Below the pieces are notes generated by a model. It did no database searches and was not told the origin of the DNA. It saw nothing but the letters and a program-made list of their open reading frames with translations. Below are positions 1-47,070 of a DNA stretch of 47,070 nt, piece by piece (within the stretch, counting starts at the first letter, position 1; every line of letters starts with the position of its first letter). Source of the DNA: Bacillota bacterium (GTDB taxonomy: Bacteria > Bacillota > Sulfobacillia > Symbiobacteriales > ZC4RG38); NCBI GenBank assembly GCA_021890795.1, contig JAKKUO010000015.1:1-47070 (forward strand). The letters are read 5' to 3'. A program made the position numbers and the translations under genes.

Positions 1-2
1 GC

Positions 3-785
3 CTGAGCTCGCAAACGAGCCTGTTCTCGAAGGGAACCGCCGTTTACACACTTGACGGGACACGACCTTTCAGGGGCCGCCCTGACGTCGACGACAACCG
101 TACCATATTGGTACGTGTGATTGTTCCCAATAGCGACAACAGCCATGATAAGATTATCAAGGCCACCAACTCGCAAACGAGAATACCTGTGGCCTACTTA
201 CGTGCCACCGACCAAATCCAAAAGGACATTGAATTGTTCTTTGAAAGCAGAGGGTTATATTACGAAAGAAGAAAAAACGCCCACAAGAACAACAATCGAC
301 CAAAGGACAAGATTATAGCATTACCATATTTGGCCCAGGCTGTCATGGCAATTGTACTTCAGGAACCAAACAACTCGCGAGCTCGCCCGTCATCGCTCCT
401 AAAAGATCAGCAAGAGTATGAGCGGGTCTTTAACCGGGATTATCCAATCAAACTCTACTATGTCTGCGCTCGAATTATGAAAGCGATCGACTCTTTCCTG
501 CGAACCAATTTGCCAGAAGACATTGTAAAAAATCGAAACAATGTCCGCTTTCATCTAGCGATGTTTGCGACAGCACTGCGAGCCGGAAAGCCTCGTCCTA
601 CTCCGCAAGAAATAGCCGCTCTGCCTCCTGAAGAGTTCACTCCTGAGTTTCTCAGTTCGTGTCTAACAACGGTGTGGGAAGAACTCAAGAAGCAGTTGCG
701 AGGCACAACCACCCCAGATCATGTTGCAAAGTCACGCGAGTTTGTAGAAGCCCTCAAAGATAGGCTTGTGAAATCTTTTCGTTGA
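3..785 (+). CDS. AIPR-family (abortive phage infection) protein, C-terminal part, cut by the window edge
   Basis: The frame is open from base 3 to the TGA at 783-785 with no upstream stop, so about 260 C-terminal residues are visible and the true start lies outside the window; the TTG at 108 is internal. Early residues carry an SSQTS stretch, then VRVIVP and DKIIKATNSQT, followed by a downstream YERRK. This arrangement is typical of the AIPR domain (PF10592), named after abortive phage infection proteins. The molecular activity of the family is not well established, so a defence role is an inference. The gene is AT-richer and uses more A/T-ending codons than every other gene here, which suggests horizontal acquisition. 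It converges on the sugar operon and ends just before a strong hairpin. Family call is fairly sure; function is not. Confidence 0.7.
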   Translation: MSSQTSLFSKGTAVYTLDGTRPFRGRPDVDDNRTILVRVIVPNSDNSHDKIIKATNSQTRIPVAYLRATDQIQKDIELFFESRGLYYERRKNAHKNNNRPKDKIIALPYLAQAVMAIVLQEPNNSRARPSSLLKDQQEYERVFNRDYPIKLYYVCARIMKAIDSFLRTNLPEDIVKNRNNVRFHLAMFATALRAGKPRPTPQEIAALPPEEFTPEFLSSCLTTVWEELKKQLRGTTTPDHVAKSREFVEALKDRLVKSFR

Positions 786-799
786 CAAAGGTGGTAAGC

Positions 800-859
800 A
801 AGGGCCGAAGCCCCACCCAGGAACTTTATGGGACTTCGGCCCTTTCGACACTTCGTGTC
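800..859. terminator. Double hairpin between the AIPR gene and the ROK kinase gene
   Basis: AAGGGCCGAAG (800-810) pairs perfectly with CTTCGGCCCTT (834-844), followed at once by a small hairpin GACAC-TTC-GTGTC (847-859). It lies 15 bases after the AIPR stop and 23 bases beyond the stop of the convergent ROK kinase gene, so it may end transcription from both sides. There is no long T run, so efficiency is uncertain. It also marks the boundary between AT-rich and GC-rich DNA. Confidence 0.6.
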
Positions 860-881
860 CTTAATTCGATGCTGCAGCCGC

Positions 882-1778
882 CTACCCCTCCGCCAGGGCC
901 AGGGCGGCGGCGCCCAGAAGGCCGGCGTCGCCCCCGAGAGCAGCGGGGAGCACCTGGAGCCCCGCCCGGGCCTCCGGGAGCAGGGCTTCCTCCAGGGTGG
1001 CCATGAGGGGGCCGAAGAGCAGGTCCCCGGCCCCGAGGGCCACCGAGCCCCCCAGGACGATCCGGTCCGGGTTAAGGAAGCCCGCACCTACGGCCAGGGC
1101 CTGGCCGAGGGCCTGCCCGGCCTCCCGGAGGACGGCAAGGGCCCTTGCATCCCCTTCCCGGGCGGCGGCCACCACCTCCCGGGCCGAGGGGAGCCCCGTC
1201 GCCCGGGCCAGGGCGGGGCCGGAGGCGATGGCCTCCAGGCACCCCGCCCGGCCGCAGCTGCACCGAGGACCGCCCGGACGGACCACCACGTGGCCGATCT
1301 CGCCGCCCATCTCCCCAGGCCCCCGCCAGAGGCGGCCCTCCAGGACCACGCCGCCGCCGATGCCTGTGCTGACGGTGACGTAGAGGAGGCACCGGGCGCC
1401 GTGGCCGGCGCCGAACCGGTACTCCCCCAGGGCGGCCAGGTTAGCGTCGTTGTCGAAGGCGACGGGAAGCCCCAGTTCCCGCTCCAGGATCGACGGCAGG
1501 GGGATCCGGTTCCAGCCGGGGAGGTTGGGCGGGGAGAGGACCAGCCCCTCCCGGACCGAGAGGGGTCCGGGGCAGCCCACCCCGACTCGCTCCACGGGCT
1601 GCCCCGCCTGCTGAAGGGCCGTCCGGGCCGCCGCCACGATCCGCGCGATGACCGGCCCCGGCCCCTCGCCGGCGCCGGTGGCTACCTGCGCCCGGCTGAG
1701 GACCTCGCCGGACTCCGCCACCACCCCCGCGAGGATCTTGGTGCCGCCGATGTCGATGGCCAGCACGCTCCGGGCCAT
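882..1778 (-). CDS. ROK-family sugar kinase (glucokinase-like)
   Basis: A 298-residue cytoplasmic protein, the usual size for ROK kinases, predicted to phosphorylate a hexose with ATP. The ATP-binding loop DIGGTK is at residues 9-14, the catalytic aspartate lies in FDNDAN (108-113, probably D111), EIGH at 160-163 supplies a zinc ligand, and the zinc-binding CSCGRAGC spans 173-180. The motif continues LEAIAS, as in active glucokinases. It is the last gene of the minus-strand carbohydrate operon, just after the debranching-like enzyme, so it probably phosphorylates the monosaccharide released by the two glycoside hydrolases. Glucose is the simplest guess, but ROK kinases for fructose, mannose or N-acetyl sugars share these motifs. 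Confidence 0.9.
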   Translation of the reverse strand: MARSVLAIDIGGTKILAGVVAESGEVLSRAQVATGAGEGPGPVIARIVAAARTALQQAGQPVERVGVGCPGPLSVREGLVLSPPNLPGWNRIPLPSILERELGLPVAFDNDANLAALGEYRFGAGHGARCLLYVTVSTGIGGGVVLEGRLWRGPGEMGGEIGHVVVRPGGPRCSCGRAGCLEAIASGPALARATGLPSAREVVAAAREGDARALAVLREAGQALGQALAVGAGFLNPDRIVLGGSVALGAGDLLFGPLMATLEEALLPEARAGLQVLPAALGGDAGLLGAAALALAEG

Positions 1779-1782
1779 GGCT

Positions 1783-4308
1783 CTACCCCTCCAGCGTCAC
1801 AGAGCCTCCGGGCTCCAGCCGGGCCGCCTGGCCCCCGTACCGCAGGGTCACCGGCCCGGTGCCCCGGTTGGACGCCTCGATCCGGCCCGGCCCCAGGGTG
1901 AGGTCCACCAGGGCGGCACCTACCCGCACCCCCCGGACGGAGACCGCCGGCCAGTCCGCCGGGAGCCGGGGCGCCACCCAAAGCTCCCCGGCCAGGGCGT
2001 CGGGCCGGAGCCCCAACAGATACCGGCCCACCGCCTGCAGGAGCACGCTCACCGACCAGGCCTGGAGGAGACACCCGTTGAAGGCCTCCGGCCGGTCGCC
2101 CCGGTAGAGCTCCGGCGCCTGGCCGAACTCCCGGAGGAGGCTCGCCGCCAGGGTCCGGACCAGGTCCAGCCCCAGCTCCGTCTCCCCCCACCGGAGCGCG
2201 GCCATGGCCGACCAGCCGGTGACCAGGTTCCAGACGCACCCGTGGTGGTAGCTGATGGGGTCGTAGCCCGGGGCGTCCGCGGCCAGGGTCCGGATCCCGT
2301 GGGGCGCCCGGAGCCGGGGGTCCCCCAGGGCCCGGGCCGCCCGGGCCGCCCGGTCGGGGGTGAGCCGCTCGGCAAAGAGGAGGCTCACCGCGTAGTTGGG
2401 CCGCAGGGTGGGATCGCCGCTGCCGTCGGGTCGCAGCCGGTCGTAAGGATGTTCGGCGCCCGAAGGGAAGTAATCCTGCCAGAACCGCTCCTCCAGGGCG
2501 TCGGCCTCGGCCCGCCAGGCCCGGGCCGCCTCGGTCCGGCCCAGCCGCTCCGCCAGGTCCGCCCCCCGGCGCAGGGCGTGCCAGAAGAGCCCCTGGATCT
2601 CGCAGGCGCTTTTGCGCCGGTCGATGTGGTCCATCCAGGTGGTGTCCGGGATCGCCAGCGCGTGGGAGGTGCTGACCCCGGGGTCGACGCCGTGCTCGAG
2701 GTACCCGTCCCCGTCCCGGTCCTGCCGCCGGGCCCAGGCCAGGATCCGCTCCAGGGCCGGCAGCCACCGCTCCCCGAAGGCCAGGTCCCCGGACTGCTCC
2801 ACGTAGTCCACCAAAAGGGCCGCCAGGAGCAGCGGCCCGTCCGCGGAGGTGCCGTAGCCCATCAGGTGCATGAAGGCCGGGCCGGAGATGATGGTGGGCA
2901 GGTCCCCGGCCTGGGCCTCGGGCCGGTCCTCGAGAAGCTGGTGCCGGAAGTAGTTCTCCAGCACCTCCCGGACAAACCCCGTCGCTCCCGATGCCAGGAG
3001 CCCCATGGCCGCCCAGGCGGAGTCCCGGCTCCAGTAGTTGGGGAACCGGGGCAAGCCGGCGCAGATTCCGGCGCCGATCTCCGGGTGCCGGAAACAGAGG
3101 TGCTCCAGGGCCACCCGGGCGAAGGCCCAGGCCAGGTTCAGGTCCGGATCCGGAGTCGCCACCTGGTAGCTTTCCGCCAGGGCCGCCCGAAACCGGGCCG
3201 CGGTGGCCTCCTCCAGGGCGCCGGCCCGGCCCAGCACCTCCTGGACCTGGGGCCCGGGGTCCCCGCCGTCCACGGTGCCGGCCACGGCGAAGTCCAGGGC
3301 CACCGCCCCGCCCGGGGGCAGGGTGAGCCGGTAGGTGAGCCGCCCGGTGCCATCGGCCAGCTCCGCCCGGTCCGGCCGCCGGTCCGCCCCCAGGGCCACC
3401 CGGTAGGGAAGCTCCGGGGTGCTGCACCGGACGATCCCGTCCTCCCCCGCCTCGGCCCGGAGGGTCCGGAGCTGCACCCCCAGGAGGCCGTAGGGGACCA
3501 GCGCGGCGGCAAACTCCGCCACCAGGGTCAGGTCCACGGGCTCCGGCCGGCGGCTCCGGGCGGTGAACCGGATGACCGCCGCGGCCAGGCCCGGCGGCAC
3601 AAAGACCGTCCGGGTGACCGCCACCCCGGGAAGGGGCTCGGCCCGGGCCTCCAGCCGCCCCGGCCGGAGGATGGCTTCCACGGTGCTCTCCGCCAGGGGC
3701 CGCAGCGCCCCGTCCGGCCCCGCCGCCAGGAACCGGAGGGACCGGAGGAACCGGGCCGGCGGCAGGTAGAGGCCGCCGTTGTCGGTCTTGAGGCCAAACC
3801 AGTTCCAGTCGGCCGAGAGGTCCCCGGCCCGGCTCGCCACCGCAAAGGCCTGGCCGCCCGCCAGGGCCACCGGCTCCCCAAAGCCCTCCCGGGCCACGAG
3901 CGCCGGCTCCGGCCCCGCGACCTCATCCCGGAACCGGAAGGTGGTGTCGAGTTCCCCAAAGCCCAGGGGGCGGATGGCGATCACCACCTCGTGCTCGCCG
4001 GGGCTCAGTTCCGGCCCTTCCACCCGGAACCGGGACTCCTGCCCCACTTGCCAGGTGAGGGGTGAGTTGCCGCTCACCGCGTCGGCCCGGACCTCCCGGC
4101 CGCCGAGGCGGATCCAGACCCGGTCCCCGGGCACCGGCTCGCCGTCTACCAGGAGGCCCACGGCCACCGCGGAACCCGCCAGGGGCAGGGGCGGGTTGGC
4201 CAGGGCAAAGGTCCAGCCCAGCCCCGGTCCCAGGTTGCGGAGGGAACCCTTCACATAAGCCAGTTCCGTGTAGATCTCGCCCAGGTGCTTCTGTTGCTCC
4301 TGCTCCAT
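1783..4308 (-). CDS. Amylo-alpha-1,6-glucosidase-like glycoside hydrolase with N-terminal DUF6379/CGDB-like domain
   Basis: About 841 residues. I chose the ATG at 4308: GGGAGAGG lies just upstream, and the longer frame to 4431 would overlap the ATPase gene. Residues ~10-125 (GSLRN, VDGEPVP, GEHEV) resemble the small beta-sandwich domain of C-glycoside deglycosidase beta subunits (DUF6379/CGDB type). The middle and C-terminal parts look like an (alpha/alpha)6-barrel amylo-alpha-1,6-glucosidase/GH133-type enzyme, with NYWSRDSAWAAMGL, then DTTWMDHIDRRKSACEIQ. The second half also has SYHHGCVWNLVTGWSAM, typical of such barrels. There is no signal peptide, so it probably acts inside the cell on imported oligosaccharides. 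It sits between the transporter ATPase and the ROK kinase. The substrate is unknown; the N-terminal domain assignment is tentative. Confidence 0.72.
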   Translation of the reverse strand: MEQEQQKHLGEIYTELAYVKGSLRNLGPGLGWTFALANPPLPLAGSAVAVGLLVDGEPVPGDRVWIRLGGREVRADAVSGNSPLTWQVGQESRFRVEGPELSPGEHEVVIAIRPLGFGELDTTFRFRDEVAGPEPALVAREGFGEPVALAGGQAFAVASRAGDLSADWNWFGLKTDNGGLYLPPARFLRSLRFLAAGPDGALRPLAESTVEAILRPGRLEARAEPLPGVAVTRTVFVPPGLAAAVIRFTARSRRPEPVDLTLVAEFAAALVPYGLLGVQLRTLRAEAGEDGIVRCSTPELPYRVALGADRRPDRAELADGTGRLTYRLTLPPGGAVALDFAVAGTVDGGDPGPQVQEVLGRAGALEEATAARFRAALAESYQVATPDPDLNLAWAFARVALEHLCFRHPEIGAGICAGLPRFPNYWSRDSAWAAMGLLASGATGFVREVLENYFRHQLLEDRPEAQAGDLPTIISGPAFMHLMGYGTSADGPLLLAALLVDYVEQSGDLAFGERWLPALERILAWARRQDRDGDGYLEHGVDPGVSTSHALAIPDTTWMDHIDRRKSACEIQGLFWHALRRGADLAERLGRTEAARAWRAEADALEERFWQDYFPSGAEHPYDRLRPDGSGDPTLRPNYAVSLLFAERLTPDRAARAARALGDPRLRAPHGIRTLAADAPGYDPISYHHGCVWNLVTGWSAMAALRWGETELGLDLVRTLAASLLREFGQAPELYRGDRPEAFNGCLLQAWSVSVLLQAVGRYLLGLRPDALAGELWVAPRLPADWPAVSVRGVRVGAALVDLTLGPGRIEASNRGTGPVTLRYGGQAARLEPGGSVTLEG

Positions 4309-4396
4309 TGCGCGCGCCTCTCCCTGTGCCGATGGTTGAATGTTCGCCGTTCGAACGCAGCCTGCCGGTCCCCCGTCTGCCGTCCCCGGTCTGCCG

Positions 4397-5476
4397 TCAC
4401 CGCAGCCGGCGGCCTTCCTCGTCGCCGGCAAACCAGTAGACCCGGCCAGGGCGGGGCACCAGCCAGACCGGCCGGCCGCTCTCCACCCGGGTGCCCGCAG
4501 GCACCCGGGCTTGAGCCAGGATGCCGGCCACCTCCACCACCAGGTAGTCGTCGGACCCGAGTCTCTCGATGAAGGCCACCCGACCGGGGAGCGCCCCCGG
4601 GGTCTCCTCGTAGACCGGGGTCAGGTCCTCAGGCCGCACTCCGAGGGTGACCGCCCCCGCGGGCTCCCGGGGCGGCTGCAGCCCGTGGCCCAGGGGGACC
4701 CGCACCCCGCCGGTGACAAAGGCGCCGCCTTCCAGCCAGCCGTCGAAGAAGTTCATCGGCGGGGCCCCGATGAAGCCGGCGACGAAGCGGTTCACCGGGT
4801 CGTAGTAGACCTCTTCGGGGGTGCCTACCTGCACGATCCGGCCGTTGTCGTAGACCGCGATCCGGTCCGAGAGGGTCATGGCCTCGGCCTGGTCGTGGGT
4901 GACGTAGATGACCGTCAGCCCCAGCTTCCGGTGCAGGTTCTTCAGCTCCGTCCGCATCCGGAGCCGGAGCTTGGCGTCCAGGTTGGAGAGGGGCTCGTCG
5001 AGGAGCAGCACCTCCGGCTCCAGGACCAGGGCCCGGCCCAGGGCCACCCGCTGCCGCTGGCCGCCGGAAAGCTCCGCGGGCCGCCGGTGCTCAAGACCCT
5101 TGAGGTCCAGGAGTTCGCACGCCCACTCCAGCTTCCGCTGCCGCTCCGCCGGCGGCACCCCCTTGACCTTGAGGCCAAAGACGATATTGGCCGCCACGGT
5201 CATGTGCGGGAACAACGCGTAGCTCTGGAAAACCATCGCAATATTCCGATCCTTTGGCGGCAGATCGTTGGCCCGGCGGCCGGCGATGTAGAGATCCCCC
5301 TCGGTGATCTCCTCCAGCCCGGCGATCATCCGCAGGGTAGTGGACTTGCCGCAGCCCGAGGGGCCCACCAGGGTGAGGAACTCCCCCCGGGCCAACTCCA
5401 GGTTGATGTTCCGGACGGCAAAGCGCTGGGAGTTGGGGTAGCGCTTGCCGACCCCCCGCAGCACCACGTGGGACAT
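4397..5476 (-). CDS. Sugar ABC transporter ATP-binding protein (MalK/MsmK/UgpC type)
   Basis: A 359-residue ATPase that should energise the importer encoded upstream. Walker A GPSGCGKS is near residue 38, the Q-loop is in VFQSYALFPH, the signature is LSGGQRQR, and Walker B is VLLLDEPLSNLDAKLR with the switch histidine in YVTHDQAEAM. The C-terminal ~120 residues form the regulatory/OB-like extension of MalK-type ATPases, with GAPPMNFFDG at its start and GVRPEDLTP later. The TAGGAGG ribosome site supports the ATG at 5476. In many Firmicutes one MsmK-like ATPase serves several importers, but here it is in the same operon as its permeases, so a dedicated role is likely. Confidence 0.93.
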   Translation of the reverse strand: MSHVVLRGVGKRYPNSQRFAVRNINLELARGEFLTLVGPSGCGKSTTLRMIAGLEEITEGDLYIAGRRANDLPPKDRNIAMVFQSYALFPHMTVAANIVFGLKVKGVPPAERQRKLEWACELLDLKGLEHRRPAELSGGQRQRVALGRALVLEPEVLLLDEPLSNLDAKLRLRMRTELKNLHRKLGLTVIYVTHDQAEAMTLSDRIAVYDNGRIVQVGTPEEVYYDPVNRFVAGFIGAPPMNFFDGWLEGGAFVTGGVRVPLGHGLQPPREPAGAVTLGVRPEDLTPVYEETPGALPGRVAFIERLGSDDYLVVEVAGILAQARVPAGTRVESGRPVWLVPRPGRVYWFAGDEEGRRLR

Positions 5477-5488
5477 CGGCTCAGCCTC

Positions 5489-6322
5489 CTACTTCACCGC
5501 ACCGGCGGTCAGGCCGGCCTGCATGTACTTCTGGACCAGGAAGCTGAAGAGGATGACAGGCACGGAGATGACCACGGCCAGGGCCGCCAGGAGGTTCTTC
5601 TGGGGCGTCCAGGCCATCACCCGCAGCAGGTAGACCGGCAGCGTCGCCCCTTCCGGATTGGTGAAGGTCAGGTAGTACGCGAAGATGAACTCGTTCCAGG
5701 AGAGCAGGAAGGTGTAGATCGCACCGGCCGCCAGCCCCGGTGCGGCCACCGGCAGAAGGATTCGGGTGAAGGTGTAGAGCCGGGAGCAGCCCAGGATCGC
5801 CGCCTGCTCCTCCAGGTCCTTGGGGATGCCCTGGAAGACGCCGATGGACATGAAGATGACGTAGGGCAGGGAGAGCAGGGTGTGGGCCAGGGCCACCTGC
5901 ACCTCCACCGGCAAGGCATTCAGCGGCGGCTTGTAGAACCGCTCCACCACCGGGATCACCGTGGCGATGTCCGGGAAGAGCCGGAGGGAAAGCAGGGTGA
6001 AGATCAGCACCCCGTAGCCGGCGAACCGGTACCGGGCCAGGGCGTAAGCCGCCGGGGCCCCCAGGGTGAGGGAGAGGGCCACGGTGTACAGGGCGATCCG
6101 GACGCTGGTCACACCGGCGGCCCAGAAATCGCCCCGGGAGACCAGGTACCGGTACATCTCAAAGGTGGGGGCAAAGGGCCAGAGGGGCTCGGGGTACCGG
6201 CCGCCGGTGACGATGGAGGCCCGGTCGGCGATGGAGTACTTGAACAGGATGTAAAGAGGAAAGAGGATCATGAAAAGGGCAACGGCGAGTCCCAGTGCCC
6301 AGCCGAGGCGGATGCGCTTCAC
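5489..6322 (-). CDS. Carbohydrate ABC transporter permease (MalG-like)
   Basis: A 277-residue polytopic membrane protein starting at GTG 6322 behind GGGAGGTGACC. The N-terminal segment LGWALGLAVALFMILFPLYI is the first membrane helix and about six are visible. The coupling loop that contacts the ATPase has the EAA-type motif EEQAAILGCSRLYTFTRILL, followed by PVAAPGLAAG. The end, FLVQKYMQAGLTAGAVK, is typical of MalG/LacG C-termini. It lies 12 bases downstream of the partner permease, consistent with translation from one transcript. Confidence 0.92.
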   Translation of the reverse strand: MKRIRLGWALGLAVALFMILFPLYILFKYSIADRASIVTGGRYPEPLWPFAPTFEMYRYLVSRGDFWAAGVTSVRIALYTVALSLTLGAPAAYALARYRFAGYGVLIFTLLSLRLFPDIATVIPVVERFYKPPLNALPVEVQVALAHTLLSLPYVIFMSIGVFQGIPKDLEEQAAILGCSRLYTFTRILLPVAAPGLAAGAIYTFLLSWNEFIFAYYLTFTNPEGATLPVYLLRVMAWTPQKNLLAALAVVISVPVILFSFLVQKYMQAGLTAGAVK

Positions 6323-6334
6323 CGGGTCACCTCC

Positions 6335-7216
6335 CTAGGCCTTCACCAGGTGGGTTTCCAGGAATCGGAGGATCCGGTTCAGGACCCCAGTGGTGACCGC
6401 GATCAGGACCACCAGGACCAGGGCCAGGGCTGCGGCGTACGAGGGCCGCTTGGCCACGTGGTAGGCGTGATCGATGAGGGTGCCGAGGACCGGGAAGCTG
6501 GGGGCCAGGATGTACGGGAAGATGAACTCCTTCCAGGCCTCGATGGACCGGAGGACCAACACCGAGGCCATGGCCGGCACCAGCTGCGGCACCGTGATGT
6601 ACTTGAACTGCTGCCACGAGGTCGCCCCCATGGTCCGGGCGGCCTCGTACTGCTCCTCGCTGATGGAGCCGAGCCCCGCCAGCAGGATCAGCATCGAGAT
6701 GGGCATGTCCCGCCAGGTCTTGCCCAGGAGAGCCAGTCCCAGGGCGAGGGGCTCGGAGGCGTACCAGTTGATAGGTGCAGAGACCAGCCGAGGAAACCAG
6801 CCGAAACGGCCCATAAGGAGGTCGTTCACGTGGCCGTAGGGGACGCTGAAGAGGAGGCTGATGATCACCGCGGTGACCACCGACGGGATGGCGATGGGCA
6901 GCATGAAGATGGCCCGGACCATCCCCCGCAGCCGGAACTCCCGGTGAACCAGGAGGGCAAGCCCCAGCCCCACCAGCAGCTGCAGCGGTGTGCCGATGAC
7001 CACGAACACCGTGGTACGCCGGAGGGCCGCCCAGAACTCCGGGGAAGCCAGCATCTCAGCGTAGTTGCCCAGGGACGGGTAGGCCTCGGCCCCCGGCGGC
7101 CCGTAGAGCAGGGAGATGGTCACCATCTCGTAGAGGATCAGCCCGAAGGCGGTCACCAGGTAGAAAAAGGCGGGAAAGAGCATGAGCCACATGTAGAGTC
7201 GCTGTCGCCGGCCCAC
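6335..7216 (-). CDS. Carbohydrate ABC transporter permease (MalF-like)
   Basis: A 293-residue membrane protein. The frame is open to 7300, but I chose the GTG at 7216: GGGGGGTGA lies 5 bases upstream, and the extra 28 residues would be encoded inside a palindromic hairpin. The first helix is in LYMWLMLFPAFFYLVTAFGL. The coupling motif is EEQYEAARTMGATSWQQFKYI, followed by TVPQLVPAMASV. It forms the inner-membrane channel with the MalG-like subunit. It is separated from the binding-protein gene by 144 bases that hold two strong stem-loops. Confidence 0.9.
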   Translation of the reverse strand: MGRRQRLYMWLMLFPAFFYLVTAFGLILYEMVTISLLYGPPGAEAYPSLGNYAEMLASPEFWAALRRTTVFVVIGTPLQLLVGLGLALLVHREFRLRGMVRAIFMLPIAIPSVVTAVIISLLFSVPYGHVNDLLMGRFGWFPRLVSAPINWYASEPLALGLALLGKTWRDMPISMLILLAGLGSISEEQYEAARTMGATSWQQFKYITVPQLVPAMASVLVLRSIEAWKEFIFPYILAPSFPVLGTLIDHAYHVAKRPSYAAALALVLVVLIAVTTGVLNRILRFLETHLVKA

Positions 7217-7239
7217 GGGGTCACCCCCCAGGTGATGTC

Positions 7240-7322
7240 GGGGGCCCGCACCGGTGCGGACCCCCGCCGCGCCTGTAGCCAGGGCGGCCAGGCCCGGCAC
7301 GGCAGGCTTCCGCCGGGCCTGG
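7240..7322 (-). other. Two stem-loops between the binding-protein and permease genes
   Basis: CCAGGCCCGGC (7288-7298) pairs with GCCGGGCCTGG (7312-7322), an 11-bp perfect stem with a 13-base loop. Next to it lies a 26-base near-perfect palindrome (7240-7265, centre ACCGGT). Neither is followed by a T tract on the minus strand. Such hairpins often protect the 3' end of binding-protein mRNA or attenuate transcription, so that binding protein is made in excess over permeases. That role is inferred here. Confidence 0.6.
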
Positions 7323-7360
7323 CTGCCGGCATCTTTCTCCTCAGATCCGCTGCCCTGCTG

Positions 7361-8899
7361 CTAGTTCCCGGTGCTGGCGAAGGAGCGGATCTTCTCCGCG
7401 TGGGGCTTCAGATGCTGGCGGATGGTCTCCAGGTCGATGCGGCCGTCCTTCAGGTACTTGCCGCCGCCGATGATGTCGTGCCAGGCCTCGAGCCACTGGT
7501 TGCTCACCTGGGGCCAGGCCTTCAGGGTCGGCTTGAAGGCGGTGCCGGCCTCGTATTGGGCCTTGGCCACCCGGAAGACGTCCCGCATCCAAGGCTCCTC
7601 AAAAGCCTGGTCGAGGCCATCGAGGACGTCCTTGCGAATCGGCATCATGCCGAAGGCCTTGGACTCGGCCAGGTGGACCTCATAGCTGGTGATGAACCGG
7701 GCCAGCTCATAGGAGAGCTTCGGATCCGGCGAGGTGGCCGGGATGCCCCACCACCAGCCCGAGGCGTTGGACATGTGGGTCCCCACCCGCTTCGGGGTGC
7801 CGTCCGGGTTCATCGCCAGGGAGACCCCCGCCGGCATGATCGCCAGGCCCATGTCGTCGGGGTCCGGCATGTAGCCCTGCATGGTGGGGTGGGAGCCGCC
7901 GTGGACGAAGAAGGCGTCGATCTGGTGCATGAAGGAGAGGAAGACCTGCCCCTCGGCGATGGCCTGCCAGATGCTGCCGCCGGTCCACTCCTCGGTGAAC
8001 ATCCGGGGGTTGTAGATGCCCAGTTCCTTCTGCAGGGCCTCCCAAGCAAAGGCGTCGACCACCGCGTCGGTGTCGCCGTTCAGCATGTCCTCGGGCTGGC
8101 CGCCGGCCTGGAGCACCTTGGTGAAGATCTCCGTGGTGGTACCCTCGTACTTCCGAGTCCGGTGGGCGATGCGGCCGGTCTTCACCCCGTTGTACTCGGT
8201 GTTAGCCCAGTAGTACCCCACCGCCAGCAGGTCATACCAGTCCCACTGGTTGGGGTCGGCCTCCACCTCAAAGCCCTTGGGGAGGCCGAAGCCGTTGTGC
8301 TTCTTGACCGCCTCGTTCAGCTCCGCCTCGAACTTCCGCCAGTTCTGCACCGCCTCGGCCACCTTGCTCTTGGAGTAGAGCATGGTGTTGGTCTCCAGCT
8401 TCCGGGGGATGTAGTAGACCACGCCGTTCTTGGTGCCGAACTGGACCGCGTCCTCGGCGTACTCCGCCAGGTCCTTCTGAAGCTGCTCCTCGCCGACGAT
8501 CTCCTTGAGGGGCATCAGGTAGCCCTGCTCTACCAGCGGGGTGACCAGGGTGTCGACGGTCTTGACCAGGCCGATGGTATGCTTGCCGGACTCCTTCTCG
8601 ATCCGGAGCATCTCGAGAACGTCGTCTTCCTTGTCAAAGGTGACGACGTTCAGCTTGACGCCCTTCTCCTGCTCGAACTTCTTCAGGATGTTCTCCCGGA
8701 AGTACTGGTCCTGGGCGTCCATCATCCGGATCAGGACCGTCATCTCCTTGGCGCCCTGGGTGCCGCTGCCGGTCTGCTGGCTGCCGCCCGGTGACTGGCC
8801 GCCGGACTGGCTGGTGGTGGGTTTGGCGCAGCCTGTGGCCGCTACAGCGAGGGCCAGGAGCCCCGCGGCGACGGCGGCCAAGCCTCGACTCCTGCGCAT
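7361..8899 (-). CDS. Sugar ABC transporter solute-binding lipoprotein
   Basis: A 512-residue family 1 extracellular solute-binding protein. A signal peptide with positively charged start (MRRSRG) and hydrophobic core ends in the lipobox AATGC, so C24 should be lipidated and the protein anchored outside the membrane. A Ser/Gly/Gln-rich linker (to about residue 48) precedes the folded part, which starts KEMTVLIRMMDAQDQYFREN. Later parts such as WWWGIPATSPDPKLSYELARFI fit the two-lobed fold. The residues that set ligand specificity cannot be read from sequence alone, so the sugar is unknown. It is upstream of both permease genes, as usual. Confidence 0.9.
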   Translation of the reverse strand: MRRSRGLAAVAAGLLALAVAATGCAKPTTSQSGGQSPGGSQQTGSGTQGAKEMTVLIRMMDAQDQYFRENILKKFEQEKGVKLNVVTFDKEDDVLEMLRIEKESGKHTIGLVKTVDTLVTPLVEQGYLMPLKEIVGEEQLQKDLAEYAEDAVQFGTKNGVVYYIPRKLETNTMLYSKSKVAEAVQNWRKFEAELNEAVKKHNGFGLPKGFEVEADPNQWDWYDLLAVGYYWANTEYNGVKTGRIAHRTRKYEGTTTEIFTKVLQAGGQPEDMLNGDTDAVVDAFAWEALQKELGIYNPRMFTEEWTGGSIWQAIAEGQVFLSFMHQIDAFFVHGGSHPTMQGYMPDPDDMGLAIMPAGVSLAMNPDGTPKRVGTHMSNASGWWWGIPATSPDPKLSYELARFITSYEVHLAESKAFGMMPIRKDVLDGLDQAFEEPWMRDVFRVAKAQYEAGTAFKPTLKAWPQVSNQWLEAWHDIIGGGKYLKDGRIDLETIRQHLKPHAEKIRSFASTGN

Positions 8900-8937
8900 T
8901 TCCCATCTCCCCCTCGTGGTGGATGTGGTGTATGGAC

Positions 8938-10158
8938 TCAGGCGCCGACGGGCAGCGGGACCGGCTGAAAGAGCGGCCGCATCACCAGGGCGGCCACCCC
9001 AATCCCCGGCGCATCCGGGCCGAGGGCGCTGGGGATCACGCCCACCTGGTTCCGGAAGGCCGGGTAGAGCCGCTGGGTCGCGGCTGTCGTGGCCGTCTCC
9101 CAGTACTCGGGCCCTTCCAGGGCCAGCTTACCGCCGAGCACCAGAGCTTGCGGGTTGTAGAGGTTGATGAGGTTCGCCAGGCCCACCCCCAGGTAGGTCG
9201 CGGCCTCCCGGATGGCGGACTGGACCAGGGCGTCGCCCGACCGGGCCGCCTGGATGAGGTCGTCCAGCCGCAGCCCCTGGGCGAGGAGATCCACCGGTGC
9301 GGCTACCGGCGGCCCCTGCCGGGCCTCCCAGACCCGACGCATCACGGAGAGGCCTGAGGCCAGGGTGCCCAGGCACCCCCGGTTGCCGCAGTGGCACTGG
9401 GGGCCGCTGAGGTCGACGGTGGTGTGGCCCAGTTCCCCGGCCACCCGGTCCCGGCCCCGGTAGAGCTCGCCGCCGACGATGAAGCCGGCGCCGATGCCGT
9501 AGTCCACGTAGACGAAGACCGAGTTGGGCATCCCCCGGGTGGCGCCGCACCAGAACTCCCCGAAGGCGGCGGCGTTGGCGTCGTTCTCCAGCACCACCGG
9601 CAGACCCAGCCGCTCCCGGAGGAGGACGCCCACCGGGGCGCTCCGCCAGCGGAGGTTGGGGGCGTAGAGGACGAACTCGCCGTCGGCGTCGACAGTGGCC
9701 GGGAGGGAAACCCCCACCCCCAGGATCTGATCGGGCCCAATGGCGGCCTCGGCCAGCACCTCGCCGACTAGCCGGGTCACCAGGTCCACGACCGCCTGGG
9801 GCTCGGCCCCCGGGGGCAGGGGCTGAGCCCGGCGGCGCAGGGGTTCACAGGCCAGGCTGACCAGGAGCACCGCCACCTCGTCGACCCCGACCTGGACCCC
9901 CAGGGCAAAGCGGGAGGAGCTGAGCCGGACCATCACCGGCTTGCGGCCGCCCCGGGAGGCACCCAGGCCCACCTCCTCGATGAGCCCCCGCTCCAGGAGG
10001 CCGGAGCAGAGGTTGGAGACGGTGCCGGTGGTGAGCCCCGTGAGGCGCGCGATCTCCGCCCGGGAGATGGGGCCGTGCTCCCGGACGCAGTTGAGGATCA
10101 GGGATTCATTCATCTTGCGGACCAGTTCCTGGTTGCCCCGCAGCGCCAGTCGAGACAT
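8938..10158 (-). CDS. ROK-family transcriptional regulator (NagC/XylR type)
   Basis: A 406-residue repressor. An N-terminal winged helix-turn-helix (residues ~10-75: GPISRAEIARLTGLTTGTVSN) precedes a ROK sugar-binding domain. The kinase-type DxGGT loop is absent (GVQVGVDE instead), so it should not phosphorylate sugar. ENDANAAAFGEF is retained, as is a zinc motif CHCGNRGCLG in which the usual glutamate after GCL is glycine. It probably senses the transported sugar or its phosphate and controls this operon. Its gene lies between the GH63-like hydrolase and the binding-protein genes. Confidence 0.88.
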   Translation of the reverse strand: MSRLALRGNQELVRKMNESLILNCVREHGPISRAEIARLTGLTTGTVSNLCSGLLERGLIEEVGLGASRGGRKPVMVRLSSSRFALGVQVGVDEVAVLLVSLACEPLRRRAQPLPPGAEPQAVVDLVTRLVGEVLAEAAIGPDQILGVGVSLPATVDADGEFVLYAPNLRWRSAPVGVLLRERLGLPVVLENDANAAAFGEFWCGATRGMPNSVFVYVDYGIGAGFIVGGELYRGRDRVAGELGHTTVDLSGPQCHCGNRGCLGTLASGLSVMRRVWEARQGPPVAAPVDLLAQGLRLDDLIQAARSGDALVQSAIREAATYLGVGLANLINLYNPQALVLGGKLALEGPEYWETATTAATQRLYPAFRNQVGVIPSALGPDAPGIGVAALVMRPLFQPVPLPVGA

Positions 10159-10167
10159 GGGTGTCCC

Positions 10168-11391
10168 TCACCCCTCTCCCAGGCCGGCGGCGAGGTCCAC
10201 CACCAGTGCGGTCCAGGACTGCCGGTCGGGGCCGTAGCCCTGGCCGGTCTCCGGGTGGAAGTACTCGTGAAAGCCGCTGCGGGCCACCAGTTCCACAAAC
10301 CGCTCGGCGATGGCCCGGGCCTCGGCGGCATACCCGTACCGCTCGAGTCCCCGGATCACCAGCCAGTTGACACTGGCCCAGACGTTGCCCCGCCAGTAGG
10401 CGTCCGGCCGGTAGGTAGGTTCCGAGACTGCCACCGACGGCACCGGGAACCGGGTCCAGAACCGCCGGGGGTCCCGCAGATGCTCCACCAGCCGGGCCGC
10501 CTGCTCCCGGTCCGGCACGCCGCCGTAGAGGGCGATCAGCCCCGCGGGGGTGAGGCACCGGATGGGATCTTCTGCCCTGCCGGCCAGGTCCCAGTAGTAC
10601 CCGGCGGCCGGATCCCACATCCGCTCGTTCACCGCATCCCGGACCTGCCGGGCCCGGCGCCGGGCCGCGGCGGCCTCGGCTTCCCGGCCGAGGAGCAGCG
10701 CCAGTTCCGCCAGCGCGTCGAGGCCCGCGGCGTAGATACTGTTGAAGTCCACCGCCTCGACAGCAAAGCCTCCGGCCGCCTCCAGGGCCGCGGCGTCGTG
10801 GCCGGCCCGGCGCAGGTCCGCCACCAGCCGGGCCCGCCAGCGCCGAAGGCCGTCGTCATCCTCCGGCGCCGCATCGGCGAAACGGTCCCAACGGGGGGAG
10901 CTGTCCCAGCCGGATTCCCAAGGGTGGATGATGGTCACCAGCCCGTCCCCGTCGGGGTCCCGGCGCCGGGCCAACCAGTCGTAGTGGGCCCGGAGGGCCG
11001 GGTAGGTCTCCGCGACAAAGGCAAGGTCGCCGGTGCGGCGGTAGGTAGCCAGCACCGCCTGCGCCAGCAGGGGCGGCTGAGTGATGGTGCTGGCGTGGGG
11101 CCGGCCCCAGAGGGCGGTGCCGCTGCCGTCCCAGTAGGCCATGTGGGGGACCATCCCCTGGTCGGGTCCCTCCGCCTCCTGATGGACCAGCAAGGCCCGG
11201 AGTTCGGCCTTGGCCAGGTCGGGGTCGAAGTGCAGGTGGACCAGGGCGTGGAAGCAGGAGTCCCACAGCCACTGGTGCTCGTAGGTGTGGGGCGCAGGGC
11301 GGACGTAGGTGTGCCCCCGGACCGTTACCCGGTTGCTCTCCAGGACGGCCCGGGCTTTCTCCGCCAGCTCCCCGGCTATCCCATGGTGCAT
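10168..11391 (-). CDS. MGH1/GH63-like glycoside hydrolase
   Basis: About 407 residues; the ATG at 11391 is preceded by AGGTGAGA, while the frame to 11442 has no better site. The protein looks like an (alpha/alpha)6-barrel hydrolase: EHQWLWDSCFHALVHLHFDP near the N-terminus, GMVPHMAYW, TQPPLLAQAVLATYRRTGD, WESGWDSSPRWD and YRGNVWASVNWLVIRGLERY-like text near the end. Close relatives include mannosylglycerate/glucosylglycerate hydrolases of Thermus and Rubrobacter and GH63/trehalase-like enzymes. It has no signal peptide and is the first gene of the operon. A compatible-solute glycoside is therefore one possible substrate, but this is an inference. Confidence 0.72.
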   Translation of the reverse strand: MHHGIAGELAEKARAVLESNRVTVRGHTYVRPAPHTYEHQWLWDSCFHALVHLHFDPDLAKAELRALLVHQEAEGPDQGMVPHMAYWDGSGTALWGRPHASTITQPPLLAQAVLATYRRTGDLAFVAETYPALRAHYDWLARRRDPDGDGLVTIIHPWESGWDSSPRWDRFADAAPEDDDGLRRWRARLVADLRRAGHDAAALEAAGGFAVEAVDFNSIYAAGLDALAELALLLGREAEAAAARRRARQVRDAVNERMWDPAAGYYWDLAGRAEDPIRCLTPAGLIALYGGVPDREQAARLVEHLRDPRRFWTRFPVPSVAVSEPTYRPDAYWRGNVWASVNWLVIRGLERYGYAAEARAIAERFVELVARSGFHEYFHPETGQGYGPDRQSWTALVVDLAAGLGEG

Positions 11392-11627
11392 GGCTCTCAC
11401 CTGACTTGCTGGTTGGGTGGCTCCCCAGCAGGGGTCCCGCAAATAATTCTTCTTAAGCCAAATGATTAGCTTTAACTTCGCTTATCCACTAAGTGAATTG
11501 GTGGCGGGAATACCAAACTCCTGCTTGTACGGAATGTGACTTTTTTACATGGCCCGGTGGCCCGGGGGTTCCTTTTTCCGCGGCCCGGGGTTCCGGGCCG
11601 GGACGTCGAAGGGAAAACACACGAGAA
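11392..11627 (-). promoter_or_regulatory. AT-rich leader and probable promoter region of the sugar operon
   Basis: About 11440-11545 is the AT-richest non-coding stretch on this side of the window and lies just upstream of the first operon gene, so the promoter should be here. I see no clean -35/-10 pair. An imperfect inverted repeat TTAAGC-N10-GCTTTAA (about 11453-11475) could be an operator for the ROK regulator. Further up, GGCCCGG-GGTT-CCGGGCC (11582-11599) forms a compact hairpin. No gene is visible. Confidence 0.35.
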
Positions 11628-11718
11628 CTCGGACAGCCACGGGACCCGCGAAACAGGGGAGCCAGCCGCTGGCCACAAGGGCCGCCTCGGCCGCTCCCCT
11701 GCCCGTGTCCGAGTTTTT
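11628..11718. other. 91-nt nested hairpin (terminator or structured RNA candidate)
   Basis: Three nested helices can form: CTCGGACA (11628-11635) with TGTCCGAG, then CGGG with CCCG, then CAGGGGAGC (11654-11662) with GCTCCCCTG (11693-11701), capped by GCCG/CGGC and GGCC/GGCC around ACAAG. A ten-base one-sided bulge (11644-11653) interrupts the rod. On the plus strand it ends in TTTTT (11714-11718); on the minus strand it follows the last tad gene by about 40 bases and is followed by a T-richer tail. Termination of the tad operon is the simplest role. A small RNA on the plus strand is possible but has no clear promoter. Confidence 0.55.
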
Positions 11719-11753
11719 GTCGCTCCCTCGCCCTGAATCACTGCCCATTTGAT

Positions 11754-12275
11754 TCACTGGCCCTTGCCCGATTGGTCCTCGCAGAGCCCGCCTGGCTGCG
11801 CTTCCTGCCCGCCGCCTGTCCCACTGCCGCCGCCACTGCCGTCGCTGGTGTTCCAGCCCTGCCCGGGCCCTCCCTGGCCACCGTTCTGTCCGTTGCCCCT
11901 CGGAGCTTCGCCCGTTCCGGCTTCCCCACCTGGGGCGCCGCCCTGTCGCTGGTCCCGGCAGGGCAGGTCGCTCTGGGCCCAGGGGTCCTCTTCAGCCCCG
12001 GTCAGACCCTTTCCCCCGCCCGATGGCTTCCCACCTCCGGCTTCCCTACCCCCCGCCTGCCCTCCGGAGCGGCCGCTGCCCGGGTCTGGGCCCGTACGAC
12101 GGGAGGGCTCGCCGCCCTGCTCCTGTTGACCGCCGCCCCCGGCCCCCGGAGTGGGCTGCGGCTGTGCCCGGCCGCACCCGCCCAAGGCCACCGCCAGGGC
12201 CAGGGTCGCCGCCACCAGCCGCAGGGCTGCAGCCACCCGCTGCGACCGGGGACCGAGAAGGTCCTTATACCCCAC
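11754..12275 (-). CDS. Small Gly-rich lipoprotein at the end of the tad operon, function unknown
   Basis: A 173-residue protein starting at GTG 12275 behind GGAGGG. A signal peptide (VAAALRLVAATLALAVAL) ends in a lipobox, ALGGC. The remainder is almost entirely Gly, Gln, Ser, Pro and charged residues, with runs such as GGGGQQEQGG and GSGGGSGTGGGQ, so it is probably disordered and surface exposed. I recognise no domain. Its place after TadE suggests an accessory role in pilus anchoring or secretion. Low complexity makes the frame less certain than for its neighbours, but the signal peptide and lipobox support it. Confidence 0.55.
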   Translation of the reverse strand: MGYKDLLGPRSQRVAAALRLVAATLALAVALGGCGRAQPQPTPGAGGGGQQEQGGEPSRRTGPDPGSGRSGGQAGGREAGGGKPSGGGKGLTGAEEDPWAQSDLPCRDQRQGGAPGGEAGTGEAPRGNGQNGGQGGPGQGWNTSDGSGGGSGTGGGQEAQPGGLCEDQSGKGQ

Positions 12276-12319
12276 CGCGCCATCCCTCCGGCCCTAGGAT
12301 GCCCGGATTGGCCCACAGG

Positions 12320-12369
12320 GCGCGAGCCGGAACCGTCGGGGCCGCTTCGCGCGAGCCGGAACCGACGGG
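12320..12369 (-). repeat. Direct repeat, two 21-base copies, between tadE and the lipoprotein gene
   Basis: Bases 12320-12340 and 12349-12369 are identical apart from one T/A difference; each begins GCGCGAGCCGGAACCG, and the period is 29 bases. The copies fall in the 144-base gap after the tadE stop. Function unknown; they could be a small duplication. Confidence 0.7.
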
Positions 12370-12419
12370 TCCATTCCGCCTCGGGGGGCGGCGGGACGCC
12401 GTGCAACGCACGGGGGCGG

Positions 12420-12836
12420 TCAAGGGGCCGTCCAGGGTACCCGGGCGGTCCGCGTCACCCGCGGCATCGGCACCACCTGGCTGCCCAGGCGCAGGGCGGT
12501 AGGAATCTGGCAGGTGACCTCGATTTCCAAGAGTTCCAGGGGCGGGTGGGCGGCGGACACCGCCACCGGCCGGCGGTCCACGGTCTCCAAGCGGCAACCG
12601 AGGTGGGCCGGAGCCGCCGCGGCCAGGACCACCTGAGCCCGGTTCCCCGCGTCCTCCCAGGACACCTGGGCGGCGGCTACGGCCGCTCCCTGGGCCAGGG
12701 ACTGGGTCACCATCACGGTGTACCCTGCCAGCGCAATCTGCCACAGGAGGGTTCCGGTGAGCAGGATCAGGGGCAGCATCCCCAGGTACTCCACCGCATA
12801 GCTCCCGCCCTCTTCTCCCCACAGGCGCCGGCACAC
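12420..12836 (-). CDS. TadE-like pseudopilin
   Basis: A 138-residue protein. The N-terminus has a short charged leader, then GGSYAVEYLGMLPLILLTG: the glutamate followed by a single hydrophobic helix is the hallmark of TadE/TadF pseudopilins, which are cleaved by a prepilin peptidase. The rest is a small soluble domain exposed outside the membrane. It follows the two TadB/TadC-like membrane proteins and probably helps assemble or stabilise the Flp-type fibre. No major Flp pilin (a ~50-70 residue protein) is seen nearby. Confidence 0.8.
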   Translation of the reverse strand: MCRRLWGEEGGSYAVEYLGMLPLILLTGTLLWQIALAGYTVMVTQSLAQGAAVAAAQVSWEDAGNRAQVVLAAAAPAHLGCRLETVDRRPVAVSAAHPPLELLEIEVTCQIPTALRLGSQVVPMPRVTRTARVPWTAP

Positions 12837-12860
12837 GGCCGACCCCTCCTCTTCAGGCTC

Positions 12861-13781
12861 CTACGGCCCCACCAGTGGGCCAAGGCCCAGGGTCTCCGGA
12901 TGGTACCAGATGTTGAGAACGATCAGGCCCAACAGGAAGAGCAGCACCCCCGGGGTGACCAGGCAAGTGGTCACCAGGGTGAGCCGGGGCCGGAGATAGC
13001 CGGCTTGCTCCCGGGCCCGGGCCAGGCGGGCGGCCCGGAGGTCCCTGGCCTGGGCCGCCAGGGCTCCGGCCAGGGGCGCCCCCAGTTCCAGTCCCTGGCC
13101 CAAAAGGTCGCAGAGCCACCGGAGTTCGGGGCAATCCGTCCGGGCCAGCAGATGGCTCAAAGCCTGGCTCCGGGGAACGCCCAAGGCGGTCTCCTGGAGG
13201 TAGCGGCGGAATTCTTCTGCCAGCGGGCCGGAAAAGTGCTTGCAGAGGGCGGCCAGAGCCGGCTCCAGGGCAGAGCCGGCCCCCAGGCTCAGCGCCAGGA
13301 GATCCAGGAAGTCCGGCAGCGCCCGGGCAATCTGGCGCTGCCGGGCGGCGGCCAACCGGCGCAGGGCCCAGCCGGGGGCAAGCCAGCCGAGGAGCGGCAG
13401 TACCGGCAGGATGTGCGGCCCCGCCACCCTGCTCAAGACCATAGCCCCCGCCAAGACCAGTCCTGCCAGGCCTAACCCGGCCTGCAGGGCCACCAGGTCC
13501 TCGACCTCCAGGTCCCAGGGCCGTCCGGCCCGGTCCAGGAGCTCCGCCAGCCCCGCCCGACCCCCCGGGTCCAGCAGCCTGGGCACCAGGGGCCGGCATC
13601 GGTCCGCCAGGGCCAGGAGGACGCCGCGCACGGTATCCGTCGCGCCGTCACCAACCCTGCCCGCACCCAGCCGCCCCTGGAGCGCGAGCCGCTCCGCGCG
13701 GCTGCGGGCGAGCCAGAGTATCCCGGTTAGGGTGCAGGCCCAGGCAGCGACAGTGAGGGAGAGAATCCACCCCAGAACCAC
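12861..13781 (-). CDS. tadC: TadC-like inner-membrane platform protein (type II secretion F domain)
   Basis: About 306 residues. I chose GTG 13781, four bases after the TadB stop, with AGGTG in the end of tadB as ribosome site; the frame to 13883 would overlap tadB by ~100 bases. An N-terminal helix (VVLGWILSLTVAAWACTLTGILWL) precedes a GspF/TadC domain with ARALPDFLDLLALSLGAGSALEPALAAL and LGVPRSQALSHLLART. A C-terminal membrane segment includes PGVLLFLLGLIVLNI. With TadB it should form the membrane platform on which the CpaF ATPase works. Confidence 0.88.
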   Translation of the reverse strand: MVLGWILSLTVAAWACTLTGILWLARSRAERLALQGRLGAGRVGDGATDTVRGVLLALADRCRPLVPRLLDPGGRAGLAELLDRAGRPWDLEVEDLVALQAGLGLAGLVLAGAMVLSRVAGPHILPVLPLLGWLAPGWALRRLAAARQRQIARALPDFLDLLALSLGAGSALEPALAALCKHFSGPLAEEFRRYLQETALGVPRSQALSHLLARTDCPELRWLCDLLGQGLELGAPLAGALAAQARDLRAARLARAREQAGYLRPRLTLVTTCLVTPGVLLFLLGLIVLNIWYHPETLGLGPLVGP

Positions 13782-13785
13782 GGCG

Positions 13786-14730
13786 CTACACCTGCATTTC
13801 CGCCAGGGCCCGGAGGATCCGCCAGGCGGTTCCCTGGACGGCAAGGAACGCCGCCAGCAGCACCAGCCCGGCGGGAGTGGCAAGGACGTTCAGAAACCCG
13901 GGCTGGATCAGGTTGAGAAAGAGGCCAGCCAGAAGGGGCATGAGGGGCAGGAGGCCGGCGACGGAGCGGACCTCCGCGGTGAGGGCCGCCACCTCCCGGG
14001 CAGCCACCTGGCGCTCGGCCAGGGCCCGTGCCAGGGTCGCCAGGGCCCCGGCCAGATCCCCGCCCAGCTCCCGCTGGAGCAGCATCGCAGTGGCCAGCAT
14101 CCGGACCTCGTCGCTCCCAACCCGCTCCACCAGGGTCTCCAGGGCGTCGGCCAGGGGCCGGCCCAGCTTGAGTTCCCCATCCACCCGCCGGAGGAGGGGC
14201 CCGGCAGGGGCCGGTGTCTCTGCGGCTGCCCGCTCCAGGGCCTGGGGCACCGTCAGGCCGGCCCGGAGCCCTGCGGCCAACCGGCCTGCCACCTCGCTTA
14301 CCTGAGCCCCGAGTTGTTCCGCCAACCGCTGCCGCCGGACCCGGAGCCCGGTCCGGGGCACCAGCCAGGCGACCAGGGCTGCCAGGGTGAAGTCCAAAGG
14401 AGACCGGAGCCCGAGCCACCGGCTGGCAAAGAGCCAGGCTCCGGCCAGGAGCAGGACCACTCCCAGGGCGAACCAGGCCGGCCGGAGGTCCAGGTTGGCC
14501 CGGACCAATTCCCGCCGGAGCCGCCGCCCAAGCGCCCCGGCGTCAAACCGGTCTGCCAGCAGGCTCAGGGGCCCCGGGTCCGGCGGGCAGGCCGGGGCCA
14601 CCAGCCACAGGGCTCGCCGCCGGATCCCCGCCGCCTCCCGCCGGGCCGCGGCCAGGAGGTACCCTCCCGCAGCAGCGGCCCCCGCCGCGGCCCCGGCCGC
14701 GAGGGCCGCTGCCAGCGTCGATCCCGCCAT
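13786..14730 (-). CDS. tadB: TadB-like inner-membrane platform protein (type II secretion F domain)
   Basis: About 314 residues from ATG 14730 (AGGTAGGGGG upstream), just after the CpaF stop; the longer frame to 14811 would overlap cpaF. N-terminal hydrophobic Ala/Gly-rich helix, a second segment FALGVVLLLAGAWLFASRWL, then the T2SS-F domain with VSEVAGRLAAGLRAGLTVPQ and LLQRELGGDLAGALATLARA. The C-terminus has two membrane helices and ends ILRALAEMQV. It is the paralogue of the TadC-like gene next to it, and the two are normally co-transcribed. Confidence 0.9.
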   Translation of the reverse strand: MAGSTLAAALAAGAAAGAAAAGGYLLAAARREAAGIRRRALWLVAPACPPDPGPLSLLADRFDAGALGRRLRRELVRANLDLRPAWFALGVVLLLAGAWLFASRWLGLRSPLDFTLAALVAWLVPRTGLRVRRQRLAEQLGAQVSEVAGRLAAGLRAGLTVPQALERAAAETPAPAGPLLRRVDGELKLGRPLADALETLVERVGSDEVRMLATAMLLQRELGGDLAGALATLARALAERQVAAREVAALTAEVRSVAGLLPLMPLLAGLFLNLIQPGFLNVLATPAGLVLLAAFLAVQGTAWRILRALAEMQV

Positions 14731-14741
14731 GGCTCGACCCC

Positions 14742-16019
14742 CTACCTCTCGCCGAAATACAGGGATGCCGGGTCCGGCGCCACCCCCAGGACCTCCAGCC
14801 GGGCCCACCACCGGGGCAGGGGCTCACCGGGCCTCAGTCCGCGGAACCGTCCTTCCATCCGACCGTCCGCCGCCACGCCGGTCCGTTCAAATCGGAAGAT
14901 CGCCCGGGTCCGCACCCTGCCGGCCCCGCCCCGGACCTCGGCCACCGCCACCACCTTACGGCTGCCGTCGGTGAGCCGCTCCGTCTGCACCACCAGGTCC
15001 AGGGCCGCCACCAGGTGCTCCCGGATCACCCGCACCGGGAGCCGCCCGCCGGCCATGGCCACCATCGCTTCCAGCCGGACGAAGGCGTCGTGGGGGCTGT
15101 TGGCGTGGATGGTGGTCAGCGACCCCTCATGCCCGGTGTTCATCGCCTGGAGCATGTCCAGGGCCTCTTCCCCCCGAACTTCCCCGACGATGATCCGGTC
15201 CGGGCGCATCCGCAGAGCGTTCCGCACCAGTTGCCGGATCGGGATCTCCCCCCGACCCTCAACGTTCGGCGGCCGTGCCTCCAGGGCCACCACGTGCGGG
15301 CGGGGGAGCCGGAGTTCGGCCATGTCCTCGATGGTGATCACCCGCTCCTCCCCGGGAATGGCGCCCGCGAGAGCCGCCAGTAGGGTGGTCTTGCCCGAAC
15401 CGGTGCCGCCGGAGATGAGGATGTTCAGCTTTCCTCGCACCGCAGCCGCCAGGAGGCCGGCCATCGCCGGGTGGAGGCTTCCCATCGCCACCAGGTCATC
15501 GAGGGTGAAGGGGCTTGGCCGGAACTTCCGGATGGTCAGCACCGGCCCGGAAAGGGCCACCGGGGGGATGACCGCGTTCACCCTGGACCCATCGGGGAGC
15601 CGGGCATCGACCATGGGGGAGGACTCGTCGATCCGCCGGCCGATCCGGGCGATGATCCGATCGATGATGTGGCGGATGTGCTCCCGATCCCGGAACCGCA
15701 CCGGCGCCGGCTCGAGCCGGCCCTCCCGCTCAACCCAGACCTCCCGGGGGCCGTTGACCATGATCTCCGTGATGGACTCGTCGGCCAGCAGGGGCTCCAG
15801 GGGGCCGTAGCCCGCGGTCTCATCCACGATCCACTGGACCAGCCGGTCCCGGTCCACCCGGGAGAGGATCGCCCGCTCCTCCTCCAGCATCTGGCCGACC
15901 AGGGCCTCCACCGTCCGCCGCAGCTCAGGTCGAGGTAGGGCACAGAGTTCCTCCGGCCGGGTCTCCCGGAGGAGCCGGTCACGGTAGTGCGCAGCCCGGG
16001 TCACCAAGGCCTCTTCCAT
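14742..16019 (-). CDS. cpaF: CpaF/TadA-type secretion ATPase
   Basis: About 425 residues, the usual family size. ATG 16019 follows GGAGGTGGGAGG at a good distance. The N-terminal half has YGPLEPLLADESITEIMVNG, characteristic of CpaF. The ATPase core has Walker A GGTGSGKT (residues ~204-211), the Asp box near VITIEDMAEL, Walker B region PDRIIVGEVRGEEALDML, and the His box GHEGSLTTIHANSP. It should power assembly or retraction of the Flp-type fibre at the cytoplasmic face. It lies 45 bases after cpaE and 11 bases before tadB. Confidence 0.95.
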   Translation of the reverse strand: MEEALVTRAAHYRDRLLRETRPEELCALPRPELRRTVEALVGQMLEEERAILSRVDRDRLVQWIVDETAGYGPLEPLLADESITEIMVNGPREVWVEREGRLEPAPVRFRDREHIRHIIDRIIARIGRRIDESSPMVDARLPDGSRVNAVIPPVALSGPVLTIRKFRPSPFTLDDLVAMGSLHPAMAGLLAAAVRGKLNILISGGTGSGKTTLLAALAGAIPGEERVITIEDMAELRLPRPHVVALEARPPNVEGRGEIPIRQLVRNALRMRPDRIIVGEVRGEEALDMLQAMNTGHEGSLTTIHANSPHDAFVRLEAMVAMAGGRLPVRVIREHLVAALDLVVQTERLTDGSRKVVAVAEVRGGAGRVRTRAIFRFERTGVAADGRMEGRFRGLRPGEPLPRWWARLEVLGVAPDPASLYFGER

Positions 16020-16064
16020 CCTCCCACCTCCGGTGGTCTCCCAGTACGCCCTTCGCAACGCTCC

Positions 16065-17366
16065 TCACCCGCCGATGGCAGCCGCCAGCCGGGCAATCTC
16101 CCGGCCCAGGGGAGAAAGCCGGCGGTAGCCGGGGCGGACCAGGGGGAGACCCTGGACCAGGTGGGCCTGCAGGGTGCGGAAGTCCGACCGGACCTCCCCC
16201 ACCACCGGCAACCGGGCCAAGCCCTCGATCTCCTGGCGGGTGAGGGCCGCGAGCCGCCCGGCCCGGTTGATGACCAGCGCCAGCCGTTCCCGGTCCACCG
16301 GGACCGCTCCTCCCGCCGACTCCAGGACCCGGACCAGGGTCCGGATGGCCGGCAGGTCCGGCGTCACCACATAGAAGACCGCGTCGGTCTCCGACAGCGC
16401 CGCCCGGGTGGCCGGGGTGAGTGCGCTGGGAATGTCGAGGATGACAGTGTCGAAGTGCCGGCGACACGCCCGGAGGAGGAGCCGGATCGCCTCCGCCCCC
16501 ATGGGAGCGGCATTGTCGGCCCCGGCCCCGGGAGCAGCGCCAGTGCCGTCACCCCGGGCTGCCTCCCCGCGGGGTGCCACGGTCCCAAGCCCAGCGCCGC
16601 CGCAGAGCACCCAGAGACCGGCAGGGTGGCGGACGGCCACCCGCTCCAGGTGGCTCCGGTCTAACTCACCCAGAACCGGCACCAGGTCCAGGATGGTCCG
16701 CTCCGGCCGCAGGTCCAGGGCTACGTCGGCCCCGCCCAGGGCGAGGTCCAGGTCTATTAGGAGCACCCGGCCGGACCCCCGCCCGGCCAGCGCCAAGGCC
16801 GTCCCCGCTGCCAGGGTGGTCTTCCCCGCCCCGCCCCGGCCGCTCCAGAAACCGACCACGTAGCCCCCCGGTCCGGCCTCCGGCGGATACCCCCCGGCTG
16901 CGCCCTCGGCCAGGCTCGTGCCGGCTTCCTGCTCGGCCGGGGCGGTATCGCCGGGATCCGCTGCCCCAGGGCCCAGAGCTCTCCGGGCCCTCCGGGACCG
17001 GCCGGCCGCCGCTGCCGCCCCCAGGGCCCCGGACAGGGACCCCTCCTCCCCCGGCAGCACTACCACCTCGTCCGCCCCGGCCCGGAGGGCTGCCCGGCAG
17101 GCGGCAAAGTCCCGGCGGGGAAGGGCGACCACCCGGCCCACCCCCGGGTAGCCAGCGGCCAGCACCCGAAGGGCCGCCATCGCCTCCTCCCCGGTCCCGG
17201 CGAGGAGCACCACCTGGGGGTCCTTCAGGGGGAGGAGGGACCGGAGTTCGGCCACCGATCGGGCCGTTCCGGCAAGGTGCAACCCCGCCCGGGCCAGCTG
17301 CAGGCCCAGCGCGGCCCCCACCCCGGGATCCGGCGCCATCATCGCCACCGCCAGCCCCCGGCTCAC
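16065..17366 (-). CDS. cpaE: CpaE-like ParA/MinD-family ATPase with N-terminal receiver-like domain
   Basis: About 433 residues from GTG 17366, whose GTGA overlaps the TGA of the CpaB gene. Residues ~1-115 look like a degenerate response-regulator fold (VVLLAGTGEEAMAALRVLA, then RAGADEVVVLPGE) without a clear phosphorylation aspartate. A low-complexity linker leads to a ParA/MinD ATPase with FWSGRGGAGKTTLAAGTALA (deviant Walker A, arginine where lysine is common), VLLIDLDLALGGADVAL, and FDTVILDIPSALTPATRAAL. In Tad systems CpaE/TadZ positions the apparatus, usually at a pole. Good family call. Confidence 0.87.
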   Translation of the reverse strand: MSRGLAVAMMAPDPGVGAALGLQLARAGLHLAGTARSVAELRSLLPLKDPQVVLLAGTGEEAMAALRVLAAGYPGVGRVVALPRRDFAACRAALRAGADEVVVLPGEEGSLSGALGAAAAAGRSRRARRALGPGAADPGDTAPAEQEAGTSLAEGAAGGYPPEAGPGGYVVGFWSGRGGAGKTTLAAGTALALAGRGSGRVLLIDLDLALGGADVALDLRPERTILDLVPVLGELDRSHLERVAVRHPAGLWVLCGGAGLGTVAPRGEAARGDGTGAAPGAGADNAAPMGAEAIRLLLRACRRHFDTVILDIPSALTPATRAALSETDAVFYVVTPDLPAIRTLVRVLESAGGAVPVDRERLALVINRAGRLAALTRQEIEGLARLPVVGEVRSDFRTLQAHLVQGLPLVRPGYRRLSPLGREIARLAAAIGG

Positions 17367-17983
17367 CCCATCCCACCGCCTTTCCTCCGGGGCCTGCGCA
17401 AGAGCCGGACCTGGCGGCCGTAGTTCTCCACGTGGATGAGCCGCCGGGCGCTCTCTAGGGAGAGTTGGAGGGAGACCCGCACCTCCGTCCCTTCCTCCAC
17501 CCGATCCAGGACCGGCACGTCCACCAGGTAGACCTCGGTCACCTGAACCCCGTCCCGCTCGTAGGAAGCCACCACGTCCACCCGGTCCCCAGGGGCGATC
17601 CCGGGTTCCACCACCACCCGCTCTCCCGCCGCCAGGGTGACCACCCGGAGGTCCGGCGGCACCTCCTCCGGAGCCCGGAGGAGCCCGGCCAGCACCGGCT
17701 CCCCCGGGGCCAGGGGTGCGACCGGCACCTTGCCCACCGCCGCCCCGGGGTCCGTCAGCAGCCCCGGCAGCAAGTACCGGGAGGCCACGGGCTGGGAGGC
17801 GAGGTCGCCGGGGCCGATGGGCTGCCAGGCAGGGAGCGGCCGGGCTGCTACCAGCACCGGTAACTCCCGCCCCAACGCAGCCTGGTGGCGCAGCACCTCC
17901 TGCATGAAGAGCCACGCAGCCGCCGACGCCAGAACCGCCGCCAGGAGAAAGGCCAGCGCAGCCCGGCGCCTGGTCTCTACCAT
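17363..17983 (-). CDS. cpaB: CpaB/RcpC-like protein with SAF domain (Flp pilus assembly)
   Basis: About 206 residues from ATG 17983. One N-terminal membrane helix (AALAFLLAAVLASAAAWLFM) is followed by an extracytoplasmic SAF-type domain with LPVLVAARPLPAWQPIGPGD and APGEPVLAGLL, then a CpaB/RcpC domain (VTLAAGERVVVEPGIAPGDR, DVVASYERDGVQVTEVYLV). In Gram-negatives CpaB works with the outer-membrane secretin. In Gram-positives it is thought to contact cell wall or pilus. It is the first gene of the tad operon and overlaps the next by four bases. Confidence 0.87.
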   Translation of the reverse strand: MVETRRRAALAFLLAAVLASAAAWLFMQEVLRHQAALGRELPVLVAARPLPAWQPIGPGDLASQPVASRYLLPGLLTDPGAAVGKVPVAPLAPGEPVLAGLLRAPEEVPPDLRVVTLAAGERVVVEPGIAPGDRVDVVASYERDGVQVTEVYLVDVPVLDRVEEGTEVRVSLQLSLESARRLIHVENYGRQVRLLRRPRRKGGGMG

Positions 17984-18065
17984 CCCCCACGCCCCCGGAT
18001 TCCCATCTTCTGGAAAACCTGATTCGCCCTCTCCCTGGATTTTCCTGCCAGATGAACCCCATGCC

Positions 18066-18110
18066 AAAAAAACGCTGCCCCGGCGGACCGCTTCCGGTCA
18101 GCGCCGGGGC
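18066..18110 (-). terminator. Rho-independent terminator of the sigma54-activator gene
   Basis: Stems of 5 bp (GACCG/CGGTC) and 9 bp (GCCCCGGCG/CGCCGGGGC) close on a four-base loop (18091-18094) with a two-base bulge, followed on the minus strand by seven Ts (18066-18072). The upstream arm overlaps the last codons and stop of the gene. It separates that gene from the tad operon, which therefore needs its own promoter within 17984-18065; I found no clear one. Confidence 0.9.
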
Positions 18111-20203
18111 GATGGGGTCTGGCTGCGGCTGACGAGGCTCAGCCGCTCCAGTTTGTAGTACAGGGTCCGGGGGGCGATGCCCAGTCGCCGGGCCGCCTCG
18201 GTCTTGTTGCCGCCGGTGGCTTCCAGGGCCGCCTGGATGGCAGCCCGCTCCGCCCGGGCCACCACCTGTTCCAGGGTCTCCCCCTGCCAGGCCGGTGGTG
18301 CCCCGGCCATGGCCGCCGGATGGGGGGCCCGGCCCGGCAGCCCGCTCAAGGGCGGCAGCGCGGCCCGGGTGATCCGGGTCTCCCGAACGTCCAGGGCGAT
18401 CATCGCCCGGCCGATCACGTTCTCCAGTTCCCGGACGTTTCCCGGCCAGTGGTACTGCTGCAGCACCGCCAGGGCGTCCGGGTCGATCCCCTGGACGTTG
18501 CGGCCGTACTCCCGGTTGAACCGGTCGATAAACCGGGCCACCAGTTCTGGCAGGTCCTCCAGCCGGTGCCGGAGGGGCGGAATCACGATGGGGATGACAT
18601 TAAGCCGGTAGTAGAGGTCCTCCCGGAACTCCCCCCGGGCGATCTTCTCTTCCAGGTTGGCGTTGGTGGCCGCGATGATCCGGACGTCCACCGGGATGGG
18701 CCGGGAGTCCCCCACCCGCCGGATCTCCTTCTCCTGCAAGACCCGCAGGAGTTTGGCCTGAAGGGGGAGCCCCATCTCGCCGATCTCGTCCAGGAAGAGC
18801 GTGCCTCCCTCCGCCTCCTCGAAGAGCCCCCGCTTGCCCCCCTTCCGGGCCCCGGTGAAGGCCCCGTCGGCGTAGCCAAAGAGTTCAGATTCCAGAAGCT
18901 GGTCCGGGATCGCCGCGCAGTTGACCCGAACCAGGGAACCGGTGCGGCCGGAGGCGTTATGGATCGCATGGGCGAAAAGCTCCTTGCCGGTGCCGCTCTC
19001 CCCCCGGAGGAGCACCGTCGCCGGGGTCTCCGCCGCCCGGCGGGCCTGCTCCACCGCGGCCTGCATGGTGGGCGAGATGCAGACGATGTCGTCGAAGGTG
19101 TACTTGGACTCGAGCCGCCGCACCATCTTCCGGGTTTTCTCCAGCTCTTCGGTCAGCCGGGCGATCTCGGAGATGTCGTGGATCACTCCGACGCTTCCCT
19201 TGAGCTGGCCGTCCACCAGGATCGGTGCGACGTCCACCACCACCTGGCGCTTCTTCGGCCCCACCTGCATGATCTTGCCCCGGACGGGCTTCCGGGTACG
19301 CAGGACCTGCAGGTGGACCGATTCCTGGGTCGGGTCGATGTCCACCGTCGCCGGCTGGCCGATGACCTCCTCCGGCCGGAGCCCCGTGAGCCGGCAGTAG
19401 GCCGGGTTGACCAGCACCTGGATCCCGTGCTCGTTCACCACGGAGATGGCGTCCTGGGTGGCGTAGATGATCGCTTCCAGCATCGCCTTGGTCTCCCGGA
19501 GGTCCGTCAGTTCCTCGGCCAGGGCCCGGACCTCGGTCACGTCCCGGAAGACCGCCACCGCCCCCACCACCCGGCCCTGCTCGTCCCGAACCGGCATCCG
19601 GTTGGTGATAATGGTTGTCTCTCCGATCCGCTGCTGTTGGTTGAGCTCCGGCTGCCCGGTCCTGAGCACCTCGTGAAGCCGGGTGCCGGGGATCACCTGG
19701 GCTGCCGGCCGGCCCAGCAGTTCCTCCCGCCGCACCCCCAGGAGGCGCTCCGCCGCAGCGTTGCAGAGGGTCACGAGCCCCTGGGCGTTGACCGCCAGCA
19801 CCCCGTCGTGGGTGGAGTCCAGGACCAGGTCCCGCTCCCGCTCTTTGGCCTGGAGGATGCGGAGAGCCCGCTCCTCTGCCTCCACCAAGGAGAGGAGGAG
19901 CCGCATCGCCTCTTTCTCCACCACCACCGCCCGGCGCCACTTGAGCCGCGCCACCTCGGCCTCTACCGTCGGGTCGGGAGTGGCCTGGACGATGATGTCC
20001 ACCTCCGGCCGGCCGACCAGCTCCCGGAAGTCGAGGGCGGTGGGCACCCCCAGCTCCCGGGCCAGGGCCAGCCCCGGCGCCCGGGGATCCCGGTCCGCCA
20101 CCCCCACCACCCGGACATGGGCCATGGCGTGGAGGGACCGGAGGAGGGCGAGGCCACCCTGGCCGGCACCGATGATCACCACGTGCAGCGGGCCCGCCGC
20201 CAT
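18098..20203 (-). CDS. Sigma-54-dependent activator with N-terminal Rossmann domain and two PAS domains (BkdR-like)
   Basis: About 701 residues; ATG 20203 follows AAGGAGG. Order: Rossmann-like domain (1-100, GAGQGG at 12-17, VVGVADRDPRAPGLA), helical linker, PAS 1 (~125-225), PAS 2 (~240-345), sigma-54 AAA+ domain with Walker A GESGTGKE (401-408), GAFTGA (447-452) and GGTLFLDEIGE (466-476), and a Fis-type HTH at the end (TGGNKTEAARRLGIAPRTLYYKL). GAFTGA contacts sigma-54, so it should drive transcription from -24/-12 promoters. Architecture and position beside spo0A resemble Bacillus BkdR, which activates branched-chain keto-acid degradation. No bkd genes are present here, so its targets are unknown. 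The Rossmann domain may sense a dinucleotide or metabolite. Confidence 0.88.
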   Translation of the reverse strand: MAAGPLHVVIIGAGQGGLALLRSLHAMAHVRVVGVADRDPRAPGLALARELGVPTALDFRELVGRPEVDIIVQATPDPTVEAEVARLKWRRAVVVEKEAMRLLLSLVEAEERALRILQAKERERDLVLDSTHDGVLAVNAQGLVTLCNAAAERLLGVRREELLGRPAAQVIPGTRLHEVLRTGQPELNQQQRIGETTIITNRMPVRDEQGRVVGAVAVFRDVTEVRALAEELTDLRETKAMLEAIIYATQDAISVVNEHGIQVLVNPAYCRLTGLRPEEVIGQPATVDIDPTQESVHLQVLRTRKPVRGKIMQVGPKKRQVVVDVAPILVDGQLKGSVGVIHDISEIARLTEELEKTRKMVRRLESKYTFDDIVCISPTMQAAVEQARRAAETPATVLLRGESGTGKELFAHAIHNASGRTGSLVRVNCAAIPDQLLESELFGYADGAFTGARKGGKRGLFEEAEGGTLFLDEIGEMGLPLQAKLLRVLQEKEIRRVGDSRPIPVDVRIIAATNANLEEKIARGEFREDLYYRLNVIPIVIPPLRHRLEDLPELVARFIDRFNREYGRNVQGIDPDALAVLQQYHWPGNVRELENVIGRAMIALDVRETRITRAALPPLSGLPGRAPHPAAMAGAPPAWQGETLEQVVARAERAAIQAALEATGGNKTEAARRLGIAPRTLYYKLERLSLVSRSQTPSPRR

Positions 20204-20337
20204 ACCGGCGCCTCCTTGCAAGATTTTGCAGAAAAAAGATTCGACAGCGGTGGAGGCGATTCCTGCCTGGCCAGGGGACCCGCGAACCCCGGGCGGCCGC
20301 CGCGGCCGAGCAGCCCGGGCGCGGAGGGCAAACGCAA

Positions 20338-20375
20338 GGCCCCGGTAGCCGCCATTCCCGACGGCCACCGGGGCC
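20338..20375 (-). terminator. Hairpin downstream of spo0A
   Basis: A 14-bp stem with a single wobble pair: GGCCCCGGTAGCCG (20338-20351) with CGGCCACCGGGGCC (20362-20375), loop of ten bases. It lies 60 bases after the spo0A stop on the minus strand. The following TTGCGTTTG is only weakly T-rich, so it may be an inefficient terminator. Confidence 0.55.
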
Positions 20376-20434
20376 CAACAGGTGACACGCACCCCGCTGA
20401 CAAACGTACCTGGCAGACAAGCCGCCTGCGGGGC

Positions 20435-21217
20435 TTAGCTCGCCTTCATCTCCATCCGGAGCTTGTCCGCGACAGCGGCAATAAATTGAGAGTTGGTGGG
20501 CTTTCCCCGGTCCCGGCTGATGGTGTACCCAAACAGGCCGGAGAGAATCTCCAGGTTGCCCCGGCTCCAGGCCACCTCGATGGCGTGGCGGATGGCCCGC
20601 TCCACCCGACTGGGGGTGGTCTGGAACTGCCTGGCGATGGTGGGGTAGAGTTCCTTGGTGATGCCGCCGAAGCGGCCATCCTTCTCGATCATGATCAGGA
20701 TAGCTTCCCGGAGGTAACGATAGCCCTTGATATTCGGGGGAATGCCGATTTCGTGGATGATTTGTGTGACGTCCGCGTCGAGGGACCGCCCGTGTGGCCG
20801 GCCAGAGGACCGCTCCTGCCCGGCAGCGGGGGCCGGCGAGGTGAGCATCTGCCGGATGCGGGTCGCCAGGACGTCGAAGCTGAAAGGTTTGAGGACGTAG
20901 TAGTCCGCCCCCATCGCCAGGGCGCGCTGGGTGATGCTCTCCTGGCCAAAGGCGGTCAGGATGATCACCCGGGGACGCCGGCGCAGCTGCCGCTCCCGCA
21001 GCTCCTCGAGCACCCCGATCCCGTCCAGGTGGGGCATGATGATGTCCAGGATGACCACATCGGGCTCGGTCCGCTCCACCTGCTCGAGCACTTCGGCGCC
21101 ATTGTGCGCGACCCCGGCCACCTCGAAGTCAGGCTGGCCCTCGACGAAGGTGCGCAGCACCTCGCAGAACTCCCGATTGTCGTCGCCAATCAGCACCCGA
21201 ATCTTCGCCACGGCCAC
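20435..21217 (-). CDS. spo0A: Spo0A, master regulator of sporulation
   Basis: 260 residues, the normal size. The receiver domain has the acidic pair D12/D13, phosphorylation site D58 ([13 protein letters not shown]), T88 (ILTAFG) and K110 (VLKPFSFD). A linker of ~20 residues leads to the Spo0A-specific C-terminal DNA-binding domain, with [40 protein letters not shown] and [19 protein letters not shown]. The start is GTG 21217 behind GGGGGGAGAACC. Phosphorylated Spo0A binds TGTCGAA-type 0A boxes and starts sporulation. A sigma-H-like promoter lies 62-91 bases upstream, and spoIVB precedes it as in other spore-formers. Confidence 0.98.
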
Positions 21218-21278
21218 AGTCGGTTCTCCCCCCGGTTGGGCCGGTTGGTTGCGGTGGCCCCCCGGCCCTGCAAATTGA

Positions 21279-21308
21279 ATTTTCTCCTCCCGGTGAAGAA
21301 ACTCCTGC
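21279..21308 (-). promoter_or_regulatory. Sigma-H-like promoter of spo0A
   Basis: On the minus strand GCAGGAGTT (21300-21308), a 12-base spacer, and GGAGAAAAT (21279-21287). Against the Bacillus sigma-H pattern RNAGGAWWW-N11/12-RNNGAATWW each half has one mismatch. Bacillus spo0A is transcribed from a sigma-H promoter during entry to sporulation, so location and sequence agree. Activity is not demonstrated. Confidence 0.55.
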
Positions 21309-21375
21309 CAGCCTTACCTTCAGGAACGCTGGATAAATAACAAATCATGGCAGCGTTTGCATAGCTGTGCATGGA

Positions 21376-21383
21376 TGTCGACA
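21376..21383. promoter_or_regulatory. Possible 0A box upstream of spo0A
   Basis: The palindrome TGTCGACA matches six of seven positions of the Spo0A target TGTCGAA on both strands. It sits about 70 bases upstream of the sigma-H-like -35 element, so autoregulation is plausible. A short motif like this can occur by chance. Confidence 0.3.
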
Positions 21384-21465
21384 CTCCCGACCGGTCCGGC
21401 GACCCCGGAACCGGACCCGTCACCAAAGGCTGTGGATGGATGGTAACCCCATTGGGGACCCAGTG

Positions 21466-22905
21466 TCAACCACACGATACACCACTTTCTGCCATCTGCT
21501 GCGGTCTGGACGCTGAAAGCGCACCGAGTACCCACAAATTCTGCCAATTTTGGGCCCCGGGGCCAGAAGCCCCGGGGCGCAAAGCGGGGGGCTGGAGCAA
21601 ACCAGCCTCCTGAAGCATCCACTCGATCAGGACCCCGTACCCCCGGCTTGGGTCGTTGACGAAGACGTGGGTGACCGCTCCCACCAGCCGCCCGTCCTGG
21701 ATGATGGGGCTGCCGGACATCCCCTGTACGATACCCCGGGTCCGGGCCAAAAGCCTGGGATCCGTCACCCGGAGCACCATGTGCCGGCCATCCGGCCCCG
21801 GCGACCGAGCCAGGTCGACAATCTCCACCTCGAACCGCTCCAGCCGCTCGCCCCCGACCACCGTCAGGAGTTCCGCCTTGCCCTTCCGGACCTGCCCCGC
21901 CATGGCCACCGGAATGGGCTCGGGATAGATCGGGTTGTGCAGGGGCTCCTCCAGGCGGCCGAAGATGCCGAAGCGGGTGTTCTGCTCGATGCTCCCGATC
22001 CACCGGTCCGGTCCGGTCAGTTCCCCCACCTTCTCCCCCGGATGGCCCCGGGCGCCCTTGTCGATGTCGACTACCGTCGCCCGGACGATGTGACCGTCCC
22101 GGACGGGGATCGGTTGTCCGGTCTCGCTGTCGGCAATGATATGACCGAGAGCGCCGTACCGGCCGGACCCGGGGTCGTAGAAGGTGAGGGTGCCGACGCC
22201 GGCGGCACCGTCCCGGATGTAGAGGCCGATGCGCCAGCGGCCGCTCTGGGGGTCAAGCACCGGCCGGACCTGGGTGGTGATCTCCCGGCCCCGCCGCCAC
22301 AGGGTGACCGTGATCGGCTCCCCCCGCTGCCCGGCGGCCTCGATCTCCTTCTGCACCAGGGCCTCACTCAGCGCCTCGTGATTGCCGATGCGGAGGATCC
22401 GGTCGCCGACCTGGATCCCCCCTTCCCGGGCCGGGTAGACCGTGGTGCCGGGGGCGACGTTAATCCCCGCCTCCCCCACCACCAGTACTCCCCGGGACCG
22501 GAGCACCACGCCGATGGAGTGGCCCCCGGGGACCAGCTTCAGGGGTGGAACCACGTCGACGGTCATCCGCCGGATGGGGATCAGGCCGAAGATCCGAAAG
22601 TCCAACCGGGTCCGGCCGGGGTCCAGCCCCTGGATCTGGAGCGACTGGCCGAGACCCAGCCGCTGCTCCCCGGGGCCCGACTCGGCGCCGCTCACCCGGA
22701 GGATCCCCGCCGGCGCCACCCGGACCGTCATGGGGACCGGCAGGTAGCCGCCGAGGTGCAGGGACTGATCCCGGGCGACCCGGATGTGGCCGGGCAGCGC
22801 GGCCAGGACCCAGACCGGGACGGAGAAGACCGCTGCCAACGCGAGGATTAGCCCCAGCACCCGGGCCGCCCCCCGCCCCTTCCATCGGGAAGACACCGCC
22901 GCCAC
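21466..22905 (-). CDS. spoIVB: SpoIVB peptidase (S55), sporulation sigma-K checkpoint signal
   Basis: 479 residues. An N-terminal signal anchor (VLGLILALAAVFSVPVWVLA) is followed by a spacer, a PDZ domain (~128-215, GHSIGVVLRSRGVLVVGE, GGIQVGDRILRIG) and the S55 serine peptidase with H255 in GALGHIIADSETG and the nucleophile S397 in GMSGSPI. In Bacillus SpoIVB is secreted from the forespore and cleaves SpoIVFA, freeing the SpoIVFB protease to activate sigma-K. After the conserved GYGVLIEWMLQEAG there are about 45 extra residues that I do not recognise. The start could be GTG 22905 or GTG 22896; the latter has the better-spaced GGGGGG site. Confidence 0.95.
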   Translation of the reverse strand: MAAVSSRWKGRGAARVLGLILALAAVFSVPVWVLAALPGHIRVARDQSLHLGGYLPVPMTVRVAPAGILRVSGAESGPGEQRLGLGQSLQIQGLDPGRTRLDFRIFGLIPIRRMTVDVVPPLKLVPGGHSIGVVLRSRGVLVVGEAGINVAPGTTVYPAREGGIQVGDRILRIGNHEALSEALVQKEIEAAGQRGEPITVTLWRRGREITTQVRPVLDPQSGRWRIGLYIRDGAAGVGTLTFYDPGSGRYGALGHIIADSETGQPIPVRDGHIVRATVVDIDKGARGHPGEKVGELTGPDRWIGSIEQNTRFGIFGRLEEPLHNPIYPEPIPVAMAGQVRKGKAELLTVVGGERLERFEVEIVDLARSPGPDGRHMVLRVTDPRLLARTRGIVQGMSGSPIIQDGRLVGAVTHVFVNDPSRGYGVLIEWMLQEAGLLQPPALRPGASGPGAQNWQNLWVLGALSASRPQQMAESGVSCG

Positions 22906-23250
22906 CCCCCAGGTGCGAATCGGAGTGGGTCCTTGGGGCTGCGGTTATTGTCCCCTTGCGTCGGGGGCGGCTATCCTGACATAACCCGGCGGGGCTGGAG
23001 ACCCGCGCCCGGGATCCACGTCTCTGGCACCCGTGGACCCCACCACAAGGCGCGGTTATGACCCGTACCAACGTCCGAAACCTGCCCCACAGGTACGGTT
23101 GTCTGGGGATTTTCCTCGGCAGGATGGATTTCACTTATTCATCAGGCCGGAAACGGTTTGACGAGCCGATGGGAACAGGATTACCGCGAGAGGTAGGGTT
23201 ACTGGCAAGTCCGGTACCGCCAGAAAGGCCTACCCGAGAGGTGACCGAGC
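22906..23250. other. Divergent intergenic region between spoIVB and the glycosylation cassette
   Basis: 345 bases with no convincing gene. It must hold the spoIVB promoter (forespore sigma-F/G type expected) and the cassette promoter, but I could not identify either with confidence. Inverted repeat CCGTACC (about 23063) and GGTACGG (about 23092) and a nearby CGGTACCG palindrome (about 23213) are the only structures noticed. GAGAGGTGA at 23236-23244 is the ribosome site of the next gene. Confidence 0.5.
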
Positions 23251-24423
23251 CTGTCCCGCAAGACAGCCTGGTGTCTGGTCGCCATCGTGGTACTCGCCTT
23301 CGCTCTCCGAATCTGGCTCCTGGGACGCCTCGGCGTGCCAACAGACTCATGGGATGCTCAAAACTACGCGGCCATGGCCCGGCAACTCCTCGAACGGGGG
23401 GTCTACGCTTACAACAGCAACCAGCCCAACGCCTTCGTGACGCCGGGATACCCGCTCTTCCTCACCGCCGTGTTTGCCCTGGGTGGCACAGAGGACACGG
23501 TTCGCCTCATCCAAGCGTTGCTGGGTGCCATCACCCTCGTACCGCTGGCCCTGATCGCCCGGGAGACGGTGGGCGAAAGGGCTGCCCTGGTGACCGCTGT
23601 GACGCTGGCATTTTACCCCGCCTGGCTCCGGGCCCCGGCCTACCTGTTGACGGAGGTGCTCTTTACTTTTCTCTTTAGCCTCTACCTGTGGGTTCAGCTG
23701 CGGGCCGTCCACCGGGGAACCCCGACATGGGGTCTGTTGTCAGGGCTCACCCTAGGGCTGGCGGTGCTAGTCCGGCCCGTGGTGGCCCCGCTGCTGCCGC
23801 TCCCCTGGCTTTACCGCATGTGGGAAGAGCGTTCGCTCCGGTCCTGGCGCCCTGCTCTCTGGGCTGTGGCAGGTTTTGTGCTGGTGATGCTGCCCTGGTG
23901 GATCCGGAACGCTCTGGTCCTGGGGAAACTGGTCTTCTTCGCCACCCAGACGGGCAACCCCGTCCTCGGCGGGATGGATCCCTACAACCTCTGGCAGGGC
24001 AAGCTCTGGTCCGGGGTAGGGAGCGATTCGGGCGAACAATTGCGGAAGGCATGGGAGATCTTCCTCTGGCTGATGAAGGAGCACCCCTGGCTGACGATCC
24101 GCTGGTTTACCGTCGGCAAGTTCACCTGGATCTTCATGCGCCCGTGGCTGGGCTGGCTGTTCCCTACCCTGGTTTATCTGCATTACCCGGTGGTCTGCTT
24201 CGGCTGGGCTGGGGCGCTGGCGGCCCTTCGCTCTCCGTCCGTGCGGCCCATCAGCCTAGTGCTGATCCTGCTCTCGGTGATTCACCTGGCCTTCATCCCT
24301 GAGCCCCGATACGCCTACCCCCTCATCGGCCTACTTGCCATCACCGGCTCGCTGGCCGTGGTGCGCATCTTCGGCGGAGTTGAGGCGGATGGCAAGGGTG
24401 CTCATCATCATTCCCGCATATAA
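23251..24423 (+). CDS. Membrane glycosyltransferase (ArnT/PMT-like, GT-C fold)
   Basis: About 390 residues with many hydrophobic helices. I place the start at CTG 23251: GAGAGGTGA lies 6 bases upstream, and the first membrane helix (AWCLVAIVVLAFALRIWLL) is then complete. Starting at the GTG at 23287 would cut that helix in half and leave no ribosome site. The first periplasmic loop has TDSWDAQNYAAMARQLLERG, with the acidic residue and tyrosine typical of PMT/ArnT-like enzymes, then NAFVTPGYPLFLTAVF. Such enzymes move a sugar from a polyprenyl-phosphate donor to a lipid, polymer or protein outside the membrane. It overlaps the GT2 gene by 35 bases. The acceptor is unknown. Confidence 0.82.
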   Translation: MSRKTAWCLVAIVVLAFALRIWLLGRLGVPTDSWDAQNYAAMARQLLERGVYAYNSNQPNAFVTPGYPLFLTAVFALGGTEDTVRLIQALLGAITLVPLALIARETVGERAALVTAVTLAFYPAWLRAPAYLLTEVLFTFLFSLYLWVQLRAVHRGTPTWGLLSGLTLGLAVLVRPVVAPLLPLPWLYRMWEERSLRSWRPALWAVAGFVLVMLPWWIRNALVLGKLVFFATQTGNPVLGGMDPYNLWQGKLWSGVGSDSGEQLRKAWEIFLWLMKEHPWLTIRWFTVGKFTWIFMRPWLGWLFPTLVYLHYPVVCFGWAGALAALRSPSVRPISLVLILLSVIHLAFIPEPRYAYPLIGLLAITGSLAVVRIFGGVEADGKGAHHHSRI

Positions 24424-25090
24424 CGAGGCCGGCTCCATCGGACTGGTGCTCGACGAGATCCGGACCTACATGCCCACGGCGGACGTGCTGGTCGTCTCCG
24501 ACGGTTCGACCGATGATACGGCCGCCATCGCCCGGGAGCGGGGGGCGATGGTGGTGGAACTGCCGCACAACCTGGGGATCGGCGGAGCCATGCAGACGGG
24601 ATACCGTTACGCCGCCCGGCACCGCTACCAGGCTGCGGTTCAGGTGGACGCCGACGGCCAGCACGATGTGCGGGAACTCCCTCCCCTCCTCACCCCTGTC
24701 CTGTCGGGCGAAGTCGACCTGGCCATCGGCTCTCGCTACGTCACCGACACCGGGTACAGGGGGCCCCTGAGTAGGCGCATTGGCTCGTGGCTCCTGGCCC
24801 ACTGGGTGCGGCTCATGACCGGGCAGATGATCCACGATCCGACCAGCGGGTTTCGGGTGGCCGGCCCCCGGGCGATCGCCCTGTTCGCCGAGGAGTACCC
24901 GGTGGACTACCCCGAGGTGGAGAGCCTGGTGCTGCTGATACGCCGGGGCCTCACGGTGCGGGAGTGGCCTGTCAGGATGCGGCCCCGACTGGCCGGGCGC
25001 TCCTCGATCACCCCGCTAAAGAGCGTGGAGTACATGATCAAGGTCGGGCTGGCAGTCTGGATACAGCGCATGCGGCGTGAGGTGACCTAG
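24389..25090 (+). CDS. Family 2 glycosyltransferase (polyprenyl-phosphate sugar synthase-like)
   Basis: About 233 residues; ATG 24389 is preceded by a GGAGTTGAGGCGG site. The GT-A core is clear: IIPAYNEAGSIG at the N-terminus, VVSDGSTDDTAAIARERGA, NLGIGGAMQTGY, the metal-binding VDADGQHD (DXD type) and DPTSGFRV. It resembles dolichol/undecaprenyl-phosphate mannose or glucose synthases. There are no clear C-terminal membrane helices; membrane association may come through the DUF2304 partner. It probably makes the lipid-linked sugar donor used by the upstream GT-C enzyme. Confidence 0.9.
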   Translation: MARVLIIIPAYNEAGSIGLVLDEIRTYMPTADVLVVSDGSTDDTAAIARERGAMVVELPHNLGIGGAMQTGYRYAARHRYQAAVQVDADGQHDVRELPPLLTPVLSGEVDLAIGSRYVTDTGYRGPLSRRIGSWLLAHWVRLMTGQMIHDPTSGFRVAGPRAIALFAEEYPVDYPEVESLVLLIRRGLTVREWPVRMRPRLAGRSSITPLKSVEYMIKVGLAVWIQRMRREVT

Positions 25091-25091
25091 G

Positions 25092-25430
25092 GTGAATCGG
25101 GTCGCGGGGCTTGTCACGCTGCTGGGCCTCGCCTTCGGCTGGACCGTGATCCAGGCGATGCGGCGGCGGAAGCTCTCCGAGCGTGATGGCCTCCCCTGGC
25201 TGGGGCTCAGTGTGGTGCTCATCGCCGCCCCTTTGCTGCGCCAGCCGCTGGACAGGGTGGCGGCCTGGCTGGGGGTCCATTACGCCCCGGCCATATGGCT
25301 CCTGGTGGGCATGATCGGACTCTTCTTCATCTGCTTCCGGCTCACCATGGTGGTGACGGACCTCCAGGCCCGGGTGGTGCGGCTGACCCAAGAACTGGCC
25401 TTGATGAAGCAGGAGGACAAGGCGCCATGA
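25092..25430 (+). CDS. DUF2304 small membrane protein
   Basis: 112 residues from GTG 25092, one base after the GT2 stop. Three hydrophobic segments are visible (VAGLVTLLGLAFGWTVIQ, WLGLSVVLIAAPLL, IWLLVGMIGLFFICFRLTM), followed by a short C-terminal coiled-coil-like stretch LQARVVRLTQELALM. The KLSERDGLPWLGLS region and layout match DUF2304 proteins. These are commonly found next to GT2 enzymes and may anchor or partner them. Function not proven. Confidence 0.85.
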   Translation: MNRVAGLVTLLGLAFGWTVIQAMRRRKLSERDGLPWLGLSVVLIAAPLLRQPLDRVAAWLGVHYAPAIWLLVGMIGLFFICFRLTMVVTDLQARVVRLTQELALMKQEDKAP

Positions 25431-25777
25431 ACGCAGGCCCGTACGTGGCCCTGGGCGCCAACGTGGTACTCCTGGTGGCGGGCCAGTTGCTCTGGAAGAC
25501 CGGTATGGGCCAGGTGCACGGACCGCTCTGGCGGCACATGCTCCTCTCGCCGGCGGTCTGGGCGGGGCTCGCGCTGTACGGCATCGCCACCTTCCTCTGG
25601 CTTTTCGTTCTGACCCGGCTCCCCCTTGCGGTCGCCTATCCGATGCAGGCGACGGCCTACGTGCTGGGCATGGTGGCTGCCCGCTTCCTGCTGGGTGAAT
25701 CGGTTCCGGCCACCTCCTGGGTGGGCGGGCTGCTGATCCTCGTGGGCGTCAGCCTCATCGGCTGGGGCAGCCGGTAG
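25427..25777 (+). CDS. Small EamA/SMR-like transporter (ArnE-like flippase candidate)
   Basis: 116 residues with four hydrophobic helices; ATG 25427 overlaps the stop of the DUF2304 gene (ATGA). It has GANVVLLVAGQLLWKTGM, a conserved LTRLPLAVAYPMQATAYVLG and a final VGGLLILVGVSLIGWG, as in EmrE/ArnE-type half transporters. In this setting it could flip the lipid-linked sugar made by the GT2 enzyme across the membrane, as ArnE/ArnF do for aminoarabinose. Drug efflux cannot be excluded from sequence. Confidence 0.82.
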   Translation: MNAGPYVALGANVVLLVAGQLLWKTGMGQVHGPLWRHMLLSPAVWAGLALYGIATFLWLFVLTRLPLAVAYPMQATAYVLGMVAARFLLGESVPATSWVGGLLILVGVSLIGWGSR

Positions 25778-25819
25778 GCCCGGTCCGCCCGCGTACCTAT
25801 GGACGGGCACAACGAAACG

Positions 25820-25846
25820 GCGTCCGGAGGCTCAGCCTCCGGACGC
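25820..25846. terminator. Perfect 12-bp hairpin between the glycosylation cassette and recN
   Basis: GCGTCCGGAGGC (25820-25831) pairs with GCCTCCGGACGC (25835-25846) around a three-base loop. It lies between convergent genes, 42 bases after one stop and 32 bases before the other. The minus-strand tail CGTTTCGTTG is mildly T-rich; the plus-strand tail is not. A bidirectional terminator is likely. Confidence 0.7.
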
Positions 25847-25878
25847 ACGATAACCGGTTGTTAGGATTTGCACCGGCG

Positions 25879-27648
25879 CTACCCGCCCCGCCGTTGGGCC
25901 GCCGCCGCCCGGATCAGCTCCCGGGCATGCTCGAGGGTGAGGGGGGTGATCTCCGCACCGCCGATCATCCGGGCGATCTCCAGGCTCCGCCCTTCCTCGT
26001 CCAGGGGCTGTACCCGGGTCCGGGTGCGGCCCCCGACCTCTTCTTTGGTAATCAGCAGATGGTGGTCCGCCATCGCCGCCACCTGGGGCAGGTGGGTGAC
26101 GCAGATCACCTGCCGGTCCCGGGCGATGGCCGCGAGCTTCTCCGCCACCGCCTGGGCGGTGCGGCCGCTGATGCCGGTGTCCACCTCGTCGAAGACCAGG
26201 GTGGCCACCTCATCGACCCTGGCGAGGATCACCTTGAGGGCGAGCATGATCCGGCTCATCTCGCCGCCGGAGACGATCTTCGCCAGGGGCTTGGGGGGCT
26301 CGCCCACGTTGGGGCTGAAGAGGAACTCCACCCGGTCCCAGCCCTTGGGCCCCACCGCCCGCCAGTCAGGCTGCTCCGGGGAGTCGACCCGGACGACAAA
26401 CCGGGCGTGGGGCATCCCCAGGTCCCGGAGTTCCCGGGCCACCCGCTCCCCAAGCTCCGCGGCCGCCTCCCGCCGGGCCTGGCTCAGCCGGGCCGCGGCC
26501 CGGGCCGCGGCCTCCCCGACCTCGCCGAGCCGGCGCTCGAGCTCCGCCGCCCGCTCCTCGCTTCCCTGGAGCCGGGCGAGTTCCGCCCGGATCTGCTCCA
26601 GGTACTGGAGCATCTCCGCCACGGTGTCGCCGTACTTCCGCTTCAGGTTGTGGAGGAGAGCCAGCCGCTGTTCCACCTGGGCGAGTCGCTCCGGGTCGTC
26701 CTCCACCTGCTCCTGGTAGTCGGCCAGGAACCGGGCCGCCTCCTGGATGTTAGCTTGGGCGGCCTGGAGGTACTCCAGCACCGGGCTGAGGCCGGGGTCG
26801 ATCCGGGCGGCATCCGCGAGGAGCGCCTCCGCGCGGCCGATGAGATCCGCCGCGGCCTCCTGCCGGGGTCCGGCCTCGTACACCAGGGCGTACGCCTGGG
26901 CCGCGGCCTGCTTGAGCCGGGTGGCGTTGGCCAGCCGCTGGAGCTCCGCCTCCAGCTCCTCCTCCTCCCCGGGCCGGAGCTGGGCCGCCTCCAGCTCCTC
27001 CACCTGGAACCGCAGGAGGTCCTCCCGCCGGGCCCGGTCCCGCTCATCCCCCCGGAGTTCCCGGAGTTCGGCCTGGATCGCCTCCAGTTCCTGGTGGAGC
27101 CGGGCCACCTCCTCCCGGAGGGCGAGGATGGGGGCGCCGGCGTACTGGTCCAGGAGCTCCAGGGGCTTTCCCTCTTCCTTCAGGAGTGAGCCGCCGTACT
27201 GGTCCAGGAGGTCCAGGTGCTTCTCGGGCTGGAGCAGGGTGTGGTGCTCGTGCTGGCCGTGGAGGTCGCAGAGACCCTCAGTGGCCTCCCGGAGCATCTG
27301 GATCGTGGCCGCCCGGCCGTTGAGGCTGATCCGGCCCCGGCCGGTGCGGCTGATCTCCCGGCGGACCACCAGGAGGTTGTCCTCCCCCACGTCGATCCCC
27401 ATCTCGGCCAGGGCCTGCCGACGCTGGGGACGGTCCGTCAGGTCGAAGACTGCCTCTACGATGGCCCGCTCCTCACCGGTGCGGACCATCTCGGCAGAGA
27501 CCCTGCCCCCCAGGGCCACCTCCAGGGCGTCGAGGACGATGGACTTCCCTGCGCCGGTCTCCCCGGTCAGGACGTTCAGACCGGGGCCGATGGGCAGGTG
27601 CACCTTCTCGATCAGGGCGAAATGCTCGATGGTCATCTCCACGAGCAC
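25879..27648 (-). CDS. recN: DNA repair protein RecN (SMC-like ATPase)
   Basis: 589 residues, slightly longer than usual. Walker A GETGAGKS is at 29-36, the N-terminal half has DLHGQHEHHTLLQPEKH, a long Glu/Ala/Arg-rich coiled coil fills the middle, and the C-terminal ATPase half has VSGGEMSRIMLALKVI (signature) and TLVFDEVDTGISG (Walker B). RecN acts at double-strand breaks. GTG 27648 follows GGAGGCGACC. Odd: an 18-residue segment around HLDLLDQYGG is repeated as PLELLDQYAG 54 bases on (27142 and 27196), a recent-looking internal duplication. argR lies upstream in the same direction. Confidence 0.97.
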   Translation of the reverse strand: MLVEMTIEHFALIEKVHLPIGPGLNVLTGETGAGKSIVLDALEVALGGRVSAEMVRTGEERAIVEAVFDLTDRPQRRQALAEMGIDVGEDNLLVVRREISRTGRGRISLNGRAATIQMLREATEGLCDLHGQHEHHTLLQPEKHLDLLDQYGGSLLKEEGKPLELLDQYAGAPILALREEVARLHQELEAIQAELRELRGDERDRARREDLLRFQVEELEAAQLRPGEEEELEAELQRLANATRLKQAAAQAYALVYEAGPRQEAAADLIGRAEALLADAARIDPGLSPVLEYLQAAQANIQEAARFLADYQEQVEDDPERLAQVEQRLALLHNLKRKYGDTVAEMLQYLEQIRAELARLQGSEERAAELERRLGEVGEAAARAAARLSQARREAAAELGERVARELRDLGMPHARFVVRVDSPEQPDWRAVGPKGWDRVEFLFSPNVGEPPKPLAKIVSGGEMSRIMLALKVILARVDEVATLVFDEVDTGISGRTAQAVAEKLAAIARDRQVICVTHLPQVAAMADHHLLITKEEVGGRTRTRVQPLDEEGRSLEIARMIGGAEITPLTLEHARELIRAAAAQRRGG

Positions 27649-27690
27649 ACCGGGTCGCCTCCTTCATCCCCGCCGGAGGAAGGCCCCGCC

Positions 27691-28143
27691 TCAGCGGATC
27701 AGCCCCCGGATCCGCTCGACGATCTCCCCGCCCGCCTCCCGGGGCCGGACCACCACCAGCACCGTGTCCTCGCCAGCCACGGTGCCGATCACCTCCGGCC
27801 AGCCCTGGTAGTCGATGGCGTAGGCGACGCTGGCCGCGGTGCCCGGCAGGGTCTTCACCACCACGATGTTCTCCGAGGCATCCACCGAAAGCACCGATTC
27901 CTGGAGGATGCGCCGGCGCTTGTCCCAGGCCCCGGCCGGAACCTCATCGGGCAGGGCATACCGGTACCGCCCGTCGCCGGTGGGTACCTTCTGCAAGTTC
28001 AGTTCCTTGATGTCCCGGGAGATGGTGGCCTGGGTGACGGGAATGCCTTCCCGGGTGAGGAGCGCAGCCAGCTCCTCCTGGGTCTGGATCACCTCGGTGC
28101 GAACCAGCTCCAGAATCCTGGCCTGCCGGCGCGCCTTCATCAT
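27691..28143 (-). CDS. argR: Arginine repressor ArgR/AhrC
   Basis: About 150 residues, the family norm. ATG 28143 (or the next codon, 28140) follows GGGAGGTGG; the frame further upstream crosses the operator-like region and is not coding. N-terminal winged helix with IQTQEELAALLTREGIPVTQ and ATISRDIKELNLQKVP; C-terminal arginine-binding, hexamer-forming domain with VVVKTLPGTAASVAYAID, IGTVAGEDTVLVVV. It represses arginine synthesis genes and activates catabolism when arginine is high. An inverted repeat 56 bases upstream may be its own operator. Confidence 0.96.
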   Translation of the reverse strand: MMKARRQARILELVRTEVIQTQEELAALLTREGIPVTQATISRDIKELNLQKVPTGDGRYRYALPDEVPAGAWDKRRRILQESVLSVDASENIVVVKTLPGTAASVAYAIDYQGWPEVIGTVAGEDTVLVVVRPREAGGEIVERIRGLIR

Positions 28144-28198
28144 CGCCCGCCACCTCCCACTGCCTGGTAGGAGATTACGCCGCTGGCGGGTTCCGCTC

Positions 28199-28229
28199 CT
28201 GCATATTCCCCGCATGATTGTATATGCAG
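28199..28229. promoter_or_regulatory. Inverted repeat upstream of argR, possible ARG operator
   Basis: CTGCATAT (28199-28206), 15 bases, then ATATGCAG (28222-28229): a perfect 8-bp dyad in the AT-richest part of the gap, 56-86 bases upstream of argR. The half-sites resemble the TGAATA-like halves of ARG boxes, but the spacing is wider than in the classic 18-base box. ArgR autoregulation is a reasonable inference. Confidence 0.45.
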
Positions 28230-28271
28230 CAGCGCATACGACCCGTGCAAGGGGTGGCGGCAAGCGGAAGG

Positions 28272-28362
28272 GCCCCCGGGGCGCCTGACCGGGGGCACCG
28301 TACCCGAACGGCACTCCGGCTACCGGACCCGGAACGGCGAGCCGGAACGGCCCTTCGGGGCC
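28272..28362 (-). terminator. GC-rich hairpins after nadK
   Basis: GGCCC-TTCG-GGGCC (28349-28362) and GCCCCCGG (28272-28279) with CCGGGGGC (28289-28296) are found within 110 bases after the nadK stop on the minus strand. Neither has a T tract, so termination is uncertain. Confidence 0.35.
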
Positions 28363-28378
28363 ACCCGGCCGGTAAGGG

Positions 28379-29257
28379 TCACGGCCGGAAAGAAGTGCCG
28401 ATCTTCTGGGAGGGCTCCGAGAGCTTGCGCCGGAGCACGTCGTAGAACCGGAAGGCGTGGCGGCGGACCAGGCGAGCGGTGTGGGGTGCCCGCTGCACCA
28501 GGAGCAGGTCCCCGGGAAGGAAGGGGCCGCAGTACCGGCCGTCGGCGGTCAGGACCACTTCTGACGGGTTGTGCATCCGGACCGCGACCACCTCCCCCGC
28601 GGGGAGGACCAGAGAGCGGGCGTTGAAGGTGTGGGGGCAGATGGGGGTGAGGAGCAACACCTCCTGGGCCGGGTGGACGATGGGCCCGCCCGCGGAGAGG
28701 GAATAGGCGGTGGAGCCCGTGGGGGTAGCCACGATGAGTCCGTCCGCGGCATAGTCCGCCACCGGCACCCCCGCGACCTCCGCGGTGAACCGGACCATCC
28801 GGGCCAGGGGGCCGCGGTTCACCACCACGTCGTTCAAGGCATCGGCCTGGAGCACCTCGGTTCCGTCCCGGATCACCCGGGCCCGGAGCATCATCCGCTC
28901 CTCCACCTGCCACCGGCCGGCCAGGATCTCATCCAGGGCCGGCCAGAGTTCGCCCACTTCGACCTCCGTCAGGAAGCCCAGGTGGCCGGTGTTCACCCCC
29001 AGGACCGGCAGTCCCAGGGTAGCCACCGCCTTGGCCGCCTGGAGCAGGGTGCCGTCGCCTCCCAGGACGATCAGGAGATCGTCAGCCCCGTGCCCCCCGG
29101 GGAAAGGCGCGGCCAGGTCCGGCCGGCTGACGGCCTCGGCGGCCTCCGGGGTGAGCAGCGCCCGCAACCCCCGGGCCTCCAGTTCCCGGACCAACCGGGC
29201 TGCCGCGGCCACTGCTTCGGGCTTCTCGGTGTTGGCAACGATGCCGATCTGTTTCAA
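28379..29257 (-). CDS. nadK: NAD kinase
   Basis: About 292 residues, the usual length. The start is TTG 29257, preceded by GGGAGG; no ATG or GTG fits the conserved N-terminus KQIGIVANTEKPEA. GGDGT at 66-70 is the catalytic and ATP-binding motif, followed by NTGHLGFLTEV and the NAD-binding DGLIVATPTGSTAYSLSAGG. It phosphorylates NAD to NADP in the cytoplasm. Its usual neighbour tlyA is here displaced by about 9 kb by the gltB block. Two 12-base tandem repeats lie in its leader. Confidence 0.97.
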   Translation of the reverse strand: MKQIGIVANTEKPEAVAAAARLVRELEARGLRALLTPEAAEAVSRPDLAAPFPGGHGADDLLIVLGGDGTLLQAAKAVATLGLPVLGVNTGHLGFLTEVEVGELWPALDEILAGRWQVEERMMLRARVIRDGTEVLQADALNDVVVNRGPLARMVRFTAEVAGVPVADYAADGLIVATPTGSTAYSLSAGGPIVHPAQEVLLLTPICPHTFNARSLVLPAGEVVAVRMHNPSEVVLTADGRYCGPFLPGDLLLVQRAPHTARLVRRHAFRFYDVLRRKLSEPSQKIGTSFRP

Positions 29258-29278
29258 CGCTGTGGCCTCCCGACGGCT

Positions 29279-29325
29279 GGCCGCCGACCATGGCGGCCGG
29301 CGTTTCCGGCAATCGTTCCGGCAAT
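29279..29325 (-). repeat. nadK leader: hairpin and two tandem 12-base repeats
   Basis: TTCCGGCAAT occurs at 29304-29313 and 29316-29325, a 12-base period with CG between. Just nearer the gene GGCCGCC (29279-29285) pairs with GGCGGCC (29292-29298) around six bases. The repeats lie about 47-69 bases upstream of the TTG start, where an operator could sit. Confidence 0.5.
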
Positions 29326-29496
29326 TAGTTTCTCCTTGCCCTGGGGCTCTCCCTGCCCCCCTTGGCGCTGCCTGGGAAACGGGCCCCGGCGAGAGGAGTT
29401 GCCGGTGGCCGGGCACCCCTCGGGGCCCCGGCACATAGGCTGGGTCGAGACTGGACGCCTGACATAGGCCCGTGAGGGCCACGAGGAGGAGCGCCC

Positions 29497-30789
29497 ATGA
29501 CCGCTTCCGTCCCTCCGGCCGGCAGCCCCGGGCCCGGAGCTTCCGGCCGTACATCCCCATCGGCATCCCCAGGGATGCCGGTCTCGCAGGTCCAGCAGGC
29601 CACGGCTCCCCCCCTCGCCCGGCAGCCCGCTGTCGGCGGTGCCCCGGCCGGGGTGCCCGGTGCCGGCCTGCCTCCAGGCAGCCCCCCTTACCGGCCGTTG
29701 CCGGGGATGGGGCCGATGCCCGGTACCTTTCCGCCGGGGATGGCGGCCCCCGGCTTCTTCCCGCCCGGTGCCGCCACCCCCGGCTTTTTCGGCCCCGGTG
29801 CACCCGCGCCGGGAATGGTACCGCCGGGCGGGCTGCGTCCCGGCATGGCTGGCCCTGTCCCCCCCGGCGCAGCCGGGGCGCCGCCGCACCTGGCCGGAGC
29901 CGGGGTTCCCTGGGCCGGCCATCCGGCCGCCCCCTGGGCGTACGGTGCCGGCGGCCTGCCGCCGGGGCCGCCCCTGCTGCCCCCCGGGGCGCCGGTGGGA
30001 GCCACCGTCCGGGGCCAGCCCAGCCCTGCCAACCCCGCGGCAGCCGTGGGGGGCGTCACCGCCCAGGGGGTAGCACCGGTGGCGCCGGCCGCCCCCGTCG
30101 GCAGGCCGGCCCCCCTCCCCGCCCTTCCCTCCATGCCCGTCCCCCAGGGCTTTCCGCCACCCAACCTCTTTCCCCAGGCCGCCCCGGCCCAGGGGCTCCC
30201 CCCGATCCCTCCCGGGGCTACACCCAACCCGATGCTCCTGCAGATGGCCGGAGGTCAGCAGCCCCTGGCAGTCGGAGCCCCGCCGGCCGGTCCCGGGATC
30301 CCGGTGGCCCTGGCAGGAGCCCCTTTCCCCGGCGGCGTCCCTGGACCGGCGGCGCTGGGCGGCGTACCCGCCGCTGCCCCGGTCCTGGCGGCACCTCCAG
30401 GGGCCTTCGGGGGTTTCCCTGCCGCCGGACCCACCTTGACCGGCCCCGGGCCGGCGCTGCCGGGCCCGGCCCGGGGGCCCCTGCCGGTCCAGGCCGGGGA
30501 GCCGGTCCCCGCCCATCTGCTCCCCTGGGTGCAGCTCGCCCAGCAGCTCCTGCAGACCCCGGGGGTCCGGTCGGTGCTGGGCTCCGCCCTGGACCACCTG
30601 ACCGGCCGCCCCGACGCCACCCAGTTCGTGGTGGGGCTGGCCACCGGCGTCCTGACCACCGCCGAGGGGCAGAGCGCCCTCCGGGACCTGGCCACCGGAG
30701 CCATGGACAGCAACCGGTTCCTCAACCTCTTCGCCAACCGGGTCCGGTCCCTCCTGGAGATGCACGGGCATCTTCCCCGGTCCCACTGA
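29497..30789 (+). CDS. Pro/Gly/Ala-rich protein with a short folded C-terminal domain, function unknown
   Basis: 430 residues; ATG 29497 has a strong GAGGAGGAG site. Residues 1-~340 are extremely rich in Pro, Gly and Ala, with loose repeats such as PGFFPPGAAT and PGFFGPGAPA and many PPG/GAP steps. They are probably disordered or polyproline-like. The last ~90 residues differ: LLPWVQLAQQLLQTPGVRSV, DHLTGRPDATQFVVGLATGV and SNRFLNLFANRVRSLLEMHG look like an amphipathic helical domain. No signal peptide or membrane helix. I recognise no family. A spore-coat or structural role is a guess based only on composition and the spore-forming host. It precedes a lipoprotein gene on the same strand. Confidence 0.7.
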   Translation: MTASVPPAGSPGPGASGRTSPSASPGMPVSQVQQATAPPLARQPAVGGAPAGVPGAGLPPGSPPYRPLPGMGPMPGTFPPGMAAPGFFPPGAATPGFFGPGAPAPGMVPPGGLRPGMAGPVPPGAAGAPPHLAGAGVPWAGHPAAPWAYGAGGLPPGPPLLPPGAPVGATVRGQPSPANPAAAVGGVTAQGVAPVAPAAPVGRPAPLPALPSMPVPQGFPPPNLFPQAAPAQGLPPIPPGATPNPMLLQMAGGQQPLAVGAPPAGPGIPVALAGAPFPGGVPGPAALGGVPAAAPVLAAPPGAFGGFPAAGPTLTGPGPALPGPARGPLPVQAGEPVPAHLLPWVQLAQQLLQTPGVRSVLGSALDHLTGRPDATQFVVGLATGVLTTAEGQSALRDLATGAMDSNRFLNLFANRVRSLLEMHGHLPRSH

Positions 30790-30930
30790 GCCTCTCTCCC
30801 CAGGCCCGGCAGCAGCCCTGCCGGGCCTGCCGCTGTTGTGGGCGGCCCATCGAACCTCGTGCATCCAGATCCCGTTGATGCTGGTGGAGAAAGGAGCTGC
30901 CCCGGCGCGGCAGACAGGGAGGTTGACAGA

Positions 30931-32139
30931 ATGCGGAAGCGGGGCCTCACCCGGGTACTCGTCCTGTGGCTGACCTTGCTCCTTTCCGCTTGCCAGGGGG
31001 CAACCAGAAGCGGCACCCCGCCGGTCCCCGGGGCCGAAGCGGCAGCCCCGGCGGAAGCAGTAGCCCCATCCGAGGCGGCACCGCCGGCCGGCACCGCACC
31101 CGGTGCGCCCCCCGAATCCCCGACGACCTCCACCGGGCCCGCCCTGCCGGCAGCCGCCGCAGGCCCCATCGTACCCGAAATCCCAAGAGGGATGTCCCAG
31201 CCCCCCGCCTCGCCGTCCCCCGAGGGGGAGGAGAGTGGGCTCCCGACCCTGGCCGGCGGGAGGACCGTCGGCCGGGCGATGGTCCGGTACGGCGGCACCC
31301 AGCGGGAGGCCGTCCTGCAGGCGAGCGACTCGGAACTCCTGGTGGCCATCGCCGGAGGTCCGGCCCAGACACTCCCCAACCGGATCGGGGCCTACGGCGA
31401 GGCCAGCCTCCAGGTGATCCCGAACCCGGAAGGGGACCACCTCCTGGTGACCGTCACCGACGGGCGGGTCGTCGAGGGATGGGTCCTGATCCCCGGGGCC
31501 GACGGGTTCAGCGTGGGCCTCGACGACTGGGTGGACTGGGTTATCACCGGGGAAGGGGACGCGGTCAAGGTCGGGTTCCGCGAGTACCAGGACGGCGGCG
31601 GGTTCGTCGTACGGTCCTTCCTCTTTCGGTACTCTCCCTTGACCCGCCGCTACGAGCACACCATCGTCCCGGGTGCCGACATTGCCCCGAAGGACGTGGA
31701 CCTGGTGCCGCTGACCCGGGAGCAGACCCTCTACTTCGACATCGAGTACCCCAAGGACTGGCCGGTGGTCTTCTCCGGCAGCCTGCACACGGTGCGGATT
31801 GGCTCCTGGCCGACCCAGATTTACGTCCTGACGGACGTGCTTCGGGGTAAACCCGTCCCCGGGTCGGAAGCGGAATTCCTGGCCAGCGGGAGGTGGCCTG
31901 GCGACTTCTCGGTCCGCCCGCTGAGCCATCTGGCCCCCGCCAAGGCCTTTGAGGTGAAGGGCACCATCGAGTTCGGGGGCGAGGAACGCCTGCTGCTGGC
32001 CTATCACGTGTTCGGCCCGAACGGGATTTGGGAGCAGGTGGTGATGGCCGTCTATCCTCCTGACGACTACGGCCAGTGGGAGGCCATCTGTCGGATCATT
32101 CTCTCGACCTTCAGGCCGGTCTGGTCACAGGAGGGCTAG
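30931..32139 (+). CDS. Predicted lipoprotein, function unknown
   Basis: About 402 residues from ATG 30931 behind GGGAGG. The signal peptide (LTRVLVLWLTLLLSAC) ends in the lipobox LLLSAC, so it should be lipid-anchored outside the membrane. An Ala/Pro/Glu-rich linker of about 100 residues leads to a folded part of ~280 residues starting around GGRTVGRAMVRYGGTQREAV, rich in aromatic residues and beta-type patterns (VITGEGDAVKVGFREYQDGG, PKDWPVVFSGSLHTVRIG). I do not recognise a family. It follows the Pro-rich protein by 141 bases and ends at a strong hairpin, so the two may be co-transcribed. Confidence 0.82.
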   Translation: MRKRGLTRVLVLWLTLLLSACQGATRSGTPPVPGAEAAAPAEAVAPSEAAPPAGTAPGAPPESPTTSTGPALPAAAAGPIVPEIPRGMSQPPASPSPEGEESGLPTLAGGRTVGRAMVRYGGTQREAVLQASDSELLVAIAGGPAQTLPNRIGAYGEASLQVIPNPEGDHLLVTVTDGRVVEGWVLIPGADGFSVGLDDWVDWVITGEGDAVKVGFREYQDGGGFVVRSFLFRYSPLTRRYEHTIVPGADIAPKDVDLVPLTREQTLYFDIEYPKDWPVVFSGSLHTVRIGSWPTQIYVLTDVLRGKPVPGSEAEFLASGRWPGDFSVRPLSHLAPAKAFEVKGTIEFGGEERLLLAYHVFGPNGIWEQVVMAVYPPDDYGQWEAICRIILSTFRPVWSQEG

Positions 32140-32166
32140 CCGGCCCCCAGGGTCACCCAAAGGCCC

Positions 32167-32202
32167 AGGGACCACCTCCGCCCTCCGGTGGAGGTGGTCC
32201 CT
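32167..32202. terminator. 13-bp hairpin between the lipoprotein and EF-hand-like genes
   Basis: AGGGACCACCTCC (32167-32179) pairs perfectly with GGAGGTGGTCCCT (32190-32202) around ten bases. It lies 27 bases after one convergent stop and 29 bases before the other, so it can serve both. No T tract is present. Confidence 0.65.
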
Positions 32203-32231
32203 GTCCCGTCCCCTGCCCCGGGGTGGTCGAC

Positions 32232-33233
32232 TCAGGCACCGTGGCCCTCGTGGTGGGGGTGGCCCACCAGCACTAGCCCGGCCTCGGTGGGGAGCAGCGC
32301 CGGTGCGGTCTTGGCCACCGGCTCGGCGGTGATGGCCAGCCGGTTGAAGTCCCCCGGGCAGAGGAACGCCCCCGGCACCCCCGCCACCTCCTCCGGCGTC
32401 ACACAGCCGTCGCAGTTCTTGTCAAAACGGGAGACCACCGCCTGGGTGATGGCGGCGATGCGCTGGGGCAGGCAGGTCCTGACGTCGAGCTGCGGGAAGA
32501 CCGTCGCGGGGCGCATGAAGCAGTCCGTCAGGATGGCCGCCACGATCCCCGACGGGAGGGCCGGGGCGGCGGCGCCGCCAATCCCGGCCACCAGGGCCCG
32601 GGGGTCCAGGGCCAGGTTGCGGTCAGGGCTGAGGGGGACCTGGAGCAGGGCGGTGCCGTCGGGCTGGACCGTCAGTTCGCCTGCCCGGACCGGCACCGCG
32701 ACGGTGTTCCAGGCCGGCACGTCGGTCCGGCCCAGGTTGGGAGGCAGGCCGTCGACGGTGAACCGGGTGCCGGGGAGGTTCACCCCCGGCGCCAGCCGGG
32801 GCAGGCAGGCCAGGTCCGCGGGGTGCAGGGTGTCCGGCACCACCAGGTCGTGGATCAGCCAGACCGTCAGGTTGGTGCCGGGGGGCAGGGGGCCCAGCCC
32901 GTTCACCCGGGCGGTCAGTTGGGCCACATCGCCCCCTGCCCGGAGTTCGGCGCTGCCCCGGGCCTCGCAGCACGGCCCGCCGGGCACGCACAGCAGGTTC
33001 CGGGGGAAGGTGAGCCCCTCGAGGACAAAGGGGAAGACGTCCCCCAGGGCGATGGACGGGATCTCGGATGTAACGGTCACCAGCTTTCGGGAAGTGGGGT
33101 CAAAGACCATCGCGCTCTCCGGGCTGAACCGGGAGGAGAAGAGCCTGCCGCTCTCGATCTCCCGCTGAAAGGTCGAGAAGGCGCCGGCTGCCTTTCCGCT
33201 GACGGCCACCGCCGTCCGGCCCTCGTCCGCCAT
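32232..33233 (-). CDS. Uncharacterised Cys-containing protein with an EF-hand/dockerin-like calcium loop
   Basis: About 333 residues; ATG 33233 follows AAAGGAGGAGG, and the longer frame to 33518 runs through non-coding repeats. No signal peptide or membrane helix is visible. Residues ~271-282 (DKNCDGCVTPEE) have the spacing of a calcium-binding EF-hand loop, with Cys inserted at two non-ligand positions. Other cysteines appear in CVPGGPCCEA, CLPRLAPG, TDCFMRP and RTCLPQ. The text between looks like beta-sandwich protein (LTVWLIHDLVVPDTLHP, NTVAVPVRAGELTVQPDG). The C-terminus ends in a His-rich HPHHEGHG, a possible metal site. No family recognised; extracellular or spore-associated roles cannot be judged. 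Confidence 0.75.
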   Translation of the reverse strand: MADEGRTAVAVSGKAAGAFSTFQREIESGRLFSSRFSPESAMVFDPTSRKLVTVTSEIPSIALGDVFPFVLEGLTFPRNLLCVPGGPCCEARGSAELRAGGDVAQLTARVNGLGPLPPGTNLTVWLIHDLVVPDTLHPADLACLPRLAPGVNLPGTRFTVDGLPPNLGRTDVPAWNTVAVPVRAGELTVQPDGTALLQVPLSPDRNLALDPRALVAGIGGAAAPALPSGIVAAILTDCFMRPATVFPQLDVRTCLPQRIAAITQAVVSRFDKNCDGCVTPEEVAGVPGAFLCPGDFNRLAITAEPVAKTAPALLPTEAGLVLVGHPHHEGHGA

Positions 33234-33490
33234 GAACCTCCTCCTTTCCCAGTGCGCCTCTGGCAGGGCCCAGGCCAAACCCAAGGTGCCCGCAGGCTTC
33301 GGGTGCGGGCTCCGTACCAGTGTACGCCCGTCGCCGGCCCGCGGTGCGCCGCCGGCGTGCGCCGTCCGCACCGGAGGAAGCAGGCGCCGGCGGAGGCCTG
33401 CGCTGGAGCGCGCTCCGGAAGCATGCACCCAAGACCCGCACCGGAGCGCGCACCCGAGGCACGCCCCCGAGCACACACCGGCGGCAGGCA
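33234..33490. other. Gene-free interval between gltB and the EF-hand-like gene
   Basis: Together with the adjacent terminator this makes a 352-base gap. It contains a hairpin GCCCGCA-N9-TGCGGGC (33288-33310), a 12-base palindrome GGAGCGCGCTCC (33405-33416) and a nearby partial copy GGAGCGCG (33443-33450). It must carry the promoter of the minus-strand gene at 33233, but none stands out. No credible gene is seen in either direction. Confidence 0.5.
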
Positions 33491-33528
33491 GAAAGAAGGC
33501 CCCCGGGGTCTTGCCCACCCCGGGGGCC
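33491..33528 (-). terminator. Rho-independent terminator of gltB
   Basis: A perfect 12-bp stem, GGCCCCCGGGGT (33498-33509) with ACCCCGGGGGCC (33517-33528), loop of seven bases, followed on the minus strand by TTCTTTC (33491-33497). It lies 57 bases after the gltB stop. Confidence 0.85.
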
Positions 33529-33585
33529 GTTCGGGTCCCGCCCCTCCTGCCGGGCCCTGGATCGCCGGCCCGGGCCCTTCATCCA

Positions 33586-36500
33586 TCACTCGGTCACCTG
33601 GGTCGGATCCACCTGCTGGCTGACGGGGACGATGGCCACGAAGCACCGCTCGCAATCCAGCATCAGCTGTAGCACCTCGGCGGCCTCCTCTTCCTGGCCC
33701 GAGTCCAGCAGGGCCTGGTGGTAAGCCCCCAGGAGTTCCGTCAGGTCCTTCTTGCCCTGGCTGCCGATGCCGGTGATCCGGACCCGGGCACTCTTGGCCA
33801 GCCGCCGCCGGAGCGCGGCCTCGTCAAACCCCAGCTCCGGCTGGAGCCGCACGTAGACCACCCCGCCGGTCATGCCGGCGCAGATCCACGGCCCCGGATC
33901 GCCGAGGACCACCACCCGGCCCCGGGTCATGTACTCAAAGGCAAAGCCCTTGAGGTTGGCCCGGGTACCGATCAGCCCCTGCCCGTCGTCCACCGGCCCC
34001 CGGAGCCGGCCGCCCAGGACCACGTCGGCACCGGAGAGCCGGACGCAGCACCGGGCGTCGGCATCCCCCTGGACCAGGAAGAGGCCCCTCTGGGCACCGT
34101 AGGCAAAGCTCTTGCCCACGGACCCGCCGACCCACTGGCCGAACCGGTTCCGGGTCTTCAGGATCCGGACGACGCCGCCGGCCGCACACTTGCCGACACC
34201 GTCCTGGGCGCCGCCGTGGACGGTGATCTCCACCCCGTCGACGTTGAAGGCCCCGAGGCCGCTGCCCGCGGCAGCCCCCTCCTCCAGGCGGATCTCCACC
34301 CGCTCCGGGCCGCTCTCCCCGGACCCGTGGAGCCGCTGCCGGGCGAGCTGACCCGCCACGGGGGTGCCGAGGGCCCGGTCCCGGGCCTCGACCCCGGCGA
34401 GGTGGAGCTGCACCTCCCGCTGCCCTTCCTGGAGGTGACCGGCGGCCACCGCGACCAGCTGCCGATCGAGGGAGGCGGCGAGCCGCCGCACCGTCCCCCG
34501 CTCGCCGGGGGCTGCCTCTGCCTCGGCCGGGACGGGCGTCAGCAGGGCCGAGAGGTCCACCCGGTCCAGCCCCCGGACCTGCCGGAGGAGCTCCACCCGC
34601 CCCACCAGGTCCTGGGTCCGCCGGGCTCCGAGCCGGGCGGTGAGGAGCCGCACCTCCTCGCCGATGCTGGTGAAGAGGGTGACCAGGCGCTCCACCGCCT
34701 CCTCATAGACCCGGGGAACGAACTGCTTCAGGCCCCGCTCCCGGGCCTCCTCCACCGTCTCGATCTGGGTGGCGATCCCCACGTGGCAGGTGTCCAGCTG
34801 GCAGCCCCGGCAGATGGTGCAGCCGACGGCCACCATCGCCAGGGTGGCAAAGCCCACCCGGTTGGCGCCCAGGAGGATCATCTTGATCACGTCGAGGCCG
34901 CTGCGCATACCGCTGTCGGCCCAGATCTCCACCCGGTCCCGGAGCCCCGCCTCCACCAGGGCGAGGTGCGCCTCCCGAACGCCGATCTCGATGGGAAGCC
35001 CCGCGTGGCGCAGGGCGTGCTTCCGGGCAGCCCCGGTGCCGCCGTCGTAACCGCACAGGGCGATGATGTCTGCCCCCGCCTTGGCGATCCCCACCGCGAG
35101 GGCACCGATCCCGGGCACCGCCGCGACCTTGACGACCACCTTCCCGTCGGGGTTGACGGCCCGGAGTTCCTGCACCAGCTGGGCCAGGTCCTCGATGGAG
35201 TAGACGTCGTGGTTGTTGGAAGGCGAGATCAGGTCCACACCGGGCGCCGCGTTCCGGGCCGCCGCGACCTTCAAGGAGACCTTCTTCCCAGGCAGGTGGC
35301 CGCCCTCACCGGGCTTGGCCCCCTGCCCGATCTTGATCTCCATAAAGCGGCTGCCGGCGAGCATCGGTGCGTGGACCCCGAACCGGCCCGAGGCGACCTG
35401 CTGCCCCCGCCACTTGTAGTACCGGCCGACCAGGTCCGGGATCTCCCCGCCCTCGCCGTTCATGCAGACGATCTCCAGCCGCCGGGCCGCCTCGGCGTAG
35501 GCCCGGAAGGCCGTCTCCCCCTGGGAGCCGAAGGACATCCCGGAGATGGTGATGGGGTAGGCGTAATCCTCGATCCGGGTGTCCACCTCCGCCGGGTTTA
35601 CCCCGCCCACCTCCACCAGGTCGGTGAGGTGCCTCAGGCACACCGGCGTCTCCCGCTCAACGGCCTGGAGCCGGGCGGTGTAGGCCTCGTACCGGCCGGG
35701 GTCCTGCGCCGCCTCCCCCGCCGCCTTCCAGACCTTGGGCCAGATCCGGAAGGTGTGGGCGAGGCGCGGCCGGACCTCCCCGGCGCTCACGATGGCGTAC
35801 CGCTCCTCCGCGTCGGCCTTCAGCCGGTCAAAGCCCAGGCCGGCGTCCTCCGAGCCGCAGTAGTTGACGCACCCGAAATACCGGGCCACCTCGGGCCTCA
35901 GGCCGATGCTGCTGAAGTGCCGGCCGTAACCCCGGAGTTCGTAGATCCCCAGGGTGGAGATCACCTTCTCCAGCCCCTTGGTAAGGGCCTCCAGCAGCCG
36001 GTCGATGCCCTGGCGGGGATCCGTCTGGGCCGCCACCTCCAGCATCAGGTAGGGGTTGACCGCATCGGCCCCCAGCCCCAGGGCCAGGACCAGGTCGTGG
36101 AGGCTGCGGATCGCCCCGGAGCGGAGCACCACGGCACACCGCCGCCGGAGGTTGGACTCCTCCTGTGGCACCGGGTACTCCCTCAGAGCCCGGTCCACCG
36201 CGGCAAGGGCCAGGTGCGGGTCGATCCAGAGCCGCCCGTCCTGGAAGCACTCCCGATCGTCCAGGATCAGCAGTTCCGCCCCCGCGCGCACCGCCGCCAC
36301 CGCCTCCCGGCCCAGGCGCTCCAGGGCCTCCGGGAGGCTCTCGCTGGCCAGGAAGGCGGTGGGGAGCACCCGGACGATCCCGGGATCCTTCCCCGCCCCG
36401 TGAATCGGGTCCCACTCCCGGCAGAGGTCCTCGAGAAGCCGGGTGCCGTGCCGGGCGGCGACCTGCCGGTAGGTGCCGAGGTCAAGAGGCATGGGGCCGG

Positions 36501-38241
36501 CGTGGCCCCCGAGGATCACCGGCACCTGGAGCTCCACCCGGGTCCGGTGGACAAGGGCCAAGTCCGCGCTGCCGCGGACCGCCAGGGGCGGCCGGGCCCC
36601 CAGCACCACCCGGGTGGAGAAGTGCTCGACCTCCCGGTCCCGGTCCACCGCGGGGCAGGTGATCGCGGCGACGCTCTCCTTGAAGTAGTCCGCGAGGTTC
36701 TGCCGCTCCTGGGCGAGAGCCGCCAGGGGGCCGTCGTACCCCAGGGAGCCGATGGGCTCGCTGCCGGTCTGGGCCAGGGCCCGGACCATCTGGTGGTCCT
36801 CGGTGCTCCAGCCCAGGGCGGCCAGGAGCCGCTCATTGGGGCCGGAGAAGGCCGCGGGCTCCCCGGAGGCCGTGCCGCCGGGGCCCTGCGCCTCCGCCAG
36901 GGGCAGGCCCGGGACGCCGGCGGGCTCCATCCCCGGAGAGGTGCTGCTGAGGTACCGGCGCCAGCCCTCCGGGGCCGGGAACCGCTCCCGGGCCAGGCGC
37001 AGCACCCGGTCCTGCACCTCCGGATAGGAGAGGAGTTCCGGCGGGCCGTCTGGCCGCAGCAGAAGGCCGACCTTCTCCCCCGGCGCGAGGGGCCGCGGGT
37101 CCCGGACCACCTCGGCGATGGGCACGACCCCCTGCTCCGAGGCGAAGAGATACTCCTCCTCGGTCTCCAGGAGCCACAGGGGCCTGAGGCCCATCGCGTC
37201 CACGGAGAAGACCATCTCGTCCCGGTACCGGGCCGCCACCGCCGCCGGACCCTGGGCGAAGGGGCCCCAGGCCTGCCGCAGGTACAGGTAGAGGTCCTGC
37301 AGCTCCGGCTTCAGCCCCCGGATCTCCGCCAGGATCGGCGGGAAGACCACCTCCATGGCCTCCATCAGGGTGAACCCGTACCGGTGGATCAGCCCCCCGA
37401 GGCACCGGTCCAGGTCCTGGGCGTCGGTGCCCCCCCTGGTGAGGGGGATCCCCAGGGCCAGGGTCTCTTCCCGGAACTTACCGATGGTGCTGATTCCGCC
37501 GTTGTAGGCCAGGAGGTGGAAGGGCTGCGCCCGTTCGAAGAGGTCAGTGACGCTCGTGGAGAACAGGTTGTGGCCGATGGCCGCCCGGGTAGCCAGCCGG
37601 GGATCCTGGAGTTCCGGGTAGTACCGGCGCAGGGTCTCCGGGGTGCCCCGGACCTTGTAGACCGCCACCTGGGTGCTGAGGGAGACCACCGTCACCGGGG
37701 TCTCCGCCTCGATGGCCAGGCCCAGGGAGAAGAGCCGGCTCTCCCCGGTCTCCGGATCGGGGCACAGGAGGGCAACCTGCCAAAGCTCCGGCTCCTCCGC
37801 CCGGCCCCGGGGGCCCAGGGCGCTGGAGTCCACCGGAGCCGTCCGCTCCAGGAGCACCTCAAACCCCTCGGCGGCTATCCGCCGCAGGATCTGCTCCTTC
37901 AGCTCCCTGGCGCCGCAGGCCACCGACCGGGGGATGAAGAAGTGGCCAACGGCGAAGCGGGAGTCGTAGGCCAGCTCCGGGGGCCGGCCGGCCCCGGCCA
38001 GGGCCTCAGCCCACAGGGCCCGGGGGATGTCCACCTGGATCCCGCAGCCGTCCCCCTCTCCGTCCACATCGCCGCAGCGGTGGGCCAGCGCCGCCAGCGC
38101 GGACAGCAGCCGCTCCACCAGGCCGTGGTCCGCCCGGCCATCCTTCCGGACCACAGCGACCAGGCCACACCCGTGGTGCTCCCAGGCCCGCAGGTACTCC
38201 CGGATCCGCCGGGGATCCATCGCCTGTTCACGCACCTGCAC
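33586..38241 (-). CDS. gltB: Glutamate synthase large subunit (GOGAT alpha)
   Basis: About 1551 residues. I chose GTG 38241, which has a strong GGAGGGGG site; the frame to 38322 lacks one. A 24-residue propeptide then precedes the nucleophile Cys (C25, HHG|CGLVAVV), as in enzymes matured by self-cleavage. Order: class II glutaminase domain, linking domain, FMN/2-oxoglutarate synthase domain (SPSNNHDVYSIEDLAQLV, GYDGGTGAARKHALRHAGLP), the [3Fe-4S] motif with Cx5Cx4C spacing in CTICRGCQLDTC, and the C-terminal GxGxG-type helix (GVGKCAAGGVVRI, GGVVYVRL). It makes glutamate from glutamine and 2-oxoglutarate. No small subunit gltD is adjacent, so the electron donor is encoded elsewhere or is ferredoxin. 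A GlnR/TnrA-type box and a promoter lie upstream. Confidence 0.96.
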   Translation of the reverse strand: MQVREQAMDPRRIREYLRAWEHHGCGLVAVVRKDGRADHGLVERLLSALAALAHRCGDVDGEGDGCGIQVDIPRALWAEALAGAGRPPELAYDSRFAVGHFFIPRSVACGARELKEQILRRIAAEGFEVLLERTAPVDSSALGPRGRAEEPELWQVALLCPDPETGESRLFSLGLAIEAETPVTVVSLSTQVAVYKVRGTPETLRRYYPELQDPRLATRAAIGHNLFSTSVTDLFERAQPFHLLAYNGGISTIGKFREETLALGIPLTRGGTDAQDLDRCLGGLIHRYGFTLMEAMEVVFPPILAEIRGLKPELQDLYLYLRQAWGPFAQGPAAVAARYRDEMVFSVDAMGLRPLWLLETEEEYLFASEQGVVPIAEVVRDPRPLAPGEKVGLLLRPDGPPELLSYPEVQDRVLRLARERFPAPEGWRRYLSSTSPGMEPAGVPGLPLAEAQGPGGTASGEPAAFSGPNERLLAALGWSTEDHQMVRALAQTGSEPIGSLGYDGPLAALAQERQNLADYFKESVAAITCPAVDRDREVEHFSTRVVLGARPPLAVRGSADLALVHRTRVELQVPVILGGHAGPMPLDLGTYRQVAARHGTRLLEDLCREWDPIHGAGKDPGIVRVLPTAFLASESLPEALERLGREAVAAVRAGAELLILDDRECFQDGRLWIDPHLALAAVDRALREYPVPQEESNLRRRCAVVLRSGAIRSLHDLVLALGLGADAVNPYLMLEVAAQTDPRQGIDRLLEALTKGLEKVISTLGIYELRGYGRHFSSIGLRPEVARYFGCVNYCGSEDAGLGFDRLKADAEERYAIVSAGEVRPRLAHTFRIWPKVWKAAGEAAQDPGRYEAYTARLQAVERETPVCLRHLTDLVEVGGVNPAEVDTRIEDYAYPITISGMSFGSQGETAFRAYAEAARRLEIVCMNGEGGEIPDLVGRYYKWRGQQVASGRFGVHAPMLAGSRFMEIKIGQGAKPGEGGHLPGKKVSLKVAAARNAAPGVDLISPSNNHDVYSIEDLAQLVQELRAVNPDGKVVVKVAAVPGIGALAVGIAKAGADIIALCGYDGGTGAARKHALRHAGLPIEIGVREAHLALVEAGLRDRVEIWADSGMRSGLDVIKMILLGANRVGFATLAMVAVGCTICRGCQLDTCHVGIATQIETVEEARERGLKQFVPRVYEEAVERLVTLFTSIGEEVRLLTARLGARRTQDLVGRVELLRQVRGLDRVDLSALLTPVPAEAEAAPGERGTVRRLAASLDRQLVAVAAGHLQEGQREVQLHLAGVEARDRALGTPVAGQLARQRLHGSGESGPERVEIRLEEGAAAGSGLGAFNVDGVEITVHGGAQDGVGKCAAGGVVRILKTRNRFGQWVGGSVGKSFAYGAQRGLFLVQGDADARCCVRLSGADVVLGGRLRGPVDDGQGLIGTRANLKGFAFEYMTRGRVVVLGDPGPWICAGMTGGVVYVRLQPELGFDEAALRRRLAKSARVRITGIGSQGKKDLTELLGAYHQALLDSGQEEEAAEVLQLMLDCERCFVAIVPVSQQVDPTQVTE

Positions 38242-38475
38242 AGGACATCCCCCTCCTCTCCATGTCTCTCCGTTCCCGCCGACCCGGCGGCGCGGGCCTG
38301 GGGTTTGTGAACCGTTTCCCAATCCCCGTTGCGCCCCAGGGCCCAGGTCACCACTGCCCCCGGGGCCGGTCCGGCTCGGACGGGACCCAGCTTGGGCGGG
38401 GTGCCAGGCCGCGGCCCCTGCCGCGCACCGATCGCCCGGCCGGGTTCCCCGGGATTCGTCGGCGGTTTGTGCCAG

Positions 38476-38505
38476 ATGTTACTCCAGGAGAAGGCCCCCT
38501 GTCAA
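38476..38505 (-). promoter_or_regulatory. Sigma-A-like promoter of gltB
   Basis: On the minus strand TTGACA (38500-38505, perfect -35), an 18-base spacer, and TAACAT (38476-38481, four of six for -10). The predicted transcript starts near 38469, giving a leader of about 230 bases before the GTG. The GlnR/TnrA-type box lies immediately upstream. Confidence 0.6.
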
Positions 38506-38512
38506 TTTGGAT

Positions 38513-38529
38513 TGTCAGGTTTTCTGACA
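38513..38529. promoter_or_regulatory. GlnR/TnrA-type nitrogen regulatory box upstream of gltB
   Basis: TGTCAGGTTTTCTGACA matches the 17-base Bacillus GlnR/TnrA pattern TGTNA-N7-TNACA at every fixed position. Its centre (38521) is about 52 bases upstream of the predicted gltB start point, close to the 49-51 bases reported for TnrA-activated promoters. In Bacillus TnrA represses gltAB, so activation versus repression cannot be decided from sequence. The link to the nitrogen-assimilation gene makes the site credible. Confidence 0.65.
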
Positions 38530-38574
38530 CGGCACAACCTGCGTCTTTGTAATGAACTTGATTACGATCTGTTA

Positions 38575-39375
38575 TCAGTTCGGCCGGGGGCCGCCTCCCC
38601 CGGGCGGCGCCGCCTCCCCGGCCGGCCGGGTGGCCGGAGCCGCCCCCGGCCGGAGGTAGAGCAAGAACTCCTGGTTGCCGTCACCTCCGAGGATCGGGGA
38701 CGGGACAACGCCTCCGGAGACCAGCCCCAGGGCCGCCGCGGCGGTCAGGACCCGGGCCACCGCCTCCTCACGCCGCCGGGGATCCCGGACAATGCCTCCC
38801 TTCCCCACCCCGGACCGGCCCACCTCGAACTGGGGCTTGACCAGGAGAATCTGCTCGGCCCCCGGGGCCAGCCGGACCAGGTGGGGGAGCACCAGGGTGA
38901 GGGAGATGAAGGAGACGTCGCAGGTCACCAGGTCCGGCGGCTCTCCCGGAAGGGCCGTCAGGGTGCGGACGTCGGTCTCCTCCAGGCTCACCACCCGGGG
39001 GTCCCGGGCCAGGTCCGGATGGAGCTGGCCCCGGCCCACGTCCACCGCATAGACCCGCCGGGCCCCCCGCTCCAGGAGCACCTGGGTGAAGCCGCCGGTA
39101 GACGCCCCGACATCGAGGCAGACCCGGCCGGCGGGGGAGACCCCGAACCGGTCCAGGGCTGCCGCCAGCTTCAGCCCGCCCCGGCTGACGTAGCCGATGG
39201 GGTCCCCGGCGGCTTCCAGCCGGTCCGCCGGCGTGACGGGAAAGCTCGGCCGGGTCACCACCCGGCCGTTTACCGAGACCAGGCCCGCCCGGATCGCTGC
39301 CTGGGCCCGCTGCCGGCTGGGGTAGAAGCCCTGCTGCACCAGCGCCACATCGAGGCGGGTACTGCCCGCGCCCAT
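38575..39375 (-). CDS. tlyA: TlyA-family rRNA 2'-O-methyltransferase
   Basis: 266 residues. An N-terminal S4 RNA-binding domain (RLDVALVQQGFYPSRQRAQA, AGLVSVNGRVVTRPSFPV) is followed by an FtsJ-like methyltransferase with SAM motif VCLDVGASTGGFTQVLLERG, VYAVDVGRGQLHPDL and catalytic-region text TCDVSFISLTLVLPHL and LLVKPQFEVGR. TlyA enzymes methylate ribosomal RNA and affect capreomycin sensitivity in mycobacteria. In spore-formers the gene sits between dxs and nadK, but here gltB and three other genes follow instead of nadK. The C-terminal Pro/Gly tail is not conserved. Confidence 0.95.
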   Translation of the reverse strand: MGAGSTRLDVALVQQGFYPSRQRAQAAIRAGLVSVNGRVVTRPSFPVTPADRLEAAGDPIGYVSRGGLKLAAALDRFGVSPAGRVCLDVGASTGGFTQVLLERGARRVYAVDVGRGQLHPDLARDPRVVSLEETDVRTLTALPGEPPDLVTCDVSFISLTLVLPHLVRLAPGAEQILLVKPQFEVGRSGVGKGGIVRDPRRREEAVARVLTAAAALGLVSGGVVPSPILGGDGNQEFLLYLRPGAAPATRPAGEAAPPGGGGPRPN

Positions 39376-39497
39376 CGCCCGTACGCCTCCCTTCGCTGGA
39401 GTTCATGGGGAACCAGCCCATAGGCCTCCTGCCGCTGCGTGGCTCCACGGCGCGGCTCCGCTGCCTGCCTGCGCTGCCATCGCCTGCGCTGCAATCG

Positions 39498-39524
39498 AAA
39501 AGGCGGCGGGACCGCCCCGCCGCC
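39498..39524 (-). terminator. Rho-independent terminator of dxs
   Basis: GGCGGCGGG (39502-39510) pairs with CCCGCCGCC (39516-39524) around five bases, followed on the minus strand by TTTT (39498-39501). It separates dxs from tlyA, so tlyA probably has its own promoter in 39376-39497, a stretch with CGCCTGCG-like repeats. Confidence 0.75.
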
Positions 39525-39565
39525 GTCACCTGCGGTCGTATACCGTCGCCTGCGGCTGTGCTGCC

Positions 39566-41521
39566 TCATTTATCCCGGCTGCCCGCGGCGGACCGCAGCC
39601 GCCGGCCCACCCGCTGCACCGGCGCCCGGCGCTGGGCCAGGTTCGGCAGCTCTGCCCGGGTCGAGAGGACCAGCTGCCGGGCCCGGGCGGCGATCCCCGC
39701 CGGGGTGAGGCCCAGGGCCTCGTAATGGTGCTTCGGGTTGCCGTGGTCCATGAACCGGTCCGGCACCCCCATCCGGTCAACCCGCACCCCGGCGATCCCC
39801 CGGTCCGCCAGGTACTCCAGAACCGCGGAGCCGAAGCCGCCGGCCAGGGAGCCTTCCTCCACCGTCAGGATCAGGCCGGTCTCCCGGGCCAGGGCTTCGA
39901 TAAGCGCCCCGTCCAGGGGCTTGACCCACCGGGGGTTAACCACCGCGGCCTCGATCCCTTCCTCCGCCAGGATGGCCGCGGCCTGAAGGGCCACCGGAGC
40001 CCAGACCCCGAGGGCGAGGATCGCCAGGTCGGAACCCTCCCGGAGCACCTCCGCCTTCCCGATGGGCAGGAGCCGGGGCTCCGGGTCCATGGGCACCCCC
40101 TGGGCCTTGCCCCGGGGGTACCGGAAGGCGAAGGGACCGTCGTGGCAGAGCCCGGTGTAGAGCATGTGCTGCAGTTCGTTTTCGTCCTTCGGGGCGCCGA
40201 TGACGATGTTCGGCACCGTCCGCAGGTAGGCGATGTCGAAAACCCCCTGGTGGGTGGCGCCGTCCTCCACCAGGCCGCCCCGGTCGATGGCGAAGACCAC
40301 CGGCAGGTTCTGCAGGCAGACGTCGTGGATGACCTGGTCGTAGGCCCGCTGCAGGAAGGTGGAGTAGACCGCGAAGACCGGCCGCATGCCCGCCTTGGCC
40401 AGGCCCGCGGCAAAGGTGGCCGCATGCTGCTCCGCGATCCCCACGTCGAAGAACCGATCCGGGAACTGCTTGGCGAACTTGGTTAGGCCGCAGCCCGGCG
40501 CCATGGCCGCGGTGATGGCCACCACCCGGGGGTTGGTCTGGGCCAGCTTTACCAGGGTGTTCCCGAAGACCTCGCTGTAGGTGGGCGGGCCGCCGGCCTG
40601 GGTCTTGCCTGTGGCCACGTCGAAGGGGCCGCCGCCGTGGAACTTCTCCGGCAGCTGTTCGGCGTAGGGCACCCCCTTGCCCTTGGTGGTCACCACGTGG
40701 ACCACCACTGGCTCTTTCAACTTCCGGGCCTGCTGGAGGGCCGCCACCAGGGCGGGGATGTTGTGGCCGTCCACCGGGCCGATGTACGTCCAGCCGAGGT
40801 TTTCGAAGAACATGGTGGGAAGGAGAAGCTGTTTGATGCTCTCCTTCCACCGGTCCACCATCTCCAGGGCGTGGGACCCCACCAGGGGCAGGCTCCGCAG
40901 GAACTCCGCAGTCTGATGCTTGAGGGTCTGGTACCCCGGTCCGGTCCGAATCCGGGCCAGGAACTGGCTGATAGCCCCCACGTTGGGGGAGATGGACATG
41001 GAGTTGTCGTTGAGGACCACGATGACCCGGGTCTTGTCGTGGCCGGCGTGGTCCAGAGCCTCATAGGCCATGCCGCCCGTGAGGGCCCCGTCCCCGATGA
41101 CCGCGACGACCTCGTAGTCCTCTCCCAGGAGGTCCCGGGCCTTGGCCATGCCCACCGCCGCGGAGATGGACGTGGACGCGTGCCCCCAGTGGAAGTGGTC
41201 ATGGGGACTCTCCCGGGGGTCGGTGTAGCCCGCCAGACCCCCGAACTGCCGCAGGGTGTGGAACCGGTCCAGCCGGCCGGTCACCAGCTTGTGGGGGTAG
41301 CTCTGGTGGCTGACGTCCCACAGGATCTTGTCCCGGGGGCTGTCAAAGACCGTGTGGAGGGCCAGGGTCAGCTCCACCGTGCCCAGGTTCGGGGCCAGGT
41401 GCCCCCCGTTCCGGGCGACGGTCTCCAGGATCACCTGGCGGATCTCGGCGGCGAGATCCTGCAGCTCCGCCACTGTGAGCCGTTTCAGTTGATGGGGACC
41501 CTCCAGGTCCTTGAGCCTCAT
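39566..41521 (-). CDS. dxs: 1-Deoxy-D-xylulose-5-phosphate synthase
   Basis: 651 residues; ATG 41521. First enzyme of the MEP isoprenoid pathway: joins pyruvate and glyceraldehyde 3-phosphate with thiamine diphosphate. ThDP/metal motif [20 protein letters not shown] with ...[13 protein letters not shown], active-site text [18 protein letters not shown], the second-domain catalytic region [20 protein letters not shown] and [20 protein letters not shown]. Isoprene units feed the prenyltransferase encoded 80 bases upstream. The C-terminal ~30 residues ([20 protein letters not shown]) extend beyond the core and are basic. Confidence 0.97.
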
Positions 41522-41601
41522 CTCGAGTCCTCCTTTTCCGGCTGCGGCCGCCGGGGGCCCGGGCCTGCCGGCTGGGATCGCAGGCTATTCACCGCTCCCG
41601 G

Positions 41602-42489
41602 TTAGCGTTCCCGGGCGACCACGTACTCCACCAGTTCCACCAGGTGCCGGGCCCGCTCCCCAAAGGGCGCCAGGGCCTGGGCGGCGAGCCGGGCCTGCTC
41701 CCGGGCCCGCTGCCGGGCCCCGTCGAGCCCGTAGAGCCGGACGTAGGTGAGCTTGTCCCGGCGCTGGTCGGACCCCGCCGCTTTCCCCATGACGCCGGGA
41801 TCGCCCACCACGTCCAGGATGTCGTCCTGGATCTGGTAGGCGAGGCCGAAGTGCCGGGCGTACTCGGTGAGGGCGGCAAGCTCCTCCGGACCCGCCCCGG
41901 CAATGATGCCACCGATGCGGAGGCAACCGGTAAAGAGGGCCCCGGTCTTCCGGCTGTGGATCGCCTCCAGCTCCTCGGCCCCCGCCAGCCGCCCCTCCCA
42001 CTCCAGGTCCAGCACTTGACCGCCCACCATCCCCGCCGGCCCTGCGGCCCGGGCCAGCTCCACGACCGCCCGGGCCGTCCGCTCCGGCCCCACCCGGGGG
42101 TCTCGGGCCATCTCCCCCATCACCTCGAAGGCCAGGGTGAGGAGGGCGTCCCCGGCCAGGATCGCCATCGCCTCGCCGAAGACCTTATGGTTGGTGGGCC
42201 GGCCCCGGCGCAGGTCGTCGTCGTCCATCGCCGGCAGGTCGTCGTGAATCAGGGAGTAGGTGTGGACCATCTCCACCGCGCAGGCCGCAGGCAGGGCGGC
42301 ATCGGGGTCGCCGCCGCAGAGGCTGGCGGCGCTCAGGACCAAGAAGGGTCGCAGCCGCTTGCCGCCACCCAGGAGGCTGTAGCGCATCGCTTCCACCAGC
42401 CGGGGCGGGCCGGCCCCGGGGCCCAGGTACCGGTCCAGGGCCGCCTCCACCCGGGCTGCAGCCTCCGCCAGGACTTCCGCCAGCGCCAC
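41602..42489 (-). CDS. ispA: Polyprenyl (farnesyl) diphosphate synthase
   Basis: 295 residues. First aspartate-rich motif in IHDDLPAMDDDDLRRGRPTN and second in YQIQDDILDVVGD, plus GGGKRLRPFLVLSAA and GGQVLDLEWEG. These mark trans-prenyltransferases of the farnesyl/geranyl diphosphate synthase class, which condense IPP with allylic diphosphates. The residues before the first motif (EMVHTYSLIHDD) fit short-chain farnesyl synthase of the bacterial IspA type. Two bases separate it from xseB, with dxs downstream: the usual Firmicute xseB-ispA-dxs order. Confidence 0.95.
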   Translation of the reverse strand: MALAEVLAEAAARVEAALDRYLGPGAGPPRLVEAMRYSLLGGGKRLRPFLVLSAASLCGGDPDAALPAACAVEMVHTYSLIHDDLPAMDDDDLRRGRPTNHKVFGEAMAILAGDALLTLAFEVMGEMARDPRVGPERTARAVVELARAAGPAGMVGGQVLDLEWEGRLAGAEELEAIHSRKTGALFTGCLRIGGIIAGAGPEELAALTEYARHFGLAYQIQDDILDVVGDPGVMGKAAGSDQRRDKLTYVRLYGLDGARQRAREQARLAAQALAPFGERARHLVELVEYVVARER

Positions 42490-42491
42490 CC

Positions 42492-42746
42492 TCAGCCCTC
42501 CCTCGGGAGATGGAAGGGCGCGGTGACAGGGCCCTCCGGCCCCACATCCAACAGCTGCTCGATCCGCCCCTCGGCCTCATCCAGCCGGCGCTGGCAGAGC
42601 CGGGCCAGGGCGATGCCTTCCTCAAACAGGGCCAGAGACTCCTCCAGGGTCACCTCGCCGGACTCCAGCCGGCGCACCACCTGCTCGAGCCGTCCCATGG
42701 CTTCCTCGAACCCAAGGGCTGCCAGGTCCCCCGGACCCTTCTCCAT
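42492..42746 (-). CDS. xseB: Exodeoxyribonuclease VII small subunit
   Basis: 84 residues, standard size. The three-helix pattern LGFEEAMGRLEQVVRRLESG, EVTLEESLALFEEGIALARL and CQRRLDEAEGRIEQLLD is diagnostic. It binds XseA to form exonuclease VII, which degrades single-stranded DNA in both directions. It is separated from xseA by 99 bases that contain a promoter-like element, so it may be transcribed with ispA rather than only from the xseA side. Confidence 0.96.
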   Translation of the reverse strand: MEKGPGDLAALGFEEAMGRLEQVVRRLESGEVTLEESLALFEEGIALARLCQRRLDEAEGRIEQLLDVGPEGPVTAPFHLPREG

Positions 42747-42792
42747 AAGCCGTCCTCCCGGTCACGGACTGGGCATCCTCTACCATAGAAAC

Positions 42793-42819
42793 ATCATATC
42801 ACAGTTGCACCTGTTGCAC
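42793..42819 (-). promoter_or_regulatory. Promoter-like -10 and direct repeat upstream of xseB
   Basis: On the minus strand TATGAT (42793-42798) is a good -10, preceded by a TGTGA context, but no good -35 is present at 17 bases. In its place lie two copies of GTGCAAC (42813-42819 and 42804-42810) separated by two bases, a possible activator or repressor site. This AT-rich stretch interrupts an otherwise compact operon. Confidence 0.45.
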
Positions 42820-42845
42820 ATAAGTAGGGAACTCCTGTGGACCCT

Positions 42846-44105
42846 CTACCGGCCCCGCTCCTGGGTGTCAAGCCCTGCCGGCCGCTCCACCGCCGCGTCC
42901 GGGTCCACCCCTTCCACCCGGGCGTCCACCCGGCCCCGCTGGAGCCGCACCCGGATCCGGTCGCCGGGGGCGAGGTCCGCCGCGTCCCGGACTAGGCGGC
43001 CGGCCTCGTCCTGGACGATGGCATACCCCCGGGCCAGCACCCCCAGGGGGCTGAGGGCATCGAGGCGGCCAGCGAGCTCCGCGAGGCGGGAACGCCCCCG
43101 CTCCACCCGGGCCCCGGCTGCGGCGAAGAGCCGGCGGCTCAGCTCGTCCAGCCGCTGCCGGCCCTGGAGCACCCGGTCCAGGGGGCGCCGGAGCACCGGC
43201 CGGGAGGCCCAGGCCTCCAGCCGGGCCCGCTGCCGCCGGAGGTGGAGCCGCACCGCCGCGACCAGCCGCTCCTCGGCGCTGCGGATCTGGGCCCGGAGTT
43301 CGGACTTGGCGGGCACCACCAGCTCCGCAGCGGCCGACGGCGTCGGTGCCCGCAGGTCCGCGACGAAGTCGGCGATGGTGAAGTCCGTCTCATGGCCCAC
43401 CGCGGAGACCACGGGCACCGGGCAGGCGGCGATGGCCCGGGCCAGCCCCTCGTCGTTGAAGGCCCACAGTTCTTCCATGGAGCCACCGCCCCGGCCGATG
43501 ATGATCACGTCCACCCCGGGCACCCGGCTGAGGGCCTGGAGGGCGGCGATGAGGCTCCGGGGGGCCTCCTCCCCCTGGACCAGGGCCGGGGCGAGGAGGA
43601 GGTTGACGTTGGGAAAGCGCCGCCGGGCGACGGTGATCAGGTCCCGGATCGCCGCGCCGGTGGGAGAGGTGACCAGCCCGACGATCCGGGGCAGCCGGGG
43701 CAGGGGGCGCTTGCGGGCCGGGTCAAAGAGCCCTTCGGCCTGGAGCTTGGCCTTCAGCTGCTCGAAGGCCAGGTGCAAGGCCCCACGCCCCGCGGGCTCC
43801 ATTTCCTGGACATAGAGCTGGTAGAGCCCGTCCCGCTCGTAGACCCCGATCCGCCCCCGGGCGATCACCTGCATGCCGTGTTCCGGGGCAAAGGGGAGGC
43901 GCATGGCCTGGGCACGGAACATGACGCACCGGATCTGGGCGTACTCGTCCTTGAGGGTGAAATAACAGTGGCCCGAGGTGTGCCGCTTCCAGTTGGAGAT
44001 CTCGCCCCGAACCCAGAGGTCCTCCAGGAGGGCGTCAGTCTCCAACTGCTCCTTTATGTAAAGCGTCAGAGCCCGGACCGACAGGACAGGCCGCTCCCCG
44101 GGCAT
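42846..44105 (-). CDS. xseA: Exodeoxyribonuclease VII large subunit
   Basis: About 419 residues from ATG 44105 (GTG 44108 also possible). N-terminal OB-fold: SVRALTLYIKEQLETDALLE, DLWVRGEISNWKRHTSGHCY and FTLKDEYAQIRCVMFRAQA. Catalytic domain: LPRLPRIVGLVTSPTGAAIR, DVIIIGRGGGSMEELWAFND and VVSAVGHETDFTIADFVADL, then a long coiled-coil region and the C-terminal SPLGVLARGYAIVQDEAGRL. It is the catalytic subunit of exonuclease VII with XseB. folD lies 63 bases upstream; the start is embedded in an 11-base tandem repeat. Confidence 0.97.
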   Translation of the reverse strand: MPGERPVLSVRALTLYIKEQLETDALLEDLWVRGEISNWKRHTSGHCYFTLKDEYAQIRCVMFRAQAMRLPFAPEHGMQVIARGRIGVYERDGLYQLYVQEMEPAGRGALHLAFEQLKAKLQAEGLFDPARKRPLPRLPRIVGLVTSPTGAAIRDLITVARRRFPNVNLLLAPALVQGEEAPRSLIAALQALSRVPGVDVIIIGRGGGSMEELWAFNDEGLARAIAACPVPVVSAVGHETDFTIADFVADLRAPTPSAAAELVVPAKSELRAQIRSAEERLVAAVRLHLRRQRARLEAWASRPVLRRPLDRVLQGRQRLDELSRRLFAAAGARVERGRSRLAELAGRLDALSPLGVLARGYAIVQDEAGRLVRDAADLAPGDRIRVRLQRGRVDARVEGVDPDAAVERPAGLDTQERGR

Positions 44106-44149
44106 CACCGCCGCATCACTTCCGCATCACTCCGCACGGCCGCATCTCC
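44102..44149 (-). repeat. 11-base tandem repeat array at the xseA start
   Basis: GCATCAC occurs at 44102, 44113 and 44124, an exact 11-base period, followed by degenerate units GCACGGCC and GCATCTCC up to 44149. The unit overlaps the xseA start codon. A helical-period array could bind a protein or be slippage-derived. Confidence 0.55.
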
Positions 44150-44168
44150 GTATCCGTCCGCTTTCGCC

Positions 44169-45035
44169 TCAGTTCGCCAGGCCCCAGAAGGCCTTGGCCG
44201 CCTCCAGGGTGTTCTTCATGAGCTGGGCGATGGTCAGGGGTCCCACACCCCCGGGCACCGGGGTGATGTACCCGGCCACCTCCCGGACGCTGGGGAAGTG
44301 GACGTCCCCCACCAGCTTGTTCTTCGTCCCCGGCACCGGGTTGATCCCCACGTCGATCACCACCGCGCCGGGCTTGACGTACTCGGCGGTCACCATCTCC
44401 GGACGGCCGACGGCCACCACCAGGATGTCCGCCTCCCGGCAGACCGCGGGCAGGTCCTGGGTGCGGGAGTGGCAGATCGTCACCGTGGCGTTGGCCCGCA
44501 GCAAGAGGGCGGCCATCGGCTTGCCCACGATGTTCGACCGGCCTACTACCACCGCCCGCTTCCCCGCGGGGTCGACGCCAACCCGCCGGAGCATGTAGAG
44601 GATTCCGGCGGGGGTGCAGGGGGCGAGGCACGGCTGTCCGCTCCAGAGCCGGCCCACGTTGACGGGGTGGAAGCCGTCCACGTCCTTCCGGGGGTCGATC
44701 TGCTCGATGACCTCCGCCTCGTCCAGATGAGGAGGCAGGGGCAGCTGGACCAGGATGCCATGGACCTCGGGGTCGGCGTTGAGCCGATGGATGAGCTCCA
44801 GCAGCTCTTCCCGGGAAGTGGTGGCCGGCAGGTCGATCCGCTCGGACCGGAACCCCAGCTCTTCGGCCACCTTCTGCTTGTTCCGGGTGTAGATATGGGA
44901 GGCGGGATCATCCCCCACCAACACCACCGTCAACCCCGGCACCCGCCCCCGGGCCCGGAGGGCCGCCACCTCCCGGCCTACCTCCGCCCGGAGTTCCGCC
45001 GCCAATTGCCGGCCGTCGATCACCTGTGCTGCCAT
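44169..45035 (-). CDS. folD: Bifunctional methylenetetrahydrofolate dehydrogenase/cyclohydrolase FolD
   Basis: About 288 residues, the family norm, from ATG 45035 behind AGAGGAAGGG; the longer frame to 45122 lacks a site. [20 protein letters not shown] (catalytic Lys and Tyr region), [48 protein letters not shown] and the NADP-binding [18 protein letters not shown] are clear, ending [19 protein letters not shown]. It interconverts methylene- and formyl-tetrahydrofolate. It starts a new transcription unit after the nusB terminator. Confidence 0.97.
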
Positions 45036-45151
45036 GGGATCCCTTCCTCTCCGCGCCCGGCGGAACCTCTCCGACCGGGCCATCTCCCTCGAGACAACCT
45101 GGAACAGCCGCACAGCGGCCAAGGCTGCGCGACGTGACAGGCTGCAGAAGC

Positions 45152-45178
45152 AGAAAAAGAAGGCGGCCGCCGGCGGCC
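45152..45178 (-). terminator. Rho-independent terminator of the asp23-nusB operon
   Basis: The palindrome GGCCGCCGGCGGCC (45165-45178) can form a short hairpin, followed on the minus strand by GCCTTCTTTTTCTG with a T5 run (45153-45157). It lies about 20 bases after the nusB stop. Confidence 0.7.
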
Positions 45179-45197
45179 ACCGCTCCGGGATGCCTCT

Positions 45198-45641
45198 CTA
45201 CCCACCGGTACCCGGCGCCGGGGGGCTGCCGGCCGCCTGGGCGGCCCGTTCCTTGATGACGCTGCCGAGGATGCCGTTGACGAACCTGCCTGAATCCGCG
45301 GTGCTGTAGGCCTTGGCCAGCTCCACCGCCTCGTTGGCCACCACCGGCGGAGGCACCGACGGAACGTGGAACAGCTCGTACAGGCCAATGCGAAGGATGT
45401 TCCGGTCCACCACCGCCATCCGCTCCAGAGGCCAATCCCTGGAGCGCCGGGCGATCTCCCGGTCCAGTTCCTCCCGGCAGGCCTGCACCCCGCGGACCAG
45501 GGTCTCCGCGTACTCCCGGGCTGCAGGTTCGGGCTTCTCCCGCTCCAGGGCATCCTGCCACGCCTCTTCCAGGTCGGTGCCCACCAGGTCGATCTGATAC
45601 AGAACCTGTAGCGCCAGTTCCCTGGCCCGTCGCCGAATCAT
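45198..45641 (-). CDS. nusB: Transcription antitermination factor NusB
   Basis: 147 residues. RRRARELALQVLYQIDLVGT at the N-terminus, ARRSRDWPLERMAVVDRNIL, RIGLYELFHVPSVPPPVVAN and EAVELAKAYSTADSGRFVNG are signature segments. NusB pairs with NusE (S10) on boxA RNA to promote rRNA operon transcription. It follows the DUF2273 gene by 12 bases and ends the asp23-amaP-DUF2273-nusB operon. The last ~15 residues are Gly/Pro-rich and unconserved. Confidence 0.97.
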   Translation of the reverse strand: MIRRRARELALQVLYQIDLVGTDLEEAWQDALEREKPEPAAREYAETLVRGVQACREELDREIARRSRDWPLERMAVVDRNILRIGLYELFHVPSVPPPVVANEAVELAKAYSTADSGRFVNGILGSVIKERAAQAAGSPPAPGTGG

Positions 45642-45653
45642 GCTGTGAACCTC

Positions 45654-45881
45654 CTAGCGCCCGCTTCCCGGCGGAAGCAGGCGCTCCAGTAGCTCCGCGA
45701 AGCGCTCGGGATTCTCATCCAGATGCTTGCCCAGCCAGTAACCCAGGCCGGTGCACAGGGCAATGAAGAGAGCCCACAGGAGCCCGAAGCGGATCACCAA
45801 CAGGGCGAAGACCAGCCCGCCCAGGCCACCCAGGATCCGGTACCGGTGCCCTTCCAGCTGCTCCAGCCACTGGCGCCACAC
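45654..45881 (-). CDS. DUF2273 small membrane protein
   Basis: 75 residues with one or two closely spaced hydrophobic segments (YRILGGLGGLVFALLVIRFG, LLWALFIALCTGLGYWLG) and a short charged tail HLDENPERFAELLERL. This matches DUF2273 proteins, which accompany asp23 and amaP in Firmicutes and probably belong to the same envelope-stress assembly. Confidence 0.88.
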   Translation of the reverse strand: MWRQWLEQLEGHRYRILGGLGGLVFALLVIRFGLLWALFIALCTGLGYWLGKHLDENPERFAELLERLLPPGSGR

Positions 45882-45928
45882 CCTGGCTCACCCCTGCCCC
45901 AGCGCCGGTCTTCGGGTCCGGCCCGCCG

Positions 45929-46468
45929 TCAGTCCAGGCGGCGCCGGGTGTCGCTGGCGATGTTCTCCACGAAGACCCGAACCTCGGTCACTTCCGCGCC
46001 CACCACCCGGCGAACGCAGGCCCGGACCTCCTCCTGGAGGACGCCGCTGACCTCGGGGATGCTCACATCCGGGCTGATGACCCCCCGGAGTTCGGCCACC
46101 AGGCCCCCGGGACCCTGGGTGACCGTGGCCCGGACCTCCCGGACCCCCCGCACCCCGCGGGCCACCCGCCGGATCAGGTTCTCCACCGCGCTGAGGGCAA
46201 TCCGGACCTCCCCCAGGGGGGTCTCGTGGACCAGGGCCGGCCCGGCCCCCCGGCGGGTGAAGGCGATCAGGATCAGCCGGAGGCTGACGGCAAAGAAAGC
46301 GGCGCCGACCAGGAAGACCACCACCCGGCCGGCTCCGAAGCCCAGGCTATCGATCCACGCCGCCAGGGGGATCCAGTCGGGCACCAGGGCGTAGAGCACC
46401 ATCAGGAACGAGAGGATGGCCAGGCAGATAGTATAAATGGTAAGGATGATCGTATCCAAGACGCCCAC
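45929..46468 (-). CDS. amaP: Alkaline shock response membrane anchor protein AmaP
   Basis: About 179 residues. I prefer GTG 46468 (AGAGGAG ten bases upstream) over GTG 46489. Two N-terminal membrane helices (IILTIYTICLAILSFLMVLY and VVVFLVGAAFFAVSLRLILI) are followed by an Asp23-like soluble domain (GEVRIALSAVENLIRRVARG, VREVRATVTQGPGGLVAEL). In Staphylococcus AmaP anchors Asp23 at the membrane. The gene lies between asp23 and DUF2273, as expected. Confidence 0.92.
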   Translation of the reverse strand: MGVLDTIILTIYTICLAILSFLMVLYALVPDWIPLAAWIDSLGFGAGRVVVFLVGAAFFAVSLRLILIAFTRRGAGPALVHETPLGEVRIALSAVENLIRRVARGVRGVREVRATVTQGPGGLVAELRGVISPDVSIPEVSGVLQEEVRACVRRVVGAEVTEVRVFVENIASDTRRRLD

Positions 46469-46512
46469 TGGCCGTTCGCTCCTCTCCACCCGGCACCGAC
46501 ACCGGACCCGCC

Positions 46513-46914
46513 TCAGCGGACCCGCGCCTCGTCATCCCGGGCCTCCGTCTGGAAAGAAACGCCCTGGACGTGGATATTCACCTCAACCACATCCAGGCCC
46601 GTCATGCTTTCCACTGCCCGCTTGACGTTCTCCTGGACCCGCTGGGCCACGTCGGGAATGCGGACGCCGTACTCGACCACCAGGTAGATGTCGATGGCGC
46701 ACTCCCGCTCCCCGACCTGAACCTTGACCCCCTTGGCCAGGTTCTTCTTGCCCAGCATCTCCACCATGCCGCTGACGAGGCCGCCGGCCATGCCGGCCAC
46801 CCCGTCCACCTCCATCGCGGCGATGCCGGCGATGACCGCAACCACATCGTCGGCAATGCGGACGCTGGACTCAGCGCCCTCCCCGCCCCGGGGGACGGTC
46901 TGATCCTTGGACAA
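46513..46914 (-). CDS. asp23: Asp23/Gls24 family envelope stress protein
   Basis: About 133 residues from TTG 46914, which follows AAGGAGGGG; the frame to 46962 has no site. SVRIADDVVAVIAGIAAMEV, GVAGMAGGLVSGMVEMLGKK, VKVQVGERECAIDIYLVVEY and VESMTGLDVVEVNIHVQGVS are typical Asp23 segments. It is recruited to the membrane by AmaP and linked to alkaline and cell-wall stress. First gene of the operon, with a good promoter upstream. Confidence 0.95.
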   Translation of the reverse strand: MSKDQTVPRGGEGAESSVRIADDVVAVIAGIAAMEVDGVAGMAGGLVSGMVEMLGKKNLAKGVKVQVGERECAIDIYLVVEYGVRIPDVAQRVQENVKRAVESMTGLDVVEVNIHVQGVSFQTEARDDEARVR

Positions 46915-46971
46915 TCCGACCCCTCCTTCCGGGCCTGCCGACCCCTGTGGGGCAGACGCCAAGCCATTCCT

Positions 46972-46999
46972 ATTATACTACCAAAGAGGGTGTTATGAA
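46972..46999 (-). promoter_or_regulatory. Sigma-A-like promoter of the asp23-nusB operon
   Basis: Minus strand: TTCATA (46994-46999, four of six) - 16 bases - TATAAT (46972-46977, perfect -10). The leader to the TTG start is about 50 bases. A perfect TTGACA (47024-47029) lies further up but has no matching -10. The remainder to 47070 contains no gene. Confidence 0.7.
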
Positions 47000-47070
47000 T
47001 AAGCAGGAACTCCCGTTCGACGCTGTCAAGTAGTTTTGGGGAACCTCGAACCCCGAAAGTATGTTCGCAT

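Follow-up and report, generated by a model that had tools for sequence, protein, structure and literature searches.

Does the palindrome that stands before a glutamate synthase gene in this genome act as an operator for a nitrogen regulator of the GlnR/TnrA type, and would the bound protein raise or lower transcription of the gene? The window, meaning the whole stretch of DNA that was analysed, comprises 47,070 nt of the forward strand of contig JAKKUO010000015.1 from assembly GCA_021890795.1. The host genome (G000; 103 contigs, 2.79 Mb) was compared within a set of 61 genomes of its class, its own included. The relatives discussed most often are a sister species (G001), a member of another genus of the same family (G002), the family or order members G002, G004 and G007, and a member of another family of the class (G019). 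We take the host order to lie outside the class Bacilli.

The gene in question, gltB, occupies positions 33586-38241 on the minus strand and was assigned from its reading frame and Pfam matches as the large subunit of glutamate synthase (1551 aa). Its product contains the domains GATase_2, Glu_syn_central, Glu_synthase and GXGXG, and its match to NCBIfam PRK11750 fell below the cut-off of that model. Translation likely begins at the GTG at 38241, preceded by GGAGGGGG, and the stop codon ends at 33586. Fer4_20, which belongs to the small subunit of glutamate synthase, had no match anywhere in the host genome, so the partner of GltB may be ferredoxin or something else. On the 5' side of gltB and on the same strand lies a tlyA-like gene (38575-39375, stop codon at 38575-38577), for which the TIGR00478 match was above cut-off.

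At positions 38513-38529, TGTCAGGTTTTCTGACA forms a perfect TGTNA-N7-TNACA palindrome with no mismatch to the consensus; the window holds no other perfect site. Its minus-strand sequence is TGTCAGAAAACCTGACA, a predicted GlnR-type operator. In minus-strand order the box (38529-38513) is followed, after 7 nt, by the -35 hexamer TTGACA (38505-38500) and, across an 18-nt spacer, by the -10 hexamer TAACAT (38481-38476). This promoter was the single match in a scan of positions 38150-38700, where the mean over 50 shuffles was 0.0. With the start point presumed from the -10 hexamer to lie near 38469, the centre of the box falls at -52. The original prediction of a perfect box at about -52 of gltB, directly upstream of a TTGACA promoter, was borne out in both respects, and the box has the position expected of a GlnR/TnrA operator, next to the promoter of a nitrogen-assimilation gene. 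The predicted 5' leader spans about 228 nt on the minus strand (38242-38469) and has conserved stretches in common with the sister species. Comparison of the leader with Rfam gave nothing credible; the best match, at 6.3 bits, was at the level of chance, and a riboswitch was rejected.

The consensus alone is insufficient to single out this box, which is distinguished by its place, its exactness and its conservation. Perfect sites were expected 0.03 times per window (400 first-order shuffles), and the probability of a perfect site in the 333-nt region upstream of gltB was 0.0005 (20,000 shuffles). When one mismatch was allowed, two sites were found in the window against 1.99 expected. Across the whole host genome the bare consensus was weakly enriched, with seven perfect sites against four for a backwards control; beside those at gltB and glnR (see below), there were four others, on C4, C11, C78 and C96. 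An AT-core pattern with at most one mismatch was not enriched in the host (11 sites against 10 for the backwards control); the corresponding counts were 7 and 3 for the sister species, and 12 and 2 for G002. Without mismatches, this pattern was found only at glnR and gltB in the sister species, and in the host at the same two genes and at two sites absent from the sister-species matches. The longer form TGTCAG-N5-CTGACA, again without mismatches, was confined in the host genome to gltB and glnR. A scoring matrix was built from 18 sites of the GlnR-regulon type in the order, with the gltB sites withheld. The gltB box scored 26.6, above all 18 training sites (19.9-26.4), and the next best site in the window scored 14.5. 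A different palindrome, TGTAAA-N5-TTTACA, was noted at L010:4220-4236 in the host, where one arm base differs, and at L093:2465-2481 in the sister species. The host copy lies about 105 nt before a gene for an iPGM-type phosphoglycerate mutase (Pfam) and the other copy before the matching frame; their matrix scores are low (12.9 and 17.8), and this palindrome probably belongs to another regulator.

Conservation of the gltB site was followed through the order genomes that have both GlnR and a readable gltB upstream region, namely G000, G001, G002 and G004; in G007 this region is unreadable. In the sister species the box and both hexamers are all identical to those of the host, and the box lies inside an identical run of 42 nt. 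The G002 promoter reads CATGAAAAAACCTGACA-7-TTGACA-18-TACCAT, with the site again centred at -52, two mismatches and an intact right half; this degenerate site was the best of 684 positions and was equalled by 12 of 1000 shuffles. A strong site in G004 is centred at -108 of gltB and may serve a divergent gene for diaminopimelate epimerase. No gltB site was found in two members of the order, G003 and G006, in which even the best match to GlnR is weak (1.9e-6 and 1.3e-9, respectively). Three genomes of the class that carry both gltB and a GlnR-like gene (G023, G043 and G058) have no strong gltB site, and no box with at most one mismatch at glnR either. In G019 the DNA upstream of gltB is readable for 162 nt only. 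It is extremely improbable that the gltB box is a functionless chance palindrome: although sites with at most one mismatch are just as numerous in the window as expected, a perfect one is rare in a region of this size, and this one is kept unchanged in the sister species and lies exactly before the sole promoter found in the scanned interval.

A search of the whole host genome with PF13411 (MerR_1) gave two matches, a GlnR-like protein and a TipA-like protein. The GlnR-like gene (L007:2563-2940) encodes 125 aa and ends 26 nt before glnA (L007:2967-4382). Its product matched Pfam MerR_1 with 83 bits, and its nearest solved structures were the GlnR chains 4r4e (2.3e-18), 7tec and 7tea, with TnrA behind (2.2e-11). 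In NCBIfam the protein stayed under every listed cut-off, with HspR as the best match (67 of 105 bits) and TnrA third (55.9 of 140). The accessible part of PMC9249791 gives Arg28, Arg31 and Tyr32 of the Sa protein as base-contacting residues of GlnR; by our own mapping these are identical to R29, R32 and Y33 of the GlnR-like protein. The DNA crystallised in that study, as given in the same part, starts with CGTGTCAG, and the gltB site starts likewise. The protein resembles GlnR in having a MerR DNA-binding domain with the Arg/Arg/Tyr contacts, a gene that adjoins glnA, and operators of its own.

These operators are two perfect boxes (C77:2462-2478 and 2531-2547) that flank the glnR promoter, TTGACC-17-TATAGT, with centres at about -49 and +20. 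Paired glnR boxes 69-70 bp apart are present in six genomes (G000, G001, there on a contig fragment, G002, G004, G007 and G019). The GlnR-like loci that were read are the best 30 from the 61 genomes, own included, and in half of them (15 of 30) the 400 nt upstream contain a perfect box. The contig piece of G007 ends before the gene 3' of glnR, which leaves glnA outside view there. Four ammonium transporter genes, one each in G002 and G004 and two in G007, have a box on each side of the presumed promoter as judged by eye; the downstream box in G002 has one mismatch. A box at the glutamate dehydrogenase gene of G004 spans the presumed -10. No ammonium transporter was found in the host genome, hence there was no amtB box to look at. 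As a separate observation, L079:2347-4356 encodes a 669-aa fusion of an ammonium transporter and a P-II protein (residues 81-511 and 559-668).

The original prediction had placed gltB under GlnR/TnrA-type regulation, had proposed a search for a glnR- or tnrA-like gene and for the same box near glnA, and would have been abandoned had the genome lacked any GlnR or TnrA homologue. A GlnR-like MerR gene is present before glnA with two boxes at its promoter, and the gltB box is conserved, so this reading stands as far as GlnR is concerned. The TnrA half did not survive. No separate TnrA paralogue was found by the whole-genome PF13411 search, the other match being TipA-like, and TnrA was dropped as the regulator. 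The palindrome could instead be the site of another dimeric regulator, its fit to the GlnR consensus being fortuitous. Such a reading would suit the shortness of the consensus, its weak genome-wide enrichment and the fact that NCBIfam gives the MerR protein no GlnR name. Against it, both in the host and in five relatives, the promoter of the GlnR-like gene is flanked by two copies of a near-identical sequence, and the genome yielded only two MerR_1 proteins. We consider another regulator at this box very unlikely; judged from these sequences, the GlnR-like protein very probably binds it.

The GlnR-like protein differs from GlnR at its C-terminus, which ends ...SLYPLSNRAELLEWIDRDDD and does not carry the XG(E/D)XSRF motif. 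The SRF tail is described, in the available portion of PMC9249791, as the part of GlnR that meets feedback-inhibited glutamine synthetase. None of the 30 class loci, own included, has LSRFF, and 26 of them have a SLY-type motif. Twenty-five named GlnR loci were taken for comparison, of which L096 and L100 have tails that are cut off; the class member L158 was excluded. Among the 23 with the tail in view, LSRFF is found in 13 and absent in 10, and the SLY-type tail is found in none. We take these 23 loci to be from Bacilli. Since LSRFF is absent from 10 of the 23 named GlnR proteins too, it marks the mechanism and not the family, and we use the name GlnR-like for that reason. The glnA product gave full-length matches to 3ng0, 4xyc, 1hto, 2gls and 1f1h (542-580 bits), presumably cyanobacterial, mycobacterial and enterobacterial enzymes. 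The match to 4lnf, which we take to be the B. subtilis glutamine synthetase, covered residues 161-465 only (325 bits). With no SRF tail and a glutamine synthetase nearer to the non-Bacillus chains, the nitrogen signal may differ from that of the known system. A relation between tail type and glutamine synthetase type, suggested by a strict pattern, was discarded; under a looser pattern the SLY tail occurs with either enzyme type.

Farther upstream, at positions 38560-38576 of the minus strand, a second palindrome, GATAAC-N5-GTAATC, was found, centred near -99 of gltB. Its general form, GATNAC-N5-GTNATC, is expected 0.015 times per window and recurs in the gltB promoters of the sister species and G002 (L046:2470-2486 and L095:1707-1723 in the relatives). 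In all three promoters, from two genera, its centre lies 47 bp upstream of the centre of the GlnR box. A related form, GTAAT-N7-ATTAC, is found without mismatches at gltB alone in the host and in the sister species, and is absent from G002. The second-best matrix site at gltB of the sister species scored 10.0 and overlaps the upstream palindrome; in the host, no second GlnR box with a score above 0 was found at gltB. T-N11-A spacing is a hallmark of sites for LysR-type regulators and is seen in the second palindrome, so its regulator is possibly of the LysR type. GltC is a LysR-type activator of gltAB in B. subtilis, according to the accessible text of PMC6794564. The present locus resembles that system in its T-N11-A palindrome upstream of gltB and differs in that no GltC-like gene was assigned here and in the position of the palindrome at about -99. 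Of nine LysR matches, eight loci were examined, and none of these carries the upstream palindrome. The second palindrome in three gltB promoters and the GlnR-like protein with a different tail are the new details of this locus.

The best explanation of the whole, to which we give slightly better than even chances, is an operator for the GlnR-like protein that would place gltB and glnRA under one nitrogen signal, with repression slightly favoured over activation. The GlnR-like MerR protein encoded before glnA would bind the gltB box, and the genes for glutamate synthase and glutamine synthetase would answer to the same signal. Bound under plentiful nitrogen just upstream of the -35 hexamer, GlnR would cover DNA that RNA polymerase or an upstream activator would otherwise touch, and another regulator would probably occupy the palindrome 47 bp further upstream. 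Weighing against this explanation are the NCBIfam scores of the protein, its missing SRF tail and the type of its partner enzyme, the absence of a perfect box at half of the class loci, the three class members with no strong gltB site and the distant box of G004. Whether GlnR lowers gltB transcription is an evenly balanced matter. A scan of public genomes, which demanded a box 4-8 nt before TTGACA and does not show how common this position is, gave at least 119 box-plus-promoter loci. Genes were assigned to the listed loci with six query proteins. Among the matches listed, 30 of 119 precede, within 700 nt, a gene for GlnR (26), GlnA (2), AmtB (1) or, in the sister species, GltB (1), and the other 89 are without an assigned gene. 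Eleven of the 26 glnR promoters among these matches have a 7-nt gap to the -35 and no box with at most one mismatch within 120 nt downstream, and two of the 11 have a box about 106 nt upstream. From their record titles we take all 11 to be from Lactobacillales. Their operators resemble the gltB site in being perfect TGTCA-N7-TGACA boxes 7 nt before TTGACA with no downstream box, and differ in standing before glnR rather than gltB. In S. mutans, GlnR is a repressor and PmrA activates from the same box, as reported in the open part of PMC4959772. The presence of this single-box position at Lactobacillales glnR, together with repression by GlnR in S. mutans, means that the position by itself gives no sign of the direction of control.

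The strongest alternative, in line with the suggestion in the original prediction that regulation may be reversed here, is that GlnR activates gltB from -52, the opposite of what TnrA does at gltAB in B. subtilis, and that a co-activator occupies the second palindrome at a constant spacing from it. A box near +20 is present at the examined glnRA and amt promoters of the order and absent at gltB, and this leaves room for activation; the single upstream box and the missing +20 box count for activation, and the latter also against repression. The -10 hexamer TAACAT fits the consensus at four of six positions, and the 47-bp spacing to the second palindrome is constant in two genera. Activation of nif by GlnR from an upstream site is described for P. 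polymyxa (accessible part of PMC6191146), where GlnR also raises gltB, though indirectly and with no site at that gene (available part of PMC9948412). These points are countered by a perfect -35 hexamer at gltB, by the same single-box position at the 11 Lactobacillales glnR promoters among the matches listed, and by repression by GlnR in S. mutans (PMC4959772, open part). The nif system also differs in geometry, as far as the same part of PMC6191146 describes it: sites I and II flank the promoter, an arrangement shared by the glnRA and amt promoters of the host order, whereas gltB has the upstream site only, and the activating site I is 58 bp from the -35 as against 7 nt here. We regard activation as a serious alternative with somewhat less than even chances. 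A fuller version, in which GlnR and the second regulator 47 bp upstream would together activate gltB, paired boxes would repress glnRA, and nitrogen would be sensed through the different tail and glutamine synthetase type, appears doubtful.

One of the known systems nearest to this locus is that of B. subtilis, where gltAB is repressed by TnrA (PMC4475385 and PMC9948412, in the parts available). In both cases glutamate synthase is under a GlnR/TnrA-type regulator, as predicted here; unlike B. subtilis, the host has a GlnR-like protein only, with no TnrA found. In the open part of the literature that was searched, no link of GlnR to Symbiobacterium or Thermaerobacter was found. The present observations point to GlnR control in the host order, in which both halves of ammonium assimilation would be tied to one regulator. 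With a tail and a glutamine synthetase unlike the pair in the solved contact, this system could show whether GlnR has an alternative form of nitrogen sensing.
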